Shown: in pieces, positions 1-64,000 of the stretch
Layout: each line of letters opens with the position of its first letter
Numbering within the stretch: position 1 is the stretch's first letter
NCBI GenBank assembly: GCA_961205875.1
Contig: OY540822.1
Coordinates: forward strand, 9,364,501-9,428,500
Direction of reading: 5' to 3'
DNA from: Sialis fuliginosa
Taxonomy: Eukaryota; Arthropoda; Insecta; Megaloptera; Sialidae
DNA length: 64,000 nucleotides
Program-made: the position numbers and the translations under genes
Notes under the pieces: generated by a model
Told to the model about the DNA's origin: nothing
Seen by the model: only the letters and a program-made list of their open reading frames with translations
Databases searched by the model: none

Positions 1-430
1 TATCTGAGTGCACTATTGAATGAAAACGCCGAGTGTATCATAGAATAGATAATCTGCAACGCACACCCACAAAACGTATGTGTGTTTGTGTGGGAGGGCC
101 GTCATCAAATAGCATCAATTTGAGATGATGTAGAAATTGTGCGCAGAGAAATGGTGGGTCGGTTGCCTAGCAACTGAAAAGCCGACGGTGTCTCCTCTTG
201 ATTCTATTCGACCGGTCTGTATTCCCCTCTTTTTACGCCTTGCATCATTTACCCCCTCTTTTTGTTCCCCTCAACAACCCCTTATGCGATTTTTTTCATT
301 TAATATTCGGGATTTTTTTTAGCATAACAGGAAATTAATAACAAAAATATATCGGAATTTTTTTCTACGGCAGAAAGTCGGGTAGCTTTATTTTTATTAT
401 CATTAAATATTTATTTGGAAATTTGTATTA
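1..430. other. Non-repetitive block with a relatively G+C-rich stretch and an X-box-like motif
   Basis: Bases about 60-290 are richer in G+C than the surroundings and match no repeat in the window. A 61-codon frame at 137-322 has no recognisable product. GTTGCCTAGCAAC at 162-174 fits the RFX X-box consensus. It could be promoter or 5'UTR sequence of a gene to either side. No gene is called. Confidence 0.3.
162..174. promoter_or_regulatory. X-box-like (RFX) motif
   Basis: GTTGCCTAGCAAC is a near-perfect inverted repeat of GTTGC half sites with central spacing as in the RFX consensus. No gene is attached in this window, so function is inferred from the motif only. Confidence 0.35.
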
Positions 431-939
431 GGTAAAGGCACCAGTTATGGCTGCTATAAGAGCAAGTTTTCATTTTTTTTATTAATGGGCTTGTTTTTTT
501 GTAATTATCATGAACTCATGATTCTAAATTTAATCAATTTAATTACCAAAGTCCGTAAATATAGTTTGTTTTTTAAATTATAGCCTTTTGAATAAAGTAA
601 AATTAGTAATGAGCACGCAGTGATGGACATTTATGATTACAAAATGATAAGTACTACGACACAAAAGATATAAAAGAAAGAATCGTCAAATTTGAAACAA
701 TGTAAAGCAGTTGCTATGATAATATAATGATTAATAAATAAATTATACTTATAATTAGTTTAAATGTTCACCATTTTGACACCTATTGACCGATTGTCAT
801 CAAATCACGCTGTAAGACAGTTAAATGTACATAGATTCATATTCAGAAATGGTAGTAATCAAATATAAACACATATTTCTAATACAGTACATTTAATTAA
901 AAATTTGTGGGGTCCTTGCCAAGACTGGTGCCACTACCT
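431..939 (+). mobile_element. MITE, AGGTA family copy 1 (TA target duplication)
   Basis: Eight members of this family occur in the window (two more at 2489 and 4588 nearby). Ends read GGTAAAGGCACCAGTTATGG and the inverse of AGGTAGTGGCACCAGTCTTGG; TA flanks both sides (429-430, 940-941). About 500-600 bp, no transposase. TA duplication and short inverted ends suit Tc1/mariner-type mobilisation. Confidence 0.75.
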
Positions 940-1321
940 TATTTAAAAAATGTCTTACTTTAAAAATTAAAAATATTGTATACTCAAATATTCATATTGC
1001 ATATTTTAAATATACTGTAAATTTTGGATATTTAATACAAAAAACATTGTTTAAAAAAACTTTCAGATATTTTTTAATGTTAATTGTTAAAAATAAAATT
1101 TTGTAGAATCTACGCTACAACGAAAAGTTTTGCTGCAACTAATATGGTGGCGATGCAGGGGATTTAAATAATTTTTCATGGCGTGAATTTTACCGCTGAA
1201 AATTTTTAAGTTAGTAAAATCATAGCAAGTTAAATAATATAAAAAATGTTAATCACAATTGAATCTTTCATTTTAACAGAAGAAATGCATTTTTTGTAAT
1301 CCAGAAAAGCCCATATCATTA
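940..1321. other. A+T-rich intergenic sequence
   Basis: No ORF, repeat boundary or motif recognised between two MITEs. Confidence 0.5.
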
Positions 1322-1758
1322 GGGTGTGTCAAAAAAAGCAATATTTTTTTCTTCGCTCTCATTACGAAAACAGTTAGTTTATGACCTAAAATAAATACTT
1401 ACCGAACGATTACCCTGTAATTTTAAGAGGTGCCGCAAAAGGGGGGTGCCCTTTCCCATTTAAACAACAATTAAAAATTATTCTTTAATACTAAAATTGG
1501 CATTACTGATTCATGATAATTGGTAAAACAAATTTTGAGGAGAATTTTATTTTCTACAAAATTATGTCCTTAAAAAGTCATTTTATCAGTAATACTAAAG
1601 AATCTTTTTCCCATGTTATTTAAATGGGAAACGATACCCCCCTTTGCAGCACCTCTTAAAATTGAACTACAGGTTAATCTTTCAGCGAGGATTTATTTGA
1701 GGTCATAAATTAACTTATTTTGCAACAAGAGCGAATGTTCATTTTTTTTGACACACCC
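1322..1758. mobile_element. Palindromic MITE, GGGTGTGTC family copy 1
   Basis: GGGTGTGTCAAAAAAA at the left, its complement at the right (TTTTTTTGACACACCC), TA at both flanks. The inner arms also mirror each other (AAGAGGTGCCGCAAA against TTTGCAGCACCTCTT), giving a foldback of nearly 200 bp per arm. A second copy is at 38481. Confidence 0.8.
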
Positions 1759-2488
1759 TAAATCCATACGTTTTAAACTCGGGTGAATTGTAAATAAAAT
1801 TTCATTGATTTTAAAGAACCCCGGGCAGTGTAGCTAGTTTTAAAATAAAAATAATTCTTTTGAAAATTCAATATATACATTTACTAAAAACGTTTTAATT
1901 AAAAACTCATTTTGCTTACATTTTGTCCGAGATGTAAACAGCAATAAATATATTTATTGACATTTATTTAATGATATTATCCCAAAATGTTTACATAAAC
2001 GTACGTAATATTTTTCCATTTCTATTTTTAGAACATCCCCTTTCCCCCTCCAATGATTAAAGTTGCACCACGCCCATTTTTGTATTTCTATCCTTCTCTA
2101 ACGTAAAGCGGTATTATATAGTCAAACTTTATAGATATTAAAGGGATTTTCTTGAACTATTTCATAAATTATTCAGTAACTGTGTTCTACGAATTCTCCT
2201 TAACAATTTAAGCTCCAGGCATTATCTTGCACAAATTATTATTTCATTTCGTAACGAATTGTTAATTTAACGTAATTATCAATTCAATTCTTAGTTTCTC
2301 GGTTAAACCCGCGTTATTTGGGTCAACGTTTCGTCGCTTATTGCAGTGGGTTTTCTAAAAGTTGGCCAATTTTTGGAACGGGTCAATAAAAAAATGTGAC
2401 GCGTATTTTTTAATTTAGACCACTGGTTATCTGAGAGAAAATTTTGAGCTTTCACGTAAATTTTTTTAACGAGTGTAAGAACACAATA
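1759..2488. other. A+T-rich intergenic sequence with a short repeat
   Basis: No gene seen. The stretch 2320-2360 (CAACGTTTCGTCGC followed by TATTGCAGTGG) recurs in the foldback at 62,170-62,300. A 65-codon frame on the minus strand here has no recognisable product. Confidence 0.45.
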
Positions 2489-3091
2489 AGGTAAAGGCAC
2501 CAGTTATGGCCGCTATAAGAGCAAGTTTTCGGTTTTTTGGATTAATGGGCTTGTTTTTTGTAATTCATGTTACTAATAAAACAAGTAACTCTTTATTTAA
2601 TCAATTTAATTACTAAAGTCTGCAAATATAGTTTGTTTTTTAAATTATAGCCTTTTATTTTGTTCATGTTTTTTCTCCAGTAATGGATAAAATAAAACTA
2701 GTAATGAACACGCAGTGATGGTCACTTGCAGGGGTCAAAACTGGTTAGTAAACGTCAGTTTTTTGGAAAAATGGTCAGTTTTGTCAGTTTTTTTGAGTTT
2801 GACTTGCTACTGATTACAAAATAATAGATACTACGACACAAAAGATATAAAAGAAAGAATCGTTAAATTTGAAACAATGTAAAGCAGATGCTATGATAAT
2901 ATAATAATTAATAAATAAATTATACTAATAATTAGTTTAAATGTCCACCATTTTGACACATATTGGCCGATTGTCATCAAATCACGCTGTAAGAAATGGT
3001 AGTAATCAAATATCAACACATTTCTAATTGAGTACGTTTAATTAAAAATTTGCCATTACTGGGGTCCTTGCCAAGACTGGTGCCACTACCT
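2489..3091 (+). mobile_element. MITE, AGGTA family copy 2
   Basis: AGGTAAAGGCACCAGT at the left and ACTGGTGCCACTACCT at the right, TA on both sides. Internally it carries a small insertion (2740-2815) not present in copy 1. Confidence 0.8.
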
Positions 3092-4587
3092 TATAAACGT
3101 TTTGAACGTACCATAAGAGAGTTGTGTGAGCTATCTCTGTTGGAGATAGCTTGTTCTCTGTTTTAAACCCCCCAATTCCAGGCGGCAACCCTCTTTGTTA
3201 CTTGGCCACATCCCCTCCACTCAAACACTCTATGAGATATGTTTCGCGCAAATACTAGTCAGTAGGTTACAAGTTTGCATCTTCAACGTAGGGTTTTTTT
3301 CCAAAGTCTCACCTTAACGTAGAGTAGTTTTTTAGGAACACTATCCTCTCCACTTTCTATCTCTTTCTAAGTGAATCTAACGTGGGTTCTTAGTTTTAAA
3401 CATAATTAAAGTAAAGAGTGAATAGAAATTAATAATAGTTTTTCATGCCAAATTTATAATAATAAAATAAAATATTTTTATGAACATTTTTAATATATTT
3501 AAAAAGATAGTGTGATTATATAAATTATGGAATCGAATAACATCAAGAGAAATAAATATAAAATTAATTTATTTCGAACACTATGGGCTGTATGTTCTAT
3601 ATGTTTTTTTTATTAAATATTTAGGTCTTTATTACAAGAAAATTTGTCGAATTATTTAATATATTTTTCTTCTGATTCTATTTCTCTCTAAAGGTACATA
3701 ACGACACATTTTCTTTGTTGTATAACGTATAGAGATATGAGATACGAGATACGCAAGTTTTTTTTATTTTCTTTATAATTATTTCTATATTTATTATAAA
3801 ACATGCATATAAATAAATAAATGCATTTTGATTAATGCCATTGTCTCAAAATATAGTTCTATATGATTTATATTTTAACATAGTGCCTACTTGAATTATT
3901 TAAATAATTATTCAAATATAATTTTTATGTAAAATTGTATATTTAATTGGGGTTCAATAGACCCCAGTGTGACAGTGAGCCTTTAGGTACTGCAAGTTGA
4001 ATCAATTTGATAAAATCGATAACTGGTACATAAATTGTATATTACATGAACGTGAATGGGTGTAAAATGCATTTGATAATATAGCAAGTATATTTGTAAC
4101 ATAGAGAGGGTTAAATATAGTAAATATTTGTTGCGATAGTTATTTTTATATATTAAGATTCTAAAATTAAAACACCGGTTGTATATGTCGAAGCTTTTAT
4201 TATATCATAATGTAAAATTAACATTTTCCAGATAAATTATGACACGGGAAACCACGTGGTTATGAAAAATATCAGAAAAATTATTTGTGCATTGACCTAA
4301 TTTTGGGACATCGACTTTTACAAAAATCGTTTAATGTTCCTTTTACTTTTTTAGATGATATCTTTTGATATTTTTATATTATATAATCGAAAATAACTGT
4401 TTGTATTTTTACGTATATTATACGTAAAACGTAAATGTTTTTAATGAAAGTGGAAGCAGTAATTAGATTTTCAATAATGATTGATGTGTCGATTGAAAAA
4501 CATCAGCTTTGTAGGAAAATAACACGCGAAAATGTACTTCATCGTTATATCAAATTATTTTAGTAATTAGATCGAGAAAAGTAATTA
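3092..4587. other. Intergenic; includes a less A+T-rich block with a hairpin (3115-3390)
   Basis: Bases 3116-3162 form a stem-loop with a 9-bp perfect core (AGCTATCTC/GAGATAGCT). The following 230 bases are of mixed composition and not repeated elsewhere in the window. The remainder is A+T-rich without recognised features. Confidence 0.35.
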
Positions 4588-5077
4588 AGGTAAAGGCACC
4601 AGTTATGGCCGCTATAAGAGCAAGTTTTAGTTTTTATTTTGATTAATGGGCTTGTTTTTTGTAATTCTCATAAACTCATGTTACTAATAAAACAAGTAAC
4701 TTTTTATTTAATAGATTGTTTTTTTAAATTATAGCCTTTTATTTTGTTCATGTTTTTTCTCCAGTAATGGCAAAGGTAAAACCAGTAACGAGCACGCAGT
4801 GATGGACCTTGCTAATGATAAGTACTACGACACAAAAGATATAAAAGAAATAATCGTCAAATTTGAAACAATGTAAAGCAGTTGCTATGATAATATATTA
4901 ATTAATAAATAAATTATACTAATAATTAGTTTAAATCACGCTGTAAGACAGTTAAATGTACATAGATTCATATTCAGAAATGGTAGTGATCAAATATCAA
5001 CAAATATTTCTAATTCAGTATATTTAATTTAAAAATAGCCATTACTAGGGTCATATCCAAGACTGGTGCCAGTACCT
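4588..5077 (+). mobile_element. MITE, AGGTA family copy 3
   Basis: Typical ends with TA duplication (4586-4587, 5078-5079). The right end reads CCAAGACTGGTGCCAGTACC. Internally deleted relative to copy 2. Confidence 0.78.
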
Positions 5078-6510
5078 TATTTAGTCTTATGGTTTTACAA
5101 CACTCGATAAAACGAAAATATATAATAATACACTTGTATCAGTTTTATTTAATCTATTTTATACGTATATTATGAATTTTTTGTAGTTGGAAAATTTTTA
5201 AGACAGTTTTTTTAATATAATTATAAATCAAATTTTTGGTCAAATTTAAGAAATTATTCGATTTAAAAAAAAACTAGTCTTCTTTAAAAATTTGCCAGTT
5301 ACCAGATAATGTCATAATATACAGGAAAAACGGGATAAATTGAGAGAAAAGTAATATTTTCAGAAATACGTGAAAATTTTTGAATCTATTGTAAGCGATT
5401 CTGGCCTTTATGGTGGCAGACGACTTCTGAAGGCGATAGTACCTACATAAATAACTATCGAAAAAATTATATATATTTGTATATCTTATATTTCAAAAAT
5501 TGTTTATAAAATAGTAAAACTTAATAAATTCTTTGATTTTCTTTCAATTTCCACTTTAAATTGTTTTGGGGATACTTTTTTACTGTTTCTTTGATCTTTT
5601 GGTCTTTTGCCAACTTCTCTAAATCGCCAAGTTTAAAAAAAAAGCATATAAAGTCTAATAAATCTGAACTTACTAAATGGATTTACATTCAACATGTTGA
5701 ATATTATTAATAATTATGAAAATTATAAAACCATTAATTAATGTCAAACAATTCATTGTGTTCTGTTAAATACGTTGTGTATTAAAGGGTTAAAAAATAT
5801 ATGGTTTTATATTATTTTTTTTCTCTTATGGTGCAATCAACGTATAGCCTTAAAGCAAAAATAGAATTTAATTTGCTGACAAAAAAAATTCAGATGTTTA
5901 GCCAAAACAATGGAATTTTGCAACAAACTGACGTATAAATTATCAAGGCAAAACGTACAATAATCATTTAGAGGCTGCTTCACACGGGCTGTTTTTGATT
6001 AAACCTTAATCATCGTGAGACAGATAAAAAATGGTACAGTAAAATAAAAAAAGTCAATTGGTTAGGTATAAATTTGCAAAATAACAGTTTTTTGATGCTT
6101 TACCTCTTTCTTAAGGCGGAAGTCACTGTGACGGAAAAGTCGATGTTTTATGCTTTTTTTTTAAACTATACATATTCGAAAATATGTAAAAAAAAAAAAA
6201 TTAAAATTTGCGTGAGTTAACAGTCGATTTAGTGGCAGCAGATAGCGTGACCCTCAGAAAACTTAAAACGCGTTTTTCTCGAAACGATTTTTTTCGACCT
6301 GGTTCCAGCGATTCCTCGAAGACTAATAAACCGATAAAAAATTTTTTCTATATTTTCGAAATTGCAGTGGATAAGTCTGTACGTAGCCGATTTTTTAAAT
6401 TTTGATATTTACTATTTTTTTAAGACCGCTTGAATTAAAGGTATTAAAAATGAAAAAAAAAATCAAATCGTCGCCATTTTGTGAAAAAAATTTAAAAAAA
6501 CTTACGCACA
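5078..6510. other. A+T-rich intergenic sequence
   Basis: Poly-A/poly-T runs and a 65-codon frame at 6208-6405 without recognisable domains. Nothing else supported. Confidence 0.5.
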
Positions 6511-6777
6511 AGAGATTGGAAAAATAGTTTTTCAACTATTGCGTAAAAATGCATTTATTGTAATTTTTATTACATATCTCCACCGTTTTCAGAAAACTAG
6601 TTTGATTGAACACAATTTGAAATCAACTATTTTTAAACTATTTGCGACACTTTTTACTGCTTCGTTTGCACTAATTATTATTAAATCGCAAAAAAAACTA
6701 TTTACCAACTATTTTCCAAAAAGAAAATTCAACTAGTAACTATTTCATTGAAAATAACAACTATTTTTCCAATCTCT
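6511..6777. mobile_element. Short inverted-repeat element, AGATTGGAAAAATAG family copy 1
   Basis: Ends AGATTGGAAAAATAGTTTTT and CTATTTTTCCAATCT. The whole ~265-bp unit occurs again in the opposite orientation at 27490-27742. A 65-codon ORF lies inside but is not conserved as coding in the second copy. Confidence 0.7.
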
Positions 6778-7365
6778 AAAGATAAGATAACCCAACTCGA
6801 AATTTCGATGGAACCATGGAGAAAAATATTTTTTTTGGTTGTCACATCTAGGCTCATAACTTTGCAATATTTTTATATTTTTCAATAAAAATTGGTATTG
6901 AATAAGTTGAATATATACTAAATACAATATCTTTTACCCGATTCTAAAATAATTAGTTATACTTGTGAAAAAAATTACCGAACATTGACATTTTTTTGAC
7001 CCGTAATAGTGGCTTTTTCCTCCTTAAAAAGTATTTTGAACATAAAAATTATTATTTTTGCACTATGAAAATGGGAAAACTTAAGAAATAATTTGCCTGT
7101 TTTCCATTAGATTTTGTTTTGACAGTTTGTTATTTTATTTGTATCATAATTTTTCCGTTTTTGTTATTTTATTTGCGGCTTGTTTATTTCTGAGAAAAGT
7201 TATCTTCAGATTTCTGCTAGCTTGTTTATTTACATACATTTTTATAACGTTATATTTAGTACGATTTTAAGAAAAGTTAATTACTTTATTTTTAGAATAT
7301 AGGTTTTTAATTTAACATTAAAATTACTGCTATGTTTATAGTTTATGTATTAGTATGGTTATAAT

Positions 7366-7926
7366 TAGTGCCCGACCGAAGGTCAGTTTTTGGCCGAAGC
7401 CGAAGGATTTTTTTCGTCTTCTATTTTTGAAATTTTTCACAGATAAAAAAAATCAATGTGTAATTAATAGAATGACCTTTTTTTAATTCTTCATTAAGAA
7501 TTAAATATGTAAACGTTTTGTTATTATTAAAATTGAAAAAAAATCGAACAAATATTTTGCCCCCCTCGAAAGCAAAGATTTAAAAAAAAATAGGAATATG
7601 TATAATATGAATTGTCAGAAATTTTTTTATGCGATGTTTGGTTTATTTGAACTCATTGGTTTTAGAAAATTATAGAACGTATCTCTAACACTATTAATCC
7701 ATTATACAAGGCCAAAATAAAATAAAATTCTATCTATTCCTTATTTTATAATGTAAAGGTATGTTTTTTGTGCAATTTTTTATATGCAGTTTTCTGTGGA
7801 ACATAAAATAATACTTTACTATACAATATTAAACTATATAAATCACCTTCGGCTTCGCAAAGCATTCGGCCTAATTTTGACCGAAGCCGATTATTCAGCC
7901 GAAGCCGAATGTTCGGTCGGACACTA
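7366..7926. mobile_element. hAT-type MITE with 8-bp target duplication
   Basis: Begins TAGTGCCCGACCGAAGG, ends TTCGGTCGGACACTA; subterminal CCGAAGCCGAA motifs repeat at both ends. Exact 8-bp duplication GTTATAAT at 7358-7365 and 7927-7934. No transposase within its 561 bp. Confidence 0.85.
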
Positions 7927-7934
7927 GTTATAAT

Positions 7935-9108
7935 ATTAATAAATATGAAAAATATTGAGATATAAATCTGTTGTGATATTTTTAATAGGTGTGTTATATA
8001 ATATACAGTAGTATTTATTATTTCTATGTCACAAAATGAATTTAAGAAGCCACAAGAAATGTACGTGCGTCATTATATCTATTAATATTTCTGTGACGAA
8101 ATAATATATTATACTAGAAATAAATTCTTTAAATGTCCTAAGCAATTTCGATTGAAAAAAGTATTTTAGTGATTTTAACTACAAATTTTATTTTTCGTAA
8201 ATAGGGGGTAATAACCCCTACATAGCGGGGCTGACAGGACTTTAATCCTATGACCATGCGCAGCGTGCAAAATTTAAAAAAGTAAACTATATACGAATTA
8301 ATATTTTTAATTGAAAGACCTAAAAAAAAGATCATTCAAAAAACCAATTTCAGTCTGGATCATGGGGGCTATTCAAGTAATACATAAGTATGTTTAGGGG
8401 TTGGGGGGGTCTCGTTTTAAAAATCAATAAAAATATGTTTACGTAAATAATTATTTTCAATTTTGGCGGTACTCGTACCTTATTAATTGATAATCAGATT
8501 TCTCTACTTTCGTAGTAAAACTGCTTTTAACCGCCTTAACAGCTGCCTATATCTATTTTAGTCTATGTCATCTAAAATAGAAATTACAATAATGTAAACG
8601 CATAACCTAATTTACTTGAAATATAAATTTCCAGTGTGCACTTTAATTTGCAACATCCCTGTTCTTTGATGAAATCATAATAATATGATTAATTATTATT
8701 AATCAATGTACAAATTATTTTGAATGAATTCTAAAAATAACCTTAAACTACATTTGTTATTTTTAAACAATAAGTTATTTGTATTTTCCATTGATAAGTT
8801 TTTTATTCTTTTTAAAAAAAACAGCGTTTGGTATTTGAAAGCACTAAAACGTAGTAGGTTAATCGAATATGTAATTGCAATTTCTGATTACGTTTATCCA
8901 TAACGCGTGCGTCTGTGGGTCTGTCTGTAATATGTATACTTGATCTGTCAACGATAGTGCAACATCAGTTGGCTTTAGATTCTGACCTCGTATATATGTA
9001 CTCACTAACGTTAGTGCATGTGTGAAATTGTGAAAACCCATACTTATTTATGAATTGTAAACAATTTTGCAATTAAATAAGTTAAGTGGTCAGGTTTTTT
9101 TCTGTTTT
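7935..9108. other. A+T-rich intergenic sequence
   Basis: No gene or repeat boundary recognised. Short minus-strand frames (8138-8335, 8859-9041) lack recognisable domains. Confidence 0.5.
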
Positions 9109-10067
9109 GTTTTTATTAAAAGTGTTTAAAAAAATTTATGAAACATAAAAATTGATGTTTATTTGAGAGCAACAGTCGAAATTGGGAATTCCCTGCTTCG
9201 TGGTGTAAATAAGTGAATTTTCGGGATTTGTTTTTATTAAACGTGTTTAAAAATTTTATGAAACATAAAAATTGATGTTTATTTGAGAGCAACAGTCGAA
9301 ATTGGGAATTCCCTGCTTCGTGGTGTAAAAAAGTGAATTCTCGGGATTTGTTTTTATTAACGTGTTTAAAAATTTTATGAAACATAAAAATTGATGTTTA
9401 TTTGAGAGCAACAGTCGAAATTGAGAATTCCCTGCTTCGTGGTGTAAATAAGTGAATTTTCGAGATTTGTTTTTATTAAACGTGTTTAAAAAAATTTATG
9501 AAACATAAAAATTGATGTTTATTTGGAAGCAACAGTCGAAATTGGGAATTCCCTGCTTCGTGGTGTAAATACGTGAATTTTCGGGATTTGTTTTTATTAA
9601 ACGTGTTTAAAAATTTTATGAAACATAAAAATTGATGTTTATTTGGAAGCAACAGTCGAAATTGGGAATTCCCTGCTTCGTGGTGTAAATAAGTGAATTC
9701 TCGGGATTTGTTTTTATTAAACGTGTTTGAAAATTTTATGAAACATAAAAATCGATGTTTATTTGAGAGCAACAGTCGAAATTGAGAATTCCCTGCTTCG
9801 TGGTGTAAATAAGTGTATTTTCGGGATTTGTTTTTATTAAACGTGTTTGAAAATTTTATGAAACATAAAAATCGATGTTTATTTGAGAGCAACAGTCGAA
9901 ATTGAGAATTCCCTGCTTCGTGGTGTAAATAAGTGTATTTTCGGGATTTGTTTTTATTAAACGTGTTTGAAAATTTTATGAAACATAAAAATTGATGTTT
10001 ATTTGGAAGCAACAGTCGAAATTGGGAATTCCCAGCTTCGTGGTGTAAAAAAGTGAATTTTCGAGAT
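9109..10067. repeat. Minisatellite, 8 units of ~120 bp
   Basis: Unit landmarks (CGTGTTTAAAA, then GAGAGCAACAGTCG, then TTCCCTGCTTCGTGGTG) recur every 119-121 bases, eight times. Because 120 is a multiple of three, the minus strand stays open for 217 codons (9476-10129) and 89 codons (9116-9385), split where the third unit is one base short. Nearly all changes are single substitutions. Probably noncoding; see findings. Confidence 0.9.
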
Positions 10068-10140
10068 TTAATAAATAAATATAAATATTTACTACTGGAA
10101 AAACGGAGAAATTGTTGTTTCTTAGTCATTTAAACTAAAT

Positions 10141-10530
10141 AATATCTGCTATGGGAGCCAAGGAACTTTCTTATACGTAATCCTGACAGTAAACAATGTA
10201 CGTGATTCTTATTTTATTAAAACATATTTCTGTCAAACTAATAAAAGATAGAATCTTTTATGTATCAAAAGAATTTTTTTGTATGTAAATAACTTAACCG
10301 AAAACGGATGTTTACTCTTGTCAATTTTTGAATTTTCGAATTATTTTTGAAATAAGATAAAAATGGTTTATATATTTTTATTTCCCCATATATTTTTTTA
10401 TAACATTTATGATTTAGTCAGAAAGATTTTTTTTAAATAATTATTTAGAATCACTCACACTGTTTACTCTCAGTATTACGTATAAGAAAGTCCCATAACA
10501 CTCATGGCAGATATTTCTTCTCTGTTATGA
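10141..10530. mobile_element. Inverted-repeat element, CTTATACGTA family copy 1
   Basis: Left arm (CTATGGGAGCCAAGGAACTT, then TCTTATACGTAATCCTGACAG) mirrors the right arm at 10458-10515 (CAGTATTACGTATAAGAAAG, then CATGGCAGATATT). Related units lie at 11.69-12.49, 42.50-42.62 and 63.15-63.77 kb. Confidence 0.6.
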
Positions 10531-10915
10531 ACCATTTGAATTATAATTTTATTTTTGTTTTAAAAAAATGAATAGAACAAAAATTATAGGTAATAATATT
10601 ATCTACCATTTTCTCTAATTCGCACTGTTTCAAAGTAATCGATCTTAGTAAACATCCGTATCCGGTTGAAAGATCGTTTTCAAAAATAGGAGGTTTTCTT
10701 CCCAGACAAAAATTTTTCACCCTTCTACGATTTGTCGTATTTGAGTTACAGCGCTTACAGACAGACAGACACACAGACATCATGGCGAATATATTCAGAA
10801 TGGATTCAGAGAAAATTAAAATGGATAATTCTATCAAAATCCGGATTTCGAAAAAATCGGTTTAACAATACTTTATGTATAATATAATATTATGTAATAT
10901 TACATGGGTATAATA
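10531..10915. repeat. Interspersed repeat with a CAGACAGACAGACA tract
   Basis: Sequence around GAGTTACAGCGCTTACAGAC, CATCATGGCGAA and GAATGGATTCAGAGAAA recurs at 12,300-12,440 and 63,595-63,720, each time downstream of a CTTATACGTA unit, so both are probably parts of one larger element family. No ORF of note. Confidence 0.6.
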
Positions 10916-10931
10916 AGTTCTAGTCTGGAAC

Positions 10932-10983
10932 TGTTAGACTCCTGATGAAGACTTTGTGAAGTCGAAATACGTGTCGAGTGACA
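10932..10983 (+). ncRNA. Hammerhead ribozyme 1 (type I)
   Basis: Core CTGATGA at 10942-10948; stem II GACTT/AAGTC (10950-10954 with 10959-10963, loop TGTG); GAAA at 10964-10967; cleavage triplet GTC ending at 10975. Stem I pairs TGTT and ACTC (10932-10935, 10938-10941) with GAGT and GACA (10976-10983), a 2-nt bulge between. Stem III is three pairs (ATA/TGT) around CG, feasible mainly in a dimer. This is the best-folded unit. Confidence 0.85.
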
Positions 10984-11069
10984 TGGTTAAGGTGTATTTT
11001 TTTAGTTATATAAATATTTTATTATTATTGCAAAAATGTAATTGATTTTTATTTTGATTTGGTCTAAAT

Positions 11070-11123
11070 TGTTAGGCTCCTGATGAGGAGTTGATGTGAA
11101 GTCGAAACACGTGTCGATTGACA
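11070..11123 (+). ncRNA. Hammerhead ribozyme 2, stem II mismatch
   Basis: Core CTGATGA 11080-11086, GAAAC 11104-11108, cleavage expected after C11115. Stem III is the self-complementary ACACGTGT. Stem I: TGTTAG with TTGACA plus TC with GA, bulge GC. Stem II reads GAGTT against AAGTC, with a G-G mismatch at its centre, so this copy may be weak or inactive. Confidence 0.75.
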
Positions 11124-11209
11124 TGGTTAAGGTGTTTATTTTTAGTTATATAAATATTTTATTATTATCGCAAAAATATTATTGATTTTTATTTTGATTT
11201 GATCAAAAT

Positions 11210-11263
11210 TGTTAAGCTTCTGATGAGGACTTGTTCTGAAGTCGAAACACGTGTCGCGTGACA
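11210..11263 (+). ncRNA. Hammerhead ribozyme 3
   Basis: Core CTGATGA 11220-11226, perfect stem II GACTT/AAGTC with loop GTTCTG, GAAAC 11244-11248, cleavage after C11255. The outer part of stem I (TGTT with GACA) is kept, but the inner part is disturbed (GCTT against GCGT), so stem I is weaker than in the others. Confidence 0.75.
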
Positions 11264-11334
11264 TTTTTAGTTATATAAATATTTTATTATTATCGCAAAA
11301 ATATAATTGATTTTTATTTTGATTTGGTCTAAAT

Positions 11335-11388
11335 TGTTAGGCTCCTGATGAGGACTTGTTGTGAAGTCGAAACACGTGTCGATTGACA
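11335..11388 (+). ncRNA. Hammerhead ribozyme 4
   Basis: Core CTGATGA 11345-11351, perfect stem II (11353-11357 with 11364-11368, loop GTTGTG), GAAAC 11369-11373, cleavage after C11380. Stem I pairs TGTTAG and TC (11335-11340, 11343-11344) with GA and TTGACA (11381-11388), bulge GC. Stem III ACACGTGT. Confidence 0.82.
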
Positions 11389-11689
11389 TGGTTAAGGTGT
11401 GTGTTTTTAGTTATATAAATATTTTATTATTATCGCAAAAATATGATTGATTTTTATTTATTTGGTTTTGGTCTAAATTGAGAATTGTTATGTGAGGTAC
11501 TTGAGGACATTGCGTGTATATGAATCATCCTATGCGTGTTTTGTATGTACCAGCTACGAATCTACGAATCTGTCGGTTTTGATTTGAACGAACGACCGAA
11601 TGGATATTATTGAACAAATTTTATATTGGAAATTAGCGCAAATATAATAATGCTTAGCTAAACCTTCCTCGTGTTTTTGATTGAAAATA

Positions 11690-12493
11690 TCTGCCTTGGG
11701 AGTCACGGGACTTTCTTATACGTAATCTTGACAGTGAACAGTGTACGTGATTCTTAAGTTATTAAAACACATTTCTGATAAACTAATAGAAGATAAAATA
11801 AAATGAATGGGACATAAACTATAGATAATATTATTCTCTACATTATAATGTATCACATGAATATTTTGAACGTTTTTACAGAAAATGGATGTTTACTCTT
11901 GGCAATTTTTGAAATAAGAAAAAATGTTTTAGATAAAAAATGTCAAGTATTTTTTAAAAATAATTATTTAGAATCAAACACACTGTTCACTCTCAGTATT
12001 ACGTATTAGAAAGTTCAATGGTACCTATGGCAAATACACACACTGTTCACACTCTGTAATACGTATAAGAAAGTCCCATGACACTGTTATGAATCATTTG
12101 AATAAAAATTAAAAAAAAAAAATTGTTTATTCGAAAAAAGGAATAGAACATAAATTATAGATAATAACATTACCTACAATTTTGAACTTGACCATTTTTC
12201 TCTAATTTGCAGTGTTTCAAAGTAATTCGAAAAATTCAAAAATCGTATCCGGTTGAAAGATCGTTTTCTTCCCAGATAAAAAATAAATCTTAAATATAAA
12301 ATTTCACCCTTCTACGATTTGTCGTATTTGAGTTACAGCGCTTACAGACAGACGTACACATAGACATCATGGCGAAAATAGTCAGAATGGATTCAGAGAA
12401 AGTCAAAATAGATAATTCCATCAAAATCCGGATTTTGATGGATACTATACTATATGTACATATATTCCATATACATGGTATAAGAAAGTAAAA
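11690..12493. mobile_element. CTTATACGTA family copy 2, longest clear copy here
   Basis: Starts near GGGACTTTCTTATACGTAAT (11707) and ends near GGTATAAGAAAGTAAAAAA (12493). It includes the internal mirrored segment (11990-12080), the cytosine-rich tail and the CAGACAGAC block shared with copies at 10.5 and 63.6 kb. No transposase ORF. Confidence 0.6.
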
Positions 12494-13090
12494 AAGTTAT
12501 ATCAGATAGGGAAAATATGCATTCTCGAAAGTATATTTAATATTTATAAAATTTTTATATTTTATTTGTCTAAATATTTTTATTACAGCAAAAAGTAATA
12601 GTCGTATACGCACATTGAAAAAGTCCAAAGTCGTTTATTTAAAAAAGGTAGTAATTAATAGTATATTGTACAAGAATGAAAAAAGTAAAAGTGATGAAAA
12701 ACAGTGTATTAAAAACTTAATAATTAAATTATATGAAAACGAATGTGCTTTTTTAAATAGAACAAAAAAATATCCAGGGTAATCATTTTCTTCTTCCCTT
12801 TCTTCTTCAACTTAAAAAAAACATACCATGTTAAAAGTCTGATCTACGCACCTGATTGAATAGAATGTTTGTACAAAAAAATAATAAATAAATAAATAAA
12901 TCCTACATTTAGTTTTTTTAAAACGTAAAATTTATATATAAAAAATTAAATTAAACCCGTGTTCAATTGAATTTAACTTAACTCTTAAATGTAAGTGTAA
13001 ACTGTAAACCTAAGTCGTCCAAATGTACTTCATAATCTGTGCCATATTTTTTTATAATTAAACAATAAAATTAATGCGGAATTTCCTGCA
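12494..13090. other. A+T-rich intergenic sequence
   Basis: No coding or repeat signal recognised. Confidence 0.5.
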
Positions 13091-13104
13091 AATATGTTGG
13101 TGAT

Positions 13105-13347
13105 ATGGAGTTACAATGTGTCGTTGTATATACAATCATTGACATTCCCCCTCCAACTCCCCCTGGCGGGAGTGGGGGTAGCGGGTGGCATAGAAGCCCC
13201 CCATTTGCACGAAGACCTTTGCCGCCCGATGCAGGATGCCTTGATTGGATCAAGAATCAGATTAAAAGGTTATTGAACGTTGATTTTATGAATATTGATC
13301 ATGTTGATAGAAATACTGCCCGAACGAATCAACCTTGGGTTGCATAA
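13105..13347 (+). other. G+C-rich 80-codon ORF, unrecognised
   Basis: A block at 13140-13270 is far richer in G+C than anything around it. One frame reads DIPPPTPPGGSGGSGWHRS, then RPLPPDAGCLDWIKNQIKR, and stops inside the inverted end of the next MITE. Two other frames are also open over the same block, so openness alone is weak evidence. It may be a captured exon or retroelement fragment. No function is proposed. Confidence 0.25.
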
Positions 13348-14158
13348 AGCAAAATTAATCAGTTGTTTTTAAACCATTATTACGTCAATTCTAATAAAAA
13401 ATATAAAAAAAACTTTTTTTTTGAATAATTTGCCTTTTAAAAACCGACTAAAAAGTAGAAAATAAAATTCAGTTAGACTCTTTTCGTACTAAATATTGCA
13501 TTTTTTAAGAAGTTGATTTTATTCATACTAGAAGAGTTTTAAAAAATGTCTTATATGTCTTAAATGTGTTCTATTTTTTTTTTTGAGTTTTTAGTTATAC
13601 ATATACAAAGAAAAAATTCAAAATAGTTCATGTAAATATACCTACTTGTTCTCTCCTGAATCTTTACCACCAAATAACTATTTTTAATTTCGTTTTTATG
13701 TCAAGTTTGAAATGATCATTACAAATATATGTTTTACTGTAATTAATTAATTTTCTGTTAATTAATATTGATTAATTTTAATTCTATTTCTTTCGTTGTC
13801 TAAAGTATAAGAATTAAAAATATTCTTAATTGTCAGTTATCATTAATGACAAGTAAGGTATTTATTAAAAAAATATAGCTATGGAAACGTAATGCTTCGG
13901 TTGTAACTTAACTCTCGCTGACACTGTGTTTTCAAATTGTATTGGTATATATAGTCGATTCGTTGCCACAAACATATAAATAAATAAATAAATATCGCGT
14001 TGAGTTAAATAAGGCAAATTTAAAAAACAATCACGGTTATGTTATATTTTATAAGGTAAAGAATTATCATATTTAATGAATTGAGAATTAACATTAATCA
14101 TGGTTTGAAAACAACTGATTAACTAATTATGGTTAATTTTCCTTTATGCAACCCGAGG
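13333..14158. mobile_element. MITE with CCTTGGGTTGCATAAAG inverted ends
   Basis: Left end CCTTGGGTTGCATAAAG (13333-13349), right end its complement with one difference (14142-14158), and AATCAGTTGTTTT...AAACCAT recurs inverted in both arms. The flanks share the 3-bp repeat CAA. No ORF. Confidence 0.65.
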
Positions 14159-14376
14159 CAACTTTATGAAAAATGTTATTTCACATTTTTATACGTTTCC
14201 ATCAACCTGTTTTTTAAATCTCTTCACTGAAAAAAAAAATCAAGAGAAATGTTATAAATGTCTAATATAGAGTGCTATTTAAAAAACAGGTCAATGACGT
14301 GTTATCTCTGAATTATGACGTAGATAGCCAAATTGTGGAAAATAATTAGCCAAGAAACATTTTTTCATAAAGTTAA
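14159..14376. mobile_element. Small foldback element abutting the previous MITE
   Basis: CAACTTTATGAAAAATGTT at the left and AACATTTTTTCATAAAGTTA at the right form inverted ends around ~175 bases. No visible target duplication. Confidence 0.45.
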
Positions 14377-15087
14377 TGTATAAATTGATGTTCTTTACTT
14401 TTTATTCTTTGATTTAATAACATATTATGGTTACTATTCGGCAATTGTAATTATTTCATATATTAAGGCCTTTCGTTTAATGTATTAACTAATTTTTGAC
14501 AATTTTTTATGGGCCTAAATGATGTATAAACACCTCAAAAATGATATTCAAAATGAATTATATGCGAAAAAACACTTTCCAATTTGTCAATGGGGCCCGG
14601 GCCATATGGCCCTCCTGATCCCCCCTCTATCCGGACCTAAAAATGAATATATGGTAATATAAAGGGGTACTGTAATTCGGTTTCAACGCAAAACAGAAGC
14701 AAAATAAGCAATCAAAAACCGCCAAACCGACATAGCAAAACGGTTTTCAAACTTTAACTCATTTTTGTCAGAACCACGTTTTTAAAAACTGCGGAAAACG
14801 TATCTTGATCATTTTCCATCCGATCGACTTGAAATTTTAGCTGTAACTTCTTAGATACATTTTACATCGAAGTACCCACGATTTTTACAATTGGTTAACA
14901 ATTACGGTTTTTATCAACAATTTAAGATTGTTTTTTTTTTTCGTCAAAAACGCGATTTTTTGTCCAGAGTAATACAAAATTTGCAAAAATCGATATTTTT
15001 TAATAATCGTGTACTTCGATGGGAAAAGTCAAGGTATATAAAGACAATATACCTTGAGGAAAACTCGTTTTTGAAGTTCTGTTTTCA
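14377..15087. other. A+T-rich sequence upstream of the Ogt exons
   Basis: Contains AAAGGGGTACT near 14662, partly complementary to GGAACCCCTT near 15568, a possible decayed transposon pair around the inverted repeat at 15088. No gene seen. Confidence 0.35.
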
Positions 15088-15396
15088 GCAAAATTTGCTA
15101 GCTAGCAATTACTTTCAAATGGGGTATTAATTCTGTACTAGTATCTATGGATTAGTTATGGAATTTAGAGCAGTGACACTTCAACTAATTGTAACACAGT
15201 TGACATCTTTCACCGTACAAAATAATTTTTATAATATCACCACTGTTTTAATACCGTTGGTATTTATCTACAACGCGTGCGCGAAATTTGTCAAAGTCTT
15301 CAACAAACTCTAAAAGAACTGTCATATAAGTTTGATATCTCATTTGAAAGTGCTTGCTAGCTAGCAAATTTGCTAGCTCCTTTATAATACCGGACA
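15088..15396 (-). mobile_element. GCTAGCTAGC element, copy inverted relative to the one in the Ogt intron
   Basis: The reverse complement of this block matches 19901-20212 almost base for base, including GTTTGTTGAAGACTTTGACA, ACCAACGGTATTAAAACAGT and the GCTAGCTAGC near each end. Its outer left end is truncated near 15088. With the other copy it brackets two Ogt exons. Confidence 0.8.
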
Positions 15397-16580
15397 TCAG
15401 TGTAGCAATGCTAAAGTCATCATTTTGTTTTATATTTCATTAAAAAAAGTATTTTTGTATGTTTTGAGACATGTACAATAAACCCTCCAAATTTCATTTG
15501 ATTGCTTTTTTTATTAAAAAAAAAAATTCCTAAAAAAAGTATAATTTTCCAAAGTGACGTTTAGATGGAACCCCTTAATATAATAAACGAATCTTTCTCA
15601 TAAAGTTAATTTTTAAAGTTGCAAAATCAACGTTTCATATCAAAAAACCACTTTCAATTGGATTATTATAAATTATTTAAAAATGCACTACTAAAAACTG
15701 CGTTCGTACAAACAAACGCACCTTTGTAATGTTCGTAAAAATAATTGAATGATTGTTTATTAGTTGATTACTGCGGTATTGTCAAAAGCAATTTGTATTT
15801 GCAATATTTGATTTATTAATTGTTTTCACTGTATTTAATTTAAATTTATTATACTTTGATTATGATTATGGAATCTAGTGATAGTAAAATTCGAATAATT
15901 GAAGAAAATGATTATATTATAATAGAAGAGGAGGTAGATTTTATACCTGAAAATGAAACCGCGGAAGAACAGCAAGTTGGGTGAGACAATGAAAACTTGT
16001 AATAAAATAAATAATATTGAGTTAGAACGGTGATATTGAATTTTTTGTCATTTTGATATGAGAGCAGTGAATACATTTATATTTTTTTATTCCGTATTTT
16101 TCAATTAACTTATAAATTCGCTTTATTTTTACGATAATGATATGTATTTGATAATTTTCAAATTGTACATTATTTCGTTTTCTGTGAAATTTTGACGTTG
16201 AAAAAGCAGAATTTGAATTACTATATATTTTATGATTTACGTGTATTTTGATTTTATTATGTCTCTAATAACATCAATATAAAATGTGTTTCTACTTATG
16301 AAAAGTTTGACACATGTTATAATAATTTTTAAGTAGGTATTTCTATAAATAATTTTGTGTATTTTTTTTGTCAGTTATTTAGTTTGGCAATTTTTACAGC
16401 TCTAGTTGAATTGTAATAATGTGTGTTAGAATTTGAAGTGAATAAAACTATTCTTGTTTATTTTTAAAGTAAAGATACTAAATTGATTATTTTTATACGA
16501 GAAATGTAGGATGTAGATGTTTATTGATGTAATGTAATTTGTTGCATTTATTTAACTGATGTTTTTTATCTGTTGTGCAG
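15397..16580 (+). other. Ogt: Probable Ogt intron sequence
   Basis: A+T-rich and ending in the acceptor TGTTGTGCAG. Contains the small acidic ORF at 15862. No TPR-coding exon was found here or further upstream. Confidence 0.6.
15862..15984 (+). other. Small acidic ORF with a donor-like end, possible alternative first exon of Ogt
   Basis: ATG at 15862 (second in-frame ATG at 15868, followed by G) opens a 40-codon frame rich in Asp/Glu (IIEENDYIIIEEEVDFIPEN) closed by TGA at 15982. Immediately before that stop, CAAGTTGG|GTGAGA is a plausible donor at 15981. The exon would end in phase 2, exactly the phase needed by the Ogt acceptor at 16581, giving ...EQQVG joined to AVAAYLRAL. Phase agreement has a one-in-three chance of arising randomly. 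It could equally be the start of a decayed transposon ORF or noise. Confidence 0.3.
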
Positions 16581-18549
16581 AGCGGTAGCGGCTTACCTCC
16601 GGGCACTGAACCTTTCACCGAACAATGCTGTAGTCCATGGAAACCTAGCATGTGTGTATTACGAACAGGGCCTAATAGATCTTGCGATCGACACGTACCG
16701 TCGTGCGATCGAACTTCAGCCAAACTTTCCGGATGCCTATTGCAACTTAGCAAACGCCCTGAAAGAAAAGGGACACGTCAGCGAAGCAGAAGACTGTTAC
16801 AATACGGCCTTGCGACTATGCCCCACCCATGCAGATTCGCTCAACAACCTCGCAAACATAAAAAGAGAGCAGGGATACATCGAGGAGGCCACACGGCTTT
16901 ATCTGAAAGCTCTGGAAGTGTTTCCCGAGTTTGCTGCAGCCCACAGCAACTTGGCTTCAGTTCTGCAGCAGCAAGGGAAACTAAACGAAGCACTAATGCA
17001 TTACAAGGAGGCTATAAGAATTCAGCCAACCTTTGCAGACGCCTATTCCAACATGGGCAATACCTTGAAAGAGATGCAAGACGTCGCAGGAGCTCTGCAA
17101 TGCTACACCCGTGCTATACAAATAAACCCGGCTTTTGCAGATGCTCATAGCAATCTAGCGAGCATTCACAAAGACTCTGGGAATATTCCAGAAGCAATTC
17201 AGTCTTATCGCACAGCTCTGAAACTGAAACCTGATTTCCCTGATGCTTATTGCAATCTAGCTCACTGTCTCCAGATTGTTTGTGATTGGACTGATTACGA
17301 AGCCAGGATGAAGAAACTGGTCAGCATTGTTGCAGAACAATTGGAGAAAAACAGACTTCCTTCGGTACATCCCCACCATTCAATGTTATACCCTCTGTCG
17401 CATGAATTCAGGAAGGCTATTGCGGCAAGACATGCCAATCTGTGTTTAGAAAAAATCCATGTGCTCCACAAGCCTCCATACAAGTTCTCGCGTGAAATTA
17501 CAAGCCGACTGCGTATAGGATACGTCAGCAGCGACTTTGGAAACCATCCAACTTCCCACTTGATGCAGTCTGTGCCGGGACTGCATGAACGTGCCAATGT
17601 AGAAATATTCTGTTATGCCCTGAGCCCAGACGACGGTACGACTTTCCGTAGCAAGATTGCCCGTGAAGCAGAGCACTTCATCGATCTGTCTCAGGTACCT
17701 TGTAATGGCAAAGCTGCTGACAGAATTCACGCAGATGGAATACACATTCTGGTGAACATGAATGGGTATACAAAAGGTGCGAGAAATGAAATTTTTGCTC
17801 TACGTCCAGCGCCCGTTCAAGTGATGTGGCTGGGATACCCAGGAACCAGCGGCGCTAGCTTCATGGACTATCTGATAACTGATGCGGTGACTTCTCCCGT
17901 CGAACTGGCTGCTCAGTACAGTGAGAAACTAGCCTACATGCCGCACACCTATTTTGTAGGAGATCACAGACAGATGTTCCCACATCTCAAGGAGCGATTG
18001 ATCGTAAGCGATCGCTCACACCCAACTGCAAACGTCGCAGACAATGTGGCAGTTATAAATGCCACTGATTTGTCACCGCTTGTTGAAAGCACTGATGTCA
18101 AAGAAATTCGTGAAATCGTACAAGCGGCCAAACCTGTAGAAATTAGCCTGATTGTTGCTGAGTTACCGACTACAACTCCGATCGAAACAATGATAGCTTC
18201 AGGACAAGTTCAGACTTCAGTAAACGGTGTAGTCGTTCAGAATGGATTAGCAACAACACAGACAAACAACAAGGCTGCAACTGGGGAAGAAGTACCACAG
18301 TCTATAGTGATTACGACTCGGCAGCAGTACGGATTACCAGACGACGCCGTAGTCTACTGCAACTTCAATCAACTCTACAAGATTGATCCATTAACTCTAC
18401 ACATGTGGGTCTATATTCTGAAACACGTTCCAAACTCGGTTGTTTGGTTACTACGATTCCCAGCAGTAGGAGAAGCTAATCTTCAAGCAGCTGCTCAAGA
18501 TCTTGGCTTGCCTCCTGGTAGAATTTTATTTAGCAATGTTGCTGCCAAG
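16581..18549 (+). CDS. Ogt: Ogt internal exon: TPRs and first part of catalytic domain
   Basis: Acceptor TGTTGTGCAG ends at 16580; the first base of the exon is the third base of a codon split by the intron, so the preceding exon must end in phase 2. The frame is open for 656 complete codons. The donor AAG|GTAAGT at 18550 lies on a codon boundary. This single 1,969-bp exon holds all TPRs seen here, the linker, the N-catalytic lobe and the middle domain. An apparent in-frame start at 16573 (TTG) lies in the intron/acceptor and is not a real start. Confidence 0.96.
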
Positions 18550-20456
18550 GTAAGTAAGATTATTTGTAAATAGCTGCGACAGTATTTAACGAGTATGATT
18601 ATTTCAGGAGGAGCATGTTCGTAGAGGACAGTTAGCTGATGTGTGCTTAGACACGCCTTTGTGCAACGGACACACAACAAGTATGGATGTTCTTTGGACA
18701 GGCACACCTGTCGTAACTCTGCCAGGAGAAACCTTGGCTTCAAGAGTTGCTGCAAGTCAGTTGGCAGCGTTAGGATGTCCTGAACTCATTGCTCGCACTC
18801 GACAAGAGTATCAAGACATTGCTGTTAGACTAGGAACGGATCGTGAATAGTAAGTATATCAATATCAAAAACATATTTAAGAAATCTATTAAAAATAGGT
18901 AAAATTCAACATTCCTTATTATACATTAATATATAATTAATTTTGTGAAATTTGGTTCTGGTAATTTATTTTACTTATTTGTTCAATAAATAGAGTAATC
19001 TGGACATTTTGGACATACCTTTTTTTACTTAATTGCAAAGATTATGCTAAAAAAATAATAAAAGCATTAAACAAATTGTTTCTTTATTGTTCAATTTTAA
19101 ATTAGCACGTATATTATTATTGTACATATTGCAACTATATAGAATAACTTTTTCCTTATGTTTCCTTTTTACACAGTTATAAATCTTTTTCTAGGAGTTT
19201 TGAGAGTTTGACCAGATTACTCTATTCTTTATTATTCATTCAGTATTTTGTAAAAAAAAGGGAAAGAAGGTACTGGCACCAGTCTTGGATATGACCCTAG
19301 TAATGGCTATTTTTAAATTAAATATACTGAATTAGAAATATTTGTTGATATTTGATCACTACCATTTCTGAATATTAATCTATATACATTTAACTGTCTT
19401 ACAGCGTGATTTGATGACAATTGACCAATAGATGTCAAAATGGTGGGCATTTAAATTAATTATTAGTATGATTAATTTATTAATTATTATATTATCATAG
19501 CAACTGCTTTACATTGCATTGTTTCAAATTTGGAGATTCTATCTTTTATATCTTTTGTGTCATAGTACTTATCACTGTGTCCATCACTGTGTGCTCATTA
19601 TTGGTTTTACTTTATCCATTACTGGAGAAAAATCATAAACAAAATAAAAGGTTATAATAAAAAAAAATTATATTTGCGGACTTTTTTGTTTTATTAGTAA
19701 CATGAGTTGATGAGAATTTCAAAAAAGAAGCCCATCAATCACAAAAACAGCAAACCTTGCTCTTATAGCAGCGATAACTGCCAGTTTATGTAAAAATTCA
19801 CCTGTAAAACTGTTACATCAGGAAAATTTGTTAATAATAGTTGTAGAATTATTTTAAAGCGTTTTGAATGTTTTTAATTTTTGGAAAATAATTTGAATTT
19901 ATGTCCGGTATTATAAAGGAGCTAGCAAATTTGTTAGCTAGCAAGCACTTTCAAATGAGATATCAAATTTATATGACAGTTCTTTTGGAGTTTGTTGAAG
20001 ACTTTGACAAGTTTCGTGCATGCGTTGTAGGTAAATACCAACGGTATTAAAACAGTGGTGATATTATGAAAATTCTTTTGTATGGTGAAAGATGCCAACT
20101 GTGTTACAATTAGTTGAAGTGTCACTGCTCTAAATTCCATAGCTAATCCATAGATACTAGTACAGAATTAATACCCCATTTGAAAGTAATGCTAGCTAGC
20201 AAATTTTGCTAGCTCCCTTTATAATACCAGACATTAGTGTAAGTTTTTTTATTAGTTAGTTGATGTTGTAAATGCAATGTTTACTTTTTACAGTTTGAGG
20301 GCGATGAGGGCAAAAGTGTGGACGGCGAGAACAGATTCGCCTCTGTTTGATTGTAAACAGTATGCCCAAGGGATGGAGCTGTTATACAAAAGGATGTGGG
20401 AACGGTTTGCCCAAGGATTGAAACCGGACCATGTAGCCGCCATAAACAGTGAATAG
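16581..20456 (+). CDS. Ogt: O-GlcNAc transferase (UDP-GlcNAc:polypeptide O-GlcNAc transferase), 3' three exons, partial at 5' end
   Basis: Joined exons 16581-18549, 18608-18849 and 20294-20456 give about 790 residues in one continuous frame ending in TAG. OGT transfers GlcNAc from UDP-GlcNAc to Ser/Thr of nuclear and cytosolic proteins (sxc in Drosophila). Visible: about six 34-residue TPRs (residues 1-235, motifs such as [15 protein letters not shown]), then the GT41 catalytic region with DFGNHPTSH (the His matches His498 implicated in human OGT), [22 protein letters not shown], a variable middle domain (about 460-570), [29 protein letters not shown] (Lys matching human Lys842, its AAG being the last codon of the first exon), [10 protein letters not shown] and [14 protein letters not shown]. 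The C-terminus [11 protein letters not shown] aligns with the human end. The N-terminal start and early TPRs (about 180-250 residues) are missing; no such exon was found in 1-16580, so they lie upstream. Identification is secure. Confidence 0.97.
18608..18849 (+). CDS. Ogt: Ogt exon: UDP-binding part of C-catalytic lobe
   Basis: A 58-bp intron (18550-18607, GTAAGT...TTTCAG) precedes it. It encodes [19 protein letters not shown] onward to [16 protein letters not shown], 80 codons plus two bases (TA), ending at donor GTAAGTAT (18850). These segments match the nucleotide-binding half of the GT41 fold, including the GHTT motif. The TAG that appears at 18848-18850 is not a stop: its G belongs to the donor, and the codon becomes TAT (Tyr) after splicing. 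Confidence 0.96.
19268..19790 (-). mobile_element. MITE, AGGTA family copy 4, inside the last Ogt intron
   Basis: Starts AGGTACTGGCACCAGTCTTGG in inverted orientation. The far end is decayed (GATAACTGCCAGTTTATG where others read ATAACTGGTGCCTTTACC). No clean target duplication remains. Confidence 0.7.
19901..20234 (+). mobile_element. GCTAGCTAGC element in the last Ogt intron
   Basis: Inverted ends of about 45 bp: ATGTCCGGTATTATAAAGGA, then GCTAGCAAATTT at the left and the complement at the right (TTTATAATACCAGACAT). No ORF conserved between the copies. It ends 60 bases before the terminal exon. Confidence 0.8.
20294..20456 (+). CDS. Ogt: Ogt terminal coding exon
   Basis: Acceptor TTTTTACAG ends at 20293. 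The exon completes the split Tyr codon and encodes [19 protein letters not shown] through [20 protein letters not shown], then TAG at 20454-20456. It matches the conserved C-terminal helix of OGT. The preceding 1,444-bp intron (18850-20293) carries two MITE copies, described separately. Confidence 0.95.
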
Positions 20457-21115
20457 ATCTGATATAATTATTTGTTTTTTTTTTAATTTTTATTTTAGAT
20501 TAGATATACAGCTGATGTTGAATTAAATAATATTAGTTGTCGACGTTAAAATTTACAAACGTTTGTTTGGTCTTTTTATTTAATTTAGATCTACGGTAGA
20601 AAAATGTGACATAATTTATAATGAAATGTGATTGAATTATGACGAGAGATTATAATCTAAATATTAATGGTTTAATTTATTTGATCGTTATTCATAAAAT
20701 TTAAAAACGAGTCTATATTTTTGTGATTGTATTAAAAAAAAAATCATTATTTATTTTATTTTTTTTCAGTTGTAAAAGAATGATTTTATATTTATGTGAA
20801 AAATAATTATTAATATAAGTGTATGTACATAACAAAATATTTTTTGTAATGAAGAGTTTTCCAACGATGGTTAATTTTTATTTTACAGATTTGCGATAAT
20901 GTTTTTAATTGACTGATATCGTATCGTAGATATATTAATATTTGTTATTTTATTTGACAAAATATGACTGCTATTTTAATTGAATGAAATGTCCCTGTGT
21001 TCAAGCAACTTTTATACAGATTTTTCTATCTCAAATGACCGGGGAATTGAGTTCAAACAATGACCTTTAGTGTTTGTTCGGGCTCTTAATTTTCAATAAA
21101 ATTTCCTGGTCGTTG
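20457..21115 (+). other. Ogt: Ogt 3' untranslated region (probable extent)
   Basis: A+T-rich sequence after the stop, with no coding signal and no recognised repeat. The best polyadenylation signal is AATAAA at 21095-21100 followed by a GT-rich stretch, giving a 3'UTR of roughly 650 bases. The extent is inferred; earlier ATTAAA-like motifs exist. Confidence 0.5.
21095..21100 (+). promoter_or_regulatory. Ogt: Candidate polyadenylation signal for Ogt
   Basis: Canonical AATAAA followed within 10-25 bases by TGGTCGTTGTAGT, which could serve as the downstream GT-rich element. It is the first clear AATAAA after the Ogt stop that has such a follow-up. Confidence 0.45.
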
Positions 21116-21470
21116 TAGTAAAGAACGGTAACTTAATGAGGTGTAGTTTGTCTACATCGATTTTTCGACTGAAGCCAGTAGAATATCTGCATTTTGAGGA
21201 TGAATTGTTTACATAATGCGGAACCATTTATTTATTTTTACATTTTACCCTTCCTTCACCATGTTAATTGATGTAAATAATAATTATGTATTTAGCTTTA
21301 GTCTGTACGTGTTAATAGGAGTTTTTGTGAACCATATTCTTTTGAAATATGAGTTTGCTTATTGGAAATCAATATGCTATCATTTTATCAATATCAATTT
21401 TAAAATAAATTTAATTTTGATTCTTCGTCTTTTGTTTCCTTGGAAACTTTTTCTTACAGTCTATTTTTGG
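21116..21470. other. A+T-rich sequence downstream of Ogt
   Basis: An 85-codon frame from 21216 is hydrophobic and A+T-driven, with no recognisable family. No gene called. Confidence 0.45.
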
Positions 21471-22740
21471 TAATGCGAGAGTAAGTATAAATCGTATTCT
21501 TGGCATGACTTTCCTACCTTAATGGGGAACATACAAGTAACGGCAGAAAAAATAGGTGAATTTTGGGAATTATTATCTAAAAAACTAATTGTTCGATTTC
21601 AACCAGCTTTATTTTATTCTAAAGTATATATATTGAGGTATGTTGACAGTTTTTTTTACGAATATATATAAACTGGGAGTACTGCTGTTGTGGCCGGCGT
21701 AAAACATGTACGTAAAATATTAAATATTATTTCACGAAATAATGCCTGATTGAATGTTACATTCGTTTTTCAACCACAATTTCCGACCCGTCTGACATGA
21801 TAAAAAAAAACTTATTAAGTAAAATAAAAAAAAATACGCATCATACATTAACTTCTAAGAAAATCTTTGAAATTTCTGTTTCGAACTGCATTGAGGGACA
21901 TGTTTTACGTCGGCTACGACAGCAGCGCTCCCAGTCGATATATATTCATAAAAAAAATTGTAAACATACCTCAATATATATACTTTAGAATAAAACAAAC
22001 CTGGATGAAATTATACAAATAGTTTTTGAGATAATAATTCCCGAAATTCACTTATTTTTTCCGTCATCTACTCGTATGTTCCCCCTTAAAAAATAACAAT
22101 TTCAAACCATTAACTAATAAATTATCTTTTTTAATTTTGGCCCCCCTGTGCCAACCTTGCCATTTTTTATCTCAAACTTCTACTGAAAATTTTCCTCTTA
22201 GTAGAAATACTACCCTGATTATTGATTATACTTTTTATCAATATCTAGATTTAATTTATTTCTTATTCTTTTCCTTTTTCTCCCTTTTGTAAAATTGATC
22301 TTCACTCTCATTTCTTTTGTGTTTTATTATAAAATTAAACGGTAAAGTAAGTATGGATCATATTTTTGGCATGCCTTTCTTACCTTAAAAAATAACAAAA
22401 TTTCAAACCATTTATTAATAAATTATTTCTTCTTTAATTTTGGCCTCCCTGTGTCTACCTTGCCAGCTTTTATCTTGAACTTCCACTGAATGTTTTCCTC
22501 TTACATTAGTAGAAATACTACCTTGATTATACTTTTTATTAATATCTAGATTTAATTTCATTTTAAATCTTTTCTTTTTTGTCTATTGTAAAATTGAATG
22601 GTAAAGTAAGTATGCATTTTTTTGGGCACGATTTTCTTATTAAAAAATTCCAGCACTGTTTAAAACAAAATAAAATAAATTTATATTAATATATCTATAA
22701 TTTTTATCTTTTTGGATAGAAATACTACCCTTATTAATTG
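21471..22740. repeat. Tandem duplication, about 2.5 units of ~250 bp (first unit interrupted)
   Basis: Landmarks GTAAAGTAAGTAT, GGCATG.CTTTC, CTTAAAAAATAACAA, ATTTTGGCC, GTAGAAATACTACC and ATATCTAGATTTAATTT recur in order in unit 1 (21480-21522 plus 22086-22330), unit 2 (22340-22600) and a partial third (22600-22740). Unit 1 is split by the palindrome at 21523-22085. Confidence 0.75.
21523..22085. mobile_element. TTAA-targeted palindromic element (piggyBac-like MITE)
   Basis: Arms of roughly 195 bp mirror each other (GGGGAACATACAAGTA... and ...TACTCGTATGTTCCCCC; AAAACATGT near the centre on both sides). TTAA flanks both ends (21519-21522, 22086-22089). The neighbouring tandem unit shows the uninterrupted site TTACCTTAAAAAATAAC. 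A 63-codon ORF inside is not coding. Confidence 0.85.
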
Positions 22741-24216
22741 AATTTATAAATTGATAAAACCTATTTAAACGTATTAAACAACCTCTCGAAAAATATATTT
22801 CCCCTCTATCTCCACATATTAAAATATAAAGTTGTTTCAAGTTTAACTGTTTTTGGTTTATATTAATTATTATTTTATATCTTATATTTAAAAATAAATG
22901 AATAATTACAAAAAATATACGTTCTGACAGTATACTTTAGGGGAGGGAGGGGGGGATGAACTTGCAACACATTTTGAAACATTGCCTTTATTAATTAATT
23001 TAAAATAATTTAATTTATTAAAAATAAAAAACATGATAGGGTTCAGTAGTCATTCTCATTACGATTTATAAAAAAGTTATTTCAAAATTTTTCATAAACT
23101 ATTTTTACTACATTGTTCGTTATAATTTTCATTGAAAGTACTAATTAAAAACTACATTCTGAATTTATTTTAGATTTTTTGAATTGATAGTTTAGAAATT
23201 GGAGGGGGGACGCTCTGATAACGAATTTGAACGCAAATATATCGTGATTGAACGGTTAAAATCAAAAGGTCCTAATACATTTTTTATTGCATTTTAGAAG
23301 ATGAATTAAGTGAAAAAAAATACTTATCAGTCTATGGGAAGGGAGTCCAAATTTTTTTTTCTGTTTTTGGGTTATCGATTTACGTCCGTATACCAAATTT
23401 CATCTTAATTGGTATAAAATTTTTATAGACAGACACATCGAAACAATTAGGGTTCCTAGTTTTCTACGGAATCCTAAAAACGATTTGGTTTATTCCTACA
23501 ATGATCAAATTTGTACAATCTTCCATTTTCAGGATTTCAGAAAAAATGTTAAATTTTTAAAATACATACCTACATAATTTATAATTTCCATATATTTTCA
23601 TTTAACGAACATAATCTATATACCTACCTACTAAACGTTATTTTTTTCATAATTCATTTGAGCACTAAAGAAATTAAAACAAATAAAATGCATTTTGGCT
23701 TTCTTTTAAGAACTGCAGTAATTGCAAGCCGATCATAGGTTGAATCCATTTATTTTATTACTATTCGGTATTGAAGATAAAAACAAATCAAATGTGTTAA
23801 AAATATCTATTTCTTATTAAAAGTGCGTTAGATATATCCATTAACGTTTAAGATAAGGCTCTTAATGCATGATATAAAAGCCAGGTCCGTACCGTGATAT
23901 TTGAACACCTGTATACGAACACAGGGTTTGTATATTAATTCTCCGGGCTCAGGGTTTCGGTGTAATTTCTCCGGGTTTTGCAAAAAAGGATGACTAAGAA
24001 AAAGAGTAGAGATTAGGGTAGTACATTTTTAATAAATGTTATGAAAAAAAATAAAATAAAATGAAAATAGAAAGGATAAAATAAAACTTCATTTACATAT
24101 CAGGGTTTACAAAAACCAAAATCTGGTCACCCTAATCACACGGAGCGTGAATCACGACCGTTAAGTATCAATATAAATACAAATATTGAATTGTGTTTAC
24201 ATATTATAAACATTAA
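22741..24216. other. A+T-rich intergenic sequence
   Basis: Contains a diverged interspersed repeat at 23,330-23,480 (AATTTCATCTTAATTGGTAT, GACAGACACATCG, CTACGGAATCCTAAAAA) of a kind common in insect genomes. No gene seen. Confidence 0.45.
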
Positions 24217-24691
24217 TCCATACTAATATTATAAATACGAAAGTGTGTCTGTCTGTCTCTCTGTCTGTTACCTTTTCACGGCTAAACTGCTGAACCGATC
24301 TTCATGAAATTTGACAGTGAGATAGATTGCATCTCGAGGACGGACATAGGCTACTTTATATCTCGAAAATTTAACCCCTAATGAATTGCAAGGGGGTGGA
24401 ATTTTTTTTTTTTAGTAATTAATATTTTAGCCCCCGTTACATATAAAGGATTGTAAGTGGTTTTATTATAAAATACTACAGGGGCGGGGGGATCAGTGGG
24501 AAAAACAACCCTTTATCTCGCATAGGAGCCGAGATATTTACGATTTTGTATTATGAAAGAAAACTAAAAATTTAATATTTCAACCACTGTCACATTTGAA
24601 GGGTTGTAATTAGTTTTATTCAATCCGGCGGAAAAAATATGAAGATGGGGGTTTCGAAATCCACGCGAGCGAAGCCGCGGGTAGCAGCTAG
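24217..24691 (+). mobile_element. Non-autonomous Helitron
   Basis: Begins TCCATACTAATATTATAAAT after an A and ends CTAG before a T, the A|T insertion and TC...CTRR ends of Helitrons. A hairpin (CGCG-A-GC, loop GAA, GC-CGCG, 24664-24679) sits 8 bases before CTAG. The start also carries GTGTGTCTGTCTGTCTC and CTGCTGAACCGATCTTCATG, a widespread insect repeat. No Rep/helicase ORF in its 475 bp. Confidence 0.7.
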
Positions 24692-25154
24692 TTGCTTATA
24701 ATTTATTAAAAATGATTTTTTTTGAAAAAATATTTTGAAAAATTCGTGGACTTTTAGTATTTAAATGTATTCATCAGTTAAATTTGTCACGGGTCAAATA
24801 AGGCCTTTTTCTTGCGCTTTAAGGGTCTATAAAATTTTAATTCGTATGGAATTACGTTTTATTTAATTTTTAATAAAATGATCGCAAGCCTATTTTGCGC
24901 CTTTTTTCAGCACGGCCCTGAAAAACAATAAACAATATTTACATTTAGAAAACAACACTTGAAGTAGTCTTTATATAGATATAGAAAAAACATATGTTCA
25001 TTTATTATGCAGATAGCCTCTAAAAATCGTTCCGGTCTAAATGGTCGAACCATCCGAGGTTTAAAAGTTCTGTATTGTATTGTGTAAAACCGGCTTGAGG
25101 AACGAGTTAAATTCTCGTTTCGAGACAAAATGGTACATTAGGTGCGTTATTTTT
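24692..25154. other. Intergenic, with a hAT-like end fragment
   Basis: CAGCACGGCCCTG at about 24,908-24,920 looks like one end of a hAT element whose partner I could not place. No gene seen. Confidence 0.35.
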
Positions 25155-26375
25155 ACTTTCTTATACGTCGTATGAAATATGTGTCTGTAAAACTGCAACT
25201 CTATCCATTTTTTTCTCATTACATCAATATCAAAATTTACTTTATAATATACAGTGTATTCCAAGTTGATTAAGACATAGTAAAATAAGTGTTGTAGTAA
25301 CCTTTTTTCAAATTTAACGATTTGTGATTTGTGCATTTTGAAATTTCGCCTCGAAACTAACTGATAATTTTTAAATTAATCAACAGTATTTTGTTTTCAA
25401 CTTTAATAATGAATAAAATACATTAATGAAATTTTTTTGACAGATATAAATTTGAAAACAAAATACTAATTACTGTTTTATTAAATTTTGTGGCGGCATT
25501 TCAAAATGCACCAATGACATATCGTTAAATTTGACCAAAGGTTACTACAACACTTCGAATTGCCCCCATGTTAAATTTCCTATAAGAATACACTGTATAT
25601 ATAAAAGATAACAGTATTTTTTAATACGTATCTGACCTAATTAAATTATCATATTGCTTTAACAAATTCAAGAGTCTTAGGTTTTTTGAACAATAAAAAT
25701 TCCATCAAAATCGGTGCAGTAGTTTTCGTGTCAAGCATTCTTAAAAAAAGTTAATTGTACAGATTTTTATTTTTCATAAAAAACATGTAGGTAGTACAAT
25801 TAAGTAAGTATTGTAAAGCCTATTTTTTAATCCCAGATTTTGATGGAAATATCAATTTTCGCTATAATGTCTGTATGAAGACGCTGTAACTAAAAAATCA
25901 GAGGGGTGAAATTTTATATTTAAAATTAATTTTTATCTGGGAAGATAAACTTATTTTTGAAAACGATCTTACAAATCTTTGTCAATTTTTGAATTATTTT
26001 TGAAACGAAATTCTGGAGAATTTTTTTTATGGTTATTTATCGTTTTAGAGTCCCAAATTATTTTATGATGAATCTTTGGTTTTTTTTAGTGTTCCAGATG
26101 TTGAAATTTATTATTTAAATTAAGACAATCAACTTACATTATTTATTTTTGATATTTTTTCAATATTTAATTTGATATAACTTATGTTTTAATTTTCGAA
26201 AAAACACCGATAAAATATAACAATTTGACGTTTTCGTTTTCACAAAAAACATTTTTTGACATTTATTTGAATTTAGAATATTAGAAACCATAATTAAATG
26301 TAAAAAAAATCAAATTTGGAACGCTTAAACGATAAATAATCTATTTTACACTCAGTACAGCGTATAAGAAAGTTC
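25155..26375. mobile_element. Possible 1.2-kb element with CTTTCTTATACG/CGTATAAGAAAG ends
   Basis: TACTTTCTTATACG at 25155 and GCGTATAAGAAAGT at about 26,362 are inverted. The interior includes the same GGTGAAATTTTATATTTAAA, then TCTGGGAAGATAAA motifs found in the other CTTATACG repeats. Pairing of these two ends is an inference. Confidence 0.35.
25252..25595. mobile_element. Palindromic MITE, CAGTGTATTCC ends
   Basis: CAGTGTATTCC at the left, GAATACACTG at the right, TA on both sides; inner arms mirror (TGTTGTAGTAACC against GGTTACTACAACA; GTGCATTTTGAAAT against ATTTCAAAATGCAC). Nested inside the 25.1-26.4 kb repeat. Confidence 0.75.
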
Positions 26376-26379
26376 TGTG

Positions 26380-26746
26380 GCACCCATTTTAAAATTTAAC
26401 TTGTTAGTCAAACAAACGCACCTCCTAATGTACCATACTGTCGTCGAAATGCGCATGGCGCACTAACTACCGCTTAGCTATATTGCTAGCTATAGTATTT
26501 CAACTTGCTTAGCCATACAATGTTGAAGTACCGTTTAGTCTTCTCAAAATTCCAACTCGGTGAAAAAAAAGTACAACAGAATATCACTTCGCAAATATCG
26601 AAAAAGTGCTCTCTATCAAGCCACATCTTATTCCATACTGAACGCATCTAGACTGTGTTAAATGTTTTAGAAGAAATTAGAAAGTGTGTGTGTGTATGTG
26701 GTAATACAGTTTTTTCCCACCTGAGGAAGGAATAAATAAACAACAG
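26380..26746 (+). other. Non-repetitive block, candidate upstream noncoding exon/promoter of the M13 gene
   Basis: Mixed-composition sequence unlike its A+T-rich surroundings and not seen elsewhere in the window. It ends in CAACAG|GTATGA, a usable donor at 26747. No long ORF. Position (about 6 kb upstream of the acceptor at 32749) and strand would fit a first noncoding exon. This is inference only. Confidence 0.2.
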
Positions 26747-27489
26747 GTATGATGAACAGGTAAAAAAATAAATAAATCAAACTCATATGTACAGTTACAC
26801 ACGTTTTTCCTTACTTTTTTTCAATATTTCGTGTATGTCTATTCTAGTATAAATATGCATATTTTTTTTTCACGTATGTATTTAAATTATATGCATTTAC
26901 TTAGTTAGCGACCCCCCCCCCCTTCCCCCCTTCCTCCAATCACAGGTAATATGTAGTACAATCACGTCTACTTTAAGTATGCATGCTACAAATTTTGGAG
27001 ATGGCAAAATATTATATTGCGACTAGTATTTTTGATTTGAATATATTTTTCGTGTAAAAAAAAATACATACAAACGATAAAATATTTTTAGCCGTTTGTA
27101 TTTATTATTTATGAGTACGTACATTTATTATTTTTAAATTCATTTGCGCGTAATTGATATTAAGAAACTAATAAAAACATGTGTGGTAGAAAAAGTCAAA
27201 TAAATGTGATATTTTTTTTTTATTCCACATATGTTCTTTCATACATGTTTCACTATGTATGCATGAAGCAAGATGGTACAATTGATACTTATTTAATTTT
27301 AATAGAGTACAGTTAACTGTCAATTAATCTATTCCTCAAGATTCCTCGGTCAATATTACAAAGGTTAAACATTCAAAATATGAACGATACATTAATACAT
27401 AATAATTATTGTTCTCCGATTATTTTAATTGATAGTTTTCATTTAAAATTGAATATATTTCTGTGTTCATTTAGATTTGTAAATAACTA
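26747..27489. other. A+T-rich intergenic sequence
   Basis: Only simple runs (C-rich tract near 26,910, T tract near 27,210). No gene seen. Confidence 0.5.
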
Positions 27490-27742
27490 GAGATTGGAAA
27501 AATAGTTGTTATTTTCAATGAAATAGTTACTAGTTGTTAAATAGTTTTTTTTACGATTTAATAATAATTAGTGCAAACGAAGTAGTAAATAAAGTCGCAA
27601 ATAGTTGGAATAGTAGTTGCAAATAGTTGATTTCAAATTGTGTTCAATCAAACCAGTTTTCAGAAAACGGTGGAGATATGTAATAAAAATTACAATAAAT
27701 GCATTTTTACGCAATAGTTGAAAAACTATTTTTCCAATCTCT
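27490..27742. mobile_element. AGATTGGAAAAATAG family copy 2
   Basis: Inverted copy of 6511-6777 with the same ends (AGATTGGAAAAATAG / CTATTTTTCCAATCT). Confidence 0.7.
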
Positions 27743-27832
27743 TTATTGAAATGTAATTTTTTTTTAAAGACGCGAATACAATTTTACAATTTCAGTTTAA
27801 ATGAGTAATGTTCGATTAGTATAATATGTATA

Positions 27833-28393
27833 AGGTAGTGGCACCAGTCTTGGATATGACCCCAGTAATGGCTATTTTTTTATTAAATGTACTGAATTAG
27901 AAATATTTGTTGATGTTTAATAACTCTTATTTCTGAATATACATTTAACTGTCTTATAGCGTGATTTGATGACAATCGGCCAATAGGTGTCAAAATGGTG
28001 GACATTTAAACTAATTATTAGTATAATTTATTTAATAATTATTATATTATCATAGCAACTGCTTTATATTGTTTCAAATTTGACGATTATTTCTTTTTTT
28101 TCTTTTGTGTCGTAGTACTTATCATTTTGTAATCATTAGTAAGTGTTCATCACTGCGTGCTCATTACTGGTTTTGCCTTTGCCATTACTTGAGAAAAAAC
28201 ATGAACAAAATATATGGCTATAATTTAAAAAACAAACTATATTTGCTGACTTTGGTAATTAAATTGATTAAATAAAGTGTTACTTGTTTTATTAGTAACA
28301 TGAGTTCATGAGAATTACAAAAAAACAAGCCCATTTATTAAAAAAAAAAAAAAAAATTTGCTCTTATAGCGGCCATAACTGGTGCCTTTACCT
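27833..28393 (-). mobile_element. MITE, AGGTA family copy 5
   Basis: Inverted relative to copies 1-3: AGGTAGTGGCACCAGTCTTGG at the left, ATAACTGGTGCCTTTACCT at the right; TA at 27831-27832 and 28394-28395. Confidence 0.82.
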
Positions 28394-30446
28394 TATATTT
28401 ATTTTAATAGTTAAAATTACCAATCATGTGCGCTTTAAAAAAATCCTATAATACAAGCAATAATTATTTTTTTTGTGAACTGATTTAAATTAATTTACAG
28501 ATTATAAGGAATTTATTTTATCGTAAAAATATACGCTCAGTGGCGCCGGAATAATTTTTTTGGGAGTGGGGGGCAGTAAGAACCTGTAAAATTAAACTTA
28601 ACTTATCGTATTATTTGTTGAAAAAAAAAAAAAAAAAAAACAGAGATACTAACTTTTTATATATTTTTTTGTCTCTGACTAGAATCGTGGTTACATTTTA
28701 TATTTGTGAGCGTTAATATCAGTTTACAAAAATTAAAGAATTTTAGTAGTAAAAAAATTACACTGAACACTAAAATTAAGGGTTCACTAAATTTTTTCAA
28801 TATTTTTAAGTATTTTTGAATGACTGCATCTCCGCGAAAAATGGTCAGTTTAAAAAAAAAACAGTTTTAATATTTGAATATTCCAATTTTTTAATCATTT
28901 GTTGAAAGTTTTAATATCCTCTTTTTTTGAAGATGAAACGCCGAAAAAAAATTCAAAAATGTATATCAATTTTGAGAGGCTCTACAAGATTTGAGAATTT
29001 TTTTTTGGTCAAATCAAATAAAGGATATTTGTAGATCAACTTTTCTTTTTGTATTACTTTACGAGCCGGTCAGGAATACCATTGTTCCCCCCTTTATTTT
29101 CTATTTTTAGATAATGTTACTAAATTATTTTCACAAATAAATCGTTTTTTATGAATTTTTTAACCGAATCACCGCAAATTTTAGAAATCTATATTATATT
29201 TTTTGAAAATACAATACCTGTTAGAATTTACATCAAGTTTAATTGTAAAAAGTATAAGGAAAACAAATAAAATTGTTTTATATATTACTAATTAATGGAA
29301 AAATAATGAAAGTGTCAAAATTATCAGTAAAATTTAAATGTGGTCTACATACAGGAAATATGTCTATAATTCCTGTTAGTCAATTATGATAAGAGATTGA
29401 GAACATTGTTATGCAATAGTGTGTAATAAAATTACAGAAATATCCGTAAAAATTATCCAAATACGTAGGAAGAAGAAATTCATAATTTATTATGTTAAAA
29501 TAAAATATTTTCCGCCAATATATTACTATAATATATACACATTTTGATCAAATTGCGAAGATTTTAAAGTTGAAGTTTTTGAACGTAATGGTGTCATAAT
29601 TTACCACCCTTTTTTAAGTTTTTTAATATTCAAAATATGAAGAACGAAATCGTTAATAACGAAAAATTGAAATTATATTTTTTTCTTCTCCTTTTTATAT
29701 GATAATATATAGCCAGTAAACTATAGATTGCCGGTGGGAAAGTAAACTGACCTAGGGTGATTCAGGCAGGAGACTAAAAAAATACCATTGCTTAATTTTT
29801 AATTGAATAATATTTTGTAAAATACAATATACTTATTATTAATAAAAGTTGTAACTTATTTATTTTTCTAAATTTTATTTCAAGTTTGTATATATTAGCT
29901 CACTTAAATAATTTGGCAAATGTTCAATAAATACTGGTATACCGTTGTATATCAAATTTTTAAACAATCAAAATAGTATTGTAGTATATCTTTGGTATTT
30001 CATTATAATAAATAAATAGTAAATTACATTTTATCGCTATTTTGACCGACGTTTTTTCATACATATTTAAAAACTTCAATTATCCAGTTCTCAATTTAAT
30101 AAATAAATAATTTACGATACCTACATCATGTTTTTTTTTTAAATACTTTAAAACTTAAATGAATTACTATGAAAATAATTATATTAATTGACCTAAAAAT
30201 ATTTTTTAATATATGTATTTTTTTATAAATCAAATTTTATAATTATTTCATTATAAATTCAATTTAATTTTCCCAACAATCAAGAACATTAATTAAAAAA
30301 ATATTAACTTATTTATTATAAATCATTGTAAGCACACTAAAGTCAAGTATTTGTAAATAAAAGAGTAGTGGAATATTGTTACGTCATTACACTGATAAGT
30401 TAATATGTACATATTAATATTAATAAATATACATATGTATTAGTAC
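28394..30446. other. A+T-rich intergenic sequence with one hAT-like end
   Basis: CAGTGGCGCCGGAATAATTT near 28,536 resembles a hAT terminus without a visible partner. The rest is A+T-rich with a 20-base A run near 28,621. No gene seen. Confidence 0.4.
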
Positions 30447-31400
30447 TGTATTACCAGTGATGTATTTATAATATGGCCCACTAGGCACCGACTTAGGGCA
30501 CCACCAAAAGAGATTACTTTTTTTTCCTAGTTAGAAATATTTCGGTTATTAGACTTCTGATTAAAAATTATATTAATTTTATGTTTGGTTCGGCGATACA
30601 AATATTTTGAAGGAATATACCTATGTACAAAGTGGAACAGTTTTTCTTATATGGGGCATTTTAGTAAATTTTTGAATTATATATGTTAATAGCAAAATTT
30701 CAAAAGTTAAAGAGCCTATATTTTTAAAATATGATTTTTATATTACTTAAATATCTATGCTATACTATTAGATCAAAATAAAATTTATGAATAACAAAAA
30801 AACTAAAAATTGCTGCAGTTTAACATTTAAAAGCTTATAAATCTTTGATAAAATTATTTCTTTAAAAAATTATTTTAAGAAATCTAGTACACTTACAGAT
30901 GTTCAGATGGTTTTAAAAACTGCTCTATTTTATACCCTTTCAAATTTTTACATTTTTACAATGAGTCGATCGTAGTATGCTATTCTAAATAAGTCATTAA
31001 AAAAGTGATACTTTTCAAATATTTTTTTATATTCAATGGACAGGATCATCCTTTTTACACTGTCCAATGTGTATAAAAAAATGTTTTAAAAGTATCGCAT
31101 CGCGTTTTTAATGACGAAACAAACGCCTTGTATTTTTGTACAGGACTTATAGCATTTATGATCACTTTTTTATGGTTTCAGCACTTTCTAATGATAGGAA
31201 TTATAATAAAAATTTATTGCAATATTTGCAAATCGAGGTGAAAATGATATTTTCTATTAATTGAGATGTTATTACCAATAATTATAATAAATAGTATATT
31301 ATGTAACCGTGAAATTTCGCCTTAAGTTCAAAACAATGGAACAAAACGAAGGCAGAGATGTTATACATACTAATCATGTACCATATACTATTTTCTATTA

Positions 31401-31796
31401 GGGGTCACCCATAAATTATTGAGGGGGATAGGTGGGGGGTCTACAAAGTGTGATATGGTGTCACAAGGGGGGGGGGGGGCAGGAGTCACAAGTTTCGTGA
31501 CGTCACATCTAAAAAATCTAAAAATTATTAGAGTAAAAATTTGAGGAAAAATTACTGTTGTTAGTAACTCGTTATTGGGAAATTTTCTTTTATATAAATA
31601 AAAGTAATATTAACAGCCAAGGACAATGAAAGAGTATTTTTTGTTGTTTTTGAGTACCTACTAATTGTTTCGAAACTTGTGTGACGTCACAACTGGGTGG
31701 AGGGGGGTGTCACACGAATGTGACAACCTGTGAAAGGCCGGGGAGAGAGGGTAAAAAAAACCATGAAATTTGTGTGACATAATTTATGGATAGTCC
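31401..31796. mobile_element. MITE nested in the hAT element, GGGGTCACCCATAAATTAT ends
   Basis: GGGGTCACCCATAAATTATT at the left, CATAATTTATGGATAGTCC at the right; inner arms mirror (CACAAGTTTCGTGACGTCAC against GTGTGACGTCACAA). Duplication not clear. Confidence 0.65.
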
Positions 31797-32002
31797 TTTA
31801 TATCTTCTACAGAAAGTTCATGTTTATACTGTATTTCATGGGAAAAATAGCATGCTAGTCAATCAAAAAAACAAATTAATCTCTCGTCATTACAAATGCA
31901 TTTATATTTGATCGAGTTTGTAACATAATTCAAATAAAAAAAAAATTCTTTGAAAATTTAACAACTAACAAAAAGAGAAAAATTAGGGCACCAAACACTT
32001 AA

Positions 32003-32660
32003 GGGGGCAGACCCAGTTGGGACTTCCAAAAAAAATTCTTTTCTGGGATTTTGTTTTGGCCACGCATTAAAATAATTAATAACAAATGTTTTTCCACATG
32101 AAAGATATGTACTTACAGAAAACATTGTAATTTTTTTATGGCAAAATATTAAAAACTGCTGCTCGTCACTAGATCATCTGAAATAAAAAAAAAACAAAAG
32201 GGATCATTAGCTAATGACATAATGCTCCGGATGAATGAAGGCATTTGAAAAATTTTGAATTTTCACAAAATGGCGGATATTGAAAGTCAAAGTTTTTTAT
32301 TCAACTAAAATTTCACTCGCATTTTCGGCTATAAAAAAAAAATCGTCCAAAGAAAAAATCCTTCATTCATCCGGAGGACAATTATGTATAGAATAAGTGA
32401 GAAAAATTTCAAACCGATCGGCAAAGCCGTTCTCAAGTTACAGTGATCACCGACTTCGAAAACATGGTTTCCAGAATAACGCGTTTAAAGTTTTGAGTAC
32501 GATTTGCATGCAGATAAAAAAATTATTTTGGAACTTACACTGAATCGTCTATGGACAAGACATTTGTCTGAAATTTTCAGAGAATACTTTTGAAATATTC
32601 TACTTTGAGAAAATGCAAAAAAAATGGATTTTTTTCAAAATTCTAACTGGGTCTGCCCCC
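32003..32660. mobile_element. TTAA-targeted element nested in the hAT element
   Basis: GGGGGCAGACCCAGTT at the left and AACTGGGTCTGCCCCC at the right are exact inverted ends; TTAA flanks both (31999-32002, 32661-32664). Paired ATTCATCCGGA motifs mirror internally. No ORF of note. piggyBac-like by target site only. Confidence 0.82.
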
Positions 32661-32749
32661 TTAAATCCGGCGCTGTGTATTACCAATTGCATTAATGTAT
32701 GTAATATACCTTTATTTTATATTGAAGTATTTAATTTTTATCTTTTCAG

Positions 32750-33011
32750 ATAACTCGAAGAAGAAGAGGAATAAAGAGAGTATTACTAATTAAATATTAG
32801 TAATATTTATAATTAGTGCCTTTATACCAATTATATTAAACTTAATATGATGTATATTTTTGTAAATGTAGTTAAAAAAGTAATAGATTCGACTTAATAT
32901 TAAGTGTTCGCGTTTTAAAAAAAATGTGATGCAAATGAAGGTTAGAAAAAACTAAATAACAATATATAGATATTATTTTAAATCGTGTAAAAACTGTAGT
33001 GCTTTTTAAAA
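32750..33011 (+). other. 5' untranslated part of the M13 peptidase exon
   Basis: A strong acceptor (TTTTTATCTTTTCAG, ending at 32749) precedes the start codon by 262 bases with no other good acceptor between, so the transcript very likely has at least one upstream noncoding exon spliced here. The sequence is A+T-rich with short out-of-frame ATGs. It starts only 66 bases after the target-site duplication of a hAT element. Confidence 0.55.
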
Positions 33012-33332
33012 ATGTCAAATCGGTCCAGTCCTGATATTGACAAAAAACCACCGTTGGATAATGGAACTGACAATACACCTGGTGAAGAATCACCGTGTCT
33101 CGAAGACAAAACTCCACCTAAGAAACCAAATGTGGTTGTTCGAACTTATGACAGATATCAAGAAAAATCTGGATTATCTAAAAAGTGGTTTTTGGTTATT
33201 TGTATCGGAGCAATCGCCATATTTGTTCTGTTGTTTGTTATAATACTTCTGGCAGCGCTTTGGCCGAGGGAATTACACGAAAGGCAGTATCCAGTTTGCA
33301 AGGACCCTGCTTGCTTAAGGCTTGTTTCACAG
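33012..33332 (+). CDS. M13 peptidase coding exon 1: cytosolic tail, membrane anchor
   Basis: The ATG at 33012 has the context AAAA-ATG-T and is the first long in-frame start after the acceptor at 32749. It gives 107 codons, ending TCA CAG|GTGAAT on a codon boundary. The charged, proline-rich tail (PPLDNGTDNTPGEESPC) precedes the transmembrane segment and a KK stop-transfer on the cytosolic side, consistent with type II orientation. Confidence 0.9.
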
Positions 33333-36300
33333 GTGAATATCCATATTTATATTTTATTATTTAACCTCAAAAATGTATTATAATTCTATTCCATAATTAA
33401 ACCCTTCATATATAACGGGGTAAAAGTGAAACAAAATACAAATAAAAGTGAAACAAAATACAAATCTTTAATGTTTTTTGACAGTTAACGATACAAATTC
33501 ATACTTTAATTTTTTCTACTAGATGCGCTCATGAATAACCATTTTAAATACTTACGTCATTTGAACTGTACGATACAACACGGACTTTAAAAATGAAAAA
33601 AGTGTGTTTCATTTTTAACCTCTAATTTGGGAAAAAGTGAAACAGGCCTTTAATGGAAAATATTTCTCGAAAAATTAAAAGAAAAGCTACAAAGGCAACT
33701 TTGATTTATCTTCTTTGTGGCATATCAATGTGAAATTGTAACTTTAATTAATATCTGAGCTATACAAAAAGTTATGTGCAAAGAATTAAAATTTAATTCA
33801 CACGTTTTGACTAACAGGGAAATCTGTAGGGGTGACATATTACTTATTATTTAACAAATCTTTAATGACGATGTCAGTTTTTATAATTATCTTATAAACA
33901 AATTAGTTTTTTAGTTGCAAGCTTGTTTCACTTTTACCCCATTTTTTTGATGTTTCATATTTACCCCGCTCGACCCTACATGTGTTATAGATTAATAATC
34001 GGATTATAATCACAGCGAATAATTTTCACACTTAGCAATATTAAAAATAAAATAAAATATTTATCTAATGTGGTATCTATTTTTTTGATAAAAAACTGTT
34101 ATCAAAATAAAATTCCCAATATAATTGTATGTGTCTTTCAATTCTAAACTTTGACCGGTCTTTTTGCACACTTTGCTTGGATAGTATGTTCTAATCTCGT
34201 CCTAAAAAATTTTTCGTATGAAAATTGATATATTAAATTTCTTCAGTAACCCACCCATTGCAGTCTCTAGTTATATTAACTTAGTTTAATATCGATTTGT
34301 TTTAATTTTCTGTTATAAAACTATAAATCAAGTTCAATTTGTCGATTTCATCCCATTTTTAAGTAACGGCAACATACTACAGGTCGCAAAACGTATTAAA
34401 TCAACAGAAATTCGTTTGATTTCACTTCATCTACTATCAGAATAGAACCCTATTAAAAATCAGCCAATTCGGATTACTAGAAATAAGAAAATTTGCAGTT
34501 TATTAATTTTTTTTCATATTTAAAAAAAACAATATTTTAAAATAACTAACAATCAAGGTACATTGTGTTTGTTGATTGTTATAATTGAATATTATTTATT
34601 TAATTCTGAAATATTATAATTTGTGAACAAAAAATATTATTAGTTAAAGATATGAAAATAACCCTGATTTAAAAAAAACTTTAAAAAATGAATTGACAAC
34701 TGTATTAATTAATACATTTTAAAAAGTTTAAAAGGTGTGCATTTTATGACCACGCCATGCTATTTTGATATTTAAAATTTAAAATATAAAAACACTAATC
34801 AAAAAACTCGTTTCGATAAACCACGAAATATTTAAAAAAAGTGCAGTAATTGATTGACATTGGGTGCTCATCAAGGAAAAAAATTATCTCGTATATCAAC
34901 ATTTTATCTTGTTTGTATTTCAATTAGATAATATTTTAATTAGTTTATATTTTTGTAGGTAGCAATGTAATAAATATGAAATTTTGAAATATTTTCGCAA
35001 ATAAATAAAAAAGTTAATTATGTCAGGGCTGGCTCAATGATTTTTTAATAAGACGTAGATTATAGATCATGGCAAAATGTTCTCCGCTCTCACAACAAAT
35101 TCAAGTATATAAGGTAATGGCACCAGTCTTGGCAAGGACCCCAGTAATAACAAATTTTTAATTAAATGTACTGAATTAGAAATATATGTTGATATTTGAT
35201 TACTGCCATTTCTGAATATTAATCTATCTACATTTAACTGTCTTACAGCGTGATTTGATGACAATCTACCAATAGGTGTCAAAATGGTGGGCATTTAAAC
35301 TAATTATTAGTATAATTTATTAATTAATTATTATATTATCATAGCAACTGCTTTACATTGTTCAAAATTTGACGATTCTTTCTTTTATATCTTTTGTGTC
35401 GTAGTACTTATCATTTTGATGTATCCATCACCGCGTGCTCATTACTGGTTTTACCGTTGCCATTACTGGAGAAAAAACATTCAATTGATTAAATAAAGAG
35501 TTACTTGTTTTATTAGTAACATGAGTTCATGAGAATTACAAAAAACAAGCCCATTAATCCAAAAAACCGAAAACTTGCTCTTATAGCGACCATAACTGGT
35601 GCCTTTACCATTTCGATAAAAATAGATATATCTACGTATTATAGTTTTTTTGTTTATATTTTCACATCTATTTTATTTTCTCTGAAAGTTATGTAAGAAA
35701 AGCTCATATTTCTTTTACCAGAAAACAAAATAAGTAATTTGATTCTTTACATATGTTTCAGAAAAGTACAGTATGTATAAAATTAGTTAAGCACAATAAA
35801 AAAATGATTGGATTTAATTAATACATCCTAAAACATAAACTTTATAAAATATTATCGTAATATAAATATTCTTGCTATTTATTTATTATAAACTCGTACC
35901 TTATAAAGGTAATCAAATATCATTAGAAATCATATAAATAATACTTAAATAAACCTAATTTTGCTTTTATCTTGTATATTGTTTGTTTTGCTCTCAACAT
36001 AAATAAAATAAATAAATATAAAATATTTACTTCTGTTTCTATGTAGTTTATATGCGGAAATTTGATATTTAAACTGCACCATTTAATTTACATTATTTCA
36101 CATAATAGCTTTTATTACTCTACACCAGTGTTTTCCAAACTTTTAACATTCACGTATCTTATATTGTTTTTGCCGGTCCTACCCCAACTTTTGAGAAAAA
36201 AATGGGTGTAAACTTAGACAAGGAAAGATAAAGGACAAAAAACACATTACCTAGCGTTGTTACCATATCGCACCACGAAAAATCGCTCCACGAGTCATTG

Positions 36301-37664
36301 GCGTATCATTCAGATTTTAAAATAAATATCAATTGTTTTGAATTATAAAATTAATTAATAATAAATGTTTTATATTGTATATAAAAGTATTTCCAGTGAT
36401 AATTGACTTACAGAGAAATGTCTATTTGGAACTATAACTAAATTCATGGCTGCCGACAAATTTTGGTAACACTTTCATATACGGACTAGCATTGGTTGTT
36501 ATGTATCCATAATCTTTCCTAATCTAAGGGTGTGACTGTGTCGGGATGCACAGTCGAGGGAATGACGTGAATACGTAGCAGTGGGGTTAAATAAAACTCA
36601 GACTAAAACAATTAATTAATATTTACAAACAAAATTTTGGATATACGAAATTTACTTTTTATTATTTATTCAATTTAAAAAACATTAATCAAAAAATTAA
36701 AAACGTTACTGCGTAGAGAATATATTCTAATATAGTGAATTTTTTTTTAAATTCAATTAATTAATATTTACAAGCAAAATCGTTGAAATACGAAATTAAT
36801 TTTTTTATTCAATTTAAAAATATAAATATTCCAGAACAGTATACAAAAAAATTCCCTATAAATAAAAATTTATTTAGAGCTGTTGTTTTTTAGATATGAT
36901 TTAACAAGCATTTTCCTCGACTACAAATTCTTTAATTGTTTATTTAACAATAAACGAATTTCGCAATAAACAGTAGTAGAGAGAAATGTACAATAGGCCA
37001 ACTAGAAATGAAGTCAAATGAATTTACTATAACTTATGTATATAAAATAATTACTAATTAGGTATATTAAAAATACATAGTATGCCTATCTTCATTTCTA
37101 CGTGTCAAGGAACTAATCAAAACTATCAAAATTTATTAATACCTACATGTGATTTGAACTCATTTAAATAACTTTCGGATTTCTTCATAATATCTAGTGT
37201 ATTTTTTTAATTCATGGAGGGGGGTATGAACCCTTGACTCCCCTCTTGTATACGCGCCTAACCTCTACTTTTTACATTGCTTGAGATTGTTTATTTTTTA
37301 ATAGATAAGGGGCGGTTTAAATGAGTCAATATCACCCTGTGATGATGTTTGGGGCTGGAGTTGCGACAGATGGTTTCAAACCCATAACCTTCCATCTGAT
37401 AGCAGTCATTGGAGTCAAAGAGTGGAGTTATATAAACAAGGTAAATTCATAGTTATTCGAGTACGTTTAAAATTGGAATTGTAAGTGTTTTATTTTTAAT
37501 TGCAGAGGCAGCGAGAGTTAGAAATTTAATAACGACGTTGCCTCTTCCATTGGAAACGTCGAGTGTCCGTTGGAAGTTGAAGCATCTTTATGAATCTTGT
37601 ATGGATGTCGATACTGTTCAAGCAGATGGGGTTAGACCGCTGAAGAAAATTATTACAGAACTTG
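33012..37664 (+). CDS. M13-family membrane metallopeptidase (neprilysin/ECE-like), 5' exons, partial at 3' end
   Basis: Exons 33012-33332, 37305-37440 and 37506-37664 join in frame to about 205 residues. The product is a type II membrane protein: a 58-residue cytosolic tail, a hydrophobic segment at residues 59-83 (WFLVICIGAIAIFVLL onward), then an ectodomain. Four cysteines at 96, 101, 119 and 127 match the conserved N-terminal set of M13 peptidases (CKDPACL, SPCDDVWGWSC), followed by NLPSDSSHW, RNLITTLPLP and a YESCMDVDTVQADGVRPLK segment typical of the family (SCMD...G..PL...ELG). Such enzymes cleave peptide hormones outside the cell. The segment SPCDDVWGWSCDRW departs from the usual PCDDFYxxACGGW. 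The zinc-binding exons (HExxH, ENxAD) were not seen, so activity cannot be judged; a catalytically dead homologue is possible. Confidence 0.9.
33415..33976 (-). mobile_element. MITE, GGGTCGAGCGGGGTAAA family copy 1, in M13 intron 1
   Basis: Ends TTTACCCCGCTCGACCC followed by TA; the other end is shortened (GGGGTAAAAGTGAAAC). Matches copies at 48866 and 54185 in opposite orientation, with shared internal TTAATGACGATGTCAGTTTT-like and CACATTGATATGCC-like blocks. Confidence 0.78.
33977..35111. other. M13 intron 1, A+T-rich
   Basis: No exon or repeat boundary recognised. Confidence 0.55.
35112..35609 (-). mobile_element. MITE, AGGTA family copy 6, in M13 intron 1
   Basis: AGGTAATGGCACCAGTCTTGG at the left, CATAACTGGTGCCTTTACC at the right. 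TA on the left; the right flank has drifted. Confidence 0.78.
35610..37304. other. M13 intron 1, remainder
   Basis: A hAT-like end (CAGTGTTTTCCAAACTTTTA, about 36,127) lacks a partner. The stretch near 36,528-36,600 (GACTGTGTCGGGATGCACAG, TCGAGGGA, AAATAAAACTCAGA) recurs at 52,258-52,330. No other feature. Confidence 0.45.
37305..37440 (+). CDS. M13 peptidase exon 2
   Basis: Acceptor TTTTTTAATAG ends at 37304 in phase 0; the other nearby AG (37308) would give an immediate TGA. It encodes IRGGLNESISPCDDVWGWSC through RVELYKQ, ending CAAG|GTAAAT in phase 1. It contains two of the conserved cysteines and an N-glycosylation sequon (NES). The preceding intron is 3,972 bp and holds two MITEs. Confidence 0.88.
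37506..37664 (+). CDS. M13 peptidase exon 3
   Basis: A 65-bp intron (37441-37505) precedes it. It encodes EAARVRNLITTLPLPLE through LKHLYESCMDVDTVQADG and KKIITELG, ending CTTG|GTGAGT in phase 1, as expected before the GGW that usually follows ELG in this family. The next exon was not found. Confidence 0.88.
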
Positions 37665-37764
37665 GTGAGTGATTTTTATTTTATTTTAAAAACAAATAAT
37701 ATTAAGTAGGGGTTTATAATACAACAAGCTTTTACCCAAGGTTGTTCTAGTTTGTTTCTGCAGT
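37665..37764 (+). other. Start of M13 intron 3
   Basis: Opens with GTGAGTG. The downstream acceptor was not identified. Confidence 0.6.
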
Positions 37765-38043
37765 CAGGGCCGTAACTAGAGGCTCGGGGGAACCGGGGCA
37801 GGAGGTGTCCGAGGGCCCCCCAGAATATGCAAAAATAAAAAAACTTTTTTTTAGGTCGCCAATTTGAATTTTAGACTTCTTCCTAATTTTATTGAATAAT
37901 AAGTGTAAAATTAAAATTCCCAACGAAAAAAAAGGTCATTAAAATCAAAATTTGTAATAAGTGTATCATTTTCAACCAAAAAAAAATGTTTTACTCTACT
38001 GCGGGGGCTCCGGGGCACTGCCCCGGTGGTAGTTACGGCCCTG
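37765..38043. mobile_element. hAT MITE, CAGGGCCGTAACTAG family copy 1
   Basis: CAGGGCCGTAACTAG at the left, TAGTTACGGCCCTG at the right; 8-bp flanks TCTGCAGT and TCTACAGT differ by one base. G+C-rich ends with an A+T-rich middle; 279 bp. Confidence 0.82.
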
Positions 38044-38480
38044 TCTACAGTTCCATAAATTACAACTGCAGTTGTAAAACTAATTTATGTAGTTGAAAAA
38101 TTGCAAGTAGTAAAAAAAATATAAAAAAGTGTAAGTGTAGAGCAAAAAAAAGGTCACTATAATTTGTATGAGAGAAATATACAAAGTGTAGAGCAAAAAA
38201 AGGTATTTGTAGTTGAAAACGCGACTTTATCCGTGTGGAATACATGTTAGGTAATACAGATTTCTGTTATGATAGTCGATTAAATAGGTTTTTAGTTTCG
38301 CATTTTCACGCTTGATGTTTATCTATCGCGCGTACTAATGCCACACACCAATTTCTTTAGCTAATAAAAAGTAGCTTATGTCCTTCCTCAGGATGCATGC
38401 CAAATTTCATCAAGATCGGTTTAGCCGTAAAAGAGACAAACATAGACACTTTCGCAATTATAATATTAATATACATATTA

Positions 38481-39050
38481 GGGTGTGTCAAAAAAATGAA
38501 CATTCGCTCTCGTTACGAAATAATTTTATGACCTAAAATAAATCCTCGCCGAAGGATTACCTTGTAGTTCAATTTTAAGAGGTGCCGCAAAGGAGGGGAT
38601 CCATTTTCTTATTTAAATAACATGGGGAAATGATTATTTAGTACTAAAGTTGGTATTACTGATTCACGATAACTGTTGAAATTTTTTTTGAGGGCATCAT
38701 TTTGTAGAAGATAAAATTCTCTACGAAATCATGACTCTCAATTCAACATATCAAAATTCTAAGTAATTTATTTGTTAATTGAAGCTATCGGAAAAAGAAT
38801 AATCCAGCCTACAACTGACATTATTAGAATATAATTTTATTCTCTACAAAATGACGTCCTTAAATTTCTTTTATCCATTATTATGAATCAGTAATACCAA
38901 CTTTAGTTATACTAAAGAATAATTTTTCAATGTTATTTAAATGGGAAACGGGATCCCCCTTTGCAGCACCTCTTAAAATTTAACTACAGGGTAATATTTT
39001 GTAATAAAAGCGACGAAAAAAGTATTGTTTTTTTTTGTAACACGTACGCT
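38481..39050. mobile_element. GGGTGTGTC palindromic MITE, copy 2
   Basis: Left end TA|GGGTGTGTCAAAAAAATGA is intact. The right end is decayed (TGTAACACGTACGCT). Inner arms still mirror (AGAGGTGCCGCAAAG against TTTGCAGCACCTCTT). It has an extra ~130 bp in the centre relative to copy 1. Confidence 0.72.
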
Positions 39051-40834
39051 AATGTATTGTAGCGATATTCACAAATATTCTAAATTGTAAACGATGGCAA
39101 CTATAGTATTGCGTAATCCCTTTAGTTAAAAGTTTCTGTTGATTACAATTTTCAAAAAGGGACATTACGTAATACATGCGTAGAGATAACCGAGTAGAGG
39201 AGAATATAGTCAGTTGTTATTACAGCGTCGAAAAGATAACTTTGCAAAAAGCAAAGATCTCTACCAGTTTTTTTTTAATATTGCGGTCCTTAACGCTGTA
39301 ATGCACGTTAAGGTCTAATTGACTCTGTAGTAAAGAGGAAGTTATAGGATTTTGTGTAGTTAAGAAAATAATATGTGTAAGCGTAACTGCTTTTTGGTAT
39401 TGTGTGTGATTAGTGTATTTATTGTGTAAGCTGTGATTTAGGCCATAAGTGTCCAACCTTTTCAACCTTCTGGGCTGCATAGCAGAAATTTTATTTAATT
39501 TAATTTACTAAGGGCCGCAGGCAAGAATATAAAGCTGAGGAACATTTTTTTTTTTTTTAGTCGCGTCAATTTGAATTCCTAATTTTTATTGAGTAAATAG
39601 CGAAATACATTACGAAAAATAAAAACTGAAGACCTTTTTTTTTTAGACGTACTAAGTAATTTAAATATAAATTTATTACTATATAAATTTTTTTTTATCC
39701 TCGCGGGCTGCACCAAGACTCCTCGAGGGCCGCATGTGGTTTAGGCTATCAATGTAAGTCAAATCTAAATAGAAAAATTGTAATTTAGAAATATATTTTT
39801 TATATCTTTGTATACATGTACGCTTCGACACCCAGAGGTCAATTCCAATCGTCCAATTAAAGGAAAATTGAACCTACAGTTTAAATAAATTGCAAAAACG
39901 TTACAGTATTAGTATTTTAATTTATTTAACAGATTTTGGCATATGTTCACAAGAAAGTACATAAAAGTCTACTATTAAAAAAAATAAAATTTACCCTACA
40001 CCGTTTTTTCATTAAATTTTTTTTCAAAAATGACGCACATGGTCGATTTTTCAAATTTTTGATTTTCAACTAATCTTCGAACATATAAAGAGAAAATCTG
40101 AAAAAATTCAACTTCCCGAATGCATCACTTTAAAATGCTAATTTCCCTCTACTATATATATTTTATTTAGTGAAAATAATAATAATAATAGAATATTTAA
40201 AAAAATCACCAAAAGATTTTTGGAACATGCAGGCGCCGATATGTATAAAAATAAATATTTAGTGCTAGAAGGAGTAGGGGCGCTAAAATGCACAACGCCC
40301 CACTATATTATTGTCGAAATGTTAATTATAGCAGTACAATTGGTATTATATGATTTATGATCGACTTTGGCGTTTATTTTCGTAATAATCTGAAAGCGTT
40401 TAGCATAGAATAGAAATAACACAAAAAAGTGAAGGCGTGTTTCACACGTCGCATATTTCAAACTGATTCATATTTATCTTCACAATCAGTTTGGAAATAT
40501 TCAGCATATTTTAGAAGAGACAAATACTGGATTGATTTATAAAATCATCATCTCCTATTTGGCGACATAGTACTCTGGAACTATAAATCATAGAAACCTC
40601 GAACTGGTCTTAAATATTTGTTATATAGTCTAGTTTTACGTATTAAAATTTCAAATAATTTGACTGAATTTTTTAGCATTTATAGTTTTTTTTAAGTAAA
40701 GTACATCAAAATATAAATTATAATTTTTAGAATAGTTATAATTATTTTAATCCAGAATAATGTAAGTTATAATATCACTGCAAATACATGGGTTGGCCTC
40801 GTTGGCTAACAATACAACATTGTATAGTTTCAAC
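39051..40834. other. Intergenic/intronic sequence with decayed hAT-like fragments
   Basis: 39,449-39,745 has hAT-relic character (GTGTCCAACCTTTTCAACC at one end, GAGGGCCGCATGTGG at the other). Otherwise A+T-rich. No exon recognised. Confidence 0.4.
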
Positions 40835-41012
40835 CAGTGGTTCCCAATCTTTTACCATGACGCACCCTCAAAATCTCATAACAAATTGTGCGGACCGCCT
40901 AAAGATATGTAGAAATATTTTTTTAATGAAAAAATACAAATTATATGCAATCATTTAGAAGTGGACCCCTTACGATAGCTGTTGTCCGTGGACCGTAGGT
41001 TGAAAACCACTG
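40835..41012. mobile_element. hAT MITE, CAGTGGTTCCCAATC ends
   Basis: CAGTGGTTCCCAATCTTTT at the left and GTTGAAAACCACTG at the right. The 8-bp flanks (GTTTCAAC, GTATATAC) agree only partly, suggesting age. 178 bp. Confidence 0.65.
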
Positions 41013-41131
41013 GTATATACTATGTGTAGTATGTACTGTAATATATATAGAACCGTATGTGAGACGGTAAATATTAATGACATTTTGTACAAATGTCCTT
41101 TTTTAAATTATTTTTTACGAATTGCGAAAGT

Positions 41132-41831
41132 CAGAGCCGGCCTTTGCGATTCTGGCGCCCCAGGCGAGATTTTTTTTTGACGCCCCCCCACCCCCCTCCA
41201 CCGCCACAGTGACGATCATTAAAAATTATCCGCACAAAAAAAAAAAAAAAGCGTGAGAAAATTATCTTGTTATTAATTCATTAGTGTAATATAATAATAT
41301 AATATAACATATAATTGATAAATAATATATAATATAACTAAAATTATATAAAAGATTTCTTCCTGGCTTTCATATCTGCAAAATTATCGATTGCTGTCTC
41401 AAAATTGAGGTTTGCTACAACCTTATTTTCAATTGAAAGAATAGCCAAATTATTCAACCTATCTTCTATCATAGCCGATTGCAAATAAGTTTTTATGAAT
41501 TATTTTAATTTACTAAAACTTCTTTCACCACTAGCTACACTAACCGGAATTGTTACAAGAATTAGCAAAGCCACCCACAGATTTGGCACTGTGCTTTTCA
41601 AGTTTTGTAAAAAAATGTTTAATAAATAATTTATTTTTGATATTAAGCATTTTATTAAGTAAAATGAATTATTTTGCAGAAAAAATCAAAACTATTATTC
41701 AAAATATATATATAGCTTAAATTTGGCGCCCTAGAACAGAACATAGAAAAAAAGTTTAAAATAATTGGCGCCCCCACGAAATTAGCGCCCCAGGCTGTCG
41801 CCTGGGTCGCCTGGCCGTTCGGCCGGCCCTG
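41132..41831 (-). mobile_element. hAT element fragment, copy A of a near-identical pair
   Basis: Starts CAGAGCCGGCCTTTGCG after GCGAAAGT and ends TTCGGCCGGCCCTG. The subterminal GGCGCCCCAGGCGA and CGCCTGGGTCGCCTGG mirror each other. Carries a transposase C-terminal relic on the minus strand. Copy B at 45663 differs by only a few bases. Confidence 0.85.
41344..41618 (-). pseudogene. hAT transposase C-terminal dimerisation domain, relic (copy A)
   Basis: Read on the minus strand: PVSVASGERSFSKLK, then an in-frame TAA, then FIKTYLQSAMIEDRLNNLA and LSIENKVVANLNFETAID, ending KARKKSFI-stop. This is the characteristic hAT C-terminal (ZMYM1-like) motif, about 90 residues, with no upstream catalytic domain. 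Broken by one stop and missing its N-terminal 80 percent or so. Confidence 0.88.
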
Positions 41832-42818
41832 TTTTTTTTTTACTTATCCAAGTATTAAACCAATCTATAGATTCTAATAAATTGAAAATTTATCAATAAT
41901 GATGAACGGATGGCATATTAAAAAAAATATATTGTTACATTCATCAGAGTTTTTTTAAATTAGAGCGAATTGTCGCTGAAGAAGTATCGACTATCGTCTA
42001 ATTTTTATAATACGCGTGATTTTGCTAATTAACTTTTTGTATAGTGTTTACCAGGTATGTACATTGTGATTCATATTATTTATTTGATTTTTTTGTTTCG
42101 GTTCTGATATTTATGTAATGGTTTTTATTTGTTAACGTATGTTTACATCATGCACTTGTCGAAAGAGCAATAAAACTAAGTTTTGTTAACGAATGTACAT
42201 ATCCTCATTGTTTATAGTTAATAATAATTATATAATTTATAAAAATATAATTTTAATAATAAAAAAAAGGTAATATTATTCTCTCCATTATATAACAAGT
42301 GATTTTTTTTAACGTAATAACTGAAATCAGATGTTTACTCTTGTAAATTTTTGAATTAACGAATTATTTTTGAATTAAGAAAAAATGTTTTAGATAAAAA
42401 ATGTCGAGTATGTTATTATCTATAATTTATTCCCTATACATTTTTTTCCAACATTTATAATTTAGCCAGAAAGAAATTTTTTATGTAATTATTTAGATTC
42501 ACCTACACTGTTCACTATCAGTATTACGTATAAGAAAGTCCCATGGTACCTATGGCAAACAAGCACACTGTTTAATCTCTGTACTACGTATAAGAAAGTC
42601 CCATGACACTCATGGCAGATATTTCTCCTCTGTTATGAACCATTTGAATTATAATAAAATTGCATGACGTTAACATATGTTTACAAAGTCAAAAAAATGA
42701 AATAAACTTTTATTTTCAAAAAAAGATTTTTTTTACTATTTTTCCCTTAAATCTAGCCTACTTCTGCTTCAAAAAATTAATATTTCGTTAAAATAAAAAA
42801 AAATCATGCAATTAAGGG
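41832..42818. other. Spacer between hAT copy A and the satellite
   Basis: Includes a CTTATACGTA-family piece (about 42,270-42,660: CAGATGTTTACTCTTG, AGTATTACGTATAAGAAAG). ATTGCATGACGTTAACAT at about 42,658 resembles ATTGCATCTTGTTAACAT at 45,592, just beyond the satellite. Confidence 0.55.
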
Positions 42819-45584
42819 TTAAAGATAATAGTGTAAGCTACATTTAAAAAAAAAACTGGAGTCTCCTCGATCGCGCCAAGTTGAGATATTAACTATTCAA
42901 TTTACTTCTTTGTTAGCGTATGAGTTTTAATTTGTTTTTTTAGTTTTAACTTGTTTTAAAAAAGGGAAGGAGCACGCGAAGGTCTTTAAGTGCGTGATGC
43001 TCTTAAAGATAATAGTGTAAGCTACATTTAAAAAAAAAACTGGAGTCTCTTCGATCGCGCCAAGCTGAGATATTAACTATTCAATTTACTTCTTTGTTAG
43101 CGTATGAGTTTTAATTTGTTTTTTTAGTTTTAACTTGTTTTAAAAAAGGGAAGGAGCACGCGAAGGTCTTTAAGTGCGTGATGCTCTTAAAGATAATAGT
43201 GTAAGCTACATTTTAAAAAAAAAACTGGAGTCTCTTCGATCGCGCCAAGCTGAGATATTAACTATTCAATTTACTTCTTTGTTAGCGTATGAGTTTTAAT
43301 TTGTTTTTTTAGTTTTAACTTGTTTTTAAAAAGGGAAGGAGCACGCGAAGGTCTTTAAGTGCGTGATGCTCTTAAAGATAATAGTGTAAGCTACATTTTA
43401 AAAAAAAACTGGAGTCTCTTCGATCGCTCCAAGCTGAGATATTAACTATTCAATTTACTTCTTTGTTAGCGTATGAGTTTTAATTTGTTTTTTTAGTTTT
43501 AACTTGTTTTTAAAAAGGGAAGGAGCACGCGAAGGTCTTTAAGTGCGTGATGCTCTTAAAGATAATAGTGTAAGCTACATTTTAAAAAAAAACTGGAGTC
43601 TCTTCGATCGCGCCAAGCTGAGATATTAACTATTCAATTTACTTCTTTGTTAGCGTATGAGTTTTAATTTGTTTTTTTAGTTTTAACTTGTTTTTAAAAA
43701 GGGAAGGAGCACGCGAAGGTCTTTAAGTGCGTGATGCTCTTAAAGATAATAGTGTAAGCTACATTTTAAAAAAAAACTGGAGTCTCTTCGATCGCGCCAA
43801 GCTGAGATATTAACTATTCAATTTACTTCTTTGTTAGCGTATGAGTTTTAATTTGTTTTTTTTAGTTTTAACTTGTTTTTAAAAAGGGAAGGAGCACGCG
43901 AAGGTCTTTAAGTGCGTGATGCTCTTAAAGATAATAGTGTAAGCTACATTTAAAAAAAAAACTGGAGTCTCTTCGATCGCGCCAAGCTGAGATATTAACT
44001 ATTCAATTTACTTCTTTGTTAGCGTATGAGTTTTAATTTGTTTTTTTAGTTTTAACTTGTTTTTAAAAAGGGAAGGAGCACGCGAAGGTCTTTAAGTGCG
44101 TGATGCTCTTAAAGATAATAGTGTAAGCTACATTTTAAAAAAAAACTGGAGTCTCTTCGATCGCGCCAAGCTGAGATATTAACTATTCAATTTACTTCTT
44201 TGTTAGCGTATGAGTTTTAATTTGTTTTTTTAGTTTTAACTTGTTTTTAAAAAGGGAAGGAGCACGCGAAGGTCTTTAAGTGCGTGATGCTCTTAAAGAT
44301 AATAGTGTAAGCTACATTTAAAAAAAACTGGAGTCTCTTCGATCGCGCTAAGCTGAGATATTAACTATTCAATTTACTTCTTTGTTAGCGTATGAGTTTT
44401 AATTTGTTTTTTTAGTTTTAACTTGTTTTTAAAAAGGGAAGGAGCACGCGAAGGTCTTTAAGTGCGTGATGCTCTTAAAGATAATAGTGTAAGCTACATT
44501 TTAAAAAAAAACTGGAGTCTCCTCGATCGCACCAAGCTGAGATATTAACTATTCAATTTACTTCTTTGTTAGCGTATGAGTTTTAATTTGTTTTTTTAGT
44601 TTTAACTTGTTTTTAAAAAGGGAAGGAGCACGCGAAGGTCTTTAAGTGCGTGATGCTCTTAAAGATAATAGTGTAAGCTACATTTAAAAAAAAAACTGGA
44701 GTCTCTTCGATCGCGCCAAGCTGAGATATTAACTATTCAATTTACTTCTTTGTTAGCGTATGAGTTTTAATTTGTTTTTTTAGTTTTAACTTGTTTTTAA
44801 AAAGGGAAGGAGCACGCGAAGGTCTTTAAGTGCGTGATGCTCTTAAAGATAATAGTGTAAGCTACATTTAAAAAAAAAACTGGAGTCTCTTCGATCGCGC
44901 CAAGCTGAGATATTAACTATTCAATTTACTTCTTTGTTAGCGTATGAGTTTTAATTTGTTTTTTTAGTTTTAACTTGTTTTTAAAAAGGGAAGGAGCACG
45001 CGAAGGTCTTTAAGTGCGTGATGCTCTTAAAGATAATAGTGTAAGCTACATTTAAAAAAAAAAGTGGAGTCTCTTCGATCGCGCCAAGCTGAGATATTAA
45101 CTATTCAATTTACTTCTTTGTTAGCGTATGAGTTTTAATTTGTTTTTTTAGTTTTAACTTGTTTTTAAAAAGGGAAGGAGCACGCGAAGGTCTTTAAGTG
45201 CGTGATGCTCTTAAAGATAATAGTGTAAGCTACATTTTAAAAAAAAACTGGAGTATCTTCGATCGCGCCAAGCTGAGATATTAACTATTCAATTTACTTC
45301 TTTGTTAGCGTATGAGTTTTAATTTGTTTTTTTTTAGTTTTAACTTGTTTTTAAAAAGGGAAGGAGCACGCGAAGGTCTTTAAGTGCATGATGCTCTTAA
45401 AGATAATAGTGTAAGCTACATTTTAAAAAAAAACTGGAGTCTCCTCGATCGCACCAAGCTGAGATATTAACTATTCAATTTACTTCTTTGTTAGCGTATG
45501 AGTTTTAATTTGTTTTTTTAGTTTTAACTTGTTTTTAAAAAGGGAAGTAGCACGCGAAGGTCTTTAAGTGCGTGATGCTCTTAA
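42819..45584. repeat. Satellite array, 15 units of ~184 bp
   Basis: Units begin TTAAAGATAATAGTGTAAGC and end AAGTGCGTGATGCTC before the next TTAA. The copies differ mainly in A/T run lengths and a few substitutions, indicating recent amplification or homogenisation. The array is bounded by TTAA on each side and by a 17-bp inverted repeat: ATGCAATTAAGGGTTAA at 42806-42822 and its complement at 45581-45597. Each unit can form a hairpin around GAGCACGCG...GCGTGATGCTC. Confidence 0.93.
43053..43084. repeat. Conserved box of the satellite (one example)
   Basis: GATCGCGCCAAGCTGAGATA and the next 12 bases are kept almost unchanged in the diverged inverted copies at 46.6-47.1 kb, while the rest of the unit has changed much more. 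It may be a protein-binding site. Confidence 0.5.
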
Positions 45585-45662
45585 CCCTTAATTGCATCTT
45601 GTTAACATTCGTGAACAATGTTTTCAGAGGTATCTATTAGCAAAAATGTACAATATTTTTTA

Positions 45663-46349
45663 GCCTTTGCGATTCTGGCGCCCCAGGCGAGATTTCTTTT
45701 GACGCCCCCCCCCCTTTCCATCGCCACAGTGACGATCATTAAAAATTATCCGCACAAAAAAAAAAAAAGCGTGAGAAAATTATCTTGTTATTAATTCATT
45801 AGTGTAATATAATAATATAATATAACATATAATTGATAAATAATATATAATATAACTAAAATTATATAAAAGATTTCTTCCTGGCTTTCATATCTGCAAA
45901 ATTATCGATTGCTGTCTCAAAATTGAGGTTTGCTACAACCTTATTTTCAATTGAAAGAATAGCCAAATTATTCAACCTATCTTCTATCATAGCCGATTGC
46001 AAATAAGTTTTTATGAATTATTTTAATTTACTAAAACTTCTTTCACCACTAGCTACACTAACCGGAATTGTTACAAGAATTAGCAAAGCCACCCACAGAT
46101 TTGGCACTGTGCTTTTCAAGTTTTGTAAAAAAATGTTTAATAAATAATTTATTTTTGATATTAAGCATTTTATTAAGTAAAATGAATTATTTTGCAGAAA
46201 AAATCAAAACTATTATTCAAAATATATATATAGCTTAAATTTGGCGCCCTAGAACAGAACATAGAAAAAAAGTTTAAAATAATTGGCGCCCCCACGAAAT
46301 TAGCGCCCCAGGCTGTCGCCTGGGTCGCCTGACCGTTCGGCCGGCCCTG
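45663..46349 (-). mobile_element. hAT element fragment, copy B of the pair
   Basis: Matches copy A from GCCTTTGCGATTCTGG to GGCCGGCCCTG, but lacks the first ~8 bases (CAGAGCCG). Followed by GCGAGAGT, one base different from the GCGAAAGT that precedes copy A. Confidence 0.85.
45862..46136 (-). pseudogene. hAT transposase C-terminal dimerisation domain, relic (copy B)
   Basis: Same relic as copy A, with the same in-frame TAA after SFSKLK, so the stop predates the duplication of the copies. Confidence 0.88.
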
Positions 46350-46635
46350 GCGAGAGTTTAAGAAACTCTAGGATTTATTTATAAAATTTAGTCTATTGTT
46401 ACATGTTCTCTATCGATATTTACACATTAGAATGTACCTATCTATTAAAGCGTTTTATAAAAATAAATAAAAAAATAAATAACTGGTATTTAAATGAAAT
46501 ATTAAAAAAATGCAGAACAAGTCTTATTTTTACACCATAACAATCCGAAATTTTCAAAAGTCTTTGATTTATACCTATTTGAACAATTCAATGTTCGTAA
46601 TATAATGACATTTTTATTAATATATTATTATTATT

Positions 46636-47150
46636 AATAATATCTCAGCTTGGCGCGATCCTACAGACTCAAGCCTTTTTTTTAAATATAGCTTACACCA
46701 TTAACTTTAAAGCCTTGGCACTTTACATAAACGATCTCCGTCAGCGCTTCGACCTTGCAAATCTATTATATGTGATTCAATACAATTGGCATGTTAGCTG
46801 CGTCGAAACGCCACGGCGTTTCACATATATGTGATTAGCAAGGTCGAAGCGCTGACGGAGACCGTTTCAGTAAAGTGCCAAGGCTTAAGAGTATCAAGTG
46901 CCCTAAGACCGTCGTGACCCCTTTCCCTTATTATAAACAAATTAAATCTGATAAATTAACAAATAAGTTGAATAGTTAATATCTCAGCTTGGCGCGATCC
47001 TACAGACTCAAACTTTTTTTTGAAATATAGCTTACATCATTAACTTTAAGAGTATCAAATGCCCTAAGACCGTCGCGACCCCTTTCCCCTATTATAAACA
47101 AATTAAATTTGTTAAATGAACAAATGAGTTGAATAATTAGGGGTTAATTT
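46636..47150. repeat. Inverted, diverged copies of the 184-bp satellite (~161-bp units)
   Basis: On the opposite strand to the main array: a partial unit (46636-46710), a full one (46885-47045) and a partial one (47046-47150). TAATATCTCAGCTTGGCGCG is retained; other parts are shorter and diverged. Interrupted by the element at 46711. Confidence 0.8.
46711..46884. mobile_element. TTAA-targeted MITE inserted in a satellite unit
   Basis: Arms of ~50 bp: AGCCTTGGCACTTTAC and CTCCGTCAGCGCTTCGACC mirrored by GTAAAGTGCCAAGGC and GGTCGAAGCGCTGACGGAG. TTAA at 46707-46710 and 46885-46888. The next unit shows the empty site CTTTAAGAGTATC at 47,044, proving the TTAA duplication. Confidence 0.9.
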
Positions 47151-48865
47151 ATTAATGTTATAATTACAAAATGTAAAAAACTGCAATTGTTTCCATTAAA
47201 ATTTTTCTTAATAAAATGTTGTTATATCATAATTATTCGGTTTTTTAAACAAAAATAACATATATTATTTATAAATTTCTCAGTAGAGAGTAGGGTGATA
47301 ATAAAATTTCATAATTTCGGCAAAATCAGGCCAGAATTTAACCGGAAAAAAATCGTAAATTCCGGCCAAAATTACAACCGGACCGGAATTCCGGTACACC
47401 CCTAATATTTAACAAAGTAGATGTGATAGGGGCTTCACGAGACCCCTATCTGAACGGCTATGTAAGATATAAATAGATAAAAATACAATCTCGATTTCAA
47501 TAAAAATGTTACCGTCTCGATTCTGCAGTTATTACACCTGTAACTCACTTTAAGATAGTTGATTTGAAAATCACGTGTGCTATAGAAGTTGACTATATAA
47601 AATATTACAGCAGGTAGCATATGGATATCTCTTTCAATTTTGTATTCTGTGAGAGCCAAATGGAAATTCAACATTTGAATTGAACATTTCCATGCAAAAT
47701 TTTCCTACACATTGATTTATAAAATTTGTGTTTGATTTAATTTATTTTTTTGCAAATTAATCTTCGTGGCCTTTCGCGTAAGCGGTAAATGTTCCAGTTA
47801 TGTACATCTTCGACCTGATCAGTAAAACGCCTTAAGCCGATATAAAAAATGAAAGTGTGTCTGACATTTTGCCTTATTACATATGTTCCTACCTAAATCG
47901 TATCATTTACGTTTTATGTAACAGCGAATCAACTCAAATGTCTGTTGTCTTTTTTTAATTTTAATACCTTATTACTTATGAAATATTTGCTTCCATTTAA
48001 CCGATAATTCAGTTCGACCTTTTCAAATTATTAAATCGTCAAATTAAATTCTTAAAGAATTTCTTAATATAAAGTAACACTGTTCCAGATTGTTCTTTTT
48101 TTATTCGAATAAACAATCTATTGTCGCATTTTTTTGTGAAGTTGTTAACAGATTTATTTCCTTTGACAGAGAACTTAAAGTAAACTTAAGACGATAAAAT
48201 TATTTTATTTCTCTTTTAATGTTTTACAAATTAGTTGTTTTTTTTTCCTCTCAGACATTTCCTTTGATAGACGCTAGTGTCGTTATTTTTTGTTTGTTTG
48301 CATTCAAAAATATATTATTTCGCTTTAAACTTGAATAAAGAAAAAAAATAAATATTTTTTTGACAAGTGCAAGAAATATTAATATTTAATTCCGTATTCT
48401 TAAAATGGGTGGAAATTTTGTAATTTTTACATATTAATGATAAAGGATCTGGTGAAATTTTACTCTTTTGCATCGTAAAAATTAAACGTTGTATTGTACA
48501 ATATATAAAAAAAACATTTTTTGAGACAGATTTACCCATCTTTATTCAACACACGCACACACACCACACTCTATCTCCTCACTGTGTACTATATATAGTT
48601 GCACTGATGGTGGGGTAATCTGAAACTAAATAAATATATGTATACTTTAATATAAATTGTAAATATATCGTTTACTTACCATTTGTTTGGTTCTTCTACT
48701 TATACAAGTAAACTGAAAACACAGTACTGACGAGAGTTAATTTGTGTTTATTTTTATACATTACTAGACCACGTGTTACTAAATTACAATATAGTAATTT
48801 TTGCGTGCAGGATCGAAATCTATATTATTGATATAGTTTAATTTGTTATACCAATAAAAAATATA
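47151..48865. other. A+T-rich intergenic/intronic sequence
   Basis: No gene or repeat boundary recognised. A CA-rich microsatellite-like stretch lies near 48,550. Confidence 0.5.
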
Positions 48866-49420
48866 GGGTCGGTCGGGGTAAATATGAAACACCAAAAAAA
48901 TGGGGTAAAAGTGAAACAAGTTTGCAACTAAAAAACTAATTTGTTTATAAGAGAATTATAAAAACTGACATCTTCATTAAAGGTTTGTTAAAGCGACCTG
49001 AAAATATGAATCGCCTAATAAGTGATGTGTCACCCCTACAGATTTCCCTGTTAGACGATGTCAAAACGTGTGAATTAAATTTTAATTATTTGCACATAAC
49101 TTTCTGTATAGCTCAGATATTAATTAAAGTTACAATTTCACATTGATATGCCACAAAGAAGATAAATCAGAGTTGCATTTGTAGTTTTTCTTTTAATTTT
49201 TACCTGTTTCACTTTTTCCCAAATCAGAGGTTAAAAATAAAACACACTTTTTTAATTTTTAAAGTCCGTGTTGTATCGTACAGTTCAAATGACGTAAATA
49301 TTTAAAATGGTTATTCATAAGCACATCTAGTAGAAAAAAATTAAAGTATGAATTTGCATCGTTAACTGTCAAAAAACATCAAAGATTTGTATTTTGTTTC
49401 ACTTTTACCTCAGTTGACCC
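48866..49420 (+). mobile_element. GGGTCGAGCGGGGTAAA family copy 2
   Basis: GGGTCGGTCGGGGTAAATAT at the left, ACTTTTACCTCAGTTGACCC at the right, TA on both sides. No ORF. Confidence 0.82.
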
Positions 49421-50030
49421 TACATGTTAAAAAAAAGTGATAGTATTTTTTGCTAAAAAATTGAAATTTTTATAAAAAATCGACTCCATTTTTCTCCGTG
49501 CACAAACAAGTAAAAGTTAATGTATTCATAATTCAACAGCTTCCCATCTTTTAAAACACCCACACCTGTTGATATTGTTTGTATTTTAAACAAATATTTG
49601 TATGCATGTTTAGTTTGTCAATATTTACACATTTCTAACCGGAAACACGCTTTTAAAGGCACTAGAGCAATGGCCATGACAATAAAATGTCAACTATACC
49701 TGAAGCCAGCACTGGTTTCTATTAATTGTCGAATTTTCACCCACTATCGGTATTTCTAATATACATAATATGATAATCAGATGTATAAAAATTTTAGCAA
49801 TTTACATATTTAGGTATATTCTGAATTTTAACTAGGCAGTTTTTTCAATGTCATAATACTTTTATATAACATGTTTGTTTTGATATTTTTTCTATTAATA
49901 GAAAATTAGAATTAGAAATCAAGTTAATGTGACTCATTTTTTGTGATTTGAATATTTTATTTATAATATATTTTTAAGAGAAAAATTATCAGAAACATTG
50001 TTGTTTTTTACGTTTTAGCTAACACTAATA
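49421..50030. other. A+T-rich sequence
   Basis: Nothing recognised. Confidence 0.5.
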
Positions 50031-50483
50031 AGGTAAAGGCGCCAGTTATGACCGCTATAAAAGCAAGTTTTCGGCATGTTACTAATAAAACAAGTAACTC
50101 TTTATTTAATAGTTTGTTTTTTTAATTATCGCCTTTTATTTTGTTCATGTTTTTTCTCCAGTAATGGATAAAATAAAACCAGTAATGCGCACGTACTACG
50201 ACACAAAAGATATAAAAGAAAGAATCGTCAAATTTGAAACAATGTAAAGCAGTTGCTATGATAATATAATAATTAATAAATAAATTATACTAATAATAAC
50301 TTTAAATGTCCACCATTTTGACACCTATTGGCCGATTGTCATCAAATCACGCTGTAAGGCAGTTAAATGTACATATATATGTAGATTAATATTCAGAAAT
50401 GGTAGTAATCAAATATCAATTCTGTACATTTGATTTAAAAATAACCATTACTGGGGTTATATCCAAGACTGGTGCCACTACCT
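50031..50483 (+). mobile_element. MITE, AGGTA family copy 7
   Basis: AGGTAAAGGCGCCAGTTATG at the left, CAAGACTGGTGCCACTACCT at the right, TA at 50029-50030 and 50484-50485; internally shortened. Confidence 0.82.
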
Positions 50484-51033
50484 TATATTTTTTTTCACAC
50501 GGTGAAGTGTTGTAAGTGAAACATTGTAATTTTGTAAGATAAAATCCCCATTTCACATGAAAGTTATTATTCTGTTTAATTTAACATAGTCTTTCTATTA
50601 AATGTTTGGATATTAAAAACAACTTTTGTGAGTTAATTTATCTACAAATTCCAAAGAATACATTGACATATTTATCATAAATATACATATCTCATTATTC
50701 TATAAAAATATATGTTAATTACAGCAAATTGTGGTTATGTAAAATTTTCATTAATTATATTTCATAATAGAGAAATTATTTATCGTGGGCATTGTTACAA
50801 TAATTATTACTACTTCAAGAAATGAGTATCTGTAATTAAAGTGAAGAATAATATAATTTATTTTATTTGAATTACATTTTCGCATTAGTTATAATAAATG
50901 AATGGAACATTTTAATTTTTATGAAACTAATTATTGTTTTTGTGCGAATTTGTATAATATATAATATCTATTTTTATGTTTATCTAATTATTTTTTTGTT
51001 CTCATATATTAAAAAAATAAATATTCTTCAACA
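50484..51033. other. A+T-rich sequence
   Basis: Nothing recognised; the 71-codon frame from 50867 runs into the next hAT MITE and is not a gene. Confidence 0.5.
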
Positions 51034-51261
51034 CAGGGCCGTAACTAGAAGCTCTGGGGCCCCGGAGCAGCAAGCGACCTAGAGGCCCGCATTATATGCA
51101 AAATATAAAAATATTTGGTTGCTACCTTAATCCATAATTTTACCCCATAATTTTAATGAACTTTTTTTTGTTCCTAAATCTAACCGACCCCAATTTTTAT
51201 GCTGCTGCTCGAGGGCCCCGGGGCATTTACCCTGGCTGTATATGTGGTAGTTACGGCCCTG
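51034..51261. mobile_element. hAT MITE, CAGGGCCGTAACTAG family copy 2
   Basis: CAGGGCCGTAACTAG at the left, GTAGTTACGGCCCTG at the right; 8-bp flanks CTTCAACA and CTTTAACA differ by one base. Confidence 0.82.
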
Positions 51262-52545
51262 CTTTAACACGAAATTTAAAATCAATATAAAAATTCCACG
51301 ACTCCAGTTGTAAGGATAAGAACTACATAGGTAGTTTATTAATACAAATTTAAAAAAACATCTGCCAAGTAAATGCACAGTGCTTCTTCGTGCTAAATTC
51401 ACTAAAGGTAGTTAATTAATTATCGAACGATTTTAATAAACATGAACTGACATTGGTTAACTATTTAATTTTTATACAATTTTATTAAAAAATATTTATT
51501 CGACATTTTTCTTAATACGCACCTGCATATTTTTTTCGTTTAGTTTTAAATTTTTGACATTTACAATCTAAATCAAAATTTTTCTGATATACAAACGTCA
51601 AAATGGCATTTTCAAAAAAAAAAAACAAATGACGATTTTTAAAGCAAATTAAGATAATTATTTAAGTGGATAGATTGAAATAACCTACCTCTTGTGCACA
51701 AAATCATATAACTAACGTAAATAAATATCTTAAATTATATTATTTTATTTTATGGGCTATTTTTAATAGCACATTTCAAGAACATCTTGTTAGAGTGTTT
51801 AGATCATTATGAAATTTAAATAATGTATTTATCCCTTCTTTTAATGATGGATAAATAAATAGTTTGTTTGCTTTGAAATGGCCAATTTTAATTTATGTAA
51901 ATGAAATATACAGAGGAGTAAAAAAACTGTCTTCGTTATATTTTATAACCCTTACTCACTAAATCAGTGATTCAAATTTCAAGTAAAAGCCTCTGAAAGT
52001 CACTTAAAAATAGCATAATATAAATATGGCGTCCACGTTGTTTGAAATAAGCTATACTTTAAAGAGATTGGTGAAAGTGATGGTATTAACTTGGTTTATT
52101 AATTAGTTCTGTTCATTGTGGGAAACATTATATCGACAAAATGCTAGCTTTGTTGAAGATGTTCACTATACTTAACTATGAATTTGTAGGCTTGTAATTT
52201 TATACACGAGATACAGGGCCGTAGCAGTGTTTATTAATTAGAGTGATTAGATCACGGTATGACTGTGTCGGGATGCACAGTCGAGGGATTGACGTGAATA
52301 CGTGAAGTTGGGTTAAATAAAACTCAGATAGGTACATCTTCATTTTTTTGTTACACAGAAACGTTTGAATATTTGTAAAATGTGTAGTACCTTCTATGTG
52401 TATATAAAAATCTAGACCGATCCAACTATTGCAAATGTGTTTTTTTTTCACATGGGCCTTATTTGCCTCAGGTACCTTATATATACGATATACTTTTTTT
52501 TTTTAAATTATGTATCTACGTGGTACATATCTAATATATTATGTA
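51262..52545. other. A+T-rich sequence with small repeat pieces
   Basis: CAGGGCCGTAGCAG near 52,215 is a lone hAT-like end; the next 100 bases share GACTGTGTCGGGATGCACAG with 36,532. No gene seen. Confidence 0.45.
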
Positions 52546-53088
52546 TATGGGCAAATCCACAGAACGTGGCCGCTTTGGGGGAACGGCAATAGTGCGCGTG
52601 TGGGAATGTATATTACCCACCCATAAGTACACGAACTCAAAGTATACTTTATTGTGGATGTAAACATGGAGTTACAAGTCGATTGCTTGATTCATATAAA
52701 AACTGCAGCACAATTATTTTCACGTTTTCAGAATGGAACTTTTAAAAAAAGAAAAATTCATACCACCGCAATTTTCTCAGATTCAAACCAATGAATCTGA
52801 AATTTTTACTGGGCATGTTTTTTGGTAGAATGAACCTTTTCCCGGAGTTTCAAAGGCGCACACCTCTTACATTTCATATGCGCGATTGTTTTATCCAGCG
52901 AAATTTCAGCGTTTATTTGCTGTAACTTTTGGAACATCCGAAGCACACTCCTGAAATTGAGACCAATTATTCTTCTCTTTGTTACGAAGATTTTGAGACG
53001 ACATATATATTCAATGCTCCATTTTGAAGAAGCATTTGAGTATTTTAATTTAAAGCTAATGCGGCCACGTTCTGTGGATTTGCCCATA
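52546..53088. mobile_element. Element with 27-28-bp exact inverted ends (TATGGGCAAATCCACAG)
   Basis: TATGGGCAAATCCACAG then AACGTGGCCGC at the left; the exact complement at the right (GCGGCCACGTT then CTGTGGATTTGCCCATA); TA on both sides. A 107-codon minus frame (52806-53129) overlaps it but starts outside the element and resembles nothing known to me. 543 bp. Confidence 0.8.
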
Positions 53089-54184
53089 TATGCAATAATG
53101 TCATTACAAATAAAATTGGTAATTTTCAAATTGTTTTAGGATGATTTTAGGTTATAAAAAAAGAAATAAAAATATTTTTACATTTGTTTACTAGGACATA
53201 TAATGCAATCTTTATGTTCGTGACATTAATAAAAAAACCATAGCATTTCTAAAACTTAACGTTACATTGCGTAATTATATAATCATTCTTTGCACGTAAT
53301 TATTTATACTTTAGAGAAAAAAATAACATTAGTTCTGTACTTTTAGAAAATACGAATGTAGTAACTAACGGTTTCGGTCAATTCTAAAAAAACACACAAT
53401 TTATTTATTGTATAAAATATTTCTACTACTGTTTGATTATTGTAATTTGGTATTTAAGACAGGCCTGGCCAACCCAAATTGCTTCATTATTATATAAATA
53501 ATAATTCAAAATTTTTTTTGCATAATTTGTTCGATATCTGGCTTGACGAATTTCGTTCTTATTAAATTATTTTTCTACTCACCAAGAAAATATGTCTCCT
53601 AAATACATATAAAAACGTTAATAGATTTATAATAAAATTTTAACCCCACATACCACAACCCTTAAATATATTAGCATAAAAAAGTTAAGCAAATTATCAT
53701 AAGATTTTGAGCCTTCAATATTTCATCTCCCGTCACAGATGAAGGGTTGTAATTAGTCAAGTTTGATATACGACAGATGGGTGATGCAAGGTAAAAAAAA
53801 ATTACCCTATAACTTCTTAATTTTGACAAAATTTTTAATACCAGCGATATCACGATTGATCCATTTTGGATTTAGTAAATTACTATAAAAGATAGTTTAA
53901 ACAAGTAACTTTCTTTCTAAAATTAACTGTGACACGAATTTAAAAATAATGTTTACGGCGTATTTTGCTGCAGATTCGAAATTGGTTTTCAAAATTGAAT
54001 TGAACACGAATCGAAACTTTAAACGGTCTCAAACTGTCGGAATAAATAAACACGTTTCCTGTTTAGGGACATAGAACTCTGAAACTATAAACTACACAAA
54101 CTTGAACAAATTGAAATTTGATGTGTGAAGTTTTACTATAAAAATGATTTGCTCAAAAGTAGGTATATTTATTTTATAGTAATA
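53089..54184. other. A+T-rich sequence
   Basis: CAGGCCTGGCCAACCC near 53,460 is a possible hAT end fragment. The stretch near 54,066 (GAACTCTGAAACTATAAA) is shared with 40,570. No gene seen. Confidence 0.4.
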
Positions 54185-54671
54185 GGGTCGAGCGGGGTAA
54201 ATATGAAACACCAAAAAAATGGGGTAAAAGTGAAACAAGCTTGCAACTAAAAAACTAATTTGTTTATAGGAGAATTATATCATTAAAGGTTTGTTAAAGC
54301 GACCTAAAAATATGAATCGCCTAATAAGTGATGTGTCACCCCTACAGATTTCTCTGTTAGTCGATGTCAAAACGTGTGAATTAAATTTTAATTCTTTGCA
54401 CATAACTTTCTGTATAGCTCAGATATTAATTAAGTTACAATTTCACATTGATATGCCACAAAGAAGATAAATCAAAGTTGCCTTTGTAGCTTTTTTTTTA
54501 ATTTTTCGAGAAATATTTTCCATTAGAGACCTGTTTCACTTTTCCCCAAACTAGAGGTTAAAAATGAAACACACTTTTTTCATTTTTAAAGTCCGTGTAT
54601 GAATTTGTATCGTTAACTGTCAAAAAACACGAAAGATTTGTATTTTGTTTCACTTTTACCCCAGTTGACCC
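54185..54671 (+). mobile_element. GGGTCGAGCGGGGTAAA family copy 3
   Basis: GGGTCGAGCGGGGTAAATAT at the left, CCCCAGTTGACCC at the right, TA on both sides; a small internal deletion compared with copy 2. Confidence 0.82.
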
Positions 54672-55550
54672 TACCTATTAACAGAAAATACATTAAAAAT
54701 GTCTTACAAATATGTGGTAGGTAAGCAGACAAGGTTATAAAAAAGAAATTATAATATTTTTTTTTTATATTTAACCACTGAGTTCCTTATCGTAATATAT
54801 TTTACTTTCTCTGTATTGATTACAAAGTGCTCTCCACAATTTAAAAATACCTTACGGCATGACCTGATGGTATGGTATACCTATAGAAACCTATCTCACG
54901 ATGTCCAAGGAAAACTGGCGACCTCTTATACAGAGGTTCTCAAAATTGTTCTTATAAAAATAAAATTATTTGAAAAAATCCTGCTAATATCGGTCGAATA
55001 TTATTTAATTAATTTTAAGAACAATCTTTAATAACTACCATATTCATATACACATAAATAACGTCCAATATTATTTTTAAGATTCATACTAATTGAAATC
55101 GTGTTTATTATAAACTAGAAATTAATTTTATTTATTTTCTATATATTTTTAGTAGGAAATTTCAAGCTTACCTTAGACTTTCGAATAGTGAAAATCCCAT
55201 CAAAATCGGTTCATTAGTTTTCGTGTCAAGTCAGAATAAACAAACAGACATTCTAAAAAAAATAGAGTGCCTGTTTTCCGACCATTTTACGAATATTTCT
55301 TAGAAAATAACGAAAAATGTGTTCCTGGAATACCTTAAATGTCTTAGCAGAACACATATACAGTAAAAACATGATTTTTTGGTCGAAAATTGGCAAAATC
55401 GGCATTTTCTGCTTTTTATTAAATTTAAAGAAAGATCGAATTGAAATAGAGTAATTAAAAGTATATTCTATATTATTTTTTTCTTAAAAATTATTACAAA
55501 AACGTTTTTTTTTTGCTTCCCAAAATTGATAACTCCACCAATTGGTCGAA
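54672..55550. other. A+T-rich sequence; one weak exon candidate
   Basis: A frame at 54828-55028 is discussed as a doubtful M13 exon in the findings. CATCAAAATCGGTTCATTAG near 55,200 belongs to an interspersed repeat. Nothing else. Confidence 0.4.
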
Positions 55551-55554
55551 AACC

Positions 55555-56570
55555 GGCGAAATGGTTTTATTTATGTATTTTCCCTTTCGTTTTTGGAATT
55601 TATTTTTTCAAAATAAAGTTATTGAGAATTAATGAAAAGTAATGGTTATAACGAGGAAATTTTGTCGGGCGTTTGGTGCTCGTTATAACTAAGTACAACC
55701 CGGAAGAGTAAATACAATTCTTTTATCGTTATAAAAGCCAGATTATAATGCCGCTCGAAATGACCTCATTTATATATTTTTCCCTTTCGTTTTTGGAATT
55801 TATTTTTTAAATCAAGTTATTGAGAATTAAAGATAAGTATTGGTTATTTATAACGAGGAAATTTTGTCGGGCGTTAAGTGCTCGTTATAACCAAACACAA
55901 CCCGGAAGAGTAAATACAATTCTTTTATCGTTATAAAAGCCATATTAGAATATCGCTCAAAATGACCTCATTTATGTATTTTTCCCTTTCATTTTGGAAT
56001 TTATTTTTTAAATCAAGTTATTGAGAATTAAAGATAAGTATTGGTTATTTATAACGAGGAAATTTTGTCGGGCGTTTGGTACTCGTTATAACCAAGCAGA
56101 ACCCGGAAGAGTAAATACAATTCTTTTATCGTTATAAAAGCCAGATTATAATGCCGCTCGAAATGACCTCATTTATGTATTTTTCCCTTTCGTTTTTGGA
56201 ATTTATTTTTTAAATCAAGTTATTGAGAATTAAAGATAAGTATTGGTTATTTATAACGAGGAAATTTTGTCGGGCGTTTGGTACTCGTTATAACCAAGCA
56301 GAACCCGGAAGAGTAAATACAATTCTTTTATCGTTATAAAAGCCAGATTATAATGCCGCTCGAAATGACCTCATTTATGTATTTTTCCCTTTCGTTTTTA
56401 GAATTTATTTTTTAAATCAAGTTATTGAGAATTAAAGATAAGTATTGGTTATTTATAACGAGGAAATTTTGTCGGGCGTTAAGTGCTCGTTATAACCAAA
56501 CACAACCCGGAAGAGTAAATACAATTCTTTTATCGTCATAAAAGCCATATTAGAATGCCGCTCACACATA
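55555..56570. repeat. Tandem array, about 5 units of ~202 bp
   Basis: ACGAGGAAATTTTGTCGGGC recurs at about 55,651, 55,853, 56,053, 56,256 and 56,458. Each unit pairs TTATAACGAG with CTCGTTATAA some 24 bases later, a hairpin, and includes ACCCGGAAGAGTAAATACAA and CCCTTTCGTTTTTGG. The short 59,461 sequence CGAACTTCGTTATAACG is reminiscent. Confidence 0.88.
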
Positions 56571-56984
56571 CGTACACACACATTTGAGATGTAACTTTTT
56601 GAAAGTGTGTTGACTGCATGTAGTCGGGGGCAGAACATCTTCGTTTAATGCGGGGGGAGGCGGTCAGCAGTTACCCGCACCCCTTTCCCCTGCATTCGGT
56701 CGGTATTGTAGCCGTGGTCACTTTCACCATATCCGTCTTTTCCATATTTATATTCTGCATGGGTCAATTGATGTCCAATATTGGAAACATTGCGATTTAC
56801 TCTCTATCGACAGTGTTTCTCAAACATACAAGATGCGCGTACCCCTTTTAAGATATTAATTTTACCAGGGTACCCCTAGAGTCACTCCAGTAAGAGTACG
56901 GATTTTTGTTAAGTTTAGTAGCCAAGTCTCGCTTACAGCCGTATTTTCTGATATTATCAGTCAGTATCATTAAATATACTTTGT
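56571..56984. other. Mixed-composition sequence with a hAT-like end
   Basis: CAGTGTTTCTCAAACATACA near 56,811 followed by CGCGTACCCC is a typical hAT left end. A 67-codon frame (56648-56851) has no recognisable domain. Confidence 0.4.
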
Positions 56985-57950
56985 ATCATAGGTTCCCAAA
57001 CTTATTTGACCCACTACCCCCTTTTCAGCTATAAAAAATCACAAGGCTCCCTCGATAATTTACATTAACATTTTTAGATACATGTGCATTGTACATATCT
57101 AGTGTTATATAATAATAATAATATAATTTTGCATATAAATATAATATGTAAGTTAGTAAGTTTGTAGTTTATTATTTGCAATAATATTTCTGCCGAATCT
57201 TCGAAAGTATTTTTATAATTTCAAACAGGTATTTTGGAAATAAAACTATTTGGAAAAATTTTACAAAGGTATTTATTAAAATAAAATTAAGAAATGTAAA
57301 TTGCACATGTATACTGCTTACTTAATAATAATTAATAAAAGAGAAAATAGTTGTTCAATGTGAAAGATGAACTTGGTGTTTTGCCAGTAATTTGTCATTA
57401 TTTTCGTCAGTAGCATCCCCAAATCTCCTAATAATATAAAATTATAATTATAATTAGGGGTACCAATAAAAAATCGCGTTTTTTAATGAATTGTTATTAA
57501 AAAAAACTAAAATTTTGGATTGGCTGATCGTAAAAAATTAAGAATTGAAATCTACTATTGAAATTCCAAATAAATAAGATAATTGAATACATGATATTAA
57601 AGTGTGCCATACAAAGCGAGGTACACCTAATATTTATTTTTAAAACTATAATGTACATACCTTTGTCTTTAAATATTTGTATTATTTCCAAAACGTTAAA
57701 AAAACACCAAAAACTACAAAGAACAGTCGGTATAATTTTTTTAGTTATGTTTTGGTACTTGTGGTACCTCTGGTGGTCAGTTCATGTACTACAAAGTCTC
57801 ATTTTCATGAATCAAATGATGAACAAATTAGGAACGTACATTGTTTAATAAATGGTTTTATAATATTAAAGAGGCCCCCATTTATCCTTCCGGGCTCCCT
57901 TTGATCTCCCCAATACCACCAAGAGAGCCGAGGACAGCAGTTTGGGAACC
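56985..57950. mobile_element. Decayed hAT-like element
   Basis: GGTTCCCAAACTTATTTGAC at the left and CAGTTTGGGAACCAGTGG at the right are inverted; the inner borders also correspond (CAAGGCTCCCTCGA, CCGGGCTCCCTTTGA). Flanking duplication not visible. Overlapping short ORFs inside have no recognisable product. Confidence 0.5.
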
Positions 57951-58632
57951 AGTGGTCTAAATTATTATTGTTTGATACTGGAAATCGATAACACTTATTA
58001 ATAATTAACCGGTTATCAAATTTAATAACTCTATCACAATGGGTTCTCTAGATATTAAATAAACACTAAATTTGGGCAAAATTTTTGAAAGGCTGTAGCT
58101 CCCTCACGAAAAATTTCGTTTTACACTAGTTGTAAATCAACCTGTATACTGTATTTGGTTTTCAAAAATTTTAGAGTGAATCTAAAAAGGCGGTTTATGT
58201 TCAGTGCCAGAAGTAAATGATCGTTGTTTGTTTGAAGTACGCTGGTTTATAGATTATTGCTGAAATTTTTCTCTTTTTTTTATTACTTATTTGTGCGTGT
58301 ATTGCTATTTTTTTAACTGTTTATTTTCTATTATTTGTCCTCAGGCTGCGTGAAAAAGTAGGAGCTATATTAATGCCATAAATAATTATTTATTTAATTG
58401 CTGTAAATATTTTTGTCACTGCCGAAAATAGTTTTACTTTATTCTTTTAATGTTCGTCGCATTTTTAATGAACAAATATCAAATGACTGGTGAAATTATT
58501 TGCATTATAAAAACATCCATTTAATTTAATTATTAATTAATTTTCAGAAATACTTAAGATATTTTATCTTATCATTTTTGATTCATTGTTAATCTTATAT
58601 TTTAAACCACATTGATTTTATTTTTAATAGTA
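57951..58632. other. A+T-rich sequence
   Basis: Nothing recognised. Confidence 0.5.
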
Positions 58633-59110
58633 AGGTAGTGGCACCAGTCTTGGCAAGGACCCCAGTAATTGCAAATTTTTAATTGTATTGATATTTGATT
58701 ACTGCCATTTCTGAATATTAATCTATATACATTTAACTGTCTTACAGCGTGATTTGATGACAATCGGCCAATAGGTGTCAAAATGGTGTACATTTAAACA
58801 AATATTAGTATAATTTATTTATTAATTATTATATTATCATTGCAACTGCTTTACATTGTTTCAAATTTGACGGTTCTTTCTTTTATATCTTTTGTGTCGT
58901 AGTACTTATCATTTTAATGTATCCATCACTGCGTGCTCATTACTAGTTTTACCGTTGCCATTACTGGAGAAAAAACATTCAATTGATTAAATAAAGAATT
59001 ACTTGTTTTATTAGTAATATGAATTCATAAAAATTACAAAAAATAAGCCCATTAACAAAAAAAAACCCGAAAACTTGCTCTTATAGTGGCCATAACTGGT
59101 GTCTTTACCT
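58633..59110 (-). mobile_element. MITE, AGGTA family copy 8
   Basis: AGGTAGTGGCACCAGTCTTGG at the left, CATAACTGGTGTCTTTACCT at the right, TA at 58631-58632 and 59111-59112. Closest in internal layout to copy 6. Confidence 0.82.
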
Positions 59111-62100
59111 TACTTGGTTGATAACTGCTGGATTAAATAAATAATTTAAAAATAAAAATGCACTAATTAAATCGCTTAATGAAAACGAGTTCAGTAAAAT
59201 CGATATTTTTTAATTCCTACATTAGATAAATATTTTATAACAGAATTCTTTCACGTATTCACTATATCCATAAATGAGGTTTTTGAAACCACATCGTGGT
59301 TAAAACATTTGATATCGTTATTAAGCAATATCTTTAGGCAGTTTGGAAAATAATGGTGCATAAATCACGAAGTAAAAGACTAACCTGACAATGACCTTGT
59401 AAAAAGAAAGTGACAAATTGGAGATGAATCTATATTTTATATTTGTATGTATGTACAGTCGAACTTCGTTATAACGTGCATACCTACACATGTTAAAATC
59501 TACCTCATGTTTTTTATAACTTGATAAAAAGAAAGAATGGTTATAAAATTTCAATTGAACACTATTAATTAAAAAGAATGTATAAAGGAAAATTTTGTTC
59601 TCCGATTTCTAAATTTTCACTTGATCTTTCCATTTCAGGTCGTATCTATCTGTTTTGTGTGTCTGTACCTAGAACCACTGGACCGATTTTGATTAAAATT
59701 GGTTTCTTATAAATATTTTGTGTAACGGGGTGGGGTGCTATCCCAAATTTGTGTTTTTTCAAAATATCTAAATACGAAAATAAATATATACGAAAATAAT
59801 ACGTATTAAGTAGTAAGTTGTATACAATTGTATAAAAAACAAATGCCTCTAGTTACGGCCATGTTAAATAGATTTGCCCTTTTTATTCAAATTATAAACA
59901 AACTAATCAAATTCAGCGACGAGAAAATAAAAAAATGCATTTCCTTGTTTTTTTTTTTAATACATGCAATTGCATAACATGAATGAATTCAAGTTATGAG
60001 TACCTTGACCTTTGTTAAGGTGCAAATGATAACATTGGCACACCACACCCATGCTTTGAAGGTTACTCAGTATTATTGTCGTAGAAATATGTCTCTATTT
60101 GCATATGAAAGTCATAAAAAATAATATTCATTGACATAAGAGATATTTTAGCTGTTACGAAATAAATGTAAATATATATATTCACCTGTTGTCACCAGTA
60201 GCGTATCCAAAAGGAGCATAAGTGCCCCAAAAATTTAAAAGAATCTCTGCGTCGATGGGGCAGGAAATTGTATAATATTTGTGTTTTTTTTTTTTTTTCA
60301 AAAAAAGAAGGTTTTTAATTCGACATTGTATATTCGGGTATAACTCCGACAAATATGCACAGATTTGGATGCTTTTTTGTTTGTTTGAAAGAGTATACAT
60401 CCAAGGTGGACCCATATAAATTTTATGAGAATCTGATACTCCACTCAAAAGGAAAATATCGGTATGGAGAACCATACATGACTTCCATGTTAATTTTTAA
60501 ATATACATTTTTTGAAAAATATTTTATTTATATAACCTGCTATTATGAATATAAATTTCGTAATACATAAAAAACATATACTAACGACGGTTACAGCAGT
60601 TATTGCCATTTGTATATAAATATAATCTAATGTCCTAATGTCAAAAACATAATACACATTGGTAGAATAACTAATTTGACAATTTGAATTTAGTTGCATT
60701 TGTTTTCAAGGCAACATGAATTAATTAGTATTTAAAATTCAAATTTTGAGGGTGTTTTTCACCCCTTAAAAGTCCCTTAGGTTCAATTGAACTACAAATG
60801 TACCAAGTCTTATCAAAATTAGTGAGATAATACTCGCAATGTTCACTTTTTAGACGAAAAAAATTACGATATTTCGAATATTTCCAAAACCCCTAATCCG
60901 ATCAGCACCAAAATCAATAGGTCTGGAGTATTCACTGAGACAAACATTTTCCCCAAAAATAATTCAGATCGGTGCATTTTTACAGTAGTTATCGTGAACG
61001 AAAGAAAATTCTACATCCGCACAGACACACAGACACACGCACAGCCGCCATGCGGAAATTAACTTTTCTTTAAGTTTTGAAGTTAGTACATTCAGAATCT
61101 GAACGGACACGATTTTTCGATGGTATTACAATACTTCCATTTCTTTCAGAACTTGAAAAAATATAACCGATTTCAAAAAAGCCTGGATATAACAATTAAA
61201 TCTAACAGTTTTTGAAATCGATGCCAAGCCAATAAAAAAAATCGATTTCAAAATTCTATTTTTTTATGTTTTTATTTTATTTCACTCTAGTAATTTTCTT
61301 TGTGTTAATGTCAAATGTTTAATACTTAATTTACATACTGTGTCGTGTTAAATGTGCCCTAGATTATTTATTATTAGTGGTGTATCTATTTTTGATTCCA
61401 CTTGAAAACATTAGCTTCTTAAGATTGGTATTTAGAGATTTTGATCCATCAATTAAGCTTAAATCAATCTTCCTTTTCTTTTTTTAACCCTATACATTAA
61501 CCTACATAAATATTTAAGTTTATAAATACCTTTATACGTTCTGACAATGAATAGATTGCTTAAGTTTACTTGCATGTTAAATCAATTATGTTATTATTAT
61601 TAATTTATTTATCCAACGCTTTTTAAGTAATAATACATACATATATAAAAAATTCATGTAGGTTTTAGATGTAGATAATTCATCTTTCTTGTTTCCATAA
61701 TATATTATAGTACTAGAATTACCTCACAGCTTCTTCCACGTGGATTTTGAAATCAGCCAATGACCAGCTAATCTTAAACATCTGATGTTGGTTTGATCGC
61801 TTCCTCGCTATATCGAATATATGAGAAGCTTTGTGATCGTTAAGAAAAAAAAGTTGTTCTCCGATTTCAAAATTTTCACTTGATCTATCTGTCTGTCTGT
61901 CTATATGTCCCCTGAATCCTTGTCACACGCATAACTCATGAACCACTGAACCGATATTAATAAAACTTGATTGGTTGGTTGGGTCTGGCTAGAGGACGGT
62001 CCTATTTAAAAGTCATGAAAATCGTGTGTAAGGGAGAGAGGTTACGCCCCAAAATATATCTCGCGAATGACACATGTTACGTGAAAATTTTATAAAATAT

Positions 62101-62174
62101 TTTTTTTGTAGGGCATTAAATTTTCTATAGAAAAGTTAGAAGTATTGAGGCTTTCGCGGTGATCTTGATATGGA
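59111..62174. other. A+T-rich sequence with diverged interspersed repeats
   Basis: 59,590-59,730 and 61,850-62,000 are diverged relatives (TTGTTCTCCGATTTC, TTTTCACTTGATCT, GAACCACTGGACCGAT). 60,740-61,100 carries a repeat with CACAGACACACAGACACACG and GCCGCCATGCGG. 60,196 CAGTAGCGTATCC looks like a hAT end. No gene supported; short frames here have no domains. Confidence 0.4.
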
Positions 62175-62305
62175 TCTTAGCTTTTGGGTGTAAGTCTCGT
62201 CGATTTCGTCGTGTTATCGGCCAACGTTTCGTCGCACATTGCAATGGATCTTTGGAAGATAACACGACCAAATCGATGCGGCTTACACCCAGAATCTAAG
62301 ATACA
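62175..62305. mobile_element. Short foldback element
   Basis: TTAGCTTTTGGGTGTAAG and GATTTCGTCGTGTTATC are mirrored by GATAACACGACCAAATC and CTTACACCCAGAATCTAA. The loop contains CCAACGTTTCGTCGCACATT, a motif shared with 2,320-2,345. Confidence 0.65.
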
Positions 62306-63150
62306 AAAAAGTAATAACATTTTTTTTGTAATAGTTTATTGTTTTCAAATATTCATTTGTTATTATGATTGAAGTTATTGTGATTTTTGTTTAACAATTT
62401 TTGTTTTACATGGCCTACTTAAATGTTTGTAATAAAATACTTTATAAATATCACTTATTTCGAAAAATATATATGACAGGTGACATATTCTTATAAAGTA
62501 GAGTAAAAAACACGTTCAAATATGCTAAAATTAGTGACCCATAAGAAAAACTAAAATTCGGGCTTGTAACTCAATTCCACACAAAAAGTGCTTTAAGAAA
62601 CTGCAAATAAAAAGTACCTATCTACTTTGACAAAAAAAGTTATAGCCATTTAAATAATTTTCATATTTTAGGGTATACCGCCTAAACCACAGACAATTAT
62701 TAATATTTTTTGATGTAATAATACTTACCCCTTCCTTACAAATAATTCATCTAATTTAATCGAATCTGTATTTCTTACCGTTTATATAGGAAATCCCCAT
62801 GCATTTTACGCTTATCTTGGACACCCTGTATAATAGTAAAAGAGAATGACCATTAAGTGGTAAATAGCAAATAATCTAATACTAAATGTGTTAAATAAAA
62901 ATGATGCGAGTGTTATTTCTGTACGTTTTCAAATAAACACTCAATTTGGTGGAAACATTTGGTAACATATGTTCCAGAATGGAACGAGATCTATTTCAAC
63001 ACATTGCAATCGAGTTCTTTGTTTTAGTAATGTATTTTCGGCAAAGCAAGAGTGTATATTTATTTTACTTGTATTTATTTCCGTTTTTAACGTGCTAATA
63101 TATTAACTAAATAATTAGTTTTGAAGACGTATAAGTAAAAATTATCTGCC
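62306..63150. other. A+T-rich sequence
   Basis: Nothing recognised. Confidence 0.5.
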
Positions 63151-63765
63151 TTGAGACCCACGGGACTTTCTTATACGTAATCTTGACAGTGATAAAATAA
63201 AATGAATGGGACATAAACTATAGATAATATTATTCTCTACATAATGTTTTTGAACGGTTTTATAGAAAGCGGATGTTTACTTTTATCAATTTTTGAATTT
63301 TCGGATTATTTTTGAAATAAGAAAAAAATGTCGAATATGTTATTATCTATAATTTATTCCTCATAAATTTTTTTCCAACATTTATGATTTAACCAGAAAT
63401 ATTTTTTTTTAATAATTATTTAGATTCACCTACACTGTTCACTCTCAGTATTACGTATAAGAAAGTCCAATGGTACCTATGGCAAACACGCACACTGTTC
63501 AATCTGTTATGAACCATTTGAATTATAATAAAAAAATTCGAAAAATTCAAAATCGACGTAGGTAAACATCCATAAATATAAAATTTCACTATTCTACAGC
63601 GCTTACAGACAGACAGACCGACACAAATACATCATGGCGAAAATAGTCAGAATGGATTCAGGGAAGGTCAAAATAGATAATAATTCCATAAAAATCCGGA
63701 TATCGAAAAAAATCGGCTTCACTATACTTACTTATATTATTGTATATTTCATAAGAAAGTAAAAA
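63151..63765. mobile_element. CTTATACGTA family, copy near the right edge
   Basis: GGGACTTTCTTATACGTAAT at 63,160 and TTCATAAGAAAGTAAAAAAAC at the right end, with the shared internal ACGTATAAGAAAGTCC, CAGACAGACAGACCG and CATCATGGCGAA blocks. Confidence 0.65.
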
Positions 63766-64000
63766 AACTATGGTACTTTCTAAGCTATGTCATTTTCGAA
63801 TTAAGTAAAAATAGGTACACAAAATATCGCAATTTTTTTTTGTCCAGGTGTAAAAATCGCATTGTATTAAATAATACATACAGTAATAAATGTGGCATTT
63901 GAATATGATAATTGATTATATAAAACTGAAGTGCGTAGAGTTTTAATAAGTGTTTTTACTATTGTTAAAATATAATTTTGTATGCATATAAGTTAATTGC
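63766..64000. other. A+T-rich sequence to the window edge
   Basis: Nothing recognised. Confidence 0.5.

Follow-up and report, generated by a model that had tools for sequence, protein, structure and literature searches.

A decaying minisatellite from the hammerhead-bearing end of a Penelope-like element in Sialis fuliginosa

Four tandem repeats of ~140 bp, each with a hammerhead core, lie at positions 10922-11480 of a 64,000-nt stretch of the Sialis fuliginosa genome (hereafter the window; G000:C14:9364501-9428500 of a 392-Mb, 20-contig assembly), and they raise the question of whether such an array is a mobile element in its own right or the product of another one. A first-pass annotation had described a retrozyme-like locus of type I hammerhead motifs with a palindromic helix III suited to a dimer, of a kind known from Penelope-like elements (PLEs); the motif type and its affinity have stood, the retrozyme label has not. 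Minimal type I hammerheads of PLEs are said to have been described by Cervera and de la Pena in 2014 and by Lunse, Weinberg and Breaker in 2017. The available text of three papers places such hammerheads in the pseudo-LTRs of PLEs, with possible cleavage as dimers, and reports thousands of them, mostly dispersed, in many metazoan genomes (PMC7761336, PMC6155905, PMC6466107). For a hammerhead of Aedes aegypti, PMC3088659 draws loop III as a palindrome and sketches a dimer as a hypothesis. No paper on this array locus was found in the open-licence literature by queries that were not species-specific.

Layout and pairing of the four units

Tandem Repeats Finder delimited the array at 10932-11466 (period 140, 4.0 copies, 84% matches). 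The core (CUGANGA, GAAA and a UH cleavage site) is complete in all four units, which read CTGATGA, GAAA and GTC as first annotated; the annotated cuts (positions below) and their spacings of 140, 140 and 125 were correct, the third unit being 15 bp shorter. The features of the array and its immediate surroundings are as follows.

10141-10851, + strand: interspersed repeat left of the array and outside it, 69% identical to the right-hand copy
10922-11480, + strand: whole tandem array, a PLE 3'-end fragment plus local flank, in units of 140, 140, 125 and ~144 bp
10932-10983, + strand: hammerhead motif of unit 1, predicted cut after 10975, 15 of 15 modelled pairs possible
10999-11071, + strand: spacer 1, first ~9 bp PLE-like (TTTTTAGTT), remainder local flank; 97% identical to spacer 3
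11070-11123, + strand: hammerhead motif of unit 2, predicted cut after 11115, 3 of 16 modelled pairs lost
11139-11211, + strand: spacer 2, 96% identical to spacer 3
11210-11263, + strand: hammerhead motif of unit 3, predicted cut after 11255, 2 of 16 modelled pairs lost
11264-11336, + strand: spacer 3, the query of the whole-genome spacer search
11335-11388, + strand: hammerhead motif of unit 4, predicted cut after 11380, 2 of 16 modelled pairs lost
11404-11480, + strand: spacer 4, 91% identical to spacer 3, ending in GGTCTAAATTG/AGAATTG
11686-12438, + strand: second copy of the interspersed repeat, right of the array and outside it

The 73-bp spacer is composed of ~9 bp of PLE-like end and ~64 bp of flank. 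The interspersed repeat, which has internal inverted similarity, occurs in the window at 42259-42655 and 63133-63766 as well, and two of its copies lie within ~170 bp of the 120-bp and 184-bp arrays among the other tandem arrays present (9106-10069, 120 bp x 8; 42819-45584, 184 bp x 15; 55569-56563, 202 bp x 4.9). A pattern scan of these three arrays found no CTGAKGA..GAAA core. The window also holds a long open frame of 681 codons at 16528-18573 (+), which we take to resemble the TPR part of O-GlcNAc transferase.

Pairing effects of the changes in each unit were judged by hand on a modelled structure with a 2-nt bulge in helix I and a helix III formed by the palindrome only. The stem I partners TGTT and GACA were found in all four units and a perfect GACTT/AAGTC stem II in units 1, 3 and 4 (unit 2 reads GAGTT), both in agreement with the first-pass annotation. 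Its impression of compensatory differences did not survive: 13 distinct changes separate the units from the dispersed copy L009 (one 2-nt gap being counted as two), and no paired double change is among them. All modelled pairs were kept in unit 1 only, which has a 2-nt deletion in helix II and its loop relative to the dispersed copies; unit 2 lost two pairs in helix II and one in helix I, and no covariation was seen within the array. In every unit, moreover, A9 of CUGAUGA is separated from helix II by a single additional purine (A in unit 1), which had gone unmentioned. An extra core nucleotide between A9 and helix II was reportedly described by De la Pena and Flores in 2001 for the hammerhead of Chrysanthemum chlorotic mottle viroid, which shares this single feature and differs in being a viroid of unrelated sequence. 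Insertions of 1-2 nucleotides next to CUGAnGA fall within known variation in the available text of PMC10085705.

All 13 changes fall outside the 14 core sites of the 55 (chance ~0.02 by hand arithmetic, an estimate biased by the motif having been noticed for its intact core), and some constraint may have acted on the hammerhead core of the array. When each unit was folded as a homodimer, as opposed to a mixed dimer of neighboring units, the double hammerhead lay 4.5 kcal/mol above the dimer optimum for unit 1 and 26.0, 17.8 and 12.4 kcal/mol above it for units 2, 3 and 4, respectively. Units 2 to 4 are probably decayed ribozymes by these models, whereas unit 1 could still fold, and cutting within the array would be residual at best. 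The release and circularization of 140- and 125-nt RNAs, as first proposed, is unlikely for units 2 to 4.

The Penelope-like source of the units and their spread

Searched against its own genome, the array gave 50 matches (40 of 1,491 candidates were scored), the best non-self match reaching 118 bits. Nearly all dispersed matches span the ribozyme part alone (mostly query 1-115 or 382-497), with up to 90% identity over 86-92 bp; one exception is a two-unit repeat at C2:3068281 (L012), aligned at 72% over query 3-249, i.e., through the spacer. L012 consists of two head-to-tail copies 153 bp apart (cores at minus-strand 5119 and 4966) with a mutated cleavage-site region and another spacer. The 20 best-scoring places were fetched, and 24 motif copies were read in them. 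Genome-wide, a core-plus-helix-II pattern gave 759 matches (367 forward and 392 reverse; the first places listed are all on C1), against none for a reversed control pattern.

The first-pass annotation had proposed a search for further copies and a partner retroelement; the motif follows PLE reading frames at two loci (L021 and L031). At L021, a frame with a GIY-YIG domain (PF01541; E 2e-4, 22.1 bits, slightly below the cut-off of 22.6) ends ~55 nt upstream of the hammerhead core of this PLE family (family 1); at L031, an open frame of 854 aa with a reverse transcriptase (RT) domain (RVT_1; E 6e-15) reaches its stop ~50 nt before the core. GIY-YIG was not matched in the L031 frame at E 0.1, and the GIY-YIG region is common to the L031 and L021 frames. 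RT and a C-terminal GIY-YIG were found for family 1 across L031, L021 and their relatives: many protein relatives carry both domains, and one of those named, from Chrysoperla carnea, shares 46% identity with the query across 76% of its length. As a PLE finder, PF01541 returned two places, and the L021 frame as query returned 152 relatives. Three of the GIY-YIG matches listed are followed closely downstream by a hammerhead place from the array search (C1:1074304, which is L021, C13:6180380 and C3:629548); the comparison covers those of the 152 relatives that were listed and the 40 scored motif candidates. All four stretches fetched downstream of family 1 GIY-YIG matches (L048-L051) contained the motif. 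Because it follows PLE reading frames, the motif is the 3'-end (pseudo-LTR) hammerhead of a Penelope-like element; since nucleotide comparison found no family 1 coding sequence in the window, the PLE identity of the units rests on the dispersed copies.

Insertion structure was also that of a PLE: the hammerhead lies at the pseudo-LTR, partial copies occur in inverted or tandem arrangement (the tandem junction coming from a second family, below), and target-site duplications vary in length. A simple pattern, which misses copies visible by eye such as L012, detected an inverted truncated partner upstream of the motif at 13 of 24 places and a terminal tail at nine of 24. The whole element at L031 is flanked by two copies of a 13-bp sequence, and the L011 copy by a 15-nt repeat. 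L031 carries a single hammerhead; a dimer there therefore needs a tandem neighbor or a second molecule. A DNA transposon or MITE had been suggested by the many head-to-head palindromic copies and was dropped on the PLE frames and the 13-bp and 15-nt flanking repeats. Poseidon PAc of Anolis carolinensis, as far as the available text of PMC11167929 describes it, is alike in being a PLE with RT and GIY-YIG, in bearing its hammerhead near the junction of pseudo-LTR and ORF and in the "tail" signature at insertion ends. It differs in that its ORF starts at ribozyme stem II, whereas in family 2 here the next ATG lies 121 nt downstream of the core. According to the same text, cleavage by the PAc hammerhead required the PLE protein, and insertion in vitro went ahead without ribozyme activity (PMC11167929).

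At G000:C10:3223636-3253527, five fragments of the PLE recur every ~7.37 kb, apparently carried along by a large tandem duplication. Outside this genome, no PLE relatives were confirmed in viral_contigs. A PLE-like frame was seen on a 3.4-kb contig of a Campylobacteraceae MAG (L053; JABSON010000276.1), most likely as eukaryotic contamination; its printed stretch contains one CTGANGA, inside the frame and without a following GAAA.

How the units multiplied can be judged from the spacer. Compared with the 392-Mb genome, the 73-bp spacer 3 gave four matches, all in this array, in a search that skips very common words, so that its confinement to the array is not absolute; C2:3068281 was not returned by this spacer-only search, despite its alignment through the spacer in the array search. 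The confinement of the spacer means that the array most likely grew in place, as L052 (G000:C1:39235800-39237400) clearly did. L052 consists of four 176-bp units that are nearly identical and whose cores and helix II are intact, but the flank it captured is a different one; its spacer is the genomic sequence left of the first motif, and its units join at TTAA, away from the ribozyme cut. In the window, spacer 4 ends in unduplicated right flank that resembles the AGTCTGGAACTG of the PLE at the unit joins; there, GGTCTAAATTG/AGAATTG of the right flank abuts AGTCTGGAACTG/TTAGG of the element. Because flank meets element at these joins, units 2 to 4 have AATTG where unit 1 and most dispersed copies have AACTG.

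It is very probable, in our judgement, that the array is a small, decaying local duplication of the hammerhead-bearing 3' end of a PLE together with its flank, and not a mobile element itself. A 5'-truncated Penelope-like retrotransposon would have inserted here long ago, of which the last ~85-90 bp, including the minimal type I hammerhead, would have been left. Most of this fragment and ~64 bp of the adjoining right flank would then have been tandemly duplicated in place to give four units, probably via unequal exchange or slippage between the similar GGTCTAAATTG of the flank and AGTCTGGAACTG of the element (a mechanism read from the junction sequences alone), and the copies would have decayed after duplication. 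Local tandem duplication at the DNA level would explain both this array and L052.

Very unlikely by comparison is the reading in which the 140-bp unit is a non-LTR retrozyme of the metazoan type, spread by circular RNA that its hammerheads excise and PLE reverse transcriptase copies. Tandem units, type I cores and a dimer-type helix III all suit it, as does a PLE family with hundreds of copies in the genome; two papers describe metazoan retrozymes as tandemly arranged units, ~150-450 bp long and bearing type I hammerheads, for which PLEs are proposed as helpers (PMC7229834, PMC7761336). The units resemble the metazoan retrozymes described in the available part of PMC7229834 in being low-GC tandem repeats with one type I hammerhead each, but they measure 140/125 nt as opposed to ~170-400 nt, their ribozymes are decayed and they derive from a PLE end and local flank. 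The dispersed unit copies that a retrozyme requires did not come up in the spacer search, which skips very common words: the spacer was found in this array only and the array unit nowhere else. Head-to-tail pairs of the family 1 motif were also rare: exact patterns, which miss degenerate units (in this array units 1-2 and 2-3, elsewhere the L012 dimer), detected one pair separated by 80-110 nt (units 3-4 of this array) and five separated by 111-141 nt at two loci on C1; the spacers of the two C1 loci differ from that of this array and from each other in the first letters, as far as they were printed. The origin of the L052 spacer in left-flank DNA, with joins away from the ribozyme cut, speaks against a retrozyme as well. 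A third head-to-tail set appeared in the pattern listing at G000:C1:37054465-37054765, as two adjacent pairs ~150 bp apart with another spacer.

The hammerhead reading across Penelope-like families

It is also conceivable that the motif is no ribozyme at all, a chance likeness to the hammerhead kept because the copies are recent, and this we regard as highly improbable. The failure of Rfam model RF00163 to reach its gathering score in the window would fit such a chance likeness, as would the family 1 copies, which are too alike to show covariation. The first-pass annotation had named such a covariance search as one of its tests of the motif, and the model indeed gave no match in the window at the gathering score of 34 (best 14.7 bits, units 2 and 4). 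This outcome is not decisive because the same model also fails at four other PLE hammerhead loci (L021, L030, L034 and L052; none at the gathering score, best 17.7 bits), and a whole-genome search with it, in which 73 of 31,351 candidates were scored, gave no match but none in 14 control genomes either. Scores of 14.7-17.7 bits are likely so low because helix II is preceded by an extra nucleotide and helix III has no loop. A three-stem descriptor, composed after the motif was seen and tolerating at most one additional nucleotide ahead of helix II, matched one place in the window (unit 1; units 2 to 4 fail) against one in 7.68 Mb of Markov-shuffled sequence.

PLE family 2 is 51-59% identical to family 1 in the GIY-YIG region and carries the motif at the same element position. 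The exact core CTGANGA was readable in 12 of 16 fetched stretches (L032-L047) and is mutated in L040, L041, L044 and L046. Core and palindrome (ACACGTGT) are identical between the families, and by hand count three of the six helix II pairs and all three core-proximal helix I pairs differ on both sides yet still pair. Helices I and II of the motif are thus held by covariation between families 1 and 2, whereas helix III is invariant between them and therefore gives no covariation evidence. A single example of a third PLE (L030) has CUGAAGA, its own 3-bp helix II, GAAA and GUA ~590 nt downstream of where its GIY-YIG frame ends; its core was located at position 2296 of the reverse strand, beyond both the RT and the GIY-YIG frames. 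Helix II does not follow A9 directly in any of these families, the extra nucleotide being R in all 20 rows of the family 1 alignment, U in family 2 and A in one family 3 copy. Chance likeness was rejected on the cross-family comparison and the shuffles, and as a reading of sequence the putative hammerhead in the array holds.

A covariance model of our own, built on six family 2 PLE copies, ranked units 1, 4 and 2 as its top three places in the window (E 0.085, 0.11 and 0.45), missed unit 3 and gave its next places, beyond the array, E values of 1.5 and 2.2; its window matches are individually not significant. On 23 other loci the model returned 35 matches to E 10, the best being a family 1 copy (E 4.4e-4) and some of the weaker ones not belonging to family 1.

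When a family 2 copy was paired with itself in RNAcofold without constraint, the predicted fold was the exact double hammerhead (-26.3 kcal/mol), and none of 500 core-keeping shuffles of this copy did so. For two family 1 copies, the double hammerhead with all 36 pairs was found at -31.5 kcal/mol against optima of -34.4 and -33.7; it is not their best fold, lying 2.2-2.9 kcal/mol above the dimer optimum, and this counts against it. A family 2 tandem pair (L034) places a hammerhead between one frame and the next (ORF-hammerhead-ORF), a junction seen in family 2 only. The PLE hammerhead most likely cuts PLE transcripts as a dimer, via the shared palindromic helix III (ACACGUGU). By the available text of the published accounts of minimal type I PLE hammerheads, these share the location at the PLE end or pseudo-LTR, the type I order and the canonical core (PMC7761336, PMC6155905, PMC6466107, PMC11167929), as well as a helix III that is palindromic or very short, a large number of dispersed copies and a proposed dimer action. 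The present motif differs from them in that helix III is an 8-nt palindrome rather than lacking and, compared by description only, in the extra nucleotide between A9 and helix II of all three PLE families.

That small hammerheads of non-PLE origin make up the array, as in the cave-cricket satellite pDo500, with a PLE likeness by chance, is hardly credible: the tandem arrangement with a hammerhead core and the hammerheads of Dolichopoda satellites (available text of PMC2837043) would allow it, but dispersed copies share up to 90% identity over 86-92 bp with the units, some of them directly after PLE frames, and the PLE junctions in L021 and L031 refute it unless they are assembly errors.

Penelope-like ends as seeds of small satellites

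The array is a decaying minisatellite from the hammerhead end of a PLE, and dimer-acting PLE hammerheads have already been published; what first seemed a new ribozyme locus follows from one that was already known. Whether arrays of solo PLE ends are retrozymes in the making, with this one an aged and mostly dead example, is doubtful. If true, the tandem duplication of a PLE end with neighboring DNA would place hammerheads so that they can cut as dimers, a transcript running through the array would be cleaved into RNAs of unit length with private captured host sequence, and the arrays would be snapshots of the birth of retrozymes. At least three such arrays, with different spacers as far as seen, exist in the genome (C14, described here, C1:39236276 and C1:37054465), and the younger C1 array L052 is a better test object for circular RNAs than that of the window. 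Judging by the scores obtained here, PLE hammerheads of this sort seem to escape the standard type I model of Rfam. PLE ends scatter hammerheads across this insect genome and occasionally seed small satellites.
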